Below the pieces are notes generated by a model. The model did no database searches and had not been told where the DNA came from. It was given only the letters and a program-made list of their open reading frames with translations. A stretch of DNA of 64,000 nucleotides from Porphyromonas cangingivalis (GTDB lineage: Bacteria; Bacteroidota; Bacteroidia; Bacteroidales; Paludibacteraceae). Positions 1-64,000 of this stretch are shown piece after piece (the first letter of the stretch is position 1; every line of letters begins with the position of its first letter). Position numbers and translations under genes: made by a program. The stretch is from NCBI GenBank assembly GCA_945902955.1, contig CAMDNO010000003.1:1-64000 (forward strand). The letters are read 5' to 3'.

Positions 1-244
1 ACTTGAAAAATATGCCAGCTCTGAAATTCAACTAGTTACATAATTGATTCAACTAAAATCTACTAATAATAGTAGAATATCTCATATTATAACTTGATTT
101 TTAATTGTAATTTAACCTTTTAGAGTGGAAAGCTGCAAGATGGGTTAAAAGCCTTTTCAATCCGGACCGAATCTTTTATCAAGAAGTCATTTATTCGTTT
201 CCAGTCGCCCTCTTCTGCATAATTAACATTTTTAATCTTTGTCA

Positions 245-334
245 TCATTGTCGCCAATATTCATTGGCGACAATCTTCGACCTCATTTTATTAGCCGATT
301 CCCATATTTTAGCAGCAAGTTGTTGTTTGTTCAT
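245..334 (-). pseudogene. Remnant of type I restriction-modification methyltransferase subunit (HsdM N-terminus)
   Basis: Minus-strand translation MNKQQLAAKIWESANKMRSKIVANEYWRQ* matches the typical HsdM start (MNKQQLAxKIWESANKMRSKIEANEYKDYIL...), then stops after 29 aa. Confidence 0.7.
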
Positions 335-503
335 TGGATAAATTTTGTGATAATAATTACAGAGTTTTAAATGGCAGGGTTGCACATTCTTTATTTCGAA
401 ATTTCAAGCCACAAAGTTAACAATATTGTGCATTATTCAATCCTCATAAAGGTATGAAAAATTCACTAATTTCATTCAAAGCCTTTCGGGGTAAGGTGAT
501 ATG

Positions 504-678
504 AAAAACTGCGAAGCAGTTGAATGTCCTTAGCCATGTACGAAGGATGTGATGAAAGATAAATCAGGAGGGGTAATAATAGAAAACGCCCCCCAAGTAT
601 GCTGCCCATAAGGCAAGCCTGGGAGGCTTATTATCATTGAGTTGGATAACTTGCGAGTAGAATGTTTTACCGAAACGG
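504..678 (-). ncRNA. Candidate structured ncRNA just downstream of, and on the same strand as, the AbiF-like gene
   Basis: Minus-strand promoter TTTG-N20-TACTTTTG (683-714); hairpins ACCG-TTT-CGGT, AAGCC-TCCCA-GGCTT (615-629), TGCC..GGCA, GGGG..CCCC, TCCTT..AAGGA; ends in AACTGC-TTC-GCAGTT-TTT. GC content is clearly above the flanks and there is no convincing ORF. Confidence 0.6.
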
Positions 679-682
679 TGTG

Positions 683-714
683 CAAAAGTAACTCATTATT
701 CGCATATATGCAAA
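683..714 (-). promoter_or_regulatory. Bacteroidetes-type promoter for the candidate ncRNA (-33 TTTG at 711-714, -7 TACTTTTG at 683-690)
   Basis: Matches the TTTG / TAnnTTTG consensus with a 20 nt spacer. Confidence 0.55.
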
Positions 715-745
715 CAATAGAGCATGTATTTTTTTGTATATTTAT

Positions 746-1702
746 TTATTTCCATATATTTTCTTCTTTCCAGTTAGTAGGGAAGCCCATAAATCCGGTA
801 TTTACCACGTGTTTATATTCGTCAAACAGGGCAATTAATCGGGTTTTGAAACTCGAATGGGGATTAGCTGTTTGCAGCAGATAATTTATCATGCATACAA
901 AATAATACATTTTTGAACGCTGAACAGTGTCAGGGTTCGATATCCAGACCTTGGTTTTCGAAAAGCCAAGTTTCATGGGTACGATGTTCATATCTCTGTT
1001 CCATAACCGTGCGTGATGTGCACAAATATTGCGCACATAATTTACAGAATGCAGCCACGACGAGAAGGTTTCGGGTGGTAAACCAAACCATTTTGCTATG
1101 GCGGCAATATCGCTTCGTTCTTTCAGATTATTGCATATTTGCGATAAGTGATTGAAATACATAATTTCAACACTCATCCACGAAGGTGGATTTGTAGGCG
1201 TATCGTATTTTTGTGCGTAATGTTGAATAAAAACTTCGGCTTTGTTGCTAACAAGTTGTTCTTTAATGTGCTTCTGAATGTCCTTAAAAACATCAATTGT
1301 TACTTCAGCACCATCTTTCCTTATATGCGTATGAACTTTAAATATATCTTTGTTGTCCTGCCAGTGTGAACCATATTTATGACTAAGTTGATAAATTATT
1401 TGAGAACGAATAGCAATTTCCAAACGTTCAATAGCATCGAAAATCAACAGTCGTAATTTTCGATCAAAAACATATAAATCGTAGATATGATACCAGCTTG
1501 TGTTCGGTTTAAAATCATCAGTACGAACACCATCAACCCATTGTTTGTATGGCAGCATATACGCACTCATTCTGTAATAACTTATACCCGAAAGATGTCT
1601 TTTGGTTCTTTCGTTGTTCTCTATAAGCAAACCTCTGCTTTTTAATAAATCAACTTGCTCCTGATAGTTTTTAGGGGGTTTTGTATATTCACATTTAGCC
1701 AT
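746..1702 (-). CDS. Abi_2 / AbiD-AbiF family abortive infection protein, HEPN-like
   Basis: N-terminus KPPKNYQEQVDLLKSRGLLIENNERTKRHLSGISYYRMSAYMLPYKQ is typical of Abi_2; RNICAH matches the HEPN RX4-6H motif. Confidence 0.88.
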   Translation of the reverse strand: MAKCEYTKPPKNYQEQVDLLKSRGLLIENNERTKRHLSGISYYRMSAYMLPYKQWVDGVRTDDFKPNTSWYHIYDLYVFDRKLRLLIFDAIERLEIAIRSQIIYQLSHKYGSHWQDNKDIFKVHTHIRKDGAEVTIDVFKDIQKHIKEQLVSNKAEVFIQHYAQKYDTPTNPPSWMSVEIMYFNHLSQICNNLKERSDIAAIAKWFGLPPETFSSWLHSVNYVRNICAHHARLWNRDMNIVPMKLGFSKTKVWISNPDTVQRSKMYYFVCMINYLLQTANPHSSFKTRLIALFDEYKHVVNTGFMGFPTNWKEENIWK

Positions 1703-1744
1703 AACTATTCGTGTACCGTTTTTTTTTTATTTTTATTTGTTCTG

Positions 1745-1752
1745 CAAATATA
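1745..1752 (-). promoter_or_regulatory. -7 element TATATTTG upstream of the Abi gene
   Basis: TAnnTTTG consensus about 40 nt before the start codon; no clear -33 element. Confidence 0.4.
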
Positions 1753-1890
1753 TACATTATTTTTATCGTATTAACGGTTATCAGGTATTTAAATTAACCA
1801 CCTTAATTAATAATTCCATTTATTTCTATGAATAAAACCATATTTTCGCTATCTGATACTTAGTTTGTGTCTCATTCATACCCTTACTAT

Positions 1891-2631
1891 TTACAATACC
1901 ACGACATAACTCGAATGCACCCATTCATCAACACCTATCTTATACCAAATCCCATCCTGCCCCGTCTTGGTTACTATGTCGCCTGAGTTTAGTTTGCGTT
2001 TTATCGGGTAGTTTGTTCCGCTTCCTGTCCGTACATTTAACGTGGCGGTGTTTACACGTAGTTTTACGGTTTCGTTGTCGTCAGTTGTTTCGCCAATTTC
2101 CTGTTTAAACTGCTGCCATATCTCTTTATCAAGCATCATTTTAGGGCAGTCTTTTCCGGTAATATCAAAGTGTCTGTATACATTAGCAGTAGTTAAGTTA
2201 TGCTCTTTTAGCAAGTACCTTGTAAGTTCAATGGTATTTTGTCGGGTTACAGAAAAATCGCTGTCCGAATTCACACACATTTCAATGCCAATCATATAAT
2301 CGTTTGGTCTATCGCTTCGCGGTATGCCTATTTCGTTATAAATTAACTCTTTATATCCTGCTTTTGAGCCTACATGATAACCCACTTCATCATCGGGAAT
2401 GCATCGGATAATCTGTTTATCATCCACCACATAATGCGCCGAAGCCGAAATCTTTACCTTTTCGCCGTTTTTCTTAGTCAGATATTGGTCCGAATTAAAA
2501 TACCGTGCATTCGCCAGCGCATTTGCACCCTTATTCGTGTTCGCAGTCCAATGAATAATTATAGCTTTTAAAGCGGTAAGTTTCCGAAAAGGGCGGTTCT
2601 TACTTAGTAGTTGGACAGTAATTTCAATCAT
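1891..2631 (-). CDS. N-acetylmuramoyl-L-alanine amidase with C-terminal SH3-like domain
   Basis: IIIHWTANTN, SAHYVVDDKQIIRCIPDDEVGYHVG, YRHFDITGKDCPKM amidase_2 motifs; C-terminal LNVRTGSGTNYPIKRKLNSGDIV SH3_3. Confidence 0.88.
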   Translation of the reverse strand: MIEITVQLLSKNRPFRKLTALKAIIIHWTANTNKGANALANARYFNSDQYLTKKNGEKVKISASAHYVVDDKQIIRCIPDDEVGYHVGSKAGYKELIYNEIGIPRSDRPNDYMIGIEMCVNSDSDFSVTRQNTIELTRYLLKEHNLTTANVYRHFDITGKDCPKMMLDKEIWQQFKQEIGETTDDNETVKLRVNTATLNVRTGSGTNYPIKRKLNSGDIVTKTGQDGIWYKIGVDEWVHSSYVVVL

Positions 2632-2644
2632 ATTTTTGTTTTGG

Positions 2645-2680
2645 TTTTTCTTTCTTATTCCCCTTTAGGGGCTAGGGGTC
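2645..2680 (+). repeat. REP-like sequence TTTTTCTTTCTTATTCCCCTTTAGGGGCTAGGGGTC, copy 1
   Basis: Near-identical direct copy at 8211-8248. Confidence 0.65.
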
Positions 2681-3170
2681 ATAAACTCACATCCTCATCA
2701 TCCTGCCGTTGGTCGGCAGTAACAGCCGTAAACAAACTATCAGCCGTTAAGTTATTACTCGATTCCAATAGATTATTTTCAATCTGCTGTTTATTATAAA
2801 TAGCCTTACGCATATTTTTGAAGTACAAAACAGTATTCAATAAGTCGTGAAAAAACTTCGACCCCTGACTTAGAAACAATCCGGTAATAATACACCCAAC
2901 CACCCCTTTAAAAGTAAGCATCGTAAGCGGTTCAATTTTACTATTCTCGGAAATCAGCATAAAAAAGTCAGCATTACAAACCAACGCCACCGCAATCCCA
3001 ATCACTCCCGAAAGCAACTGTATTTTGCGTTCACGCTTCTTTTCGCCAACCACATCGCCCGCCTTATCAGCCAACGAACGTACATGCAACTTAATAAAAT
3101 TCGCTATTTTCTCGGTTATCAAACTCAACATAAACAAAGTGAGTGATACAGAAATGATAAGGTTGTCCAT
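2679..3170 (-). CDS. Holin-like small membrane protein
   Basis: Several hydrophobic segments; next to the amidase. Confidence 0.5.
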   Translation of the reverse strand: MDNLIISVSLTLFMLSLITEKIANFIKLHVRSLADKAGDVVGEKKRERKIQLLSGVIGIAVALVCNADFFMLISENSKIEPLTMLTFKGVVGCIITGLFLSQGSKFFHDLLNTVLYFKNMRKAIYNKQQIENNLLESSNNLTADSLFTAVTADQRQDDEDVSL

Positions 3171-3260
3171 AGAGAGAGGGGATTGGGTTTTTTAGTGGGT
3201 TTTATAGTTTATTGGAAGTGATGGTAAATGAATGGCAGTCAGCAGTTGAAAAAATGCGTT

Positions 3261-5171
3261 TTATTGGGCGTTATTTTTAAAATTATCTATATTTTTCAAA
3301 TAGTCTGCATCTTTAGAATATACTTTATAAAATGATTCTTGTTTGGTTAGAATATTAAAAACAAAATTTCTAATCGCTCTATTTATTCCAAATTTATCTT
3401 TCATTAAAAATAAGATAATTCTGAAAAAAATAATACCTAAAATAATAATTGCATTTGTATTGAAATTTTTATTTATAAAGCTAATTATAATCGCTATTGT
3501 TGATAAAAGCATGACTTCAAAAATATAAGACGTAATGACTGAAATATTCATTAAATTTGGTAGCCTAGATAATGCTTTTTTTCTAGCACTTTCCATAATA
3601 TTGAGTTTTAGCCTAGATTCTCCTAGTTCTTTTTCTAATAAACTATTAGCAAATTCTTTCAAAGGAATTAATTTCTCGTCCGTATTTTGTTTTACAAATC
3701 TTTGCTCAAAACGATAATTTGCGTATGCTTTAAGGGATGATACTATATCCTCTGGATTTGAAGTACTTTCTCTTATTTGGTTAAGGTAGCTAAATACTTC
3801 TTGACCTGGAAGATTAAAGTCAGTCCTCCTCATTTTTATGTATTTTATAAAATCTGCATAATCTGCTTCTTTCTCAACCTTATGAAATGAATTATGAATT
3901 ACAAAAAGTTGTGATGGCAAAATGGTTTCTGCAATGGTATTTGGATTGTCATCTGTTGTAATTTCATTTAAAGTACCATCGGTGGTTAAATAGAAAGACT
4001 TAATATCCTTGTAATTGTAGTCGTTATGATCTCTTATTTGTCGAACATGCAGTATGTTTTTTGCATCGACTAAGGCAGCCCCCATAGTGTATGACCATCT
4101 ACCATATTTCTCGTGTTTTATTTTAAAAATTTTCTTTTGTAAAAGTGCCAAATCGATTTGTTTTATACCTTTTATTGGTTCAACAACAATTTCAAAGTTA
4201 TCACAAAATGATTGAAATTGCTTTTCAAGATTCAGTCTATAATTATTAGGAGATGAAACTTTACCTGATTTTCTTCTTTTTAGATAATCCGTTTCAAAGG
4301 AATTATTGAAAGGTAAATCATCAATAATCTCACATAAAATTTTCTCTGAATCAGGTGTAGTTTTTTTCTTTAATTCTATAGTTCGTCCATTTAAGTTTTT
4401 ATAAATCTCATCATAAGAAACTTTTGCTAATTTAAATTTTATGCCATCATTCTTACAGGATTCAATTATAGATACGATACTTTCTTGTCTTTGTTCACCA
4501 TCAACACCTAAAGCTCTTATTACAATGTTTGTATCTAAATAATAAGTTTTATTTGTGAAAATATTTTTAGAAATAGAAGATACTCCTCTACCAGAAGTGA
4601 GAATTGCAAATTCAATAGATTTTGAAAATAGAGCATATATTGCTTTATTTTTAAAATTATTGTCCCAATCCAAAAATGAATTAAAAAGGATTATGTCATC
4701 TTGGTTAAATTCAGACTTAATTGAATCACAAATTAAAGTTTTTAAATCACTTACTGCAAAAGAATTGATATTAATATATAAACTTTTTAGCAATACATTT
4801 TTAATTGATTCTACTTTGTCTTGTATTTTTTTAGTTTCACAAAACTGAGTAATAAATGCTTCAATAGAGAATTTGTCATATCTTTCTCTAAATTTTTGTA
4901 CTGCTTCAACAGTCAATTTCACTAAAATGTCATCATCAGTTGGCTCAAGTATAAAATTACTATTTGAATCAATTATTTTTAAATAATGTTCATAATTAAT
5001 TTTGATACCCAAAGTCTTTTTTATATATGAAAATATCTCATCTCGAAGATGTTCTTTATTGTCTTGAGACATAAGAAACTCACAAACTATTGCTACAATT
5101 GAAGTTGAATATTCGTTGTCTTCAATATCTTCTAGCCAGCAATTAATCCTGAAAATGTCAAATCCGTTCAT
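3261..5171 (-). CDS. PIN-like domain protein with two C-terminal TM segments
   Basis: YYLDTNIVIRALG, YDEIYKNL, AALVDAKNILHVRQIRDHND and FYLTTDGTL give a PIN-like D..E..D..D series; hydrophobic VITSYIFEVMLLSTIAIIISFI and AIIILGIIFFRIILFLM near the C-terminus. Confidence 0.65.
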   Translation of the reverse strand: MNGFDIFRINCWLEDIEDNEYSTSIVAIVCEFLMSQDNKEHLRDEIFSYIKKTLGIKINYEHYLKIIDSNSNFILEPTDDDILVKLTVEAVQKFRERYDKFSIEAFITQFCETKKIQDKVESIKNVLLKSLYININSFAVSDLKTLICDSIKSEFNQDDIILFNSFLDWDNNFKNKAIYALFSKSIEFAILTSGRGVSSISKNIFTNKTYYLDTNIVIRALGVDGEQRQESIVSIIESCKNDGIKFKLAKVSYDEIYKNLNGRTIELKKKTTPDSEKILCEIIDDLPFNNSFETDYLKRRKSGKVSSPNNYRLNLEKQFQSFCDNFEIVVEPIKGIKQIDLALLQKKIFKIKHEKYGRWSYTMGAALVDAKNILHVRQIRDHNDYNYKDIKSFYLTTDGTLNEITTDDNPNTIAETILPSQLFVIHNSFHKVEKEADYADFIKYIKMRRTDFNLPGQEVFSYLNQIRESTSNPEDIVSSLKAYANYRFEQRFVKQNTDEKLIPLKEFANSLLEKELGESRLKLNIMESARKKALSRLPNLMNISVITSYIFEVMLLSTIAIIISFINKNFNTNAIIILGIIFFRIILFLMKDKFGINRAIRNFVFNILTKQESFYKVYSKDADYLKNIDNFKNNAQ

Positions 5172-5194
5172 ATTTATTTTTTTATAATGCCACG

Positions 5195-5222
5195 TAACGA
5201 ATAAGTATAAGAGCTTATGTTA
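5195..5222. other. attC-like bulged hairpin between the PIN-like and GHKL genes
   Basis: TAAC-(GA)-ATAAG / CTTATGTTA: 9 bp stem with a 2 nt bulge, followed by GTTAGC. Confidence 0.3.
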
Positions 5223-5236
5223 GCAGCCAGTATTAG

Positions 5237-7195
5237 TTATTTGTCGTTTGGCAAATATTGTTTGTACTTGTTTCTTAGATAGTTTAATCCTTCTTTGTTG
5301 TCTTCAAGATTAAGATTAAGCTTATCTTTTATAAATTCGTGTCGGAATCTTGATTCACTGATTATATCACCCCATGATAAAATAAAAACATCAAAATTCT
5401 CACCTTCATGAATGTGTCCATACTTTCTATTCCTTTGAGTTAGCAATGGCTTTATTTCATCTTTAAAATCTTTTGTTACAAGTAAAAATTTCCATCTTGT
5501 TTTTCCTTTTGGGAATCTATTGTCGTTAGCAACTTTTGTTGCGTATGATTCAATTTGGGTTTTTTCTTCAAAACCAGCATCTAAATTCGGTCTTTTTAAT
5601 TCAATTACAAGATTTTCTTTTCCAGCACTACCAAGACTATATTGTTGCCATAAACATACGTCTGGAATTGTTTGTAATTCGGAGTTATCTTCAGACTCTA
5701 TTTCACTTTCGAAATCTTCTCTTTTTAAACAATCCTTTAAATAGGATTTTAGAACATTCTTTAAAGTCAAATCATCAACACCATAAGTATATTCATCTCC
5801 AAAAATCCAAGTTTCTTTTATTATAATTTTATGTAAGTGTCTACGTTCTAATATGTTTTTATTTAAATCTTTGTCGTAGATAATCTGCTCAAGTCCATTT
5901 AAAAAGTTCAGACGATTTTTGATTTCTGTCATTGCATCAATAATGCTAGACAATGATGTTGATTCAAGTAAATCAGCTAAATCATCAATCTTTTCCACAG
6001 GTAATTCAATTACATCGCTTAAAATCTTCCTTAGATTTTTTGAGTCATTCTCAAGAGCTTCACTTACTAGCTTTAATGTCAATTTTTTATTCCTGTCATC
6101 TTGTTCGTTAAAAGCTGGCAAGAATTCGTTTATCTGTAATGCAACAATATCAAAAACTTGTCTCTTTGATTGTTCAATTATATTTTCTGCAGGCTCTTTA
6201 TAAGGATAAAGTCCCTTTTGTTTTAATTCGTCTATGAATTCTTTGGAATACTCGTGTAGCCTTTTACGAACATATTCTCTTGCAAAATCTTTAGCAAACT
6301 TGAAAATACCTAAAAGAGTTTCATCGGTCTCATACATATTTAATAAATTCTCCCTGTGTAATTTTTCAATATATATTGATTGAATGAAAACTGAGATAGG
6401 AATACTCGAGCGAATTCCCAAATTGGTATCTATATACGGTATTCCATCTTTTGTACACAAATAGGTTTTTTTCTTACTGTTCTCGAAATTCCACTCTAAA
6501 ATCTTAATTGTAAATTTATAAGTTAATTCTCCTACTTCTGCATTAACTTCTATTAGGTCAGAGTTTTTTATTAAAGAAGCAAATTCAAGCTCATTTTTAT
6601 TAAAGAAAATTTTGAATTGCGGATAACTTACCCAATATGAAGCAAATTTCTCTTCAATTTCTTTTCGATTTTCAATCTTTAAAGCATTCTCAGCATTCTT
6701 AAAGTTAATATTGTTTATCTCTACTTTAAACCCAGTTTTCGTTTCTCCTTTCGGTTTTTGTTTTAAATCGCTAATTTCAGTTCTTGAAAGTTGATTTCGG
6801 TCTAAAGTGATTGTGAATTCAGAAACATTTCCATTTGTTTGAAAATTACTAGTGAATTTAACGAGATCACCTAGAGCAAGTCCTTTGTATCTCCCTTTTC
6901 CTTCTTTTCCGTGATATTGTCTACCTTTTGGGCTTTGCGTAATTATTTTCTTTTCGGAACCACCAAGTCTTGAAAAAACATCCTGAGCTTTTTCATATGT
7001 TAACCCATGACCATTATCAATAATTTTTATATATTCATAACCACCAAGTATCGTTGGCTTATATTCAACATGGATTTCGTCTGCATCAGCATCTAATGAA
7101 TTCCAAAGCAATTCTGATACTGCATTAATCCCATTTGATTTTGTTAAAGATTCAATATGGTCTTTCTCAACGCTAATGTCTATTATTTTGCTCAT
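5237..7195 (-). CDS. GHKL (HSP90/MutL-like) ATPase with C-terminal PD-(D/E)xK-like nuclease motif
   Basis: N box ELLWNSLDADAD, G1 DNGHG, G2 GKEGKGRYKGLALG; C-terminal IPDVCLWQQYSLGSAGKENLVIELKRP fits PD-Xn-ExK. Confidence 0.8.
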   Translation of the reverse strand: MSKIIDISVEKDHIESLTKSNGINAVSELLWNSLDADADEIHVEYKPTILGGYEYIKIIDNGHGLTYEKAQDVFSRLGGSEKKIITQSPKGRQYHGKEGKGRYKGLALGDLVKFTSNFQTNGNVSEFTITLDRNQLSRTEISDLKQKPKGETKTGFKVEINNINFKNAENALKIENRKEIEEKFASYWVSYPQFKIFFNKNELEFASLIKNSDLIEVNAEVGELTYKFTIKILEWNFENSKKKTYLCTKDGIPYIDTNLGIRSSIPISVFIQSIYIEKLHRENLLNMYETDETLLGIFKFAKDFAREYVRKRLHEYSKEFIDELKQKGLYPYKEPAENIIEQSKRQVFDIVALQINEFLPAFNEQDDRNKKLTLKLVSEALENDSKNLRKILSDVIELPVEKIDDLADLLESTSLSSIIDAMTEIKNRLNFLNGLEQIIYDKDLNKNILERRHLHKIIIKETWIFGDEYTYGVDDLTLKNVLKSYLKDCLKREDFESEIESEDNSELQTIPDVCLWQQYSLGSAGKENLVIELKRPNLDAGFEEKTQIESYATKVANDNRFPKGKTRWKFLLVTKDFKDEIKPLLTQRNRKYGHIHEGENFDVFILSWGDIISESRFRHEFIKDKLNLNLEDNKEGLNYLRNKYKQYLPNDK

Positions 7196-7367
7196 TTTTA
7201 TAGTTTTTCTTGGTTCTTATTTTTTTATACTTGCTGTTAGCCTGTAAATATGGTAATAAAACATCTCCAAATAATTACAAATATCCCCATATTCCCCAGT
7301 TTTCCACATTTATTTAATTCTCACATAAGCAATTATTAAAGTATATGCAGCTACTTTTTTCGCCCCG

Positions 7368-7375
7368 CAAATATA
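7368..7375 (-). promoter_or_regulatory. -7 element TATATTTG upstream of the GHKL gene
   Basis: TAnnTTTG consensus. Confidence 0.35.
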
Positions 7376-7423
7376 AACATTATTTTTAGCTATTTAACCT
7401 ATAAAGTATTTATTTCTAACTTT

Positions 7424-8002
7424 TTATTTCACCAGCAGCAAACCCACCAACAACCCACCTACCGTAACCCCACCTGCTCCCCAAAGCAGGTTAGTTCCAA
7501 GATTTTTCAGTTGTTGAGCTTTCAGATTAGCTTTTACCTGTATTAATTGTTCGTTTGTTTTTAGCATATTATCGTTCAGAGCTTTGTTGTCGATAGTAAG
7601 TTGCCGGAGGTTTTTATCCGTTTCGGCATTGTATTTCCGTATAAAGTTGGTTACATCGTTTATATTGTAATACATTCGGTTTACATCGGTTTGCAGGCTA
7701 TTTATATTTAGCTGTAGACTATCTAATGAGCCCACGAGGTTTTTTACTTTTTGGAGGTCGGTTATAGCTTTTTGGAAAGCACTTACACCGTAACGGTTAA
7801 TTATATAAAGTGTGTCGTAGTCGCATCGGATGGTTTTGTTTTTTATTCCCCGAAGGGTATCAATATCCACTATGGTGCTGTTGTTTTTGCGTGGGATTAC
7901 AATGTCGGTTTGTGCTTGTAGGCTTGTTGTAAAAAGTAGGAATAGAAAAAATCCACTTATTATTTTTAAAAAGCTTGTTGTGGCTGGTGTTTGCAGTTTC
8001 AT
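7424..8002 (-). CDS. Secreted coiled-coil protein with C-terminal TM helix (spanin-like architecture, speculative)
   Basis: Signal peptide, long polar coiled-coil region, C-terminal GAGGVTVGGLLVGLLLVK. Confidence 0.5.
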   Translation of the reverse strand: MKLQTPATTSFLKIISGFFLFLLFTTSLQAQTDIVIPRKNNSTIVDIDTLRGIKNKTIRCDYDTLYIINRYGVSAFQKAITDLQKVKNLVGSLDSLQLNINSLQTDVNRMYYNINDVTNFIRKYNAETDKNLRQLTIDNKALNDNMLKTNEQLIQVKANLKAQQLKNLGTNLLWGAGGVTVGGLLVGLLLVK

Positions 8003-8042
8003 TTGTATGTTTTTTAATTCATTAGATAGTTATAAAAATTAG

Positions 8043-8170
8043 GTACGCGGATTATACGGATTGAGCGGATAGGTGCGGATTTTCATTTTCAACTAGTTGA
8101 AAATTATCAAAACCAATCCGTATTATTTATATTTCTTATCCGTTTTTATCCGCTTAATCCGTTTCTCCCG
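8043..8170. repeat. GCGGAT-type degenerate inverted repeat region containing the palindrome TTTTCAACTAGTTGAAAA
   Basis: GCGGAT/ACGGAT motifs on one side, ATCCG motifs on the other, around a perfect 18 bp palindrome. Confidence 0.55.
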
Positions 8171-8210
8171 TTGAGACGGGACGTCGAAATACTCCGTCCG
8201 CGTTACTATT

Positions 8211-8248
8211 TTTTTCTTTCTTATTCCCCCTTTGGGGGCTAGGGGGTC
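8211..8248 (+). repeat. REP-like sequence TTTTTCTTTCTTATTCCCCCTTTGGGGGCTAGGGGGTC, copy 2
   Basis: Direct copy of 2645-2680. Confidence 0.65.
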
Positions 8249-8272
8249 TATCCTTCGTGGGTTAGGTTTCTT

Positions 8273-8623
8273 TTATCTTATTTCAGGTATTTGTATATTT
8301 TCAATTTCTTTCTTTATATCTTTCAAACTATTCGTGGTATTGCTAAACTTAGCATCAATAGTCATTTTTATAATCCGGTTCATCGAGTCAGCCCGTTGTA
8401 CTTTCACATACAAATCAGTATTGAGTTTTTGCATTTGGTCGATGGTTTGCGATTGTCTACTTATTATCGCTTTCGATTCGGTAACGATTCGCAACACGCT
8501 GTCAATTTTTTGCTTTGAGTCGGTAAGCGCAGTTTGTGGTTTGAGCATATTTACTATGCCTATAATACTCAGAAACACCACTGCTGCCAATATAATATAT
8601 TGTACAATGTTTTTAGATTCCAT
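8273..8623 (-). CDS. Small N-terminal TM plus coiled-coil protein
   Basis: IVQYIILAAVVFLSIIGIVNML then polar coiled-coil sequence. Confidence 0.5.
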   Translation of the reverse strand: MESKNIVQYIILAAVVFLSIIGIVNMLKPQTALTDSKQKIDSVLRIVTESKAIISRQSQTIDQMQKLNTDLYVKVQRADSMNRIIKMTIDAKFSNTTNSLKDIKKEIENIQIPEIR

Positions 8624-8660
8624 AAATAAACGTTTTTAAAACAGTAATAATTTCTTTTCA

Positions 8661-8794
8661 GACATAAGCTCTTTGTCAGTAGCAACAAATGGTCTTTGTC
8701 AGTAGTAACAAATGGTCTTTGTCAGTAGCAACAAATGGTCTTTGTCAGTAGTGACATAAGGTCTTTGTCAGTAGTGACATAAGCTCTTTGTCTG
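8661..8794. repeat. 23 bp tandem repeat, about 5 copies (GTCTTTGTCAGTAGYRACAWAWG)
   Basis: Successive CTTTGTCAGTAG(C/T)(A/G)ACA(A/T)A units at 23 bp spacing. Confidence 0.9.
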
Positions 8795-8837
8795 ATTAAA
8801 AAAAATAATTTTAGTTGTAAGTAAATGATTTAAACAA

Positions 8838-8877
8838 AAAGCGGTTTATTATACATTTCTGTAAAATAAACCGCTTT
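8838..8877 (-). terminator. Intrinsic terminator after the HU/DUF4469 gene
   Basis: AAAGCGGTTTATT...AATAAACCGCTTT perfect 13 bp stem; T-run on the minus strand. Confidence 0.8.
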
Positions 8878-8882
8878 GAGTA

Positions 8883-9614
8883 TTACTGCACTGTAAGTAC
8901 TTTATCGAAGAGTAAAACTCTTGGGTCTTTTAATAATGAACCTATAGCATATTGCGTTGTAACTTCCACCTGATAAGTTCCTTTAGCGAGTGCAGGTGTT
9001 ACAATAATCAGTTCGCTTGGGTTGTTGTTTACAAAATCAGTAGTGTCAACCTTCGTACGTACATTATCGGCTAAGTTTACGAATGTAACACCATTTGCAG
9101 TATTATCACCTGCAATTTTAAGTTTATACCCTTTAATTTTTAGATTTCGATTAGGGGTAATTAGGTCGTTTACCGATCCGGTTTTAACATCAAGTACTTC
9201 GCTTACAGTTAAACTTGCATCGCCTACACCATTCATTTCGACAGCAACATTTACTAATTCTTTACGTAGCGATTCGCCTTGATTGAACTGAAACAAAATG
9301 GAATGTTTTTCAGGATTAAACGTTTCGGTACCACTGTTAAATACGCCACGTATTTGAGTAGTGGCGGTAAAATACCCTGTATTTACAGAAAAGCCATCGC
9401 AAAGCTGATAAGCCATTTCTTTTAAAAACAAGTTTACATTGTTTTCCATAGCTTCGGCTGTAGTTTGTGCGCCGCCTCGTCCTACGGCTACGTTACAGAT
9501 TTCAGTTACGTTTAATGTACGTTCGGAGATTACCCTTGCTGCGAAGTCGTTTGGATCTTCTGTAAGCAAATTCGGGTAGAGATTTGCTTTGATCCTGTGC
9601 AAAATGTTTGACAT
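8883..9614 (-). CDS. HU-like DNA-binding domain / DUF4469 protein
   Basis: Recognisable Bacteroidales family: VISERTLNVTEICNVAVGRGGA, KEMAYQLCDGFSVNTGYFTA, DLITPNRNLKIKGYKLKIAGDN. Confidence 0.8.
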   Translation of the reverse strand: MSNILHRIKANLYPNLLTEDPNDFAARVISERTLNVTEICNVAVGRGGAQTTAEAMENNVNLFLKEMAYQLCDGFSVNTGYFTATTQIRGVFNSGTETFNPEKHSILFQFNQGESLRKELVNVAVEMNGVGDASLTVSEVLDVKTGSVNDLITPNRNLKIKGYKLKIAGDNTANGVTFVNLADNVRTKVDTTDFVNNNPSELIIVTPALAKGTYQVEVTTQYAIGSLLKDPRVLLFDKVLTVQ

Positions 9615-10037
9615 AAAAAATAAATAATTTAAATAGTTAATAAAATTGATATGCGCACAACATGCCGAGCATGATGTGCTTTTTTCGTTTAAATAATATG
9701 TTCAAGTTTGAATGCTTGCAGTTAAGGTTTCTTTTTGAATAGTTGAGCTATTGGGGGTAGCTATGGTGTAAACAAGAATAAAAAATTTCTTTAACTGAAG
9801 ACGGTGCAAATATATTTCAAATATTTGAGAAATCAAAGTGTATTTATAATAAAATAAATATGTTTTAAAACATGTATTTGTGAATATCTGGTCTTTTCCT
9901 GTAAAAGTAATATTTTTGTGTTAGTCTATAACTGATTTGTTTGTATATATCAAATTAGTACAGTGAGATATTATTATTATTTGGTTTTATGCAAAAAAAA
10001 ATCCCACAAATCTTTCGCCCGATACCTATATTTTTGT

Positions 10038-10045
10038 TATCTTTG
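10038..10045 (+). promoter_or_regulatory. -7 element TATCTTTG upstream of fba
   Basis: TAnnTTTG consensus about 30 nt before the start codon. Confidence 0.5.
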
Positions 10046-10075
10046 CAGCTTATAAAATACAAATAAAATAAAGTT

Positions 10076-11155
10076 ATGGGAAAAATTTCAGAAGTCGTAA
10101 AACCAGGTGTAGTAACCGGTTCCGATTTGCAATTTGTTTTTAAAGTAGCTAAAGAAGCCGGCTTTGCTATTCCGGCAGTAAATGTAGTAGGTTCGTCGAC
10201 AGTAAATGCTGTGCTCGAATCGGCAAAGGTAGCCAACGCACCTGTAATGATTCAGTTTTCGAATGGCGGTGCAGCTTTCAATGCCGGTAAGGGCTTGAAA
10301 ATGGAAGGCCAGCAAGCTGCAATTCTTGGTGCAATAGCGGGAGCAAAACACATACACACCGTTGCTGAGGCTTATGGCGTATATGTAGTGTTGCACACCG
10401 ACCATGCAGCCAAAAAACTTTTACCTTGGATTGATGGATTGCTTGATGCAGGCGAAAAACATTTTGCCGAAACAGGTAAACCTTTGTTCAGCTCGCACAT
10501 GCTCGACCTTTCGGAAGAACCATTGGCAGAAAATATCGAAATTTGTAAAGCCTACCTTGCTCGCATGAGTAAAATTGGTATGACCCTCGAAATTGAATTG
10601 GGTATTACCGGTGGCGAAGAAGATGGAGTTGATAATAGTGGTGTTGATAATAGCTTGCTTTACACACAACCCGAAGATGTATACCAGGTTTACAAAGCAT
10701 TAAGCAGTATTTCGCCTAACTTTACCATTGCAGCTTCGTTTGGTAATGTACATGGTGTTTACAAACCGGGAAATGTAAAATTACAACCAGTAATTCTAAA
10801 AAACTCACAAGAATATATCAAAACCAAAGATGGACTTTCTGAAGATCATCCGGTAAGCTTTGTATTCCATGGAGGTTCGGGTTCATCGCACGAAGAAATT
10901 CGCGAAGCAATTAGCTACGGTGTTGTAAAAATGAATATCGATACCGATACACAATGGGCATTTTGGGATGGTATTCGTGGTTTCGAAGCCAAAAATCGTG
11001 CTTATCTACAAGCACAAATTGGAAATCCGGAAGGCGACGAAAAACCAAATAAAAAATACTACGATCCTCGCGTATGGTTACGCAAAGGCGAAGAGTCGTT
11101 GATAGCTCGTTTACAAGTAGCTTACGACGATTTGAATGCTTTAAATAGTCTTTAA
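10076..11155 (+). CDS. fbaA: Class II fructose-bisphosphate aldolase
   Basis: HTDHAAKKLLPWIDGLL, EIELGITGGEEDGVDN, FHGGSGSS. Confidence 0.95.
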   Translation: MGKISEVVKPGVVTGSDLQFVFKVAKEAGFAIPAVNVVGSSTVNAVLESAKVANAPVMIQFSNGGAAFNAGKGLKMEGQQAAILGAIAGAKHIHTVAEAYGVYVVLHTDHAAKKLLPWIDGLLDAGEKHFAETGKPLFSSHMLDLSEEPLAENIEICKAYLARMSKIGMTLEIELGITGGEEDGVDNSGVDNSLLYTQPEDVYQVYKALSSISPNFTIAASFGNVHGVYKPGNVKLQPVILKNSQEYIKTKDGLSEDHPVSFVFHGGSGSSHEEIREAISYGVVKMNIDTDTQWAFWDGIRGFEAKNRAYLQAQIGNPEGDEKPNKKYYDPRVWLRKGEESLIARLQVAYDDLNALNSL

Positions 11156-11180
11156 AAAATTGCCGACAATAGAATAAAAT

Positions 11181-11215
11181 AAATGAGCGGATAACAGTAT
11201 GTTATCCGCTCATTT
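11181..11215. terminator. Bidirectional terminator between convergent fbaA and serA
   Basis: AAATGAGCGGATAAC-AGTAT-GTTATCCGCTCATTT perfect 15 bp stem. Confidence 0.8.
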
Positions 11216-11240
11216 AATATTTGTGAAACATGAAATGAGT

Positions 11241-12158
11241 TTAATTCACTCTGAATTTTTCGTTTCCGTTTACAATAAAATCAACAATTTGATTTGCAGC
11301 AGCAATGCCGGCATTTACATTGGCTTCGGCTGTTTGAGCTCCCATTTTTTTAGGAGTTGTAAAATACTGATTGCCCACTTTTTCTTTCATTTCGGCATCG
11401 TTGTTGGGCACTATATCCGTTACATATTTAAAATTGGGGTGCGAAACCATAAATTCGAGCACACTTACTTCGTCAATCACCTCTTTGCGAGCCGTATTTA
11501 CCAATACAGCGCCTTTGGGCATTAAACTCAATAAATCAGCATTAATCGATTTCTTTGTTTCGGCAGTAGCCGGAATATGGAGCGAAATAATATCCGAAAC
11601 TTCATAAAGTTCGTCAACAGTACTCAGAGCCGTAACACCATCGTTTTCGATCACTATTTTGGGGCAAAAAGCATCATAAGCATAAAGCTCCATGCCAAAA
11701 CCTTTGGCAATACGAGCCACATTACGCCCTACATTTCCGTAGGCATGAATGCCTAATTTTTTGCCTTTTAATTCGGTTCCCGACGTGCCATTATAGAAAT
11801 TGCGAACAGCAAAAACCAACATGCCAAAAACCAATTCGGCTACGGCATTCGAGTTTTGCCCGGGCGTGTTCATCACACAAACATTAGCCGCTTTTGCTGC
11901 ATCCAAATCTACATTATCGTAACCGGCACCTGCACGCACTACAATTTTCAATTGTTTGGCAGCTGCAATTACTTCGGCATCAACAATATCACTGCGAATA
12001 ATAATGGCATCAGCATCTACTACGGCGTCGAGCAATTCCTGTTTTTGCGTGTATTTTTCGAGCAGCGCCAATTCGAAACCAGCCGCTTCCACTTCTTTGC
12101 GAATACCGTCCACAGCTACTTTAGCAAACGGTTTATCAGTTGCAATTAATACTTTCAT
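11241..12158 (-). CDS. serA: D-3-phosphoglycerate dehydrogenase-like 2-hydroxyacid dehydrogenase
   Basis: NAD-binding LGIHAYGNVGRNVARIAKGFGM; next to serC. Confidence 0.85.
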   Translation of the reverse strand: MKVLIATDKPFAKVAVDGIRKEVEAAGFELALLEKYTQKQELLDAVVDADAIIIRSDIVDAEVIAAAKQLKIVVRAGAGYDNVDLDAAKAANVCVMNTPGQNSNAVAELVFGMLVFAVRNFYNGTSGTELKGKKLGIHAYGNVGRNVARIAKGFGMELYAYDAFCPKIVIENDGVTALSTVDELYEVSDIISLHIPATAETKKSINADLLSLMPKGAVLVNTARKEVIDEVSVLEFMVSHPNFKYVTDIVPNNDAEMKEKVGNQYFTTPKKMGAQTAEANVNAGIAAANQIVDFIVNGNEKFRVN

Positions 12159-12180
12159 GTTTTAATATTGACTTCAGATA

Positions 12181-12243
12181 GCAGACAACAGACAACGGTT
12201 TTTTTGACGAATTTCTGTCGTCCGTTGTCGGTCGTCTGTTGTC
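12181..12243. repeat. GACAACAGACAACGG imperfect inverted repeat between serA and serC
   Basis: GCAGACAACAGACAACGG ... CCGTTGTCGGTCGTCTGTTGTC. Confidence 0.7.
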
Positions 12244-12260
12244 AGTTTTTCAGTCTATTT

Positions 12261-13328
12261 TTAATGTTGTTTTTCAAATTCGTTCATACAATCAATCAAA
12301 GCTTGAACACTTTCGATAGGCATTGCATTGTAAATAGAAGCGCGGTAACCACCCACCGAGCGGTGTCCTTTTATTCCGTCCATTCCGGCGGCGGTAGCAA
12401 ATTTCAGAAACTCGCTTTCAAGCTCTTTGTATTCGGGTTTCATTACAAAGCAAACATTCATAATCGAACGATCTTCTCGTACAGCTGTGCCCACAAACAT
12501 TTTACTATTGTCGATAGCATTGTAAAGAAGTTCGGCTTTGGCCATATTGCGTTTTTTCAATTCGGGCACACCACCATTTGCTTTCATCCAACGCAATGTT
12601 TCCAACGCACTGTAAATAGGCAAAACAGGAGGGGTGTTAAACATGGAAGCCTCTTTTATATGAGTTTGATAGTTGAGCATGGTAGGAATATAACGTGAAA
12701 CTTTGCCCAAAATATCGTTTTTGATAATTACAAAAGCCAATCCGGCAGGCGCTAAATTCTTTTGCGCTCCACCGTAGATAATACCATATTTCGAAACATC
12801 TATCGGACGCGAAAATATATCGGATGACATATCGGCAATCATAGGCACCGGCGAATCTAAATCGGTGTGTAATTCGGTTCCGTAAATGGTGTTATTTGTA
12901 GTGATGTGAAAATAATCAGCATCCGTAGGAATAACAAAATCTTTAGGGATAAAGGTGTAATTTGCATCTTTCGACGAGGCAACTTCTACTACTTCACCAA
13001 ATCCTTTGGCCTCTTTCATGGCTTTGCTTGCCCACACACCCGTAGTTAAGTAAGCAGCCTTTTTTTCCAATAAATTAAACGGAACCATACAAAACTGCAT
13101 GCTTGCACCTCCACCCAAAAATAATACAGAATAGCCTTCAGGGATTTGTAAAAGTTCGATGAACAACTGACGAGCTTCTTCAATGACAGCTTCAAAATCT
13201 TTAGAACGGTGGCTGATTTCGAGTATCGAAAGCCCCGAGCCGTTGTAATCTAATACTGCCTGTGCTGTTTTCTCAATTACCTCGTGAGCCAGAATCGATG
13301 GGCCTGCGCTAAAATTATGCTTTTTCAT
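12261..13328 (-). CDS. serC: Phosphoserine aminotransferase
   Basis: [35 protein letters not shown]. Confidence 0.95.
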
Positions 13329-13602
13329 GCTTTAAAAAATATTAATTGAATTATACTTGTATGGAACTAACATGGGCAGAAGCAAATGTAGTTTCGTACA
13401 CTAAAATTAAGTTGATTTTTGTAGTTTTATTGTTTCAAAAATGAGAGTGCAAAAGTACGGAATTTTTTAAGTATAACCTTGAAAAAATGAGTATTTATAA
13501 ATAAAAAACGTCATTATTTTATACTTATAAATTTTTGTATAAAATGTCTGTATTTTTATACCGTTTTAATTGCACACAACATGTATTATTGTTACTAAAA
13601 TT

Positions 13603-13633
13603 AAAAAGCACAGCGTTTATTTCTGTGCTTTTT
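13603..13633 (-). terminator. Terminator after glnS
   Basis: AAAAAGCACAG...CTGTGCTTTTT. Confidence 0.7.
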
Positions 13634-13643
13634 AAAACTTATT

Positions 13644-15335
13644 CTATCGTTGTTGTTCTTTAGCCCAACTGTCTTTTAGCGAAACGGTACGGTTGAAAAT
13701 TAGATTTTCAACTGTCGAATCAGGGTCGACATTAAAATAACCCAAACGCTGAAATTGGAATTGTTCAAGTGCTTTTGCGTTTTTCAAAGATGGTTCTACA
13801 AAGCAATTCTTGAGTACTTTTAACGAATCGGGGTTTAGCAATTCGCGGAAATCGCGTGGGTCGGCTGAAGGGTTTTCGATGCTAAATAGTCGGTCGTACA
13901 AACGAACTTCGGCTTTCAATGCATGTTGAGCCGATACCCAATGGAGCGTGCCCTTCACTTTTCGTCCCGATTCGGGCATACCACTTTTTGTTAATTCATC
14001 GTATTCGCAGTAAATTTCTTCTATTTCGCCTGCATCATCTTTTTTACAACCTGTACATTTTACAATAAACGCACTTTTAAGACGAACTTCTTGGCCCGGC
14101 GTCATACGGAAAAACTTTTTTGGAGCATCTTCCATAAAATCTTCGCGCTCAATATACAATTCGCGCGAAAACGGAATAGTACGCATCCCTGCTGTTTCAT
14201 CTTCGGGATTGTTTACGGTTTCCATCATCTCCACTGTATCAGCAGGATAATTGGTAACAATCAGTTTTACAGGGTTTAATACAGCATTTACACGTGTAGC
14301 AGTTTTGTTTAAGCTTTCGCGTACCGCATGTTCGAGCAATCCAATATCGTTTTGTGCTTCGAATTTGGTATATCCAATTTTATCAATAAAATTATGAATA
14401 GCCTCAGGCGAATATCCTCTTCTACGAAGTCCACAAATAGTAGGCATACGCGGATCGTCCCAGCCGTTAACCAACGCTTCTTGTACCAATTGAAGCATTT
14501 TACGTTTGCTCATTACGGTGTAGGTAAGGTTCAAACGGTTAAATTCTATTTGTCGAGGACGATAATCGCTGTTTTTAAATTGGTCGATAAACCAATCGTA
14601 AAGCGGGCGATGCACTTCAAATTCGAGCGTACACAACGAATGTGTTACCCCTTCGAAATAATCCGACTGTCCGTGTGCATAATCGTACATTGGATAAGCT
14701 TTCCAGGTATATCCTGTGCGGTGGTGCGGATGCGAAGTAATGACGCGATACAACAAAGGGTCGCGAAAGTGCATGTTCGACGAAGTCATGTCAATTTTGG
14801 CACGAAGCACCATAGCGCCTTCGGCAACTTCGCCCGAATTCATTTTTAAAAATAAATCTAAGTTTTCAGAAATAGGACGGTTGCGGTAAGGACTTTCAAT
14901 ACCCGCAGTGGTAGGCGTGCCCTTTTGTTTGGCAATCTCTTCAGCACTTTGTTCGTCTATATAGGCTTTGCCCTGTTTAATCAAGTCAATGGCTAAATCC
15001 CAAAGTTGTTGAAAATAATCGGAAGCATAATATACGTTTTCCCATTTATATCCAAGCCATTGAATATCTTCTTTTATTGAATCTACGTATTCTACATCTT
15101 CTTTTACAGGATTTGTATCGTCGAAACGAAGGTTGCAAATGCCATTGTTATTGCGTGCAATACCAAAATCAAGACAAATAGCTTTGGCATGGCCAATGTG
15201 TAAATAGCCATTAGGCTCGGGTGGAAAGCGAGTTTGTATTCGCCCATCGTTTTTACCATCTTTCAAATCTTGTTCAACAAAAGCCTCTATAAAATTCAGG
15301 CTCTTTTTTGGTGTATCATCTGTTTTAGCTTCCAT
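13644..15335 (-). CDS. glnS: Glutaminyl-tRNA synthetase
   Basis: RFPPEPNGYLHIGHAKAICLDFG, LRFDDTNP, VMSKRK (KMSKS-like). Confidence 0.96.
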   Translation of the reverse strand: MEAKTDDTPKKSLNFIEAFVEQDLKDGKNDGRIQTRFPPEPNGYLHIGHAKAICLDFGIARNNNGICNLRFDDTNPVKEDVEYVDSIKEDIQWLGYKWENVYYASDYFQQLWDLAIDLIKQGKAYIDEQSAEEIAKQKGTPTTAGIESPYRNRPISENLDLFLKMNSGEVAEGAMVLRAKIDMTSSNMHFRDPLLYRVITSHPHHRTGYTWKAYPMYDYAHGQSDYFEGVTHSLCTLEFEVHRPLYDWFIDQFKNSDYRPRQIEFNRLNLTYTVMSKRKMLQLVQEALVNGWDDPRMPTICGLRRRGYSPEAIHNFIDKIGYTKFEAQNDIGLLEHAVRESLNKTATRVNAVLNPVKLIVTNYPADTVEMMETVNNPEDETAGMRTIPFSRELYIEREDFMEDAPKKFFRMTPGQEVRLKSAFIVKCTGCKKDDAGEIEEIYCEYDELTKSGMPESGRKVKGTLHWVSAQHALKAEVRLYDRLFSIENPSADPRDFRELLNPDSLKVLKNCFVEPSLKNAKALEQFQFQRLGYFNVDPDSTVENLIFNRTVSLKDSWAKEQQR

Positions 15336-15384
15336 TCTTTCTTATATATTACGTATGTCATTAAAAAACTAATTATCCTACCTA

Positions 15385-15673
15385 CCAACCAATCAACCAA
15401 TCAACCAATCAACCAATCAACCAATCAACCAATCAACCAATCAACCAATCAACCAATCAACCAATCAACCAATCAACCAATCAACCAATCAATCAATCAA
15501 CCAATCAACCAATCAACCAATCAACCAATCAACCAATCAACCAATCAACCAATCAACCAATCAACCAATCAACCAATCAACCAATCAACCAATCAACCAA
15601 TCAACCAATTAACCAATCAACCAATCAACCAATTAACCAATCAACCAATCAACCAATCCAACCAATTAACCTA
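15385..15673. repeat. 8 bp tandem repeat (AACCAATC), roughly 35 units
   Basis: Near-perfect CCAATCAA array with sporadic AATTAACC / AATCAATC variants between the lpxA stop and the glnS start. Confidence 0.98.
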
Positions 15674-16453
15674 TCAATCAAAATATCCTTTTACAATGCC
15701 ACGAGGTGAATTTTTAATAAATAAAATTATTTCATCCCGTTCTTTGGTGGCAGGCAATTCGGCCATAATACGCTCTATGGCATGCGAAGTATTCATTCCT
15801 TTGAGATACACATAGCGGTAAACATCCTGTATATCGCGTATTTGTTCGTTGGTATACCCTCTGCGACGTAATCCTATCGAATTGATACCTGCATACGAAA
15901 GTGGCTCACGACCAGCAGTTACAAAAGGTGGAATATCTTTATTCACTTTTGCGCCTCCCTGCACCATAACATGTGAACCAATATGTGTAAATTGATGTAC
16001 TAAAATACCACCGCTCAGGATAGCAAAATCGTCGATAATAACTTCGCCGGCAAGTTGAGTAGCATTTGAAATAATAATATTGTCTCCCAGCAAACAATCG
16101 TGTGCCACATGGCAATAGGCCATTATTAAGCAATTGTTTCCAATTACGGTTTTCCCTTTTGCCGAAGTGCCTCTATTTACTGTAACATACTCACGTAGTG
16201 TTGTATTATCACCAATAATTGCAAGAGTATCTTCGCCTTTATATTTCAAATCCTGAGGGATAGCACCTATTACAGAGCCAGGGAAAATGCGACAATTTTT
16301 GCCAATTCGCACACCTTCCATAATGGTAACGTTTGAGCCAATCCATGTTCCGGCGCCTATTTCAACATTTTTGTCGATGGTTACAAAGGGATCAATAACT
16401 ACGGTTGCGGCTATTTTTGCATCGGGATGTACGTAAGCCAAAGGTTGCTTCAT
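15674..16453 (-). CDS. lpxA: Acyl-ACP--UDP-N-acetylglucosamine O-acyltransferase
   Basis: Hexapeptide repeats; VHPDAKIA, GAIPQDLKYKGE, NSIGLRRRG. Confidence 0.95.
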   Translation of the reverse strand: MKQPLAYVHPDAKIAATVVIDPFVTIDKNVEIGAGTWIGSNVTIMEGVRIGKNCRIFPGSVIGAIPQDLKYKGEDTLAIIGDNTTLREYVTVNRGTSAKGKTVIGNNCLIMAYCHVAHDCLLGDNIIISNATQLAGEVIIDDFAILSGGILVHQFTHIGSHVMVQGGAKVNKDIPPFVTAGREPLSYAGINSIGLRRRGYTNEQIRDIQDVYRYVYLKGMNTSHAIERIMAELPATKERDEIILFIKNSPRGIVKGYFD

Positions 16454-16534
16454 TTCGTGCGTGTTTTTTTAGATTTGCTTCCTCCCTAAATGGGTGTGAA
16501 GATATAATTATAAAATTTTTATAAACTCTTTATT

Positions 16535-17917
16535 CTATTTGTTTTTTACTATCTGAGCCATAAATTCGGCTTCGGCAACAACTTTACCACCTACAAAAGC
16601 ATAACCTTTCATAATAGCACATCCGCGACGCATAGGCTCAGGCATTTCGAGACGGAAAATTATTGTGTCGCCGGGAACTACTTTTTGACGGAATTTTACA
16701 TTGTCGATTTTTAAAAAATAGGTCGAATAGCGTTCAGCATCCTCAAGTCCATGCAGAACCATTATTCCACCCGTTTGAGCCATTGCTTCTACCAACAAAA
16801 CGCCCGGCATGACAGGTTCGTCGGGAAAATGACCCATGAAAAATGTTTCATTTCCTGTTACATTTTTTAATCCAACAACAATATTTTTTCTAATTTCAAT
16901 CACTTTGTCGACCAACAAAAATGGCCAGCGGTGTGGCAATAACTTTTTGATGGCGTTAATATCCAAAATTGGAGCTATTGTATCGTCGTAAACCGGACAT
17001 TGAACATCCTGTTTTTTTATTTCTTTTCGAATAATTTTTGCTATATCGGTATTTATTTTATGACCCGGATAGCGTGCTATTACTTTGCCTTTGAGCGGTT
17101 TACCTATAAGCGATAAATCTCCAATCACATCGAGTAATTTATGGCGAGCAGGTTCGTTTGCATAATTCAAATCGCCGCTTAGGTAGGCAGGCATCGAAGC
17201 ATCTATCGTTTCTTGATGTAACTTTGCACAAAGCTCATCCATTTTTTCCTGCGAAATAATTTCGTCGTAAATTACAATGGCATTCTTTAAATCGCCCCCT
17301 TTAATGAGATTCATACTCAATAGAGGTTCAATTTCGCGTACAAAAACAAAGGTTCGAGCTTTCGATATCTCAGTTTTATAATCGCTCAAATTGTCCAGAG
17401 ACGCAAATTGATTTCCAAGTACAACCGATTTAAAACCAATATGAACATCGACACTGAAATCATCATCGGGTAAAATAGTTATTTTAGCCCCAGTTTCGGG
17501 GATAGAATATTCTATTTTTTTTGTTACAATATAATAGTCTTTTTCGGCTTCTTGTTCCGCAATGCCCACTTCTTCAATCTTAGCTACATAAAATTGAGCA
17601 CTACCATCTAATATCGGAAATTCCGGAGCATTTACCTCCAATAAACAATTGTCGATACCATAAGCATAAAGCGTTGATAATGCGTGCTCAACAGTACTTA
17701 TTTGAACATCGCCTTTTTGCAAAACTGTTCCACGAACTGTATGCGTTACATTTTCGGCCAATGCATCAATTATAGGTTGTGCATCTAAATCGATACGCTT
17801 TATTTTTATACCGTGATTTTCGGTTGCAGGATTAAAAGTTAATACAATATCCAAACCCGTATGCAATCCCTTTCCGCTCAAGGAAAATGCTTGTTTTATT
17901 GTTTTTTGATTTGACAT
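16535..17917 (-). CDS. lpxC/fabZ: Bifunctional UDP-3-O-acyl-GlcNAc deacetylase / 3-hydroxyacyl-ACP dehydratase
   Basis: LpxC domain (SGKGLHTG, STVEHALSTLYAYGIDN) fused to FabZ (LLPHRWPFLLVDK, GHFPDEPVMPGVLLVEAMAQTGG). Confidence 0.95.
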   Translation of the reverse strand: MSNQKTIKQAFSLSGKGLHTGLDIVLTFNPATENHGIKIKRIDLDAQPIIDALAENVTHTVRGTVLQKGDVQISTVEHALSTLYAYGIDNCLLEVNAPEFPILDGSAQFYVAKIEEVGIAEQEAEKDYYIVTKKIEYSIPETGAKITILPDDDFSVDVHIGFKSVVLGNQFASLDNLSDYKTEISKARTFVFVREIEPLLSMNLIKGGDLKNAIVIYDEIISQEKMDELCAKLHQETIDASMPAYLSGDLNYANEPARHKLLDVIGDLSLIGKPLKGKVIARYPGHKINTDIAKIIRKEIKKQDVQCPVYDDTIAPILDINAIKKLLPHRWPFLLVDKVIEIRKNIVVGLKNVTGNETFFMGHFPDEPVMPGVLLVEAMAQTGGIMVLHGLEDAERYSTYFLKIDNVKFRQKVVPGDTIIFRLEMPEPMRRGCAIMKGYAFVGGKVVAEAEFMAQIVKNK

Positions 17918-17986
17918 TAATTGGAAACTGGTTAATTTGTTGATTTTTTTTTGATTGGTTAATCTGTTGATTGATAAATTAATTGA

Positions 17987-19048
17987 TCAGCTATTTTTTT
18001 GTAATTCGTCTACTTTACGTTGTATATCGTAAACGATGCGCTGTAATTCCGGTAGATTCTTGTGAACTATGGCAGCACGTTGAAAGGTTTTCATTTGAAT
18101 GGCCGGATAGCCCATAATCATTTGCCCCGGCTCTTTTATTGAATTTGAAATTCCCGATTGTGCTCCCAAAATGGTGTTGTCGGCAATATGTAAATGTCCG
18201 GCTACACCAACTTGCCCGGCAACAATACAATTTTTTCCAATTTTTGTTGAACCGGAAATTCCTGTTTGAGAGGCAATTACTGTATTTTCGCCCACTTCTA
18301 CATTGTGAGCAATTTGAATTAAATTATCGAGTTTTGCTCCTTTGCGTATAATAGTACTACCAAGTGTTGCCCTGTCAATAGTGGTATTGGCTCCTATTTC
18401 CACATCATCTTCAATAACCACATTGCCCATTTGCGGAATTTTTTTGTAAACGCCATCTTCGGCAGGTGCAAATCCAAAACCATCGGCACCTATACTTACA
18501 CCCGAATGTATTATACAATTATCGCCTACTATACTCTGATTGTATATATTTACATTGGAATAGAGCGTTACATTATTGCCTATTTGCGTTCCTTCTTCAA
18601 TGGAGCAACTGGCATAAATACGTACATTATTTCCAATTTTTACATTGTCGGCAATATACACAAAAGGCGCAATATAAGCATTTTCGCCTATTTGCGCTGA
18701 CTCGGCTATTTCACATTGTTTGGATATGCCTGTTTTTTTTGGCTTCGATTGCTCTACAACCGACATGAGAAAAGCCAACGATTCGTATGCGTTTTCTACG
18801 CGTATGAGTGTGGCTTTTGCAGGGCGTTCGGCTTTAAAGTCATTATTTACAAGAATCACGCTTGCATTACTGTCATACAAATAATGACTGTACTTCGGGT
18901 TTGCCAAAAAACTCAAAGTTCCAGGTTTACCTTCTTCGATTTTCGAAAAATCACCAACTTTCACAGTTCCGTCTCCTTCGACAGTACCATTCAGATAATT
19001 AGCAATTTGATCGGCATTAAACTCCATAAAAAAAATTTTTGGGTGCAA
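17987..19048 (-). CDS. lpxD: UDP-3-O-(3-hydroxymyristoyl)glucosamine N-acyltransferase
   Basis: Hexapeptide repeats; [46 protein letters not shown]. Confidence 0.95.
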
Positions 19049-19142
19049 AGGTACAAAACAAAATTCAATTTTTAGCTTAAATACATATATTTGGGTCGTA
19101 TATTCAAGTTGATTGTGTCTATTTGCTACTGTATCTGTATTT

Positions 19143-20372
19143 CTAAATTTTATAATAGCAATAAAAGTGTTTTTCTACTTTTTTAGTAAGTACTTGTATA
19201 TTAAGCATGTCCGAAACATCAGCAATGTCTTTCACCATTCCATTTTTCAATAAAATCTGAATACTATCATCTTCGGGCGAATAAGTATCAGTTGTAACTA
19301 TTTCGTCGCCCATAAAATAACTCGCATCCGCTAAGCTTATTGCGAAGTGAGTTGCATATTTCTCCAAATCTTTTGCATAAATAGATTTATCGACTGAAGT
19401 TGGATTTATTTCTACTTTAAATAAACGACGATTTGTAAAATCTTTACACAGGGTCGAAAGTACGCTATCCGAATGATTGCCCCATACTTTTATAGCACAT
19501 ACCAAATCCGAATCGTCTAACATTACAAAATTTTGTATTGCCTCATCTGAGGTTAAAAACGCATTTTTATCTATGGTATTGTATAAAAAATAATGCAAGG
19601 CAGGCGATCCAAATAAATCATGCCCATGGTATGCCAACTCTTTGGCGCGTTTTAATATATTTACCAACATGCGTTCGGCAGCTACCGAAGTTTTGTGCAA
19701 ATACACCTGCCAATACATTAAGCGGCGCGCCACCAAAAATTTTTCGATAGAATAGATTCCTTTTATATCTACTACCAATTCGTCGTTGTGCAAATTGAGC
19801 ATTTTTATTATACGTGCAGCTCCAATTATTCCTTCGCTTACGCCCGAAAAAAAACTATCGCGACTTAAATAATCTAACCTATCCATATCTAATTGCCCGG
19901 AAACAAGTTGATGCAAATATTTTTTTGGATAACGACGCGTAAAAATTTCGATTGCCAAATCGAGTTTTCCTTCAAAAAATTCGTTTAGCTTTTGCATCAA
20001 AATAAGCGAAATTTCTTCGTGGCTAATATTATTGACCAAACTATGCTCTAAAGCATGCGAAAACGGTCCATGCCCTATATCATGCAAAAGTATACAAGCT
20101 CGTACAGCCTCAGCTTCGGCAGGCGAAATTAGGTGCCCTTGTTGTTGAAGTTGTGCAATGGCTTCGCCCATCAGATGCATTGCACCCAACGAATGTTGCA
20201 TGCGTGTGTGTTGAGCACCCGGATATACAAACGACGAAAGCCCTAACTGCTTGATTCTGTGTAGGCGTTGGAAATAAGGATGCTGAATTAAATCGTATAA
20301 AAATTCGCTGGGAATATTTATAAATCCAAATACAGGATCGTTTATTATTTTGCGTTTATTTGGTTTTTGCAT
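19143..20372 (-). CDS. HD domain phosphohydrolase
   Basis: [47 protein letters not shown]. Confidence 0.9.
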
Positions 20373-20394
20373 TTTATTTGATAAAAAATAATTG

Positions 20395-21618
20395 CTAAAA
20401 AATATAACTCAATGTTGCTAATGCTCTATGATTATTCACATTGTAAGGACTGGTAATTCGTCCATTTGATTGAATTGTACCGTACTTTGCAGTTGTAAAT
20501 TCGTACTCAAAACCCAAGCGAAAATTTGGTAAACTATAGCAGATATGAGGTGCAACCCGATAAAGTTGATCAATTATTAGTTGGCTCGCATCGTAAAAAC
20601 CATATCCGTAAACGCTATTTGGCGTTAACATTAAATTTTTATTTGTTCCTAAGTTTTGCGATAGTCCACCATAAATACCAACCTGTATTTTTGATCCATA
20701 AGCAACACTTAACCAAGATGTTGAGGTGTTGAAATTTGTATAATCTGCTGTAGCATTTGTAGCATCCACACTTAGTCCATACCCTCCAATCATAATATAT
20801 TCACTCATATTTTGCCCCAATACAGATTTTGCACGTATCTGAAATTTTTTATTGGTATATCCGGCATAAGCTACTGCAGCGCCCGAATTAAAACGTACAT
20901 TGTTAATTTTCAACGATTTTCCTTCTACTCCAACTCCGGCAACAATACTTTTTGAATTGTAATCTAACCCTACATGTAAGCCTGGCAATAAGCCGGTTTT
21001 CATATAACTTGCACTTGCGCCAACAGGTCCTTGAGTCATGTATTGCATTTGATACGAGGCAGCTGTTAGAAAGGTGATATTGTCGTTTAGTTTTTGATTT
21101 AAACGTATTTGTGGACTACGATTAAATGGTTGAAATGGTGTACCCACACTCAAAGCGGGTGTTATGGGCTGTAAATTTGCATACATCGGGTGCCATGTTT
21201 GACCAACTAATAATTCAGTTTTTGACCAATTTAGTTTCATATATGCCTGACGGAGACGAATTAAATAATAACTTGAAGAGATTCCGGCAAAATCACATTC
21301 AATTTTGGCAGAAGATTTTGCGCCTAAAATGGGTGTACTTGTAAAGTCAATTCCTAAACGGGTTGAAATGGCAAGCATTTGTGAATTAGAAACATTATTT
21401 TTATCCTTAAATTCGCCATTAAACAAATATTCATCTTTGGGTTTTGGAAAAATATTAAATAAACCATCGAGTGCTTCCACATTTTGGCGCGAATTATAAT
21501 ACAATTCGTTGCGTACAAAACCATATAGTTTGTAAGTTGTGGGCTGTTCGGCAGCCGATATAGTTAGAAATGAGACCAAGAGAGAGAAAGCTAAAAACGA
21601 AATCTTTTTTAAAAACAT
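20395..21618 (-). CDS. Outer-membrane beta-barrel porin-like protein
   Basis: Signal peptide, alternating amphipathic strands, C-terminal ATLSYIF. Confidence 0.65.
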   Translation of the reverse strand: MFLKKISFLAFSLLVSFLTISAAEQPTTYKLYGFVRNELYYNSRQNVEALDGLFNIFPKPKDEYLFNGEFKDKNNVSNSQMLAISTRLGIDFTSTPILGAKSSAKIECDFAGISSSYYLIRLRQAYMKLNWSKTELLVGQTWHPMYANLQPITPALSVGTPFQPFNRSPQIRLNQKLNDNITFLTAASYQMQYMTQGPVGASASYMKTGLLPGLHVGLDYNSKSIVAGVGVEGKSLKINNVRFNSGAAVAYAGYTNKKFQIRAKSVLGQNMSEYIMIGGYGLSVDATNATADYTNFNTSTSWLSVAYGSKIQVGIYGGLSQNLGTNKNLMLTPNSVYGYGFYDASQLIIDQLYRVAPHICYSLPNFRLGFEYEFTTAKYGTIQSNGRITSPYNVNNHRALATLSYIF

Positions 21619-21646
21619 AATTTAAAAATTTTGCTGAATAGTTAAT

Positions 21647-22216
21647 TCAGAGATAATAAATATGTTCTATCAGGATTTTTAATCCAATAGCTATTAAAAT
21701 AATGCCACCTAATAGATTGGCATTAATTTTTATGCGATCGCGAAAACGAACACCAAGATAAACTCCAACTATTGAAAATAAAAAGCTAATAAAACCAATA
21801 ATTAATACTGCAAATGTAATTTTGGTTGAAAAAGGTACAAAAATAATTCCTGTTGCTAAAGCATCAATGCTTGTTAGAAGCGAAAGCATAATAAGAATTT
21901 TCCATCCAAATGGATTTGATTGAATTTCACATTTTGGGTCGATAGGCTTAAGACCTTCTATCAACATTTTCAAACCAATCGCTCCCAATAAAATGAATGC
22001 TACCCAATGATCGTAGTCGGTTATTTTTTTTGCAAAACTATAACCAGCATAATATCCAATCAGAGGCATAAATCCCTGAAATAAACCAAAAAGCACCCCC
22101 ATTCGGAATGCTTTTTTGAATTTGAATTTTTTCAGGCAAACGCCCTTGCTAATGGAAACTGCGAAACAGTCCATAGCAAGGCCGATACCGATTATGATGA
22201 TTGAGAGTAAATCCAT
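21647..22216 (-). CDS. mntP: Manganese efflux pump MntP
   Basis: GIGLAMDCFAVSISKG, SLLTSIDALATGI. Confidence 0.93.
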   Translation of the reverse strand: MDLLSIIIIGIGLAMDCFAVSISKGVCLKKFKFKKAFRMGVLFGLFQGFMPLIGYYAGYSFAKKITDYDHWVAFILLGAIGLKMLIEGLKPIDPKCEIQSNPFGWKILIMLSLLTSIDALATGIIFVPFSTKITFAVLIIGFISFLFSIVGVYLGVRFRDRIKINANLLGGIILIAIGLKILIEHIYYL

Positions 22217-24241
22217 TTAGAGCATTGATTTCACTTGCTCGTAAACGTTTTTGCCGTTGAAGCCAAGCTTTTCGTCCAATACTTTGTAAGGTGCCGAAAA
22301 ACCAAACGATTCTAATCCCCAAACTTTACCATTAGCTCCAACTAATCCTAAAAGGTTTACAGGTAAACCGGCTGTTAGACCAAAGATTTTAGCACCTTTT
22401 GGCAATACACTTTCCTGATATTCTGCCGATTGACTGCGGAATAAACCTTCGGAAGGAACGGATACCAAACGTATTTTTACGCCATCGGCACGAAGCAAAG
22501 CTGCACCTTCGTTCAGGGTAGAAACTTCGGAACCAGAAGCTACCAAAATAACATCCGGATTGCCATCACATTCAACCACATAACCACCTTTTTCGGCCTG
22601 AGCAGCATCTACTTTACGACCATTAGCCGAAGGAAGATCCGTGATATTCTGACGCGAAAGTATCAGTCCGGTAGGTGTTTGCGTGTTTTCGAGTGCCATA
22701 CGCCATGCAACAGTACATTCTTCCACATCGGCTGGGCGAAGCACTAACATCGAATTGTGACCTTTGTGGTTTTTGAGTTTTTCCATCAAACGAATTTGTG
22801 CTTCTTGCTCCACAGGTTCGTGGGTTGGTCCATCTTCGCCTACACGGAAAGCATCATGTGTCCAAATAAATTTCACTGGAACTTCCATCAAAGCAGCCAT
22901 ACGAATAGCTGGTTTCATATAGTCGGAAAATACGAAGAAAGTAGCACAAGCCGGAATAACACCACCGTGTAAACTCATACCAATACAAACGCACGCCATA
23001 GTTAATTCGGCTACACCAGCTTGAAGGAAAGCACCCGAAAAATCGTCTTTTGTAAATGCTTTTGTGTTTTTAAGGAAACCATCGGTTTTGTCGGAATTCG
23101 ATAAATCGGCACTCGAAACCACCATGTTTTCAACTTGCAAAGCCAATTGAGCCAATACCGTTGCCGAAGCAGCACGTGTAGCTTGTCCGGGTTTTTGAAC
23201 TACTGCATCCCAGTTTACTTTTGGAGCTTTGCCTGAGAAGAAAGTTTCTAATTTGGCAGCCAATTCAGGGTTTTCTTTTGCCCATTCGGCTTTAGCAGCC
23301 TGTTTCGAAGCTACTATTTTTTCTAATTCTGCCTCACGTTTAGCGTACAATTCAACTGTTTCGGGAAACAATACAAATGCATCAGCAGGGTTTCCACCCA
23401 AATTTTTGATTGACTCATCGTACGATGCGCCACATTCGCTCAATGGCATACCGTGTGTTGCACATTGGTTTTCGAAACTTGTATTATCGGCTTTACGAGC
23501 GCCTTTACCCATAATTGTTTTACCAATAATAAGTGTTGGTTTCGATTTCTCAGCTTTGGCTTCTTTTAAGGCTGTACGAATTTCAACAGCATTGTTGCCA
23601 TTTATTTCAATAATTTTCCAACCCCACGAAAGGTATTTTTGAGCTGTGTTTTCGGTGGTAACATCTTTTGTTTCAGTTGATAACTGAATGTCATTCGAAT
23701 CGTAGAACATAATCAGGTTATTCAATCCGAGGTGTCCTGCCAAACGGCCTGCTCCTTGCGAAATTTCTTCCTGAACACCACCATCCGAAATATAAGCATA
23801 AATGGTTTGACTCATTACTTCACCAAAACGAGCTTTCAAGAATTTGGCTGCAATGGCTGCACCTACTGCAAAAGTATGACCTTGTCCGAGAGGGCCTGAA
23901 GTGTTTTCAACGCCACGCATAATGTCTACTTCTGGATGTCCTGGAGTAGCACTTCCCCATTGGCGAAATTGAGCTAACTCTTCCATCGTGTATTTGCCTG
24001 TACAAGCTAATACTGAATAAAGCATAGGCGACATGTGTCCCGGATCCAGAAACATGCGGTCGCGTCCTTCCCATTTCGGATTTTTAGGGTCGTACTCCAA
24101 AAACTCTGAAAATAGAACATTAATAAAATCAGCTCCACCCATAGCACCCCCCGGATGCCCTGATTTTGCTTTTTCAACTGCCGATGCCGCCAAAATACGG
24201 ATGTTGTCGGCTGCACGATTTAAAACTTGAATTGAATTCAT
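22217..24241 (-). CDS. tkt: Transketolase
   Basis: KSGHPGGAMGGAD, GPLGQGHTFAVGAAIAAKFL, THDAFRVGEDGPTHEPVEQEA. Confidence 0.96.
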   Translation of the reverse strand: MNSIQVLNRAADNIRILAASAVEKAKSGHPGGAMGGADFINVLFSEFLEYDPKNPKWEGRDRMFLDPGHMSPMLYSVLACTGKYTMEELAQFRQWGSATPGHPEVDIMRGVENTSGPLGQGHTFAVGAAIAAKFLKARFGEVMSQTIYAYISDGGVQEEISQGAGRLAGHLGLNNLIMFYDSNDIQLSTETKDVTTENTAQKYLSWGWKIIEINGNNAVEIRTALKEAKAEKSKPTLIIGKTIMGKGARKADNTSFENQCATHGMPLSECGASYDESIKNLGGNPADAFVLFPETVELYAKREAELEKIVASKQAAKAEWAKENPELAAKLETFFSGKAPKVNWDAVVQKPGQATRAASATVLAQLALQVENMVVSSADLSNSDKTDGFLKNTKAFTKDDFSGAFLQAGVAELTMACVCIGMSLHGGVIPACATFFVFSDYMKPAIRMAALMEVPVKFIWTHDAFRVGEDGPTHEPVEQEAQIRLMEKLKNHKGHNSMLVLRPADVEECTVAWRMALENTQTPTGLILSRQNITDLPSANGRKVDAAQAEKGGYVVECDGNPDVILVASGSEVSTLNEGAALLRADGVKIRLVSVPSEGLFRSQSAEYQESVLPKGAKIFGLTAGLPVNLLGLVGANGKVWGLESFGFSAPYKVLDEKLGFNGKNVYEQVKSML

Positions 24242-24352
24242 AAATACTTGTTGTTATTTGGTTGTTGTTTTGTTAATTAGTTTATCTGTTAATTAGTTCA
24301 TCGGTTCATCAGTTTATAGCTAATAAACCGATAAACATTATGAACAAATTAA

Positions 24353-25042
24353 TTAAAATTTATACCCAATGGCATAGTTTACTCCCCAGTTGCCTCCATC
24401 GCTTTTTTTGCCAAATCCAGGAATATAATATGGATCTATTTCGCCTAAAATATCCGTTCCCAATAGTTTTTTATTTCGTACTGTCCAGCCCATGTAAATG
24501 TTTTTCAACACTTCTACACGCATACCGGCCACTACTTCTATCCATACTTTTGTTGTTGTAATATCATTATAATTTTGAGAAATTTGAGTTCCCCAATAAT
24601 TATTTTCAACCACAGCATTTTTATAACTGTACGAAAATGGTGAAAAGCCAATTCGCGCTCCTGCAAAAAATATATTGTGGGTAGGCTCTTTATCTTTTTT
24701 AGGCTTTATCAAATTGAAATCAACCCCAAGTCGTCCATACAATCCGGAAGTTTTGAAATTTAAAGCATCGATAGATGTTTTGTTTGCTCCGGCAAATCCA
24801 ATTTCAATAGTCGGAAAGTATTTTTGTTTTAAATTAGCAGAAATGCCTGCTTCGTAGCCATACAGCTCACCTTTGTAAATGAAATTGGATGCAATGGATG
24901 CTAAATCTATTTCGAGAACTAAGCCACGAAATGCAGTCTTTACAACCGTATCGGTTTTTTGTTTGCTAACTTGTGCATTTACAGAGTAAATACCTATCAG
25001 GCAGAACAAACTAATTATGAAAAATCTTAATATGTTCTGCAT
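24353..25042 (-). CDS. DUF6048-like outer-membrane/secreted protein
   Basis: Signal peptide and beta-barrel-like sequence. Confidence 0.6.
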   Translation of the reverse strand: MQNILRFFIISLFCLIGIYSVNAQVSKQKTDTVVKTAFRGLVLEIDLASIASNFIYKGELYGYEAGISANLKQKYFPTIEIGFAGANKTSIDALNFKTSGLYGRLGVDFNLIKPKKDKEPTHNIFFAGARIGFSPFSYSYKNAVVENNYWGTQISQNYNDITTTKVWIEVVAGMRVEVLKNIYMGWTVRNKKLLGTDILGEIDPYYIPGFGKKSDGGNWGVNYAIGYKF

Positions 25043-25484
25043 TTACATTTATTACTTCGCGTTCTAAAATTCGGACTGAGTCGATAAAATGATTCGTGCT
25101 AATTACCTCGTCGATAGTTTGTGTAGCAATGTAGCCACACTCAAACGATATAAAATAAGCATTGTTTGGAGTATAAAAAACTAATAATGTATCTGTTGTA
25201 TTGTTGAACCGGATGATAAAATCGGATTGTTGTCGGGCTGCATTCAAAGGAATACTTACTGAATATAACGATTTAGAATTTACAAACAAAAAGGAATCTT
25301 TTTCTAATCCGTTCATCCACAAACTATCCACTTTTATGGAAGTATCGGTTAAATCAGTTTTTTGATAAAATCCAATTTTCATATTTACAGTTTTGTCTTC
25401 GTGGCATTCGTCGGTAGAACTACAGCCCGCAATCAAAACTGAAAACAGCAAAACCAGAATAACTAAGAATTTACAATTTACCAT
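25011..25484 (-). CDS. DUF6452-like lipoprotein
   Basis: Lipobox VLIAGCSSTDEC; overlaps the next gene by 32 bp. Confidence 0.6.
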   Translation of the reverse strand: MVNCKFLVILVLLFSVLIAGCSSTDECHEDKTVNMKIGFYQKTDLTDTSIKVDSLWMNGLEKDSFLFVNSKSLYSVSIPLNAARQQSDFIIRFNNTTDTLLVFYTPNNAYFISFECGYIATQTIDEVISTNHFIDSVRILEREVINVNAEHIKIFHN

Positions 25485-25548
25485 TTACAATTTTATAAAC
25501 TATATTTATCTTCAAATCAACACATTATCACATCATCACATCAAAATA
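25463..25548. repeat. Composite repeat GATGTGATGATGTG + GTAAATTGTAAATTCTTA (minus orientation), copy 1
   Basis: Same composite order as 54546-54632. Confidence 0.6.
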
Positions 25549-26053
25549 ATCCCCTCACTTCTTTTTTCAACATATCAGCAGCTACTTCTCCGGGTGAATT
25601 GTTGCTTTGGGCATAGAGCTGTATTATTCTTTCGGCTAATTCAGTCCCAAATGCATCGGCAGCGCATTGCGTAGCACACAAATTTACTAATTGAATTAAA
25701 CTTTCTTGCGTGGCACGAATTGCCGACCACAACTCGTTGCTCACATATATTTGTTGAGAAGCATTGTGCCCAAATTCATGTCGAATGCTTGCTACTAAAT
25801 GCGATTGCAATTCAAAACAATTCATATTAGGCTTTAATGTTTCGAGAACAATATTGGTTGGTTTTGTACGTTCAACAACTAATATTAAGCGCTCGTAAGC
25901 TCTCAAACGTAATGGAGTTGTAGCTGAAATATTTTTCTTTTGTATTTCAAAATTACGCCTTCTTTCGTCGTTTTTAAGCATTTTATCCAACAAGATATAA
26001 GCTGTTGCAAATACCAAAAGCGCCGGAATAGTAAATTGAAGAATTTCTATCAT
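25541..26053 (-). CDS. Conserved Bacteroidetes hypothetical protein with N-terminal TM
   Basis: ORF within a consistent gene series; N-terminal hydrophobic helix. Confidence 0.6.
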   Translation of the reverse strand: MIEILQFTIPALLVFATAYILLDKMLKNDERRRNFEIQKKNISATTPLRLRAYERLILVVERTKPTNIVLETLKPNMNCFELQSHLVASIRHEFGHNASQQIYVSNELWSAIRATQESLIQLVNLCATQCAADAFGTELAERIIQLYAQSNNSPGEVAADMLKKEVRGLF

Positions 26054-26057
26054 TTTC

Positions 26058-26426
26058 TTAAGATCCTAAAATGTAACCTAAATAAACAGCTAAAAAACCG
26101 AGCGTTATACTCAGTATTGTATACAAAATGACAGTAAAGAATTGCCCATTTTGCATAAGTAGTAGATTTTCGTTGCTAAAGCTCGAAAAAGTAGTGAAAC
26201 CACCACAAAAACCAACTATCAAAAGTAGTCGCAATTCGTTGCTAATCAAATTGCTTTTAGCACTTAATCCAACAATAATTCCGATTAATAAACTTCCCAA
26301 AACATTAACTGTTAGCGTTCCCATTGGAATGGCGAGCACCTGCCAAGATACATTTAGTTTCGAAACTAAAAAGCGTGCAATGCTGCCTATAAATCCTCCA
26401 AATCCAACTAATAATAGTTCTTTCAT
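26058..26426 (-). CDS. crcB: Fluoride efflux transporter CrcB
   Basis: GGFIGSIARFLVSK, GTLTVNVLGSLLIG, GFCGGFTTFSSFS. Confidence 0.95.
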   Translation of the reverse strand: MKELLLVGFGGFIGSIARFLVSKLNVSWQVLAIPMGTLTVNVLGSLLIGIIVGLSAKSNLISNELRLLLIVGFCGGFTTFSSFSNENLLLMQNGQFFTVILYTILSITLGFLAVYLGYILGS

Positions 26427-26451
26427 AATTGCCCCAAACCCCTAAAGGGGC

Positions 26452-27402
26452 TTAAATTTCTTTCTCAATCAAATAATTATTTCGTTCAGAAGAGTTGCGA
26501 GCAATTAATTCACCCAAAAATCCGGTCAGAAAAAGTTGTGTACCAAGCACCATTGCCAAAAGCGACAAATAAAAATAAGGTGTTTCGGTAATTAAAGGCG
26601 CTTTTACATGATTCAGAATTGCAAATAATTTATTTATGCCTACAGCCACAGTGGCTAAAAAGCCAAATACAAACATCATGCTGCCCACCATGCCAAAAAA
26701 GTGCATGGGTTTTTTGCCGAAACGCGATAGAAACCAAAGACTTATCAAATCGAGATAGCCATTTACGAAGCGGCTTAAACCAAATTTAGTTTCTCCAAAC
26801 TCACGCTTGCGGTGCACAACTACCTTTTCGCCAATTTTTTTAAAGCCTGCGTTTTTTGCTAAATAAGGAATGTAACGGTGCATTTCGCCATAAACTTCAA
26901 TGTTTTTAACCACCACGTTGGCGTAAGCTTTTAGTCCACAATTCATGTCGTGGAGCTTTAGCCCTGTTACCTTACGTGCTGTGGCATTGTATATTTTCGA
27001 AGGGATGTTTTTGGTGAATTTGGAATCGTAACGCTTCTTTTTCCAGCCCGATACTAAATCGTAGCCTTCATTTTTTATCATACTAAATAATTCGGGAATT
27101 TCATCAGGGCTATCTTGCAAATCGGCATCCATCGTAATAACCACATCGCCTTGCGCAGCTCTAAAACCACAATACAAAGCGGGAGATTTACCATAATTGC
27201 TTCTGAATTTTATGCCTCGAACTGTCTGTGATTTTTTCTGTAATTCTGTTATTACTTCCCATGAGTGGTCGGTACTACCATCGTTTACAAAAATTACTTC
27301 GTAACTGAATTTGTTGGTAATCATTACTTTTTCAATCCAATCGTACAATTTTAGGAGCGATTCTTCTTCGTTATATAAAGGAACAATTATTGAAATATCC
27401 AT
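26452..27402 (-). CDS. Family 2 glycosyltransferase (DPM1/GtrB-like)
   Basis: ISIIVPLYNEEESLLKL, FVNDGSTDHSW, MDADLQDSPDEIPEL; start set at MDISIIVPL because the extended start runs into the repeat. Confidence 0.9.
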   Translation of the reverse strand: MDISIIVPLYNEEESLLKLYDWIEKVMITNKFSYEVIFVNDGSTDHSWEVITELQKKSQTVRGIKFRSNYGKSPALYCGFRAAQGDVVITMDADLQDSPDEIPELFSMIKNEGYDLVSGWKKKRYDSKFTKNIPSKIYNATARKVTGLKLHDMNCGLKAYANVVVKNIEVYGEMHRYIPYLAKNAGFKKIGEKVVVHRKREFGETKFGLSRFVNGYLDLISLWFLSRFGKKPMHFFGMVGSMMFVFGFLATVAVGINKLFAILNHVKAPLITETPYFYLSLLAMVLGTQLFLTGFLGELIARNSSERNNYLIEKEI

Positions 27403-27420
27403 TTTTTTATTATTGTATTC

Positions 27421-27503
27421 GGGTTTCACCGTAGGGGTAACACGATTATCTTGCAGAATAAAAACGTGAAACCCCTACGGTGTTACCCGTTTTTATTCTG
27501 CAA
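27421..27503. repeat. Nested inverted repeat
   Basis: Perfect 16 bp IR TTGCAGAATAAAAACG (27451-27466) / CGTTTTTATTCTGCAA (27488-27503), interleaved with an imperfect 24 bp IR (27421-27444 / 27465-27488). Confidence 0.9.
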
Positions 27504-28023
27504 AAATACTTTTTTCTTTTTTCAAAAATAATCCTAAAATTAAACCCCAAAAAGCGGCAACAATGGCACTACTCAATAAATTGAAAAGTGCGTAAGGAGC
27601 TGGTTTAAAGATTGAATTTAATAAATCGTAGGTTTTGTCGTCGATAGGAATATTCAGTTTTTCGTAAATCATAAGCGTATCGTTGAGGAACGTTGCTAAA
27701 AACTCAACATTTAGTAAAGCGTAGATTAATATTACCAACGAACCAATAACAGCACCGTAGATATAAACACGAAATACATAATTAAATGCTTCGCCAAAAG
27801 TCATTGTATCGCCATTTTCAGCTATACGAAAGCGTTTAGTTACAAAGAAAAGAAATACGATAATGCCTATTGAAATAAAAAAAGTGAAAGAGGAAAGTAG
27901 TGGAATTTTTGTTGCTGTAAATAAAAATTTAATAGCAATGAGTGCGCCGGCAATCAGCCCATTTTGCATAGCTGATTTATTGAAATTTTGTTGCATAAAT
28001 CTTATTTTTTTAAGTTCGCACAA
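27493..28023 (-). CDS. DUF4199-like membrane protein
   Basis: Four hydrophobic segments; GLIAGALIAIKFLF, FGEAFNYVFRVYIYGAVIGSLV. Confidence 0.7.
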   Translation of the reverse strand: MCELKKIRFMQQNFNKSAMQNGLIAGALIAIKFLFTATKIPLLSSFTFFISIGIIVFLFFVTKRFRIAENGDTMTFGEAFNYVFRVYIYGAVIGSLVILIYALLNVEFLATFLNDTLMIYEKLNIPIDDKTYDLLNSIFKPAPYALFNLLSSAIVAAFWGLILGLFLKKEKSIFAE

Positions 28024-28028
28024 AATTA

Positions 28029-28721
28029 CTAAAAATGTGGCACATACGAAATATTTTCAAAAACTTTCCATATAGTATCGTCTTCGGGTGTTAGAGCTGT
28101 TATGTTAATTTTTTCTTTCGAAACGGGGTGAATAAAACTTACATTTCGGGCGTGTAAACTTATCCCACCGTTGGGGTTCGAACGTGGAAATCCGTATTTT
28201 AAATCGCCTTTAATGGGGCAGCCCATTTTGGCTAACTGACATCGAATTTGATGATGTCGGCCTGTTTCGAGCTGCACTTCGAGTAAATAGTAGTTGTCCG
28301 AAGAGGCTATTAATCGGTAGCTCAAAGCAGCTTTTTTTGCTTCGGGTACCATTTTAGTGTGGGCTGTGGTTTTGTTTTGCTTTTCATTTCGTACTAAAAA
28401 ATGCTCTAAACGCCCTTCCGTTTCCTCGGGTTTATTTTTCACAATAGCCCAATAAGTTTTTTTTATTTCCTGATTCTTAAACATTTCATTCAGCCTGGTC
28501 AAAGCTTTACTTGTTTTGGCAAATAATACTACGCCGCTCACAGGTCGATCAAGCCTATGTGTAACACCTAAAAACACCTCACCAGGCTTATTATATTTCT
28601 CTTTTATGAATTTTTTGATTGTTTCCGATAGTGGTTCATCACCGGTTTTATCGCCCTGAACAATTTCCGAACAGGTTTTATTTACGGCTATTATGTGGTT
28701 GTCTTCGTGTAGTACTGTCAT
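28029..28721 (-). CDS. RluA-family pseudouridine synthase
   Basis: THRLDRPVSGVVLFAKTSKA, LETGRHHQIRCQLA. Confidence 0.93.
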   Translation of the reverse strand: MTVLHEDNHIIAVNKTCSEIVQGDKTGDEPLSETIKKFIKEKYNKPGEVFLGVTHRLDRPVSGVVLFAKTSKALTRLNEMFKNQEIKKTYWAIVKNKPEETEGRLEHFLVRNEKQNKTTAHTKMVPEAKKAALSYRLIASSDNYYLLEVQLETGRHHQIRCQLAKMGCPIKGDLKYGFPRSNPNGGISLHARNVSFIHPVSKEKINITALTPEDDTIWKVFENISYVPHF

Positions 28722-28809
28722 TTCTTTGATGGTTGATTTGTTAATTTGTTCATCTGTTAATTTGTTAAGATACTCAGATTTTGAAATTGGAAATTAATAA
28801 TATTGGAGA

Positions 28810-30033
28810 TTACGCTCTTGTTTTCAATTTTTTAGAAATAATATGCCAGAGCCCACTGATTATGGTTAGATAGCGAAATGGATAATAAAGTAAAAATAAC
28901 TTTTGATTTTTAATATCATACTTTTCTACCATAAATTTTTTAGAAGGAAAAAATAAGTCTATTAAATATTTAGCTATATCTTTCGGGTCCGAAAGTAGTT
29001 GTAAATTGTTGAGGTGTCCGGGTATAGCTGTTTTAGAAGGTTCGGTATATTTATAACCTTGTAAATACAAAATGAACTTACGTTTGTGTTTAGTTTTTAT
29101 TTTTCCAGCATATTTTTTCAAAATAATTTCAGGAATACTTTCTAACTCAAAAAATTCACTTACCATTAATATATATCTAAAAACAATATCAGTTGCTTTG
29201 TAGGCTTCGCATAATTTTTCGAACGATTTCCAATAAAAATCATTAGGTAAAGTATCTAATAAATTTGCTAAATCAATAAACGAGGTAAAATTCACATTTC
29301 CCTCTTCAAAATGCTTGTGAGCATGCAAAGCCACATGAATTATTTGATGGGGTGTGTCGAGTGCATAACCTTCATTTCCATTGATATTAGCGCTTATTTT
29401 TGAGGCAAAAACACGATCCATGTTCATCTTGAATTTTTCCACTTCTCGATGTAGTTTGATATGCAATTCGATGGAAACACCGTTGAGCGACATGGGTGGT
29501 AGATGCACAAAGTCCGATTTTTCACGAATGTAATCACTTACCGGTACCGATTTGCGATAACGGTAACCAAGTGATTTTAAAATTTCAACCGCCTTTTGAG
29601 CATTATTAGGTCGTATAAGTATATCAATATCACTAAATTGACGCAAACCAATTTTTAAATAAAGATGTTCGGTTAAATAAATTCCTTTTAGTGCAATTAC
29701 GTCAATTTCATGACTTTGAAGTGCATTTGCTGCATTAGAATAATGACCAAGTAGCAATATGCTACGATTGATTGTTTGCAAATAAGATTGTTCTATTTGA
29801 AAAATAATTTCGTTTGGAATGAGTTTTTTGTTTTTAAATTGGTCTAATTTATTTATAAAAAAGCCAGCAACACCACGTTTAACGACTTGAACTGCAAATG
29901 CATCCCAATTATTAATTTGGGGGAGGAGTGCATCAATTTTTGCTATGTCGTTTTCGGTACTAATTAGTTTTGAAACCAATAAAATTACTTTATCAGAAGG
30001 CCTTAGCAAAGTAGCTTTGTGTTTAAAAATCAT
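28810..30033 (-). CDS. Nucleotidyltransferase family protein (NTP_transf_5-like)
   Basis: VIALKGIYL, RQFSDIDILIRP, HIALHAHKHF. Confidence 0.75.
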   Translation of the reverse strand: MIFKHKATLLRPSDKVILLVSKLISTENDIAKIDALLPQINNWDAFAVQVVKRGVAGFFINKLDQFKNKKLIPNEIIFQIEQSYLQTINRSILLLGHYSNAANALQSHEIDVIALKGIYLTEHLYLKIGLRQFSDIDILIRPNNAQKAVEILKSLGYRYRKSVPVSDYIREKSDFVHLPPMSLNGVSIELHIKLHREVEKFKMNMDRVFASKISANINGNEGYALDTPHQIIHVALHAHKHFEEGNVNFTSFIDLANLLDTLPNDFYWKSFEKLCEAYKATDIVFRYILMVSEFFELESIPEIILKKYAGKIKTKHKRKFILYLQGYKYTEPSKTAIPGHLNNLQLLSDPKDIAKYLIDLFFPSKKFMVEKYDIKNQKLFLLYYPFRYLTIISGLWHIISKKLKTRA

Positions 30034-30200
30034 TAAATCAATTGAATGTCAATTAAATATCTTTTTTTAATTCGAAGTACAAATATACTACGAATTAATG
30101 AGAAATTAGAAAGAATGATGTTTTTGCAGATTAAATAAAATAGAAAAAGAGAATCTCATAAGAAATTCTCTTTTTTATAAAATTGAAACTGTTTTTTTTT

Positions 30201-30620
30201 TCAGTTCAAACCTGTACATGTACCACAAAAGCCGGAATAAGAGATTTCAATCGAATGAATATCAAAGTTTTTTAGTTGTGGTTTATTAAATAGTTCTTGT
30301 TTTAAATCAAACAAATCGTATACTTTGCCACATCCTTTACATATAAAATGTGCATGATTAGAAATGTCGGCATCGTAGCGTGCGTTTTTTTCGTCGATAG
30401 ATAAGTGCAATACTGCGCCTTTTTCTACAAATAAGTTTAATGTGTTGTAAATTGTTGTTTTCGATAGCGTTGGCATAAAAGGGCTGAGTGTGGAATAGAT
30501 TTCATCAATCGTTGGATGCGTTTTGTGAGTCATCAGATAATCCATTACTGCTGTTCGTTGAACCGAAGGCTTAATGTCGAACTGTTTCAAATACTTGTGA
30601 ATTTGCATGTAATTGTTCAT
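30201..30620 (-). CDS. Fur/PerR-family transcriptional regulator
   Basis: KPSVQRTAVMDYLMTHKTHPTIDEIY, HAHFICKGCGKVYD, GFCGTC. Confidence 0.92.
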   Translation of the reverse strand: MNNYMQIHKYLKQFDIKPSVQRTAVMDYLMTHKTHPTIDEIYSTLSPFMPTLSKTTIYNTLNLFVEKGAVLHLSIDEKNARYDADISNHAHFICKGCGKVYDLFDLKQELFNKPQLKNFDIHSIEISYSGFCGTCTGLN

Positions 30621-30813
30621 AATGTGAGGATTTTTGAATATATGTTTTATTTAAAATAGATTTCTATTAATGGAATTATAAAACTATAATGGTTACAAAG
30701 ATAAAATAAAATCAGTAGATTAAACTAAAAATAAAATAAATTAATAGCTAAATGATATATTTTTAACTAAGTTTAAACTTCTAAACATTTTTTAGTTGTT
30801 CGAAAAAATAAAA

Positions 30814-30838
30814 GAGTTGCAATTTTTTATTGCAACTC
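30814..30838 (-). terminator. Terminator after mdh
   Basis: GAGTTGCAAT..ATTGCAACTC hairpin. Confidence 0.6.
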
Positions 30839-30865
30839 ATCTAATTCTAAGAATTTTGATTTTTC

Positions 30866-31807
30866 TTACAACACGTTAATTTCTTTCAAAACATCGTTTG
30901 TTGCACGAACGGCAGCAGCACTTTTGTTGAATAACGCCATTTCTTCGTCGTTTAGTTTGTAGTCGATAATTTCTTCCAAACCATTTTTTCCGATAATGCA
31001 AGGTACACCAATACAAATATCATTTTGTCCGTATTCGCCTTCGAGTGAAACACAGCAAGGAATAATTTTTTTCTGGTTGTGAATAATCGATTCTACTAAA
31101 TAAGCAGCAGCAGCTCCGGGAGCATACCAAGCCGAAGTACCCAATAAACCTGTAAGTGTAGCACCACCTACCATAGTGTCGGCTACCACTTTAGCCAATT
31201 CTTCTTGACCCAAAACATCGCTTACAGGGCGTCCTTTATACGAAGCAAAACGTGTTAATGGAATCATAGTTGTGTCGCCGTGTCCGCCAATAACCATACC
31301 TTCAATTTCGGTTGGGTTTGCATTCATAGCTTTGCTCAAATAGCATTTGAAACGTGCACTATCCAAAGCACCACCCATACCAATAATTTTATTTTTTGGT
31401 AGTCCGGTAGCTTTTAATGCAAGGTAAGTCATCGTGTCCATTGGGTTACTTACCACTACAATAATAGTGTTTGGCGAGTATTTCAAAATGTTTTCGGCAA
31501 CACTTTTTACAATACCTGCATTTACTCCGATTAACTCTTCGCGAGTCATGCCTGGTTTACGTGGAATTCCAGAAGTGATAACTACTACATCCGAATCGGC
31601 TGTTTGTGCATAATCGTTTGTACAACCTACAATTGTTGAGTCGAAACCTAACAATGCGGCAGTTTGGGTCATATCTAAGGCTTTGCCTTCGGATACACCT
31701 TCTTTCACATCAAGCATTACAATCTGATCGGCTACTTCGTTGAATACAAGTACATTTGCACAGGTTGCACCTACATTTCCGGCGCCAACTACGGTTACTT
31801 TTGACAT
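30866..31807 (-). CDS. mdh: Malate dehydrogenase
   Basis: VTVVGAGNVGATCANVL, VITSGIPRKPGMTREEL, GMGGALDSARF, GGHGDTTMIPL. Confidence 0.93.
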   Translation of the reverse strand: MSKVTVVGAGNVGATCANVLVFNEVADQIVMLDVKEGVSEGKALDMTQTAALLGFDSTIVGCTNDYAQTADSDVVVITSGIPRKPGMTREELIGVNAGIVKSVAENILKYSPNTIIVVVSNPMDTMTYLALKATGLPKNKIIGMGGALDSARFKCYLSKAMNANPTEIEGMVIGGHGDTTMIPLTRFASYKGRPVSDVLGQEELAKVVADTMVGGATLTGLLGTSAWYAPGAAAAYLVESIIHNQKKIIPCCVSLEGEYGQNDICIGVPCIIGKNGLEEIIDYKLNDEEMALFNKSAAAVRATNDVLKEINVL

Positions 31808-31985
31808 AATTTTCTTATTTTTTTATTGTTTAAATTGATTTCAATTTTTTCGAATGCAAAGATAAAAAATTTTCTTGAATAATTAAAGAAAAATTTCTTT
31901 AATTGTTTGATTTTTATTAAAATATTTGATAGATGAATTTTGAGCCAGATTTTGTACATTTGTATTCACTAACAATCTTGAATCT

Positions 31986-32074
31986 CGTAATTCGTAATTG
32001 ATAATTCGTAATTGATAATTTGTAATTGATAATTCGTAATTGATAATTGATAATTGATAATTGATAATTGATAA
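31986..32074 (+). repeat. AT-rich tandem repeat (GTAATTGATAATTC grading into GATAATT) in the corA leader
   Basis: Direct reading; ends 3 nt before the corA ATG. Confidence 0.95.
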
Positions 32075-32077
32075 TAC

Positions 32078-33136
32078 ATGTCCAGATTTATAAAAAAGAA
32101 AAAAGAAGAAATTGGCCTATCGCCTTACGCATTGGTTTTCAGAGGTCTAAAGAAAACCGAAAAAGTATGGCTGAATGCTTTTGATTATAATGCAGATAGT
32201 TTTCGTGAATTTGAGGTCAAAACGCCAGAGCAACTTGTTGAATTAAAATCAAGCAAATCGACGAGTTGGTTGAATGTTTATGGCTTGGATAATGTCAAGT
32301 TAATGCAATCAATTTCGGCTGCATTTTCCATTGATAATTTGATCTTGTCGGATGTAATGAATCCTACAACGCGACCAAAAGTGCAGATACTTGATAGCAG
32401 CATTTATTTGAATATCAGAATGATTATACAAAATAAATCTGTTTTAGGTATGGATAATTTGAGTATAATTATTTCAGATAATATCCTTATTTCATTTCAG
32501 GAGCAAAAAGGGAACTTTTTTGAACCAATTAGAGAACGCATTCGTAAACCAACAAATAAAATTCGAAAAACAGGAACTGATTATCTGGCATTTGCATTGC
32601 TCGATGTGGTTGTCGACCATTATATTTTTGTTATTGGAGAGTTGGGCGAAGAAATTGAAACCCTCGAAGAGCAAATGTCCAACCAGCCGGGAAAAGATTT
32701 TATGGAACGCATAAATCACTTTAAACGTGAATTGAATTTTATTCGAAAAGTTATTAAACCGGCTAAAGAAATGATTTTAGGACTTGCTAAGCTGGAAACC
32801 GAGTTTATTAAAGACGAAAACCGAATCCATTTTAAGGAATTGATTGATAATATAAACGAAGCCAATGATTTAGCCGATAGTTACCGCGAAATGATTTATG
32901 ATATGATGAACAATTATCATACGACAATGAGCACTAAGTTGAACGAAATTATGCGTGTACTCACCATTATCTCAGTCATATTTATTCCAATTACGTTTAT
33001 TGTAGGAGTATATGGCACAAACTTCGACTATTTGCCCGAACTACATTGGAAATGGAGCTATTTTGCCATGTTGGGTGTAATGGCTTTAACTGTTTTGGGT
33101 ATGATTTGGTACTTCAAACGGAAAAAATGGTTTTGA
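32078..33136 (+). CDS. corA: CorA-type magnesium/cobalt transporter
   Basis: ISVIFIPITFIVGVYGTNFDYLPELHWKWSYF (GxN motif as YGTNF). Confidence 0.94.
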   Translation: MSRFIKKKKEEIGLSPYALVFRGLKKTEKVWLNAFDYNADSFREFEVKTPEQLVELKSSKSTSWLNVYGLDNVKLMQSISAAFSIDNLILSDVMNPTTRPKVQILDSSIYLNIRMIIQNKSVLGMDNLSIIISDNILISFQEQKGNFFEPIRERIRKPTNKIRKTGTDYLAFALLDVVVDHYIFVIGELGEEIETLEEQMSNQPGKDFMERINHFKRELNFIRKVIKPAKEMILGLAKLETEFIKDENRIHFKELIDNINEANDLADSYREMIYDMMNNYHTTMSTKLNEIMRVLTIISVIFIPITFIVGVYGTNFDYLPELHWKWSYFAMLGVMALTVLGMIWYFKRKKWF

Positions 33137-33721
33137 AACTTTTTTGAATTTTACTTCAAAATTTTTTAACGCATCAAAGCAGATACTTACGCCTATTGTT
33201 TCCCAATGATTTCCATCAAAATTATGTGCTTGAATAAGGTTTATTTTACAATATGTATCTTTTATAAGTAGGTTTTTCGATACAATTGTTTTTTTCGATT
33301 TGTAAATCTCTTCGTACCAATTTGTGGGAATTGCAGGAAATAATACTTCGAAGCAAAAAGTTTTGAGTGATTTATGGGTAATCCAATATACATTTTGAGG
33401 CGTGAAATAAACAACAGCATCTGGACTTCCGGTATGCATCCAACCCTTTGTATGGGGATATTTACTGAATACTTCGATATACAAATCGCCAAAATCCTTA
33501 TCGCGAAATTTCTCGGAAATATTAAATACTGTTCCTCTTATAGTAACCTGAAGGTCAATATCCTTTCGTTGCATTTCCATATCCGATTCCAAATCTGAAT
33601 TAAAACGCACAATATCAGTTGCATGAAGTACTTCTACGTAAAACTTATCTGCTTCCAAGGCTTGTTCACGTTCGTGTTGTAAGCTTTTAGAAAAGTTATG
33701 TGTCATAATCCTTTGACGCAT
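33086..33721 (-). CDS. Hypothetical protein, possible PD-(D/E)xK-like nuclease fold
   Basis: QRKDIDLQVTIRGTVFNISEKFRDKDFGDLYIE resembles D-Xn-ExK; 3' end overlaps corA antisense. Confidence 0.45.
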   Translation of the reverse strand: MRQRIMTHNFSKSLQHEREQALEADKFYVEVLHATDIVRFNSDLESDMEMQRKDIDLQVTIRGTVFNISEKFRDKDFGDLYIEVFSKYPHTKGWMHTGSPDAVVYFTPQNVYWITHKSLKTFCFEVLFPAIPTNWYEEIYKSKKTIVSKNLLIKDTYCKINLIQAHNFDGNHWETIGVSICFDALKNFEVKFKKVSKPFFPFEVPNHTQNS

Positions 33722-33771
33722 ATTTATGAATTTGACTTACAGTGTTTTGAGAAGGATTTTTGGTAAACTGT

Positions 33772-34452
33772 TTACAAATTCAATTCCCTAAATAATAATT
33801 CATAAATATATTCCCAATTTTTTTCGTAAAGCATAGTTTCAATATCGGAAAGTTGAGTAAAAGTATTGGATGAAAAAAACTTATCAGTGGCCGTTTGTTC
33901 GTCAAAATCAAAATCAGTTACAAGCCTTTCTACAATTAATTCACTAATGTCTTCGATTTTGATAATTGCCTTGTTGTTTGTTTTTTTCAACATTCGCAAA
34001 GAATTAACTGTACAAAAACAAATTTGGTGGGTTGGTTCAGGATATTCTGTCATTTGTTGAAAAAAAACTTCTCTCGTAATTTCGCCTTCCATATATCGAC
34101 TAATTCTGCGTTGAACTTTATCTTCAGCTACAGGTCCCTCAACAATGTCGTAATCGTGTTTTTGTTCGGGGTTTTCTAAATTTCTATTCAGAATGATAAA
34201 ATCAAACCACTCATTGTTGTACTCACTGAAACGTAAAGTTTTTAAATTTTCTTCCGAAAAGGCTCTCTCATAGAATGTGAATTCAGTAACAACACCATTA
34301 GTCTGATTTACTTTTCCGATAATTTCTGCCCATTCCTCAGCTTGTTTTCGGTATTTTGTAACATAAAATCCTTTGCCAAAGTCCTTGTTGGCTTGACATT
34401 TATTTAAATCTACAGTTTCTATCTCTGCATAGCTGCCGTGAAAAACTTTCAT
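33772..34452 (-). CDS. DUF3990-like protein (predicted ADP-ribosyltransferase fold)
   Basis: VFHGSYAEIETVDLNKCQANKDFGKGFYVTKYRKQAEEWA. Confidence 0.8.
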   Translation of the reverse strand: MKVFHGSYAEIETVDLNKCQANKDFGKGFYVTKYRKQAEEWAEIIGKVNQTNGVVTEFTFYERAFSEENLKTLRFSEYNNEWFDFIILNRNLENPEQKHDYDIVEGPVAEDKVQRRISRYMEGEITREVFFQQMTEYPEPTHQICFCTVNSLRMLKKTNNKAIIKIEDISELIVERLVTDFDFDEQTATDKFFSSNTFTQLSDIETMLYEKNWEYIYELLFRELNL

Positions 34453-34688
34453 TATCGCAATCCTCCGTTTTTATAACAAATCCTATACAAGTAATCTACT
34501 GTATGAAATGGATTTGCTGTATGCAATGCTTTCCAATTCTCGTTTAGAAAAGTCCAACCTCCGTATTTTTTTAAATAAAAAAATCCGTCTTGTACTTTCA
34601 TTTTATAAGCTGCAGCAAATTCTGGTACAATATAAGTTATAAAACTTATTTTATCGCTCGTTGCTTTATTTAATACTTTTGTTTCCAT
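34452..34688 (-). CDS. DUF3791-like small protein
   Basis: KISFITYIVPEFAAAYKM...GGWTFLNENWKALHTANPFHTVDYL; TAATG overlap with the downstream gene. Confidence 0.75.
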   Translation of the reverse strand: METKVLNKATSDKISFITYIVPEFAAAYKMKVQDGFFYLKKYGGWTFLNENWKALHTANPFHTVDYLYRICYKNGGLR

Positions 34689-34713
34689 ACAATTTTAATT
34701 TTTTGACAGCACA

Positions 34714-34747
34714 CAAACTTACAATTATTTTTTGAAATAATGACAAA
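34714..34747 (-). promoter_or_regulatory. Promoter of the DUF3791/DUF3990 operon with palindrome in the spacer
   Basis: TTTG (34744-34747) -N22- TAAGTTTG (34714-34721); ATTATTT-TTTG-AAATAAT at 34724-34741. Confidence 0.5.
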
Positions 34748-34794
34748 ATTAGATTTTGGTATATTATTTTTTTTTTTCGACTGTTATATTTATG

Positions 34795-36477
34795 CTAAAT
34801 TTGTACTATTTTTAAAATACAAGCCGAATGTTTCAAAACGGTAACTTCAAATTTATCTTTAGATGTCAAAATTGTTTTAAACTCTTCTTTATCAGCGTTT
34901 AAAATGTCATTTACGAAAACTTGTTTTCCATTTTCAATTTGTAAAAAATCAAAAACTTCGAGTGGAATCGAGATTTTAATATTAGCCTCGTTTGAATTAA
35001 AATTTACCACAATTAGCAACAACTCGTTTTCAAATTTTCGCAGAAAAGCAAACTGCTTATTTGTATTAAAATGTGGATTTTCAAAATTAGCATATTCTAA
35101 ATCATATAGTTGACCATGAGTTATTGCTTTTTCAGTAAGCGTAATACTCATCAACTTTTTATAAAAACTTTTTATCAGTTTTTGTTCGTCGGTTAATTTA
35201 TCTTCACCAAATTTCCCGTTGTTAAACCAGTTTTGTACGGTTTCAATACTTCGGTAATCGAAAATGGTTGTTCTGCCGTCCGGTCCGCTAAAACCTTCGT
35301 TTTCCATGCCTTTTTCGCCTAATTCCTGACCTGAATATATCATAACCGGTGCCTTGGTTAAAGTGGCGGCTACAACCATTGCCGGAAAAGCCTGTTTAGC
35401 ATCTTTACAGAAAAAGTCGGACGCAATGCGCTGTTCATCATGGTTTTCCAAGAAGTTTAACATATTGCTTTCGATACCTTCGAGGGCTTGCCAACAATGC
35501 GTAATATCGCTTGCAGCATGATTTTCAGTCAGAATGGCACGGAGTTTATCGTACAGCCCAACTTTATCGTACAAATAGTCGAATTTACCATTGAATATAT
35601 AATTGCGATACTCGTTCGGGTTATAAACTTCGGCAATAAATATTAGTTCCGGAAAATTGTTTTTTAAGCGTGGGATTACCCAGCCCCAAAATTCCACAGG
35701 AACCATTTCGGCCATATCGCAACGAAATCCATCCACTTTTTTTGAAGCCCAAAAATGTAGTATGTCGTACATTTTGAGCCAAGTATCGGGTAGGGGGTCG
35801 AACTGTTTTTGACCTCCTTCGGTGTAATTTACGCCGTAATTCAATTTTATCGTTTCGTACCAATCGTTTACAGTTGGAGTTGCCGTAAACTGATCATTTC
35901 CGGTAGCTTTAGCCGGGAATTCATTGTAATCTTTTATGTCAAAATTAGGTTTAAATGCCTTATTTGGAATGTAATAAAAGTTGTTAAACGGCGAAAATGC
36001 CCAACTGGAATTATCGGTTTCTCCTAAATCTTTTATTCCGTCGGGTTTGGCATCCGAATGGTATTCGCGCGCCACATGGTTGGGAATAAAGTCGATAATA
36101 ACTTTTAAATCGGCTTTGTGTGTGCGTTTTACAAGGTTTTCGAATTCCAACATGCGTTTATCAACATCAACAGCCAAATCGGGATCCACATCATAATAAT
36201 CTTTAACAGCATAAGGCGAGCCTGCTTTACCTTTTACAACTGCTTTGTGGTCGGGTTTTATGCCATTGTCAGCATAATTGGTCTGTGTAGCATGTTCTAA
36301 AATCCCTGTAAACCAAACATGCGAAATACCTAAATTTTTTATTTCAATGAGAGCTTTGGCAGTAAAGTTGTTCATTTTACCACAGCCATTTTCGGTAAGG
36401 GTGCCATCGAATTTATTGGTTTTGGTTCTATTTCCAAAATGACGAACTAAAACTTGATAAAGGGTAAATTTTGCCAT
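34795..36477 (-). CDS. Alpha-amylase family glycoside hydrolase (GH13)
   Basis: VIIDFIPNHVAREY, VDGFRCDMAEMVP, IFIAEVYNP, FLENHDEQR. Confidence 0.92.
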   Translation of the reverse strand: MAKFTLYQVLVRHFGNRTKTNKFDGTLTENGCGKMNNFTAKALIEIKNLGISHVWFTGILEHATQTNYADNGIKPDHKAVVKGKAGSPYAVKDYYDVDPDLAVDVDKRMLEFENLVKRTHKADLKVIIDFIPNHVAREYHSDAKPDGIKDLGETDNSSWAFSPFNNFYYIPNKAFKPNFDIKDYNEFPAKATGNDQFTATPTVNDWYETIKLNYGVNYTEGGQKQFDPLPDTWLKMYDILHFWASKKVDGFRCDMAEMVPVEFWGWVIPRLKNNFPELIFIAEVYNPNEYRNYIFNGKFDYLYDKVGLYDKLRAILTENHAASDITHCWQALEGIESNMLNFLENHDEQRIASDFFCKDAKQAFPAMVVAATLTKAPVMIYSGQELGEKGMENEGFSGPDGRTTIFDYRSIETVQNWFNNGKFGEDKLTDEQKLIKSFYKKLMSITLTEKAITHGQLYDLEYANFENPHFNTNKQFAFLRKFENELLLIVVNFNSNEANIKISIPLEVFDFLQIENGKQVFVNDILNADKEEFKTILTSKDKFEVTVLKHSACILKIVQI

Positions 36478-36480
36478 TTT

Positions 36481-37659
36481 TTATTTGTCTGAAATGCTTT
36501 CGTTATTATCTTTCATTTTTACAATCGAAAACGTTATATCTCTGATTGCTATTGTTTTAAATGAGGTGTTGCTGCTCGATTTTGTGCTAATTATTAAATT
36601 GTCAATCCATATTGTTGCTCCGGCAGGTACAATAAAACCAAAATTATTTCCATATCCAAATATCTCAACTTCAGTTTGATATACATATACATTGTTAATA
36701 AAATAATAAATTATGCCAGCCATTTTTACAACTTTAAGCTTATTTTTACCCGTTTTATTGATAGTTGTTTTTTTGAGTTGTGAATAATAACTGTACCAAG
36801 CGCTATTGCCGGGATACATATTTTGCTCACGGTTTATTTTAAAATATTCGGTCGTGTCTTTTGTATTAACTGCGAAAACCATCCCAAATTGGTCGGTATT
36901 AGCTTTTGTTTCGGCATCTATTTCCATTTCGAACGAAAAATCAGATTTAATATTAATGTAATCGTTCTGAACTGATAGCAATATACCATACGAAGAGGTA
37001 AATTTCGAACTGAATTTTAATTGTTTGTTGTCGATTTCGGCAGTGTAATTCGTATTTGTACCTAAATCCCAGCCCGTATCCGATTTACTACCTGTGTTAA
37101 AAGTGAGCCAAAGTCGTTGTGTGAATTTTGATGTGTCGACCAACAATTCGGTAGTTGTATAAAGCGGCGTTAAAGTGCTTTCGGAAAATAATTCATCAAC
37201 ATAATAATTGCGACGTTCGCGTCGGTAGTTTATGTTCCAAGGGCGATTGTCAACTTTATCGCCACCACACATTAGCGATTTCCAATCGCCGTTTTCGAGT
37301 GTGGTATTCAAATGTTTACGCCCCAAAATACCATGTCCCATTTCATGAAAAATAAGATTTTCCTTCATATAGTCGGCTCCGGCAACTACACTTATTTTTT
37401 TCCAATACACGGAGTCAATTTCAATTCGAATAGGGTTTTCGTAATGACATAAACCGGCTTGATCGTTTTTCAATTTAGCAAATTCTATTATTAAACCTTC
37501 AGTTTGAAGTTTATAGTCTTTGCCTCGTTTGGCAGCTTCAAGTTCAAATCTCTGAACATACTCAACAAAAATAGGTTCAACTCTATATTCGTGCGGATCG
37601 CCACATGAGGCGACCATAATGGCTATTAATAGACTAAAAATATAAAACGATAGTTTCAT
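36481..37659 (-). CDS. Lipoprotein with zinc-metalloprotease-like motif
   Basis: Lipobox AIMVASCG; NLIFHEMGHGILGRKH. Confidence 0.7.
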   Translation of the reverse strand: MKLSFYIFSLLIAIMVASCGDPHEYRVEPIFVEYVQRFELEAAKRGKDYKLQTEGLIIEFAKLKNDQAGLCHYENPIRIEIDSVYWKKISVVAGADYMKENLIFHEMGHGILGRKHLNTTLENGDWKSLMCGGDKVDNRPWNINYRRERRNYYVDELFSESTLTPLYTTTELLVDTSKFTQRLWLTFNTGSKSDTGWDLGTNTNYTAEIDNKQLKFSSKFTSSYGILLSVQNDYINIKSDFSFEMEIDAETKANTDQFGMVFAVNTKDTTEYFKINREQNMYPGNSAWYSYYSQLKKTTINKTGKNKLKVVKMAGIIYYFINNVYVYQTEVEIFGYGNNFGFIVPAGATIWIDNLIISTKSSSNTSFKTIAIRDITFSIVKMKDNNESISDK

Positions 37660-37763
37660 TTTTGAATTGGTTACAAAAATATTTATGCAAAAGTAAACAA
37701 AAATGGAAGTAATTCGTTATTCATGTAAACAATTAAAACATTAATTTAAACAAATAAATAAAC

Positions 37764-38252
37764 ATGGCAACAGTTACATTTAAAGGAACCCCCGTATCGA
37801 CAAATGGAAGTTTACCTGCAGTAGGAACACAAGCACCAGATTTTAAATTGGTAGGTGCTGGTTTGAACGAAATTAGTCTGGCCGACTTTAAAGGCAAAAA
37901 ATTAGTTTTAAACATTTTTCCAAGTATCGACACTGGTGTGTGTGCTGCTTCGGTTCGTAATTTTAATAAATGGGCTGCAGCTCAAGAAAATACGGTAGTG
38001 CTTTGTGTATCAAAAGATTTACCTTTTGCTTCAGGCCGTTTTTGTGGTGCCGAAGGTATCGAAAACGTAACTATTGCATCCGATTTTCGTTACAACAGCT
38101 TTGCAACCGATTATGGTGTGTTGATGACTGATGGCGTATTAGGAGGTTTAATGGCTCGCTCTGTAGTAGCTATCGACGAAAACGGCAAAGTAACATATAA
38201 TCAGCTTGTTCCCGAAATTGTGGAAGAACCGAATTACGACGTGAAATTCTGA
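37764..38252 (+). CDS. tpx: Thiol peroxidase
   Basis: [42 protein letters not shown]. Confidence 0.94.
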
Positions 38253-38310
38253 TAAATATAAAAAGAAAAGGCATTTCGTTTGGATAACGCGATGCTGTTT
38301 ACGTGTGAAG

Positions 38311-38347
38311 ATATCCTCCTCTTACTTTATAAGTAGCGGGAGGATAT
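38311..38347 (+). terminator. Terminator after tpx
   Basis: ATATCCTCC...GGAGGATAT then T-rich. Confidence 0.6.
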
Positions 38348-38458
38348 TGTTTTAAAGTTAATAAATTTGCCCCATGCCACTCTCGCCATTAGTTAGCGGG
38401 ATAAATTATGGGGCTGTAATATACTATCGTCTCTTAAAAATTTAAAAAACAAACAATA

Positions 38459-39112
38459 ATGAAAAAAAACAAACAATTTGGTGAAACCGTAGAAGGTTAC
38501 AACATCCCGGTTTTAAACGAACGTGAAATTAGAGCTGCTGCCGGAATTTTATTTCTGGCTGTATTTATTGCATTGATGCAGATAGTATTTAATGGTAATT
38601 TTTTACCAATTAAATATATGGTTACAATATTTTTGATTGATTTTTTAATTCGTGTTTTTATTAATCCTAAATATGCACCATCGCTTATTTTAGGAAGATT
38701 AATTGTTTCGCGTCAAAATCCCGAATATGTGGGAGCAGTACAAAAGAAATTTGCATGGATAATTGGCGTAATAATGGCTGCAACAATGTTTGTACTCATG
38801 GTCGTGCTTAATACTTACAGCGCAATTTCGGGTATAATTTGTCTTATTTGTCTTATCTTTTTATTTTTCGAATCAGCCTTTGGAATTTGTTTGGGATGCT
38901 TGTTTTATGGTTGGTTTTACAAAGAAAAGGCCCAGTATTGCCCAGGAGAAGTGTGTGATATGAAAGCAAAACAAGAAATTCAAAAAACTTCATGGTTGCA
39001 AGTGGCTGTAGTTGTGCTTTTTATCGTTTTTGTTGTGTTGTTTGTTTCTTTGTCGAAAGATATGTTGAGCGAAAAACCAGTAGAACTTTTTCAAATGTTA
39101 AAATCAAAATAA
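38459..39112 (+). CDS. DUF4395-like membrane protein
   Basis: FINPKYAPSLILGRLIV; several TM segments. Confidence 0.7.
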   Translation: MKKNKQFGETVEGYNIPVLNEREIRAAAGILFLAVFIALMQIVFNGNFLPIKYMVTIFLIDFLIRVFINPKYAPSLILGRLIVSRQNPEYVGAVQKKFAWIIGVIMAATMFVLMVVLNTYSAISGIICLICLIFLFFESAFGICLGCLFYGWFYKEKAQYCPGEVCDMKAKQEIQKTSWLQVAVVVLFIVFVVLFVSLSKDMLSEKPVELFQMLKSK

Positions 39113-39209
39113 GCGTTTTAGTTCAATAGAATCTTTGTTTCAACTTGCCGGCAGGCTATGAAATTTGTATCTTTGCAGGTTCAATTTTTTTTGAAAAATA
39201 TAAACTATT

Positions 39210-42050
39210 TTGGCAACAACTACAATAATAAATCCCGACAAACAAGAGCAGGTAGAGGTGATTGGCGCACGAGTGCATAATCTTAAAAATATAGATGTTA
39301 GTATTCCTCGCAACGCATTGACTGTAATTACAGGTCTCAGCGGTAGTGGAAAATCGTCCTTGGCTTTTGATACCATTTTTGCCGAAGGTCAGCGACGTTA
39401 TATCGAAACTTTTTCGGCTTATGCCCGTAGCTTTTTAGGTAATATGGAGCGGCCTGATGTGGATAAAATTACCGGATTAAGTCCTGTAATTTCTATCGAG
39501 CAAAAAACTACCAACAAAAATCCACGTTCGACAGTGGGCACTACAACTGAGATTTACGACTTTCTGCGTTTGCTTTTTGCAAGGGCAGGGGAGGCCTACT
39601 CATACGAAACGGGCGAGAAAATGGTGAAATATTCCGAAGATCAAATTGTAGATTTGATTTTGAAGGAATATGAAGGTAAAAAAACGTTTTTGTTAGCTCC
39701 AATAGTTCGAGGAAGAAAAGGACATTACAAAGAATTATTTGAACAAATTCGTAAAAAAGGGTACCTAAATGTCCGTATTGATGGTGAAATTCGTGAGATA
39801 ACGCACGGGCTAAAAGTAGATCGTTATAAAATTCATGATATTGAAGTAGTTATAGATAAATTACTGGTAAGCGAAAAAGACCGACAGCGGCTGAAGCAAT
39901 CGATGCAAAAGGCTATGCAGCAAGGCAATGGCATTGTGATGTTGCTCGAAAAAGACAGCATAGAAGCTCGTTATTTTAGTAAAATGTTGATGTGCCCTAC
40001 AAGTGGTATTTCGTATGACGAACCAGCTCCGCACAATTTTTCTTTCAATTCTCCTCACGGAGCTTGTCCCAAATGTAAAGGTTTAGGCTTTGTAAATCAG
40101 ATTGATATGGATAAAATTATCCCCGATAGAAGTCTGAGCATTTACAATGGAGCAATTTCGCCACTCGGGAAACATAAAAGCACTACTATTTTCTGGCAGA
40201 TTGAAGCAATACTCGAAAAATACGATTGTACGCTTAAAACTCCTGTTCAGGCTATTCCCGAAGAGGCAATCGACGAAATAATGAACGGTACCGAAGAGCG
40301 ATTGAATATTAAGAATCAAGCCATTGGTACAAATTATTTTTTGAGTTACGATGGAATATTAAAGTATATCGAATTGCAGGCAGATAACTCTGCTTCGGCA
40401 ACGGAACAGAAATGGGCAAATCAGTATTCGAAGGAAATTAAATGTCCGGAATGCAATGGAGCAAAACTTCGAAAGGAATCCTTGCATTTTCGCATTTACG
40501 ATAAAAATATTGCTGAACTATCGGGGATGGATATTGGCGAATTATCGCAATGGCTAAATAATGTAACGCCTCATTTGTCTGAAAAACAGAATATTATTGC
40601 TGCCGAAATTTTAAAAGAAATTCGCAGCCGATTACAGTTTTTGCTCGATGTGGGTTTGAATTATTTGTCGCTCAATCGTAGCTCGCAATCGCTTTCAGGG
40701 GGCGAAAGTCAACGCATAAGGCTTGCTACACAAATTGGATCGCAATTGGTAAATGTACTCTATATCTTGGACGAACCAAGCATTGGTTTGCATCAACGCG
40801 ATAATGAACGATTGATTCGTTCGCTGAAACAATTGCGCGACACGGGCAATTCGGTGATAGTGGTGGAGCACGACAAGGATATGATGATGGCTGCCGATTA
40901 TGTGGTTGATATGGGGCCACAAGCCGGTAGATTGGGTGGAGAAGTGGTTTTTGCGGGTACACCAGCTTCAATGATGAAAGCAGATACCTTGACTTCTGCC
41001 TATCTGAACGGAAAAAAAGAAATAGAAATACCCAAAAATGTTCGCGAAGGAAATGGATTATTCCTTACATTAAAAGGCGCAAAAGGCAATAATTTAAAAG
41101 GAATAGATGTTACTTTTCCACTTGGTAAAATGATTTGCGTAACAGGTGTTTCGGGAAGTGGAAAATCAACATTGATTAATGAAACTTTGCAACCTATCCT
41201 GAGTCAGAAGTTTTACCGCTCATTGCAAGACCCGCTCGAATACAAAAGTATTGAGGGGCTCGAAAATATTGATAAAGTGGTTGAAGTAGATCAATCGCCT
41301 ATTGGTCGTACACCACGTTCAAATCCAGCTACTTATACAGGCGTATTTTCGGATATTCGGAACGTATTTGTTAGCTTGCCCGAAGCTAAGATTCGTGGTT
41401 ATAAACCCGGACGATTTTCGTTTAACACTGCTGGAGGACGATGCGAAACCTGCGGTGGTAATGGTTATAAAACCATAGAAATGAACTTTTTACCCGATGT
41501 ATATGTACCTTGTGAAACTTGTGATGGCAAAAGGTACAACAAAGAAACACTCGAAGTGCGGTTTAAAGGGAAATCAATTGCTGATGTGCTTGCAATGACA
41601 ATTAATCAAGCGGTAGAGTTTTTCGAAAATCAGCCAAATATTCTCAATAGAATAAAAACCTTGCAGGATGTAGGCTTGGGTTATATAAAACTCGGACAAT
41701 CGAGTACCACACTTTCGGGTGGTGAGAGTCAGCGTGTAAAATTAGCAACCGAACTATCCAAACGCGATACAGGCAAAACACTTTATATATTAGATGAACC
41801 TACAACCGGCTTACATTTCGAAGATATTCGAGTGCTACTCGGAGTACTTAATCGATTGGTAAACAAAGGTAACACGGTTATTATTATCGAACACAATATT
41901 GATGTAATAAAAGTGGCTGATTATGTTATTGATATTGGACCCGAAGGTGGCGCTGCTGGCGGAAAAGTAATTTGTAGTGGCACACCACAGCAAATTGCAG
42001 CACACAAAACCAGTGAAACGGGTCGTTTTTTAAAGCTGGAATTCAAATAG
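39210..42050 (+). CDS. uvrA: Excinuclease ABC subunit A (TTG start)
   Basis: [26 protein letters not shown], zinc CxxC motifs, two LSGGESQR signatures. Confidence 0.97.
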
Positions 42051-42081
42051 TTTGTAATATTGCACATTTTTAGTACCTTTG
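42051..42081 (+). promoter_or_regulatory. Bacteroidetes-type promoter of fabI
   Basis: TTTG-N19-TACCTTTG. Confidence 0.65.
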
Positions 42082-42159
42082 TGCCAAAATTTCAGTATTT
42101 GACAAAACTATTTTGCTTTAAAATAGTTTTAATACACAAAACTAATAAACATTCAAATA

Positions 42160-43017
42160 ATGAGTAATAATTTATTAAAAGGAAAAAGAGGAATCGTTTT
42201 TGGAGCATTGAACGATATGTCGATTGCATGGAAAGTAGCCGAACGTGCAGTAGAGGAGGGCGCAATAATAACACTCTCGAATACACCATTGGCTGTGCGT
42301 ATGGGAACTACAAACGAATTGGCCGAAAAACTAAACGCAAAACTTATCCCTGCAGATGCTACAAGTGTGGCTGACTTGGAAGAGGTTTTCAAACAGTCGA
42401 TGGAAGTGCTTGGAGGCAAAATTGATTTTGTTTTGCATTCAATTGGTATGTCGCCAAACGTTCGCAAAAAACGTACTTACGACGATATCGATTACGATAT
42501 GTTGAATACGACATTAGATATTTCGGCTATATCGTTTCACAAAATGCTACAAGTAGCAAAAAAAATGGATGCTATTAGCGAATGGGGTTCAGTTGTTGCT
42601 TTATCGTATATGGCTGCTCAACGTACCGTATTTGGATATAACGATATGGCTGATGCTAAATCAATTTTAGAGTCTATTGCTCGTAGTTTTGGTTATATTT
42701 ATGGACGCGAAAAAAATGTACGTGTCAATACAATATCGCAATCGCCAACTGTAACTACCGCGGGTAGCGGAGTGAAGGGTATTAATGGCTTATTAGATTT
42801 TTCAGAACGCATGTCGCCACTCGGAAATGCAACTGCAGCAGATTGTGCCGATTATTGTGTAGTAATGTTTAGCGATTTAACGCGAAAAGTTACAATGCAG
42901 AACTTATATCATGATGGTGGTTTTTCGAGTATGGCAATGAGCTACAGAGCTATGGAACAGTACAACAAAAGTTTCGATTGTTTTAAAGATGAAGATGGAA
43001 AAGTTATTTATGGATAA
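42160..43017 (+). CDS. fabI: Enoyl-[acyl-carrier-protein] reductase
   Basis: GKRGIVFGALNDMSIAWKVAE, SYMAAQRTVFGYNDMADAKS. Confidence 0.94.
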   Translation: MSNNLLKGKRGIVFGALNDMSIAWKVAERAVEEGAIITLSNTPLAVRMGTTNELAEKLNAKLIPADATSVADLEEVFKQSMEVLGGKIDFVLHSIGMSPNVRKKRTYDDIDYDMLNTTLDISAISFHKMLQVAKKMDAISEWGSVVALSYMAAQRTVFGYNDMADAKSILESIARSFGYIYGREKNVRVNTISQSPTVTTAGSGVKGINGLLDFSERMSPLGNATAADCADYCVVMFSDLTRKVTMQNLYHDGGFSSMAMSYRAMEQYNKSFDCFKDEDGKVIYG

Positions 43018-43046
43018 TCTTTTTTTAAATATAATTTTTTAAATTG

Positions 43047-43084
43047 AATAAAAGAATTTGAATCATATTTCGAATTCTTTTATT
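43047..43084 (+). terminator. Terminator after fabI
   Basis: AATAAAAGAATT...AATTCTTTTATT. Confidence 0.65.
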
Positions 43085-43140
43085 TGTTTTGTTGAATAAT
43101 GTGTGGTTGATAATACTAATTTATTTTAATTAATTTTTTT

Positions 43141-44229
43141 ATGAATGGATTAAAAATTGGAGATTTAATAGCTCGTGTGCCTATTATTCAGGGTGGTATG
43201 GGGGTTGGAATCTCTTTGTCAGGGTTGGCTTCGGCAGTTGCAAATCAAGGTGGAGTGGGAGTAATTTCTTGTGCCGGATTGGGATTGATTTATCGCGAAA
43301 AGGCTCGTAGTTACATGGATTCGTGTATTTTTGGTTTAAAAGAAGAAATTCGTAAATCGAAAGAAAAATCGTCGGGCATTGTTGGTATAAATATCATGAT
43401 GGCACTAACAAATTTTGGCGATATGGTGAAAACTGCTATTGCTGAAAAAGCCGATGTGATATTTGCCGGAGCTGGCTTGCCACTCGATTTACCAAAGTAT
43501 CGAACGGAAGGTTGCACAACCAAATTAGTTCCGATTGTATCGTCGGCTCGCGCCGCAAAAATTATTTGCGAAAAATGGAAAACACTTTACAATTATCTTC
43601 CCGATTTGATTGTGGTAGAAGGACCTAAAGCGGGTGGACATTTAGGTTTTAAAATGAACCAAATTGCTGATCCTGAATTTGCTATAGAAAAATTAATTCC
43701 TCAGGTTGTTAGTGAAGTCGCAATTTTCGAAGAAAAATACAATCAGGAAATTCCGGTTGTAGCAGCTGGTGGAATTTACAGTGGCGAAGATATGTATCGT
43801 ATGATGGAGCTTGGAGCTAAAGGTGTTCAAATTGCCAGCCGTTTTGTTACAACAGAAGAATGTGATGCGGATATAAAATTTAAAAATTCGTATATCAAAG
43901 CCGAAGTCGATAATGTGGAAATTATCCAAAGCCCAGTAGGGATGCCCGGAAGAGCTTTGAATGGAACTTTTTTAGAAAAAGTAAAATTAGGTTTAACTCG
44001 TCCGAAAACTTGTCCTTACGATTGTTTACATACCTGCGATTACAAAGTGGTGCCTTATTGTATTGTTGTGTCGCTGTATAATGCGTACAAAGGGCGTATG
44101 GATAAAGGATATGCTTTTGCAGGTAGTAATGCATATTTATCAACCCGAATATCTACAGTGAAAGAAGTGATGGATGATTTGATTACCAAATATGAGGAAA
44201 CGAAAGCGCTTAAGTTATCGATAGTTTAA
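43141..44229 (+). CDS. Nitronate monooxygenase / 2-nitropropane dioxygenase family
   Basis: PIIQGGMGVGISLSGLASAVANQGGVG, VEGPKAGGHLG, VAAGGIYSGEDM. Confidence 0.9.
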   Translation: MNGLKIGDLIARVPIIQGGMGVGISLSGLASAVANQGGVGVISCAGLGLIYREKARSYMDSCIFGLKEEIRKSKEKSSGIVGINIMMALTNFGDMVKTAIAEKADVIFAGAGLPLDLPKYRTEGCTTKLVPIVSSARAAKIICEKWKTLYNYLPDLIVVEGPKAGGHLGFKMNQIADPEFAIEKLIPQVVSEVAIFEEKYNQEIPVVAAGGIYSGEDMYRMMELGAKGVQIASRFVTTEECDADIKFKNSYIKAEVDNVEIIQSPVGMPGRALNGTFLEKVKLGLTRPKTCPYDCLHTCDYKVVPYCIVVSLYNAYKGRMDKGYAFAGSNAYLSTRISTVKEVMDDLITKYEETKALKLSIV

Positions 44230-44260
44230 AATATGACTTTTGTATTTTATTTTCGAAAAA

Positions 44261-44292
44261 AAATGCCGACTCTGATAAAGATGTCGGCATTT
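44261..44292. terminator. Bidirectional terminator
   Basis: AAATGCCGAC...GTCGGCATTT with A/T tails, between convergent genes. Confidence 0.8.
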
Positions 44293-44300
44293 TTTATTTT

Positions 44301-46136
44301 CTATTTTTCGTGCTGGTACAGTTGCGTGTTTACAAAACCACTTGAGGTTGTATATCGGTGAAATTTTAAATACGATTGAATACCCGAAGCCAATGGAAGT
44401 TTGGTCTTGCCCCAACCAAATTGTGGCCCAAATTCGTATATCATAGCTATGGCATAGTTTCCTAAATCGAAGCCTAATACATCGTATCGAGGATTCGTTG
44501 ATGATATTTTCCAATTAAAAGTATTTTTAAATAAAGTAGTATAATTTGTAAAATCAACATCGTTGAGTAAGGGTTTGAAAGGTGCTATACTAAACGATTT
44601 GAATTTTACTTGCGCATTCTGATTTTTCCAATTGTATTGCTCGTAAAGCAGAATATTGAAATTCAGTGCATTAGAATTTAGAAACCCAAGATAAGGAAAT
44701 ATACTTGAAAATTTATCTGTATTGAAAATAACAATATTCGATTTGTCTTTTTCAAAGAACGTTGTTGTTTGAAGCGATTGTTCGGAGGTAATTTCAATGA
44801 CATTAAATTTTCTGTTTTTTCTATTCAAAAGCTCTTTTAAATTCGATGAGCATTCAAAACCGGCATCATTATCCGAAATATTTGGTAATTCAATAAATAT
44901 TATATTCTCATTTTTATATTGTAGAGTCAATAAATTAGTTAAATAATCTGTTTCGACATTACGCGAAGGATTAAATTGTAAAAGATACGGGTTCTCATTT
45001 ATATCTGCAACCTTTGAAGTAAAAGGAATGATAGCGTTTATTTTATTTGTTTTTGCAAAGTCACTTAAATAAGTAACTTGATTCGAATAGGCTGGACCTA
45101 TTATCAAATCAACCGATTTTAAAGCTTGATTTTGAAGTACTTCAATAATTTTTTCTTCTGTTTTTTCAGTATCAAAAGTCAAAATATCAATGCTAATTCC
45201 TTTGCTTTTTGCTTCATTGGCAGCTAACAAAAGCCCGGCGTAAAACTCCTGAAAACGTTCGTTTACAGCATCTGTTTTAGCATTTTCGATAACCAAAGGC
45301 AATAAAACTGCAATTTTTATAGGTGTGCTATTCGGTTTTACATTTTTTGTAATTCGTGTCAAATACTGTGTGTCAATCAAGGCTTTCTGAGGCTTAATTT
45401 CCTCCGGTTCAATTGGTTTTGTTTCTGCTTTTTCCAAAGTAGCAGATAGCTCTTTTTGTACTTCTATGGTGAGCTCTGATCCGATTATAAGCGAAGATAG
45501 CGCAGTTGGATTTAGTTTTATAACATCCTCAACATCCACGTTGTACAGCTTACTAATAGCATATAATGTTTCTTTTGGCTTTACAATATGTTTTATTATA
45601 ACAGTGGTTTTAGCCTCTTTTTTGTCTTTCTTTGTTTTGTGGCTCTCATTTTCTGTCGTTTTAGGAATACGCAATGTCATACCTGTTTTCAAACCATTTT
45701 CGAGCTCAGGGTTGTTCTTTTTGAGTTCGTCTTGCGTAATATTATATTTTTTACTGATTGCAAATAGCGTTTGTTTTTTTTCAACTATGTGCTCTACGAA
45801 ATTTGTTTCTTGCGCTGTATCATTTTTAATTGCCGGTTTTTGTGCAGATTCTTTTCTTAAATTTGCAATTGCTTTTTTGGTTTCTTTTGTTACAGGAATA
45901 AGTATTAACTGACCGGTTTTTAAACCATTAGCTATCTCGGGATTTAATTTATTCAAGTCCTTTAACTCAACATCGAACTTCCGTCCAATACTGTACAATC
46001 CTTCGCTGGGCTGCACTGTGTAAAGAAAATATTCTTTCCCGTCAATTTTTTTGTATTGATAATTTTCTTGGGCGGTAATTTGAAATGTAGCGAAAATAAA
46101 AAAAACAATTAGAATGGATAAATTTGCTCGTTTCAT
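44301..46136 (-). CDS. LysM-repeat protein with periplasmic ligand-binding-like C-terminal domain
   Basis: Three LysM-like repeats (EGLYSIGRKFDVELKDLNKLNPEI; QTLFAISKKYNITQDELKKNNPEL; ETLYAISKLYNVDVEDVIKLNP); PIKIAVLLPLV...VDLIIGPAYSNQV. Confidence 0.85.
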   Translation of the reverse strand: MKRANLSILIVFFIFATFQITAQENYQYKKIDGKEYFLYTVQPSEGLYSIGRKFDVELKDLNKLNPEIANGLKTGQLILIPVTKETKKAIANLRKESAQKPAIKNDTAQETNFVEHIVEKKQTLFAISKKYNITQDELKKNNPELENGLKTGMTLRIPKTTENESHKTKKDKKEAKTTVIIKHIVKPKETLYAISKLYNVDVEDVIKLNPTALSSLIIGSELTIEVQKELSATLEKAETKPIEPEEIKPQKALIDTQYLTRITKNVKPNSTPIKIAVLLPLVIENAKTDAVNERFQEFYAGLLLAANEAKSKGISIDILTFDTEKTEEKIIEVLQNQALKSVDLIIGPAYSNQVTYLSDFAKTNKINAIIPFTSKVADINENPYLLQFNPSRNVETDYLTNLLTLQYKNENIIFIELPNISDNDAGFECSSNLKELLNRKNRKFNVIEITSEQSLQTTTFFEKDKSNIVIFNTDKFSSIFPYLGFLNSNALNFNILLYEQYNWKNQNAQVKFKSFSIAPFKPLLNDVDFTNYTTLFKNTFNWKISSTNPRYDVLGFDLGNYAIAMIYEFGPQFGWGKTKLPLASGIQSYLKFHRYTTSSGFVNTQLYQHEK

Positions 46137-46256
46137 ATTTTAATGTGTTGTTGTAACAGGAGTTGTATTGTAATTATTTTTCAAAATTTTATTTCAATGC
46201 AAAATTACTAAAAATAAACGCTTCAATGAATATTACTGCAATAAATCAGCCATTTT

Positions 46257-46286
46257 TTTGTTTTTAAATAGAAAACTGTACCTTTG
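46257..46286 (+). promoter_or_regulatory. Bacteroidetes-type promoter
   Basis: TTTG-N18-TACCTTTG. Confidence 0.55.
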
Positions 46287-46326
46287 TATAGTATAAATCA
46301 ATTTTTTCAATCACCTATATTTTAAA

Positions 46327-47631
46327 ATGCTCAAAAACACATTTTATATGAAGAGATTTTTGTTGTTTTTTGCTTTGATTATAAACGCATTACTTGCCTT
46401 AGCACAATTTTCGGCTACCGGAACTTACAAAATATATACCGAACTAAATGGCGTAAAATTGTCCGGTATCGATTACCTCATTATTTTCGATGGCATTACG
46501 GCACAAACTGAAATTGAATATCGTGCCAATTCAAAATCTATAGTGTGGTCAAAGTTTGAAACGCCCAATTCACCTATTGTATTACAATACGATAGCATTA
46601 ACACAAATGTAGAAGATGCCACTGGCTATATCGTTGATATTGATGGTGTTAAAAAATATATCTGGGTGATAGATTATAAAAATTATTTGCCCGTTCTCTC
46701 CTCATTACTCCCCGAAGATAAACCAAGCGAACAATGCGACGAGTTGATTTTGAATCTTACCCAATCGGTTTCGCCCTTGCAATACAAAACACCGGATGGA
46801 AGAACTATACCTGTAAATCGCTATTTTCAGTTGAAATACGCAACAAAAGAATGGTCGGAAACTACAAAGGCGTGGGCTGATAAAGAAGTTAGCGTTGATT
46901 ATAAATTGCCGGCTACAACTTTAACCGTTTCGGAACCACCACTTTGCGATACAAAATTCAAGCTTGTGGGCGATAATTTTGCAACCGATTTGGGTTTAGT
47001 TACTTCCGAAACTGAATCTCCACTATATAATGCTGTCAAAGTAGCTTGCCACATTGTTTCAACGGCTTCTACCCGTGTGGAGCTTAACGAAGATGACCGT
47101 CCAGAGAAGGCGGATATCACTACGGCTTCTGCACCTTTGGAAATTGTTTTTGCAAGTAACGCCAATTTGCCTGTTGCTGAATTTTACGAATGGCAAATTT
47201 TAAAAGATAAAAGTTTACTCTTTACCCGTAACGATCAGGATTTACGTTACAAATTTACAGAGGCAGGCACCTATACAATAAAACTTACCGTGAGTAACGC
47301 TTATAAGTGTTTAGATAGCAGCTCTGTATCTATAAAAATTGTAGAGTCTCGTTTGGAAGTTCCGCGCGTTTTTACACCTAATGGCGACGGAATTAATGAA
47401 GAATTTCGAGTGGCTTACAAATCAATTATCGAATTTCGCTGTTGGGTTTTCAATCGTTCGCAGCAGAAAGTATTTTACTGGACCGACCCTCAAAAGGGCT
47501 GGGATGGAAAAATAAACGGTCGCCCTGCCACTGAAGGAGCCTACTTTTATGTAATTGAAGCTCTTGGAACTGATGGTCAAAAATTTAATTTGAAGGGAAA
47601 CGTAAATTTATTACGTGGTAAAAAAAATTAA
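46327..47631 (+). CDS. PKD-like protein with gliding-motility-associated / T9SS type B C-terminal sorting domain
   Basis: VPRVFTPNGDGINEEFRV...WDGKINGRPATEGAYFYVIEALGTDG. Confidence 0.88.
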   Translation: MLKNTFYMKRFLLFFALIINALLALAQFSATGTYKIYTELNGVKLSGIDYLIIFDGITAQTEIEYRANSKSIVWSKFETPNSPIVLQYDSINTNVEDATGYIVDIDGVKKYIWVIDYKNYLPVLSSLLPEDKPSEQCDELILNLTQSVSPLQYKTPDGRTIPVNRYFQLKYATKEWSETTKAWADKEVSVDYKLPATTLTVSEPPLCDTKFKLVGDNFATDLGLVTSETESPLYNAVKVACHIVSTASTRVELNEDDRPEKADITTASAPLEIVFASNANLPVAEFYEWQILKDKSLLFTRNDQDLRYKFTEAGTYTIKLTVSNAYKCLDSSSVSIKIVESRLEVPRVFTPNGDGINEEFRVAYKSIIEFRCWVFNRSQQKVFYWTDPQKGWDGKINGRPATEGAYFYVIEALGTDGQKFNLKGNVNLLRGKKN

Positions 47632-47635
47632 ATCT

Positions 47636-48388
47636 CTAAGCCACTTTTTCCACCAAATACATGCTGCAAACACCAAAAGTGAATTTGTGGTATTTTACCC
47701 GTTTAAATCCATTGTCTTCAAGAATTTTCAGCAGTTTTTCGCCACTTGCAAATACGTGCATCGACTGTTGTAGGTAGTCGTAAGCTTTTGTGTCGTTAGA
47801 TAATATGCGCGAAGTAAGTCCAACGAAAACGCGTGTGTAAAGCTTGTAAGCAGTTAATAAAAGGCCTTCTTGAGGCTCATTCATTTCAAGAATCAGTAAA
47901 TGTCCTTTTGGTTTTAGCACCCTATGAATTTGTTGTAAGCTTTCATCTAATCGTTCAAAATTACGAATTCCAAACGAAATTGTAACGGCATCAAATGAAT
48001 TGTTTTCGAATGATAATGTAGCGCAATCTTGTACTTCGAAACTAATTTTATCAGACAAACCAACTTTAGCTACTTTTATTCGCCCAACATCCATCATTTT
48101 ATCCGATATATCTACTCCGATAGCCGATTTTGGTTTCAGATAGTGGAATGCTTTAATGCAAATATCGCCAGTTCCGGTTGCAATATCGAGTATTGATTTT
48201 GGGTCAAAAGATTTCAAACTAAGCAAAGCCATTTTACGCCAGTAGCGAGCCATTCCCCAAGTCATAATATCATTAAACGCGTCATATTTAGGCGATATGG
48301 TGTTGAACATACGCGAAAGTTGCGTTGTTTTAGCTTCGTGTTCGTTGTATGGTTTTACTTTGGTATATTCTTTTGTTGAAGTTTGCAT
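47636..48388 (-). CDS. menG/ubiE: Demethylmenaquinone methyltransferase
   Basis: MFNTISPKYDAFNDIMTWGMARYWR, DIATGTGDICIKA, FGIRNFE. Confidence 0.95.
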   Translation of the reverse strand: MQTSTKEYTKVKPYNEHEAKTTQLSRMFNTISPKYDAFNDIMTWGMARYWRKMALLSLKSFDPKSILDIATGTGDICIKAFHYLKPKSAIGVDISDKMMDVGRIKVAKVGLSDKISFEVQDCATLSFENNSFDAVTISFGIRNFERLDESLQQIHRVLKPKGHLLILEMNEPQEGLLLTAYKLYTRVFVGLTSRILSNDTKAYDYLQQSMHVFASGEKLLKILEDNGFKRVKYHKFTFGVCSMYLVEKVA

Positions 48389-48395
48389 TTGGAAT

Positions 48396-49016
48396 TTATT
48401 TTACAAATTTAATTTGCACAGTTTTACTTACAAAAAATGGCATTACCATTTTAAGGTCATCCACATTCAATGTATTTAAAACGTTATTTTCGATTTCAAG
48501 TTCATTCGTTTCGGTAAATTGCATCGAAAAATACGATTTTTGTAATAAATTTTTAACCCAAATAGAATTTAAGTTTGATTCTATTAGTTGTGTTTGGTTA
48601 ATCCAAGTCTGATAATCAGGTAGTTCGATAGTGAGTTGGAATGGTTGCCAAGTTTCGGTGAAAAATTGTATATTCGAAAATCGAAAAGGTTGGTTTACCG
48701 ATTGAATAATTCCGATAATTTTTTCGCCAGTCGAAAAAGTAAATTTCTTAATTTCGGTGGTACCTGTAATTGATGTTTTTAGAATAATATGGCAATTAGT
48801 AGTGTCGTATTTTTGTATTATAGTTTTGTTTCCAAATAAGTTAGGTACGCTATCCGCTTTTCCTGCTTTAAAATACTCAGCTAATTCGAAGCGCTGTTTA
48901 CGGGCTAATGTAGGGAGCAGATTATCTGGCATTTTCAGAAATAAACTATCTGTAGTACTTGCCAACACAGTTCCAATTATAAAAAATGCAACAATTGCAG
49001 ATGTTAATCTTCTCAT
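48396..49016 (-). CDS. Secreted conserved hypothetical protein
   Basis: Signal peptide after M34 (MRRLTSAIVAFFIIGTVLA); start trimmed to sit next to the tamB stop. Confidence 0.6.
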   Translation of the reverse strand: MRRLTSAIVAFFIIGTVLASTTDSLFLKMPDNLLPTLARKQRFELAEYFKAGKADSVPNLFGNKTIIQKYDTTNCHIILKTSITGTTEIKKFTFSTGEKIIGIIQSVNQPFRFSNIQFFTETWQPFQLTIELPDYQTWINQTQLIESNLNSIWVKNLLQKSYFSMQFTETNELEIENNVLNTLNVDDLKMVMPFFVSKTVQIKFVK

Positions 49017-49017
49017 C

Positions 49018-52000
49018 TTATTTCGATTCGGTATTAATTTTAATTTTGTCGGAAAATATTTTCCAGTAATAACTGAACATTTCTGATACACTTTGAAAAT
49101 CTTCTTTGTATACAAAGCCCATGCCTTGCGTTGTTTTTGCTTCTTTCAATTGTGCTCTGTCAATAGTATGGCTGTAGGCTTTGAAACGAAGCTTGCCACT
49201 TTCGGTAAGTGAATATTCAAAATCTACATCCCACATATACCTATCCTCGGGGTTTACAACAAAATTATCATCGCGTATTCCTACATTTCCGTTAAGGGTA
49301 ATACGTTCGTTGGGCTGTACCATCACTTCTGCCTTGTATTGATTGTCGGTGGCATTGGTTTGTTGCCAATCGAGACCAAACGAAAGCATATTGCTTTTCA
49401 AAGTTTTTTGAATAAAATTATTTAAGTGTGAGCTTAATGTGGATGTTACAAACGAATTCAATGCACCTTGATTGGAAGTTGTTTGCTGTGATGGGTCAAA
49501 AAAACTATTTACAACTAATAAATAGGCAATCTGACGGTTCATCATCTCTTCTGTGTTGATAACGCTTCGTACTTTTTGTTTTAAACTTTCGTCAGCAGTT
49601 GGCAGGTCAATTTCAAATTTAATATTTGGTGTAAGTAAATTATCTGTTAATTTCAAAATACAATTTACGGGCATACTTGCTCTACGAGCCGACGCCGATA
49701 ATTCAGTTCCCTCAATAATATTGCTCAATGAAGCAGTGAGTGGATAGATAGCACGAATGTTTACTTTCGCACCAAAAGGGTCGCCTGTCCAAGAAATTGT
49801 ACTGCCGTTGTCAATCTTAAACTCTTTACGTACAATGGTTTGTAGTGTAAATAGGTAATATCCGCTGCTAATTGTGTAAGTTCCATACAGTTTTATATCC
49901 GAAAAGGTATCGAATTTTACACGTAAACTACCACTACCACGCCCCGCAATTACATCTCCCGCTTTGGGGTCTACAATCAATTGCATATCCGCATCGGTTG
50001 TAACATCAATATTCAAATCAACTTTAGTGTTAAATTGATTTTTATCTACTACTTTTGGAGCTGTGGTAATAGAATTTGTAGGACTCTCGAATCGTATAAA
50101 GCTGTTATCGGAGGCTGTTGAAGCACCGCCCATTTGGATAAAAGCTTTCGATTTTGGTTGCGTAACGGCATTTACTACTATGTCGGCTTCATCATCGTTA
50201 CCAATAATACTAACATTACCAGTCATGTAAGCTTTTCCATAAAAATAATCATTATGAACCGCTTTTGTATCAATTCCTATAACGTTTTTTACCTTAATGC
50301 TTACATTGTAATTCATTTTTTGAAAAGACCCATTGTGATAAGCTATCCCATTTAAAGTTCCTCGGTTGCGTTCAGCATCAAAAAAATCTATATTTTTAAA
50401 TTCTATAGTTTTTTTAGTTAGTCTTATTGTATCGTTAAAAAAGTAACTTGTATTTAGTGCATTTACTGTCATTTGAGCCTTGTCTATAAATGCTTTTCCT
50501 TCAAACGAAATGGTTTTTGTGGGCCCAAACATACGTAATTTACCATATCCATATCCTTTTACATTACTTACAACCCCCTCGAAATAGCGTTGTAAAAAGC
50601 TAATTGGTAGTCCATTAAGATCAAAATTTACATCCAGCGAATCTGATTTAGGCTCAAAAATACCTCTTGCTATGCCAATAGAATCGTTGTTTTCTTTTAT
50701 AAATTTAGCACTTAATATCATTTGGCTTTTTGCATTATCCCAAACTGAATTGATATTTGCATTTCCTATACTTTCGTTGTTTAAAGTGGCATTTTTTATT
50801 CGTAAATCGGCTAAAAAAACAGGTTGGTTTTCTTTAGTAAGCAGCGATGCATTTCCAGTGAGGCTGCCTCCAATGTTTATACTTTTAAGTTTTAATAGTT
50901 GAAAAATAAAATTCAAATTAATGTCATTCATTACAAATTGAACATTATTACCCAACTTTTTGGATAGTAATCCATCGGCAAAAATATATTGAGCTTTATT
51001 TTCAAATCTGAATTTATTAATTTTTATTGTACTATCAGCATTCAAATCTATCGAACTCTTTTTAATTCTCCAAATTGAGTCGGAAATGATTAATTTCGAT
51101 GGATTAAATTCTATGTTTGCTGCAATATTTCCATTTTCATTTCTTAATCGGGTTAAGGTTGAAATTTCGCCTGCATTTGTTTTCTCTTTTGAATCGGACT
51201 GCCAACCAATTAAACTCGATATAGTATCGCTTGATGCTTTGGCATTGGCAAACAAATTTATTAAACCTTTCTTTTGAAGCAACTGCCCATTTGAATTCAT
51301 CTTCAAAAGTCGACCTTCATTTTCTATTGAGAGGGTAATTTTCTCAAATGTTTGTTTGTTATATCTGAATTTTGGAACATCTGCTTGTAGATTAATTTTA
51401 TTTGAATTGTTGTAAATACTTCCTTTTATTGAGGCAGTACTATTTAGTTCAAAAGGTAATTCGAGCACTTCCGTAATTGATTTGGTATTGGTTATTTGTA
51501 GCTCTATTGCAATATTATCATTCAAATTTAAACTTTGTTGTTTCTTAGCTGATAGTGAGGGTAAATAATTTTTCAGAATGTTATTTACAATGGCAGGAAC
51601 TCTACTGTACGAAAACTGTCCTGTAAATGTGCCATTCAAAAAGTCGGAGTTTATAGCAAAATTTGTAAAATTTTCCGATATTCTGCTTATAAATCGAATT
51701 GCATCGATGTTTAATGTTTTGTTCTTATTAGTAAAACGAATATCATTAAACGAAATATATCCATTTATGTTATCGGCTGTTTTGCCTGTCATATTCGTTT
51801 TGCCTGTGAACGATAGTTGCGAACCTTTGAATTGGTCTGTAAAATGCAATGCGTTTATATTTACATTCGAAACATTAAGATCGAAATCGAAAACAGGCAA
51901 CTTTTTTGTAAGGTCGATAATTCCTTTAAAATCGGCTACAATGTTTTCATCGTTTACCTTTATACTGCCATCAAAACCCGAACCATCGTAGTTTCCATCT

Positions 52001-53451
52001 AAATTTATATCTTTATAATTGTAGGCCAATAAATCCAAACTATTTATTTTTCCATTTACTTTTCCTTTGAATGGCTTGTTGGCAAGTTTCACACCTTTTG
52101 TTGAAATATTTAGGCTTATATTACCTAACTTGTTTGAATTCAGTAGTTTGTTAATCTTTAGACTGTTGGTTTTGAGCGAACCACTATAGGTCAAGTCCTT
52201 CAAATCATTTTCAAATTTCAGCAAAATATCCGTCGATATAGTTCCAATATCTGTTTTCATATTTCCGTAAGTTACCAGATTGCCCAAAAAGCCTGTTATA
52301 TTACCTTTGTATCGTATCAAACCCAAATTGTTTAGTTCTTTGGGCAATACAAGTGGTTTTTGGGTAATGCGCGAAACAATATCCTGAATCTCGTTTTTCT
52401 TTACAGTTAACTCTTTGATATTGGTATATATAAAAGCATCTTGAATGGAAGGAAGCCCATTAATTTCTATGTCAGAATTCAGATAGATAGATTTCCCTTG
52501 ATTTAATTTAAGTTGTTTAATTTTCAAGTTCGAAAAACTACCCGAAATATCGGCACTTAAATTTACAACTTCAGTCATACGTTCAAATTCAGGCACAAAG
52601 GCTTTTAAATCAGATAAACTTATCGACGAACGGTTGATTGGAATTTTGAATTTTATGTTTTTTGCAAATTTTTCAAACTGACTAAGGCTATCGTATTTCA
52701 AGTCTATGTTCGATAGTAAAAGTTTTGAATTGGGCATTTCAAGATTAATAAATTTGATAAAAGCTCCATGGTTTGACCCCAAAATCTGAGTTCTAAAATC
52801 TTTCAATTCAAAGCCCGATTTTTCTATAAAACTTAATTTGTCAACATCTAAGCTTAATGTATCAGATGTGAATTTATTTAAACTAATTTCGGCATTAAAA
52901 GCGCTAAAGTGCATATTTGTTGGGTCGAACTTACTTTTTTTAGCTGTTCTTTTTTCGGTAAATGCTTTAAAATGAACTTCCGAATCTTTAATTAAAAATT
53001 TTTTGATGCGGTATTCTACTTCAGATTTTTCTTTGGAAGCAGGTTTTTTAAAAGCTTCGACAATAAAATCGAAATTTGTTTTTTTATTTTTAAATTGTTT
53101 AATATTACCTTTTAGATTTACTAATTCAATGGCATTAAATATAACTTTTCCCTTAAAAAAATCTTGAAACTGAAAACTAAGGTATGTTTTTTCAACCTGT
53201 AGAAGTGTATCTTTTTCTAAATCTTCCACATAGAGGTTTTTTAAGCGAATTGTGTTGAAAAGTTGATAGTCGATTTGCCCAATTGTAACTTTCGAATTAA
53301 TTTTGCGCGAAAGTTCATATTCAACAATATCCGAAAAATAATTCTGTATTTTGTTGTTTTGCAGTGCAATAGGTAAAGAAGCCATAATCAAAATGATTAT
53401 AGCTAACAGATTTAGAAATATGTTTATCGTTTTTTTTATACCTTTGAGCAT
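49018..53451 (-). CDS. tamB: Translocation and assembly module TamB-like (DUF490) protein
   Basis: 1477 aa, N-terminal TM, repetitive beta-rich sequence, C-terminal DUF490-like IRAIYPLTASLSNIIEGTELSASARRASMPVNCILKLTDNLLTPNIKFEIDLP. Confidence 0.9.
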   Translation of the reverse strand: MLKGIKKTINIFLNLLAIIILIMASLPIALQNNKIQNYFSDIVEYELSRKINSKVTIGQIDYQLFNTIRLKNLYVEDLEKDTLLQVEKTYLSFQFQDFFKGKVIFNAIELVNLKGNIKQFKNKKTNFDFIVEAFKKPASKEKSEVEYRIKKFLIKDSEVHFKAFTEKRTAKKSKFDPTNMHFSAFNAEISLNKFTSDTLSLDVDKLSFIEKSGFELKDFRTQILGSNHGAFIKFINLEMPNSKLLLSNIDLKYDSLSQFEKFAKNIKFKIPINRSSISLSDLKAFVPEFERMTEVVNLSADISGSFSNLKIKQLKLNQGKSIYLNSDIEINGLPSIQDAFIYTNIKELTVKKNEIQDIVSRITQKPLVLPKELNNLGLIRYKGNITGFLGNLVTYGNMKTDIGTISTDILLKFENDLKDLTYSGSLKTNSLKINKLLNSNKLGNISLNISTKGVKLANKPFKGKVNGKINSLDLLAYNYKDINLDGNYDGSGFDGSIKVNDENIVADFKGIIDLTKKLPVFDFDLNVSNVNINALHFTDQFKGSQLSFTGKTNMTGKTADNINGYISFNDIRFTNKNKTLNIDAIRFISRISENFTNFAINSDFLNGTFTGQFSYSRVPAIVNNILKNYLPSLSAKKQQSLNLNDNIAIELQITNTKSITEVLELPFELNSTASIKGSIYNNSNKINLQADVPKFRYNKQTFEKITLSIENEGRLLKMNSNGQLLQKKGLINLFANAKASSDTISSLIGWQSDSKEKTNAGEISTLTRLRNENGNIAANIEFNPSKLIISDSIWRIKKSSIDLNADSTIKINKFRFENKAQYIFADGLLSKKLGNNVQFVMNDINLNFIFQLLKLKSINIGGSLTGNASLLTKENQPVFLADLRIKNATLNNESIGNANINSVWDNAKSQMILSAKFIKENNDSIGIARGIFEPKSDSLDVNFDLNGLPISFLQRYFEGVVSNVKGYGYGKLRMFGPTKTISFEGKAFIDKAQMTVNALNTSYFFNDTIRLTKKTIEFKNIDFFDAERNRGTLNGIAYHNGSFQKMNYNVSIKVKNVIGIDTKAVHNDYFYGKAYMTGNVSIIGNDDEADIVVNAVTQPKSKAFIQMGGASTASDNSFIRFESPTNSITTAPKVVDKNQFNTKVDLNIDVTTDADMQLIVDPKAGDVIAGRGSGSLRVKFDTFSDIKLYGTYTISSGYYLFTLQTIVRKEFKIDNGSTISWTGDPFGAKVNIRAIYPLTASLSNIIEGTELSASARRASMPVNCILKLTDNLLTPNIKFEIDLPTADESLKQKVRSVINTEEMMNRQIAYLLVVNSFFDPSQQTTSNQGALNSFVTSTLSSHLNNFIQKTLKSNMLSFGLDWQQTNATDNQYKAEVMVQPNERITLNGNVGIRDDNFVVNPEDRYMWDVDFEYSLTESGKLRFKAYSHTIDRAQLKEAKTTQGMGFVYKEDFQSVSEMFSYYWKIFSDKIKINTESK

Positions 53452-53526
53452 TATTTATGCAAAAATAGTAATTTATTTTTGTTTTATCGAATTTAATAAT
53501 ATACAATAATTGTTCCATAATTTGAA

Positions 53527-54549
53527 ATGAAACCCACAGTTATTCTCGGAATTGAATCTTCGTGCGACGATACATCGGCTGCTGTTATTAAAGATGGTAT
53601 TTTGCTTTCGAATATTACGGCAACCCAATCCGTACATGCCAATTATGGGGGTGTAGTTCCAGAGCTTGCTTCGCGTGCACATCAGCAAAATATCATCCCC
53701 GTTGTGCATGAAGCCATTCGTGTTGCTGGCATTTCTAAAAATGAAATAAGTGCTGTGGCTTTTACTCGAGGCCCTGGTTTGTTGGGTTCTTTGCTCGTGG
53801 GAACTTCGTTTGCGAAGGGCTTTGCACAAGCGCTAAATGTCCCCCTGATAGATGTAAATCATTTACAAGCACATGTTTTGGCGCATTTTATAAGCGAAGG
53901 GCAACCTACCGAATGTTTCCCCGAATTTCCGTTTCTGTGTTTGCTAGTTTCGGGTGGTAACTCGCAGATAATAGTGGTAAAATCGTACAGCGCCATGCAA
54001 ATTGTTGGGCAAACCATAGACGATGCTGCTGGCGAAGCGTTTGATAAATGTGCTAAAGTGATGGGGCTACCTTATCCCGGTGGTCCGCATGTTGATAGAT
54101 TGGCAAAGACTGGAAATCCCTTGGCGTTTGTGTTTAGTAAGCCTCAAATTGCCGATTATAACTATAGTTTCAGTGGATTAAAAACTTCTTTTTTGTATCT
54201 TGTACGCGATAAAGAAAAGGAAAATCCAAATTTTATTACCGAAAATTTGAATGATTTATGTGCATCAATTCAACTGTCGGTTGTAGAAATTTTGATGAAT
54301 AAACTGCGAAAAGCAGCCAAAGAATTGAATATTAATCAAGTTGCTTTAGCTGGTGGAGTTTCGGCTAATTCGGCGTTGCGAGAAGCTTTTCATCTTCATG
54401 CCGAAAAATTTGGATGGAAAGTATTTATTCCAGCTTTTGCATATACTACCGATAACGCTGCTATGATAGCTGTTACGGGTTATTTTAAATATTTAAATAA
54501 TGATTTTTGTACGCTCGATAAAGCTCCTTATGCAAGAGTCTTAATGTAA
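53527..54549 (+). CDS. tsaD: tRNA N6-adenosine threonylcarbamoyltransferase
   Basis: ILGIESSCDDTSAAVI, HLQAHVLAHF, LAGGVSANSALR. Confidence 0.97.
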   Translation: MKPTVILGIESSCDDTSAAVIKDGILLSNITATQSVHANYGGVVPELASRAHQQNIIPVVHEAIRVAGISKNEISAVAFTRGPGLLGSLLVGTSFAKGFAQALNVPLIDVNHLQAHVLAHFISEGQPTECFPEFPFLCLLVSGGNSQIIVVKSYSAMQIVGQTIDDAAGEAFDKCAKVMGLPYPGGPHVDRLAKTGNPLAFVFSKPQIADYNYSFSGLKTSFLYLVRDKEKENPNFITENLNDLCASIQLSVVEILMNKLRKAAKELNINQVALAGGVSANSALREAFHLHAEKFGWKVFIPAFAYTTDNAAMIAVTGYFKYLNNDFCTLDKAPYARVLM

Positions 54550-54632
54550 TGATGTGGTGATGTGTTAATGTGATAATGAGGAGATGTGATGTTTTGAAAA
54601 TGGTAAATTGTAAATGCAAAAATTGTAAATTC
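54546..54632. repeat. Composite repeat GATGTGGTGATGTG + GTAAATTGTAAAT...ATTGTAAATTCTTA, copy 2
   Basis: Matches the composite at 25463-25548. Confidence 0.6.
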
Positions 54633-54637
54633 TTAAA

Positions 54638-55189
54638 ATGTTTTCTGAAAAATTACCCGAAAAATTACGACCATACATTGGAGTTATATACTTCATGTTG
54701 GTTCTGGTATGTGCTCATTTCTTTTGGAAACTTACTGTTCGCGGCGATGACACAGATACAATTGTTACTTTTTTAGGGTTGAATATCTCCGCTCCATTTA
54801 ATTTAATGGCTGCACATGTGGCAAATTCAACATTTAAAATTTTGCAACTGTTTGGCTTTGATATTGATATGTTCGAAAATAATGTGATTCGACATGCTAA
54901 TGGTGTGGCGGTTCGTATTGTGTGGTCCTGTACCGGCTTAAAACAAGCGTATATATTTGTTTGTATTATTGCATTTTACAAGGGTCGTTATATACGAAAG
55001 TTATGGTATATAACCGCTGGATTAGTAGTGATTTACGTTGTAAATATTTTGCGTATTACGGCTATTGCTGCCCTTGTTCAACCTTTTCCCGAACAGTTCG
55101 AATTGTTTCACGAATATATTTTTAAATATCTTTTTTATGTTATTTTATTTGGTATGTGGGTTTTGTGGGACGAGAAAATAAAAAACTAA
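54638..55189 (+). CDS. Exosortase/archaeosortase family protein
   Basis: Multi-TM with WSCTGLKQ (Cys), NILRITA (Arg), FHEYIFKYLFY (His) exosortase residues. Confidence 0.85.
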   Translation: MFSEKLPEKLRPYIGVIYFMLVLVCAHFFWKLTVRGDDTDTIVTFLGLNISAPFNLMAAHVANSTFKILQLFGFDIDMFENNVIRHANGVAVRIVWSCTGLKQAYIFVCIIAFYKGRYIRKLWYITAGLVVIYVVNILRITAIAALVQPFPEQFELFHEYIFKYLFYVILFGMWVLWDEKIKN

Positions 55190-55209
55190 TTTAATACAAA
55201 AAAACACAC

Positions 55210-55656
55210 ATGAATTCACAGTCGATATTCGATTTTAGTGTTATTAAATTTGAGTCGGAAACATACCTCGAAGAGTTGCAATTACGCGATAGAGTTTTGC
55301 GCAAACCTTTAGGAATGAGCTTATTTGACGAAAATTTAGATTCTGAAGTTAACGATTTTCATATAGGAGCTTTTAGTAACAATTGTTTGGTCGGAGTTCT
55401 GATTCTAACAAAAATAAGCAATAACGAACTAAAAATGCGTCAAGTAGCGGTTGACGATGGGAGGAGGGGGCTTGGAATTGGTTCACAATTAGTTGCTTTC
55501 ACAGAGGCGTATTGTAAAGCATTAAATTATACTCGTATTGTTCTCAATGCTCGTGCAACTGCTTTGGAGTTTTATAAACGTCTTGGATATACAATAATTA
55601 GCGATGTTTTTTTTGAAATCGGAATTCCACATTATAAATTAGAAAAGATTTTGTAA
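55210..55656 (+). CDS. GNAT family N-acetyltransferase
   Basis: MRQVAVDDGRRGLGIGSQLVAFTEAYCKAL, LNARATALEFYKRLGY. Confidence 0.92.
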   Translation: MNSQSIFDFSVIKFESETYLEELQLRDRVLRKPLGMSLFDENLDSEVNDFHIGAFSNNCLVGVLILTKISNNELKMRQVAVDDGRRGLGIGSQLVAFTEAYCKALNYTRIVLNARATALEFYKRLGYTIISDVFFEIGIPHYKLEKIL

Positions 55657-56502
55657 TTTTTTTCGCGTTTTATAAATTAAAAAAACGGTAACAACAAAAC
55701 TTATTGCAGCTAAATAAAGGGTATCTCCTGTGCCAATTGTATCTAAATCGGGCATTTTTACACCATTAAATTTTAGATAATAAAATAGCACCGCCAATCC
55801 ATTATTCACGGTGTGAGCCAAAATAGGAAGCCATAAATTGCCACTCCAGAAAAGTAAATAGCCAAAAAATGCACCCAGCAACATACGAGGAAAAAATCCA
55901 TAAAACTGCAAATGGATAGCGCTAAAAATAAATGCAGCCATCCAAATTGCTAAAATCGCATTGCGCCACTCTCCAAAAATTTTCTGTAATATTCCTCTAA
56001 AAAAAAGTTCTTCGCCCAAACCCGCCAATACCGCTACCAATAATAAATTGAAAATCAGGTCTGTAATGCTGTGGACGTTCATCATTTTCATTGTTATCTG
56101 CTCTAATTGCAACTCGGTAGCTTTCATCCAATTTTCGATTGGAGCAAACGAATCCGGCAGTGAAATTTGTCGATTAAGCTCGGTTAGTAAATTGATAAAT
56201 GGCAGGGCAGCCAGCATTGTTAAAGTCACTAACAAAAAAATTGATGGCTTATTCGAAGTTTTTAATTGCAAATAAATCAATGGTTTATCGCTCCACAAAA
56301 AAGCGAGTAGGAGAGGGCTTCCTACAAACAAAATTAACGATTGTATAAGTTGCATCCGTTTTACGGTAATTATATTAGTCAAATCGCTATCGGTCAGTAA
56401 TGTAGTGAGCGTCGTAATTAATATAATTGCAAAAAATAGAACAGCAAATAGTTGCATTACTTTGCCTAAAAATCGTGTATGTTGTAAACTTCCTTTTATC
56501 AC
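55639..56502 (-). CDS. CPBP (CAAX/bacteriocin-processing) family intramembrane protease
   Basis: GLGEELFFRGILQKI, SAIHLQFYGFFPRMLLGAFFGYLLFWSGNLWLPILAHTVNNGLA. Confidence 0.92.
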   Translation of the reverse strand: MIKGSLQHTRFLGKVMQLFAVLFFAIILITTLTTLLTDSDLTNIITVKRMQLIQSLILFVGSPLLLAFLWSDKPLIYLQLKTSNKPSIFLLVTLTMLAALPFINLLTELNRQISLPDSFAPIENWMKATELQLEQITMKMMNVHSITDLIFNLLLVAVLAGLGEELFFRGILQKIFGEWRNAILAIWMAAFIFSAIHLQFYGFFPRMLLGAFFGYLLFWSGNLWLPILAHTVNNGLAVLFYYLKFNGVKMPDLDTIGTGDTLYLAAISFVVTVFLIYKTRKKLQNLF

Positions 56503-56564
56503 TGTTGGTAATTATTATTTGAGTTTAAAAAATTGCTCTTGAGGATATGGGGGCTTAAAAAATT

Positions 56565-56597
56565 ATAAGGCTGATTCGCAAATGGAATCAGCCTTAT
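56565..56597 (-). terminator. Terminator after the response regulator gene
   Basis: ATAAGGCTGATTC-GCAAATG-GAATCAGCCTTAT perfect 13 bp stem. Confidence 0.75.
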
Positions 56598-56620
56598 GTG
56601 TTGATAAATAATGACTTAAA

Positions 56621-57328
56621 TTAATCTTCTTTTACCTGAGGGGTAATTAATTTGTAGCCTTTACCGTGAATATTGATGATAGCCACGTTTTCGTCGTCTT
56701 TCAAAAGTTTACGTAATTTGGTGATATAAACATCCATGCTACGAGCATTGAAATAATTATCGTCTACCCAAATAGTTTTTAAAGCAAAATTACGTTCCAA
56801 AATGCTATTTGCATTAGCAGCCAGCAAGTTAAGTAATTCTGATTCTTTGGTAGTCAATTTTTTCGAATCGCCATCTAAGGTCAAAGTTTGTTTTTGAGCA
56901 TCAAATGTAAATTTACCAATTGTATAAATTACGGCTTCTTTTACTTTTTTGCCACGAACTCTGCGAAGAATTGATTCGATACGATACAACAATTCTTCCA
57001 TGCTGAATGGTTTCGACAAATAATCGTCGGCACCCAATTTGAATCCTTGAAGAATATCTTCTTTCATCGATTTAGCGGTAAGGAAAATAATTGGCACATC
57101 GGCATTTACTGCACGAATATCAGCTGCCAATTGGAAACCATCTTTTTTAGGCATCATTACATCGAATACACACATATCGTATTTGTTGCGTGTAAACGCT
57201 TTGTAACCTGCTTCTCCATCGGGTTGCAAATCAGCATCGTAGCCTTTTGTCTGCAAATACTCCCGTAATAACATGCCAAGATTTTCGTCATCTTCGCACA
57301 ATAAAATTTTAACTTTTTCTTCTGTCAT
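56621..57328 (-). CDS. rprY: OmpR-family response regulator (RprY-like)
   Basis: ILLCEDDENLGMLLREYL, DVMMPKKDGFQLA, winged-helix C-terminus. Confidence 0.88.
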   Translation of the reverse strand: MTEEKVKILLCEDDENLGMLLREYLQTKGYDADLQPDGEAGYKAFTRNKYDMCVFDVMMPKKDGFQLAADIRAVNADVPIIFLTAKSMKEDILQGFKLGADDYLSKPFSMEELLYRIESILRRVRGKKVKEAVIYTIGKFTFDAQKQTLTLDGDSKKLTTKESELLNLLAANANSILERNFALKTIWVDDNYFNARSMDVYITKLRKLLKDDENVAIINIHGKGYKLITPQVKED

Positions 57329-58890
57329 AATTCGTAATTTTTTAATGTTGGTATTGTGATTGTAAATTTAGTGCCTATATTTAGTTCGCTTTCTACTTTA
57401 ATATTGCCTCTGTGTTCGGTTACAATTTTTTTTACGTAAGCCAAACCAAGTCCAAATCCCTTAACGTTGTGGAGGTTTCCTGTCGAAACCCGATAGAATT
57501 TTTCAAAAACGCGTTTCAAATCGTCTTTTTGAATTCCGATACCATTATCTTCTATACTTATTAATATATTTTCTTTTTCGTTCCAAGTTTCAATGGTCAA
57601 AAGTAATGGTTTGTCGCTGTATTTAAGAGCATTATCCATTAAGTTGAAAATTACATTGGTAAAATGCACCTCATCAATCAACGCTGCATCGTTTGTCGCA
57701 TTAAGTTTCGAGGTTATTTGTCCGCCTTTGCTCGTTACACGAAGCGAAAAATTTGTTACTATTTCTTTAATTAACAAATTAATCTGTTTTTCGTTCACTT
57801 TCAATATCGATTTATCTTTTTCGAATACAGCCATTTGCAAAACCTTTTCGACCATAAAACTTAGTCGCTTTGTTTCGTCGTGTATCACTTTCGAAATATG
57901 ACTTAAAGTTTGCGGCGTTTTGCCCACGCTTGGGTCTTGCAGCATTTGCGATGCGAGTGAAATGCTCGAAATCGGCGTTTTAAGTTCGTGGGTCATGTTA
58001 TTTACAAAATCATTTTTGATAATATTCAATTGTTTTTGTTTAAAAATAACAATGATGGCATACGTAAAAATAAATAAAATAACGATAAGCATTAACACAG
58101 ATGGAAGCAATAAATTAATCGATTTAATTATAAAATTTTGTTTTGTAGGAAAAGTAACTTGCAAAAATGCAGCTCTATTTGTTTCCTCCGATGGAAATAG
58201 TTTTTGAGAATACACATTGTTATTGTTTGTATGATTGTGTATTTCTTTGCTACATTTATAAATTATATTTCCTTGCTTATCAACTATCGAATAATAAAAT
58301 GGCAGCTCTACGCCATTATTAAGCAACACTTTTTCTATAATATTGTCTAATTCTTTAAAATTAACCCGTTCACTTATTTCTTTATTGTCCGATTCTTTAA
58401 GCCAACGAAAAACAGCTTGGTCTAAAATTGTTTTCGATCGTGAGAAGTTTTGTTTAAATTTCTCTTGCAAAAAACGGGATGTTTCTTCAATAGTAGCATT
58501 TCCATGCCGGGTGCTTAATCTTATTCGTGGTTTGTTTTTATCTAAATTTGAAATTTTAAGATTTCTTGAAACGCTATCAATATTTCGGCTTAAATCATTT
58601 TGCGGAAAGTTGAAATTGTTTACTTTTCCTGCTTTAATGCTTTCATTTTCAAGCTCTTCGCCCAAGTATTCAAGAGCCTCATTTTCCTCAACCAGTATGG
58701 CTGTTTGAAATAAACTTCGCTCAACACTTTCATTAAATTGACTTTCAATCATTTCGGCATTTATACTTACATAGCGTACTTGTAAAATTATCAAGCCTAC
58801 AAATGTAACTATCATCGAAATGATTAATATAGTGATTGTTCTTCGTTTCATACTTTGTGCAAATATATACTTAAAACTTAACATTAACAA
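57325..58890 (-). CDS. rprX: Sensor histidine kinase (RprX-like)
   Basis: FVNNMTHELKTPISSISLASQML, NLMDNALKYSDK, EDNGIGI, GFGLGLAYVKKI; 4 bp overlap with the regulator gene. Confidence 0.88.
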   Translation of the reverse strand: MLMLSFKYIFAQSMKRRTITILIISMIVTFVGLIILQVRYVSINAEMIESQFNESVERSLFQTAILVEENEALEYLGEELENESIKAGKVNNFNFPQNDLSRNIDSVSRNLKISNLDKNKPRIRLSTRHGNATIEETSRFLQEKFKQNFSRSKTILDQAVFRWLKESDNKEISERVNFKELDNIIEKVLLNNGVELPFYYSIVDKQGNIIYKCSKEIHNHTNNNNVYSQKLFPSEETNRAAFLQVTFPTKQNFIIKSINLLLPSVLMLIVILFIFTYAIIVIFKQKQLNIIKNDFVNNMTHELKTPISSISLASQMLQDPSVGKTPQTLSHISKVIHDETKRLSFMVEKVLQMAVFEKDKSILKVNEKQINLLIKEIVTNFSLRVTSKGGQITSKLNATNDAALIDEVHFTNVIFNLMDNALKYSDKPLLLTIETWNEKENILISIEDNGIGIQKDDLKRVFEKFYRVSTGNLHNVKGFGLGLAYVKKIVTEHRGNIKVESELNIGTKFTITIPTLKNYEL

Positions 58891-58997
58891 GTTTAACCCT
58901 AAAAATTAACATATATTTATTAAAATGGCAATTATTGCCCCTCTACTATTTTATTTTATTTGGTTTTAACTTAAAACATTTTATAGTGCGAATTAGT

Positions 58998-59028
58998 TTT
59001 GATAGTAGAAAAAAAAAATGTATTTTTG
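58998..59028 (+). promoter_or_regulatory. Bacteroidetes-type promoter for the MFS-polA unit
   Basis: TTTG-N19-TATTTTTG. Confidence 0.6.
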
Positions 59029-59052
59029 TTTCGTAACAAATAATCAAATTCA

Positions 59053-60264
59053 ATGCCGAATAGTAGAGCTATAAATTGGACTGCCTTATTTACATCTAAT
59101 TTTTTAGGAGTATTTAATGATAATCTGTTGAAAAACAGTATAATTTTCTTCACGCTTAGCTGGAAGTTACCATTATGGTTAAATTATTCACAGCTTATTT
59201 CGCTTGTTTCAGCAGCACTTATTGTACCTTACCTTTTGTTTTCGCCTTATGCCGGTAATATTACCGTCCGCATTTCGAAACAGCGAATTTTCCGTTTTTT
59301 CAAGTTATTAGAAATTCCTATTATGCTGGTAGCTTCCCTGGCTTTTTTAACTGAAAATGTGTACCTTGCAATCTTTTCAGTGCTTTTAATGGGAATTCAA
59401 AGTAGCTTGTATTCGCCTGCTAAATATAGCTTAATTCGTGATATCGGTGGCGAAAAACATGCTGCTTATGGAAGTGGTGTGTTCGAAACTATGGCATTTC
59501 TGGGAATTTTGGCTGGTACCGTTGTTGCTTCCATTCTTTCGGACAATGTAGAAGTTTGGGTTCTTATTAGTGTGTTTATGCTCACAGCATTGCTTGGATA
59601 TTTCATTACTACTACAATTAAAGTTAATGAAGTGCCGGTGGAAATTTTAAATCAAAGCAATAATCCACTTGTTTTCTTAAAACAATCGTATAGAGTTGCC
59701 AAGCGATACAAAGATGTAAATATTTCGGTTATTGGTTCATCTGTATTTTGGCTTATCGGTGGAATGCTGCAAATGAATTTAGTAATTCATTCAAAACTTT
59801 ATTTTAATGCTTCGAATACCGAAACCGGAATTATAATGGCCATTGCCGCTATTGCCATTGCTACCGGATGTTATGCTGCTGCCCGATTGGCTGGTCGTTC
59901 TGCCGGACATAAATTAATGCTACCCGGAATTGGTGGAATGATTTTATTTTTGGGATTTATTACTTTTTTTGATTTGAATTTCTATTTCTATGGAGTTTGT
60001 GTATTTGGAGTGGCTTTTTCGGGTGGCTTCTTTCAAGTTCCATGCCTTACAACTATTCAAAAATCAAATTCGGGTCGAAAATTAGGTGATTTGATTGCAT
60101 ATCTTAATTTAACAACTTTTATATTCGTAACAATTGGTACTCTTTTGTTTTGGGTTCTCACTTATTTTACGAATCAAAATAGTCAGGTTGTATTTTTCGC
60201 TTTATGGATTATTTGTATTATTACTTTTTATTTTTTCAATAAAAAAATTAAACATAAAAAATGA
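59053..60264 (+). CDS. MFS transporter
   Basis: LFTSNFLGVFNDNLLKNSIIFFTLSW; about 12 hydrophobic segments. Confidence 0.85.
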   Translation: MPNSRAINWTALFTSNFLGVFNDNLLKNSIIFFTLSWKLPLWLNYSQLISLVSAALIVPYLLFSPYAGNITVRISKQRIFRFFKLLEIPIMLVASLAFLTENVYLAIFSVLLMGIQSSLYSPAKYSLIRDIGGEKHAAYGSGVFETMAFLGILAGTVVASILSDNVEVWVLISVFMLTALLGYFITTTIKVNEVPVEILNQSNNPLVFLKQSYRVAKRYKDVNISVIGSSVFWLIGGMLQMNLVIHSKLYFNASNTETGIIMAIAAIAIATGCYAAARLAGRSAGHKLMLPGIGGMILFLGFITFFDLNFYFYGVCVFGVAFSGGFFQVPCLTTIQKSNSGRKLGDLIAYLNLTTFIFVTIGTLLFWVLTYFTNQNSQVVFFALWIICIITFYFFNKKIKHKK

Positions 60265-60277
60265 GATTTTAAATCTA

Positions 60278-63133
60278 ATGGATAAGAAATTATTTTTAAT
60301 CGATGCGTATGCCATCATTTACAGAGCTTATTATGCATTTATTCGTGCACCACGCATCAACTCTAAAGGTTTAAATACATCGGCAATTTATGGTTTTGTA
60401 AATACCCTCGAAGATGTACTCAAACGCGAAAAGCCTACGCACATAGCTGTAGCATTCGATCCCAGTGGACCTACATTTCGGCACGAAGCATACGATTTGT
60501 ATAAAGCTCAGCGCGAATCGACCCCCGAAGATATTAAATTAGCAGTACCTTATATTAAAAAAATTATACAGGCTTATAATATTCCAATTCTCGAAGTGGC
60601 TGGATACGAAGCGGATGATGTGATAGGTACTGTTTCGAAAATGGCTGAAAAAGAAGGTTTTACAGTTTTTATGCTAACTCCTGATAAAGATTATGGACAG
60701 TTAGTTTCGGACAATATATATATGTACCGTCCAAAACATACGGGTGGATTTGAAGTGATGGGGCCTGCCGAAATAAAAGCAAAATACGATTTGGATAGCC
60801 ACAATCAAGTGATTGATTTGCTTGGGCTTATGGGCGATTCGGCTGATAATATCCCGGGCTGCCCAGGCGTTGGCGAAAAAACGGCTGTAAAACTACTCAA
60901 AGAATTTGGAAGTATTGACACTTTACTTACTCGCACTTCGGAGCTGAAAGGAGCATTGAAAGACAAAGTTGAAAATAATAAAGAGCAAATTGTGTTTTCG
61001 CGTTTTTTGGCTACCATTAAAATTGATGTACCCATAGAATTTGACGAAAAAGCGCTTGAAATTGAACCTGTTAACGATGCTGAACTGAAAGCTTTGTTCG
61101 ACGAACTCGAATTTCGCACCATGACGCAGAATAAATTTGGTGCAAAACCATTTTCATCCTTGCCGCCCGACGAAGCCACAAATGCTATTCAGTTTGCTCG
61201 ACCAAAATCGCCTGCCGGACAAATGTCGCTGTTTGATACTTTTGATAAGCCCGAAGAGAAAATAATTACAAGACAAGCGCCTAAAACTGTTCAAGCGCTT
61301 GAGCCTGTGGCCGAAAATGAATTATTAACGCTTAAAAATGTATCATATAACTATCAACTGGTTGATACAAAAGTGAAACGTGCCGATTTAATTTCGAAAT
61401 TATTTATGCAAAAATCGGTTTGTTTCGATACAGAAACAACCGGAATAGATGTTTTTGTAGCCGAAATGGTGGGACTTTCGTTTTGTTTTGTAAAAGGCGA
61501 AGCGTATTATGTAACGCTGCCTAATGAAAGAGCGGAAGCATTGGAAGTTTTGAAAGAATTTAAAGCATTTTTTCAAAGTGAACATATCGAAAAAGTGGGA
61601 CAGAATATAAAATTTGACCTATTAATGCTTTCGATGTACGGTATTGAACTGAAAGGAAAGTTGTTTGACACCATGATTGCGCATTATTTAGTGCAGCCCG
61701 AACTTCGACATGGCATGGATTATTTAGCCGAAATTTATCTTCGATATCGAACCATTCATTACGAGGAGTTGGTAGGTGGAAAAGGTAAAAACCAGATGGA
61801 TATTCGTTTTGTCGATTTGGATTTGCTTTGCAACTATGCTGCCGAAGATGCAGATATTACCTTTCAATTGAAACAAATTTTGGAAAGCGAACTGAAAGAA
61901 AACGGATTGGAAAATTTGTTTTATGAAATTGAAATGCCCTTATTGCGTGTTTTATCTATTATGGAGCGCAATGGTGTCCGCATTGATAGTGAGGCGTTGC
62001 GTCAAAGTTCCGAAATTCTGACTGCTGAACTTATAGTTATCGAAAAGGAAATTCACGATATGGTTGGATTTTCGTTTAATGTGTCGTCGCCAGCGCAGGT
62101 GGGCGAAATTTTGTTCGATCGCTTAAAGTTGGACGATAAAGCTAAGAAAACTAAAACGGGTCAATACTCTACTTCCGAAGATATTTTAGAGAAAATTCGT
62201 TCGAAACACCCTATTATTGGCAAAATTCTTGATTTTAGAGGTTTAAAAAAACTCTTGAGTACTTATATTGATGCTTTGCCACAACTCATTAATCCACAAA
62301 CAGGCAAGGTACATACTTCTTTCAATCAAACCGTTGCTGCCACTGGACGACTTAGCTCCACGAATCCGAATTTGCAAAATATACCTATTCGCGATGCGCA
62401 AGGCAAAGAAATTCGCAAAGCATTTATCCCCGACGAGGGATGCGTTTTTTTAAGTGCCGATTATTCGCAAATCGAATTGCGCATTATGGCACATTTGAGT
62501 GGAGATAAAAACATGCTCGACGCTTTTAACAGCGGACTTGATATTCACACAGCAACAGCGGCAAAAATTTATAAAATACCTGTCGAAGAGGTTACTTCCG
62601 ATATGCGTCGAAAGGCCAAAACAGCTAACTTTGGCATTATCTACGGTATATCAACTTTTGGACTTTCCGAACGACTTACTATTCCTCGCGGGGAGGCTAA
62701 AGAGTTGATTGATGGCTATTTTGCCACTTATCCAGATGTTAAAAGATACATGGACGAATGCATTCAGCGTGCCAAAGAAAACGGCTATGTAGAAACCATT
62801 TTTGGCCGAAAACGCTTTTTGTCTGATATCAATTCGCAAAATAGTGTTGTGCGCGGTTTTGCCGAACGAAATGCCATAAATGCGCCAATTCAAGGTTCAG
62901 CAGCCGATATTATCAAAATTGCGATGGTGAATATTCAAAAACGTTTATTCGCCGAAAATCTTCAAACTAAAATGACCATGCAAGTGCACGATGAGTTAAA
63001 CTTTACCGTGCCCGAAGCCGAAATTGAACAAGCACGAAAAGTAGTTGTCGAAGAAATGGAAAATGTGTTGAAACTCAAAGTGCCATTAATTGCCGACTGT
63101 GGAGTTGGAAAAAATTGGTTAGAAGCGCATTGA
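60278..63133 (+). CDS. polA: DNA polymerase I
   Basis: MDKKLFLIDAYAIIYRAYYAF; FETTGID-type exonuclease motif; DYSQIELRIMAHLSGD, RRKAKTANFGIIYGIS, QVHDELNF; start corrected from ORF start 60134 to ATG 60278. Confidence 0.96.
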   Translation: MDKKLFLIDAYAIIYRAYYAFIRAPRINSKGLNTSAIYGFVNTLEDVLKREKPTHIAVAFDPSGPTFRHEAYDLYKAQRESTPEDIKLAVPYIKKIIQAYNIPILEVAGYEADDVIGTVSKMAEKEGFTVFMLTPDKDYGQLVSDNIYMYRPKHTGGFEVMGPAEIKAKYDLDSHNQVIDLLGLMGDSADNIPGCPGVGEKTAVKLLKEFGSIDTLLTRTSELKGALKDKVENNKEQIVFSRFLATIKIDVPIEFDEKALEIEPVNDAELKALFDELEFRTMTQNKFGAKPFSSLPPDEATNAIQFARPKSPAGQMSLFDTFDKPEEKIITRQAPKTVQALEPVAENELLTLKNVSYNYQLVDTKVKRADLISKLFMQKSVCFDTETTGIDVFVAEMVGLSFCFVKGEAYYVTLPNERAEALEVLKEFKAFFQSEHIEKVGQNIKFDLLMLSMYGIELKGKLFDTMIAHYLVQPELRHGMDYLAEIYLRYRTIHYEELVGGKGKNQMDIRFVDLDLLCNYAAEDADITFQLKQILESELKENGLENLFYEIEMPLLRVLSIMERNGVRIDSEALRQSSEILTAELIVIEKEIHDMVGFSFNVSSPAQVGEILFDRLKLDDKAKKTKTGQYSTSEDILEKIRSKHPIIGKILDFRGLKKLLSTYIDALPQLINPQTGKVHTSFNQTVAATGRLSSTNPNLQNIPIRDAQGKEIRKAFIPDEGCVFLSADYSQIELRIMAHLSGDKNMLDAFNSGLDIHTATAAKIYKIPVEEVTSDMRRKAKTANFGIIYGISTFGLSERLTIPRGEAKELIDGYFATYPDVKRYMDECIQRAKENGYVETIFGRKRFLSDINSQNSVVRGFAERNAINAPIQGSAADIIKIAMVNIQKRLFAENLQTKMTMQVHDELNFTVPEAEIEQARKVVVEEMENVLKLKVPLIADCGVGKNWLEAH

Positions 63134-63153
63134 CGAACTCTGGAACTGTCTTC

Positions 63154-63216
63154 GCATGGGGTTGAAACCCCATGCAATTCAAATCGGTTGTCGCCATGCA
63201 ACTTGAAAGCCGATGG
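63154..63216. repeat. REP-like palindromic element after polA
   Basis: GCATGGGGTT-GA-AACCCCATGC perfect 10 bp stem followed by an ATCGG...CCGAT hairpin. Confidence 0.75.
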
Positions 63217-63233
63217 TAAATATTTTTGTAAGA

Positions 63234-64000
63234 CTATATCAAATGACTTACCCTAATTTTTTTATATCTTTTGCCCATGCCTAATGCAATGGCTGTTGGG
63301 TTTTTGATGATTAATTCGCCTTTTTGGAGACCGGATATTGCTTGTTTGATTTCCTGAAATTCGTTGCCTGAAACACCAAATAAATCCTTTATTACACCAT
63401 CGTTTATCGACTGCTGTTTCATAATGAGCGGATATTGCGCATTGGCGTAAAAATCGAAATACTCGCTTTTGTAACTATCCATATTTTGAGTGGCCAGAAT
63501 AATACTTAGTCCTTTATTCCGACCAACGGCAATTAAATCACGCAATGGTTTATTATCAAAGCCGAGCATATAATGTGCTTCGTCGATAATGCTGAAATGA
63601 CGCAGCTCGACACAATCATCATCCATTGCCTGTTTTGGCAGTTTTTCGTAAATGGTATTGAGCTTAGAAACGATAAAGTAAACAATGGCTTTGGCTATTG
63701 GACCATCTTTCGGGAAACCATCCATTTTTACAATAAAACTTTCCTTAATTAAGTCCACACTATCTTCTTTCGCAAAAAGGTTGGTGCGAATGAGTTGTTT
63801 TAATACTGACTTAATGCTGTCGTCTTTTTCTCTGTCTCTTTCGGGCTGTTGTGAGGTGTATTCTTTCAATATCAAATCAAAACTTACTGCTTTGTTTTGA
63901 GTTCGTTTGTACGAATTAATAATTGCTTCGGACAACCGATTGCTCATGTTGGCACTCATACGGGCATTATCAATGGAACAAATAGCAGTTGCAAGTTCGG
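63234..64000 (-). CDS. HerA/VirB4-like P-loop ATPase, C-terminal part, truncated by the window edge
   Basis: HFSIIDEAHYMLGFDNKPLRDLIAVGRNKGLSIILATQNMDSYK (Walker B and sensor-like); frame stays open past the listed Met to 64000 (ELATAICSIDNAR-MSANMS). Confidence 0.7.
   Translation of the reverse strand, partial: ELATAICSIDNARMSANMSNRLSEAIINSYKRTQNKAVSFDLILKEYTSQQPERDREKDDSIKSVLKQLIRTNLFAKEDSVDLIKESFIVKMDGFPKDGPIAKAIVYFIVSKLNTIYEKLPKQAMDDDCVELRHFSIIDEAHYMLGFDNKPLRDLIAVGRNKGLSIILATQNMDSYKSEYFDFYANAQYPLIMKQQSINDGVIKDLFGVSGNEFQEIKQAISGLQKGELIIKNPTAIALGMGKRYKKIRVSHLI

What the first reader, a model, noticed from the sequence alone, without database searches (positions are those of the whole stretch)
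504..1752. AbiF-like HEPN protein followed by an independently promoted, terminated structured RNA
Seen: an Abi_2 protein with RNICAH (HEPN RX4-6H). Starting about 30 bp past its stop, on the same strand, are a near-consensus Bacteroidetes promoter (TTTG-N20-TACTTTTG), about 175 nt of hairpin-rich sequence with no convincing ORF, and an intrinsic terminator (AACTGC-TTC-GCAGTT-TTT). Established: a structured RNA motif associated with abiF genes has been described, and AbiF-type HEPN proteins with ncRNA antitoxins have been linked to Cas13 evolution; I recall this from memory and cannot confirm the motif's usual position or structure. Inference: this is a complete HEPN toxin / ncRNA antitoxin pair, possibly with a divergent RNA.
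Basis: partly seen in the sequence, partly recalled or inferred. Interest (0 to 1): 0.85.

Follow-up and report, generated by a model that had tools for sequence, protein, structure and literature searches.

The report
AbiF toxin with relocated antitoxin RNA
This is a bacterial self-poisoning defence gene (an AbiF-type RNA-cutting toxin) followed by its own small structured RNA that most likely neutralises it; the RNA has moved from the usual place in front of the toxin gene to behind it, with its own promoter, and the public RNA family model misses it.

Summary
Window 746-1702(-) is an intact 318-aa Abi_2/AbiF protein with RNICAH (residues 224-229). Its model matches PDB 8vz6 (PbAbiF bound to ncRNA; TM 0.79/0.85), and R224/H229 align with PbAbiF R210/H215. 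Just downstream on the same strand are a Bacteroidetes promoter, a structured RNA (conserved core 637-578) and a weak terminator. The core is conserved beside 20 of 21 relatives at 53-68% identity, with compensatory changes at four pairs. All 18 loci examined have TAnnTTTG between stop codon and core (1.1 expected). Rfam's abiF model (RF03085) misses the window RNA, but intermediates connect them: my model hits upstream RNAs L067 (56 bits) and L038 (34 bits), and RF03085 hits L038 (39 bits; gathering score 37). Outside this clade the RNA lies upstream of abiF, as RCd22 does. The tree needs one switch to downstream (100/99); the sister loci are still upstream. So this is a Bacteroidota variant of the known AbiF/abiF-RNA (type III-like) toxin-antitoxin system, in which the RNA has become its own gene and leader-type read-through control is not possible. 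Two genomes with no detected Abi_2 keep strong RNA copies. Expression, toxicity and neutralisation are untested here.

The parts
746..1702 (-). abiF-like gene, 318 aa, Abi_2/HEPN RNase toxin (predicted)
   Evidence: Pfam Abi_2 1.5e-53; PDB 8vz6 by sequence and fold
1016..1033 (-). codons of RNICAH (residues 224-229), predicted HEPN catalytic R-x4-H
   Evidence: aligned with R210/H215 of PbAbiF; invariant R, N, C, A, H apart from I/L in clade
1745..1752 (-). TATATTTG, -7-like element of a promoter for the toxin gene (weak -33)
   Evidence: sequence; most clade members have one in the same place
683..714 (-). RNA promoter: TTTG (714-711), N20, TACTTTTG (690-683)
   Evidence: TAnnTTTG between stop and core in 18/18 loci, 1.1 expected
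638..677 (-). RNA leader (approximate start), moderately conserved, not hypervariable
578..637 (-). conserved RNA core (model R1 match, 76.5 bits)
588..627 (-). P1 627-619 with 596-588; P2a 618-617 with 602-601; P2b 614-612 with 606-604
   Evidence: RNAalifold consensus and pair counts
504..521 (-). weak intrinsic terminator AACTGC-TTC-GCAGTT-TTT

Best explanation
A type III-like toxin-antitoxin module of the AbiF kind. The HEPN homodimer is an RNase toxin using R224/H229. A short RNA with a basal stem, a 3' internal bulge and an apical hairpin binds the protein and blocks cleavage. In this Bacteroidota clade the antitoxin RNA no longer lies in the toxin's leader: it is a separate gene 40-110 nt past the toxin stop codon, with its own promoter and often its own terminator. 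The RNA would be made from its own promoter, and because no terminator separates toxin and RNA, toxin mRNA would also carry the RNA at its 3' end. Attenuation of toxin mRNA by a terminated leader, as described for RCd22, is not possible in this layout, so neutralisation should act in trans through the RNA-protein complex. A drop in RNA supply, for example when a phage shuts down or degrades host transcripts, would free the toxin and arrest the cell. Shown here: protein family and fold, RNA conservation and structure, position, promoter, single change of position. Inferred: expression, RNA-protein binding, RNase toxicity, neutralisation, trigger.
For: Abi_2 1.5e-53; sequence and fold match to PbAbiF-ncRNA 8vz6. 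RNA beside 20 of 21 relatives at 53-68% identity; the exception, L020, has a truncated toxin match. In 393 genomes of the order the four strongest RNA hits (E<1e-15) and the four toxins of at least 55% identity are the same four loci. Compensatory changes at four pairs; 13 double-change cells against 4.3 in shuffles. Promoter 18/18; no terminator between toxin and RNA 18/18. Link to RF03085 through L067 and L038. One change of position on the tree, clade 100/99. Known function of relatives: RCd22 neutralises AbiFCd by direct binding (PMC12373285); AbiFr inhibits PbAbiF (PMC12737573).
Against: No transcript, toxicity or binding data for this clade. RF03085 does not recognise the window RNA even at E=10, and a model of upstream RNAs scores it only 18 bits, E=0.15. 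Some clade loci lack an obvious terminator. Eight of 14 pairs never vary. In the tree 'upstream' was the default label; the RNA was located in most but not all of those loci.
Confidence: 0.82

Rival explanations
1. The structured segment is only a 3' UTR element of abiF mRNA (terminator, stabiliser or processing site) and acts in cis, not as a separate antitoxin RNA.
For: It follows the stop codon on the same strand with no terminator between.
Against: Own promoter in 18/18 loci; in relatives the homologous RNA lies before the gene; strong copies occur in genomes without detected Abi_2; the known homologue acts in trans (PMC12373285).
Confidence: 0.07
2. The RNA is a guide or activator for the HEPN nuclease, Cas13-like, rather than an inhibitor.
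For: AbiF is the proposed ancestor of Cas13 (PMC12737573).
Against: No spacer-like hypervariable part: leaders of close relatives (L001/L002, L003/L005) are nearly alike; the nearest characterised RNAs inhibit.
Confidence: 0.05
3. The locus is in decay: a remnant RNA beside a no longer functional gene.
For: Some relatives are broken (L017 in-frame stop, L020 truncated, L097) and orphan RNAs exist.
Against: The window ORF is full length with catalytic residues; RNA pairs are all intact and the promoter near consensus.
Confidence: 0.05

Closest known systems
RCd22-AbiFCd of Clostridioides difficile prophages (PMC12373285)
   Same: Abi_2 protein with RNxCAH; same-strand structured RNA with the Rfam abiF motif (37.6 bits in phage phiC2); window protein 29% identical over 97%.
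   Different: RCd22 lies upstream, shares the toxin's promoter and terminates before it (read-through), and carries two motifs. Here there is one motif, downstream, with its own promoter and a different apical hairpin.
PbAbiF-AbiFr, PDB 8vz6 (Zilberzwige-Tal et al. 2025, read only through PMC12373285 and PMC12737573)
   Same: Fold TM 0.79/0.85, 33% identity; catalytic R and H aligned.
   Different: PbAbiF groups with L060, L084 and L081, which carry canonical RF03085 RNAs upstream.
Rfam RF03085 abiF RNA
   Same: Architecture P1, 3' internal loop, P2, loop; connected through L038 and L067.
   Different: Window clade has a longer P1, an extra apical stem where the canonical loop is single-stranded, a conserved GATAATAA before P1, and is not matched by the Rfam model.
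ToxIN and other classical type III toxin-antitoxin systems
   Same: RNase toxin neutralised by direct RNA binding (inferred here).
   Different: HEPN instead of ToxN fold, no repeat array, RNA downstream; comparison from general knowledge.

Membership tests
AbiF/AbiD (Abi_2) HEPN toxins | Abi_2 domain over the Pfam cut-off | tested here: met
   182.3 bits, cut-off 25.6
AbiF/AbiD (Abi_2) HEPN toxins | HEPN R-x4-H motif at the position of the known catalytic pair | tested here: met
   R224/H229 align with R210/H215 of PbAbiF
AbiF/AbiD (Abi_2) HEPN toxins | AbiF fold | tested here: met
   only significant PDB fold match is 8vz6, E=9.9e-18
AbiF/AbiD (Abi_2) HEPN toxins | RNase toxicity | not testable with these tools
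   needs an assay
Rfam RF03085 abiF RNA | score over the gathering threshold (37 bits) | tested here: not met
   no match in window 500-700 at E<=10; the same tool finds the family in L087, L060, L059, L038, L062
Rfam RF03085 abiF RNA | common descent and stem/bulge architecture | tested here: met
   by intermediates: R1 hits L067 56.3 and L038 34.3 bits; RF03085 hits L038 39.1 bits
AbiF/abiF-RNA toxin-antitoxin systems | conserved RNA linked to abiF on the same strand | tested here: met
   20 of 21 clade relatives; 4/4 reciprocal in 393 genomes
AbiF/abiF-RNA toxin-antitoxin systems | RNA upstream, in a shared attenuated transcript (as in RCd22; a feature of the described example rather than a strict requirement) | tested here: not met
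   RNA downstream with own promoter, clade-wide
AbiF/abiF-RNA toxin-antitoxin systems | RNA binds and neutralises the toxin | not testable with these tools
   inferred from RCd22 and AbiFr

The most novel reading that the evidence does not exclude
In this clade the AbiF antitoxin RNA became a free-standing gene, so control works purely in trans and through the 3' end of the toxin mRNA instead of read-through of a leader; once autonomous, the RNA also persists without its toxin (L116, L118), where it could protect the host against incoming AbiF elements.
Probability: 0.4. Interest if true: 0.62.

Novelty: new variant of a known kind. Interest (0 to 1): 0.5.

Why it matters
AbiF/abiF-RNA pairs are the proposed ancestors of RNA-guided Cas13, so how the RNA is encoded relative to the protein bears on how a leader RNA could become an independent RNA gene. 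This clade offers a natural experiment: one change from leader to separate downstream gene, with sister loci still in the old layout and sharing the RNA type. It makes testable whether read-through attenuation is needed for such systems. It also shows a blind spot: the Rfam abiF model misses this RNA, so abiF loci of gut Bacteroidales would look as if they lacked an antitoxin.

Tried and rejected
Rfam on the whole window, on 1-2500 and on 500-700 gave no abiF match; the low SscA, CRISPR-DR43 and snoR639 matches are chance. A 60-genome RF03085 scan found nothing, but its controls were silent too, so it is uninformative. I first took genome-search loci to be re-oriented and thought some relatives had an antisense downstream RNA; printing gene-oriented flanks corrected this. 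IMG/VR scans failed twice. A small protein in place of the RNA was rejected: longest frames differ between loci and the core varies by single bases. A guide role was judged unlikely because the leader is not hypervariable. R2's automatic structure kept only six pairs because MAFFT misaligned P1, so R2 was used to locate RNAs, not as structural evidence. The sigma-70 promoter scan does not suit Bacteroidota. NCBIfam had no model for the protein.

Full report
What is there. The minus strand of window 746-1702 encodes a 318-aa Abi_2 protein (Pfam 1.5e-53; PADLOC AbiD) with RNICAH at 224-229. By sequence its only real PDB relative is 8vz6 (2e-51); an AlphaFold model (pLDDT 86) finds the same entry, 'PbAbiF dimer bound to ncRNA', as its only significant fold match, TM 0.79/0.85. 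R224/H229 align with PbAbiF R210/H215, whose double mutant is reported inactive (PMC12373285).

The RNA. About 32 bp past the stop codon come TTTG-N20-TACTTTTG, a leader, a structured core and AACTGC-TTC-GCAGTT-TTT. In relatives at 53-68% protein identity the surrounding DNA diverges but a block GATAATAAGCC...CAGCATACTTG...GCGTT persists. It lies 42-111 nt after the stop codon in the 18 loci examined, and TAnnTTTG lies between stop and core in all 18 against 1.1 expected in shuffles. The one relative without the RNA, L020, has a truncated toxin match.

Structure. Fourteen distinct cores give a consensus of P1 (9 pairs), P2a (2) and P2b (3). All 196 cells are standard pairs; four pairs have changes on both sides, 13 cells are double changes against 4.3 in shuffles, and sliding the partner destroys this. 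Relatedness inflates such counts and eight pairs never vary, so this is support, not proof. No ORF is conserved and the core varies in length by single bases.

Specificity. A covariance model (R1) of the core, run on 393 genomes of the order, gave four hits at E<1e-15, all directly downstream of the four toxins of at least 55% identity in those genomes. In 105 genomes of the family of one of them it found that locus again, one further pair (G856), and two strong hits in genomes with no detected Abi_2: G868 (76.9 bits, 97% complete) and G803 (66.6 bits, 75% complete, so absence there is less sure).

Relation to the known abiF RNA. Rfam RF03085 does not detect the window RNA at E up to 10. It does detect upstream RNAs of distant relatives: L087, L060, L059, L081, L084 and L082 at 50-60 bits, L038 at 39.1, and C. 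difficile phage phiC2 at 37.6. R1 in turn finds the upstream RNA of L067 at 56.3 bits and of L038 at 34.3. L067 carries the apical hairpin and GATAATA start of the window type but in front of the gene. The window RNA is therefore a divergent member of the same lineage; this is an inference through intermediates.

Change of position. Outside the clade a model of upstream RNAs (R2) located an RNA in about 50 of 57 loci, upstream of the gene; L064 has a further one downstream. A maximum-likelihood tree of 79 proteins puts the 20 downstream-RNA rows in one clade (100/99), with L067, L038 and L068, all RNA-upstream, as sister (100/98); the label needs one change. Rows outside the clade were labelled upstream by default, and for a few (for example L033) no RNA was located.

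Mechanism. In C. difficile, RCd22 and the toxin share a promoter, most transcripts end before the toxin, and the RNA also neutralises the protein in trans by direct binding (PMC12373285). Each PbAbiF monomer binds one AbiFr, and C32 and U38 in a single-stranded bulge are said to inhibit the RNase (PMC12737573). In the window clade most toxin genes have their own TAnnTTTG, the RNA has its own, and no terminator lies between them in 18/18 loci. Leader attenuation is not possible in this layout, leaving neutralisation in trans plus a toxin mRNA that carries the RNA at its 3' end. The clade's invariant C601 and U595 have the six-base spacing of C32 and U38, but I could not see the PbAbiFr sequence, so that is only a lead. 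That loss of the RNA during infection frees the toxin is inferred from toxin-antitoxin systems in general.

Context. In the window the gene follows a phage-type amidase, in line with the reported placement of some abiF genes beside lysis modules (PMC12373285). In several relatives the module lies next to type I restriction genes (L011, L067, L038, L068, L078, L085), and abiF-less RNAs occupy similar slots (L116, L094).

Verdict. A known kind of toxin with a conserved, relocated and autonomous antitoxin RNA that the public model misses: a new variant of a known kind. Function is inferred from characterised relatives and was not tested.

Noticed in passing
L116:1501-1558, L118:1501-1559, L119:1501-1534, L094:1396-1452: abiF-type RNAs without abiF: L116 between a DUF1828/DUF1829 gene and hsdS, L118 alone, L119 at a contig end, and two tandem RNAs in L094 between hsdS and hsdR; no Abi_2 detected in those genomes.
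   Followed up: partly
L011, L038, L067, L068, L078, L085: AbiF/RNA modules lie next to or between type I restriction genes hsdS/hsdR, a recurrent niche.
   Followed up: partly
L014:2540-2700 and L014:3955-4110: A direct repeat of about 150 bp containing the RNA flanks abiF; the upstream copy has lost its promoter and 5' stem. It shows how the RNA could change sides.
   Followed up: partly
L068 and L085, upstream of abiF: Two different abiF-type RNA motifs in tandem before one toxin gene, like the two motifs of RCd22.
   Followed up: no
window:3261-7195 (-): A 636-aa protein with a weak PIN match (E=0.12) beside a 652-aa GHKL ATPase (HATPase_c_3, phrog_6203): possible two-gene defence unit.
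   Followed up: no
window:560-595 (-): The G-run of P1 could also pair with ACCCCTCC just downstream; L014 has a similar CCCTCC. An alternative fold, or chance.
   Followed up: no
L004 and L007-L010, toxin leader: Between the toxin promoter and ATG there are hairpins including GCCACTTCAAGAAGTGGC followed by T-rich sequence, possibly a separate attenuator.
   Followed up: no
G000:C76:11012-11761: A second, distant Abi_2 gene (28% identity) in the same genome with no abiF-type RNA recognised nearby.
   Followed up: no
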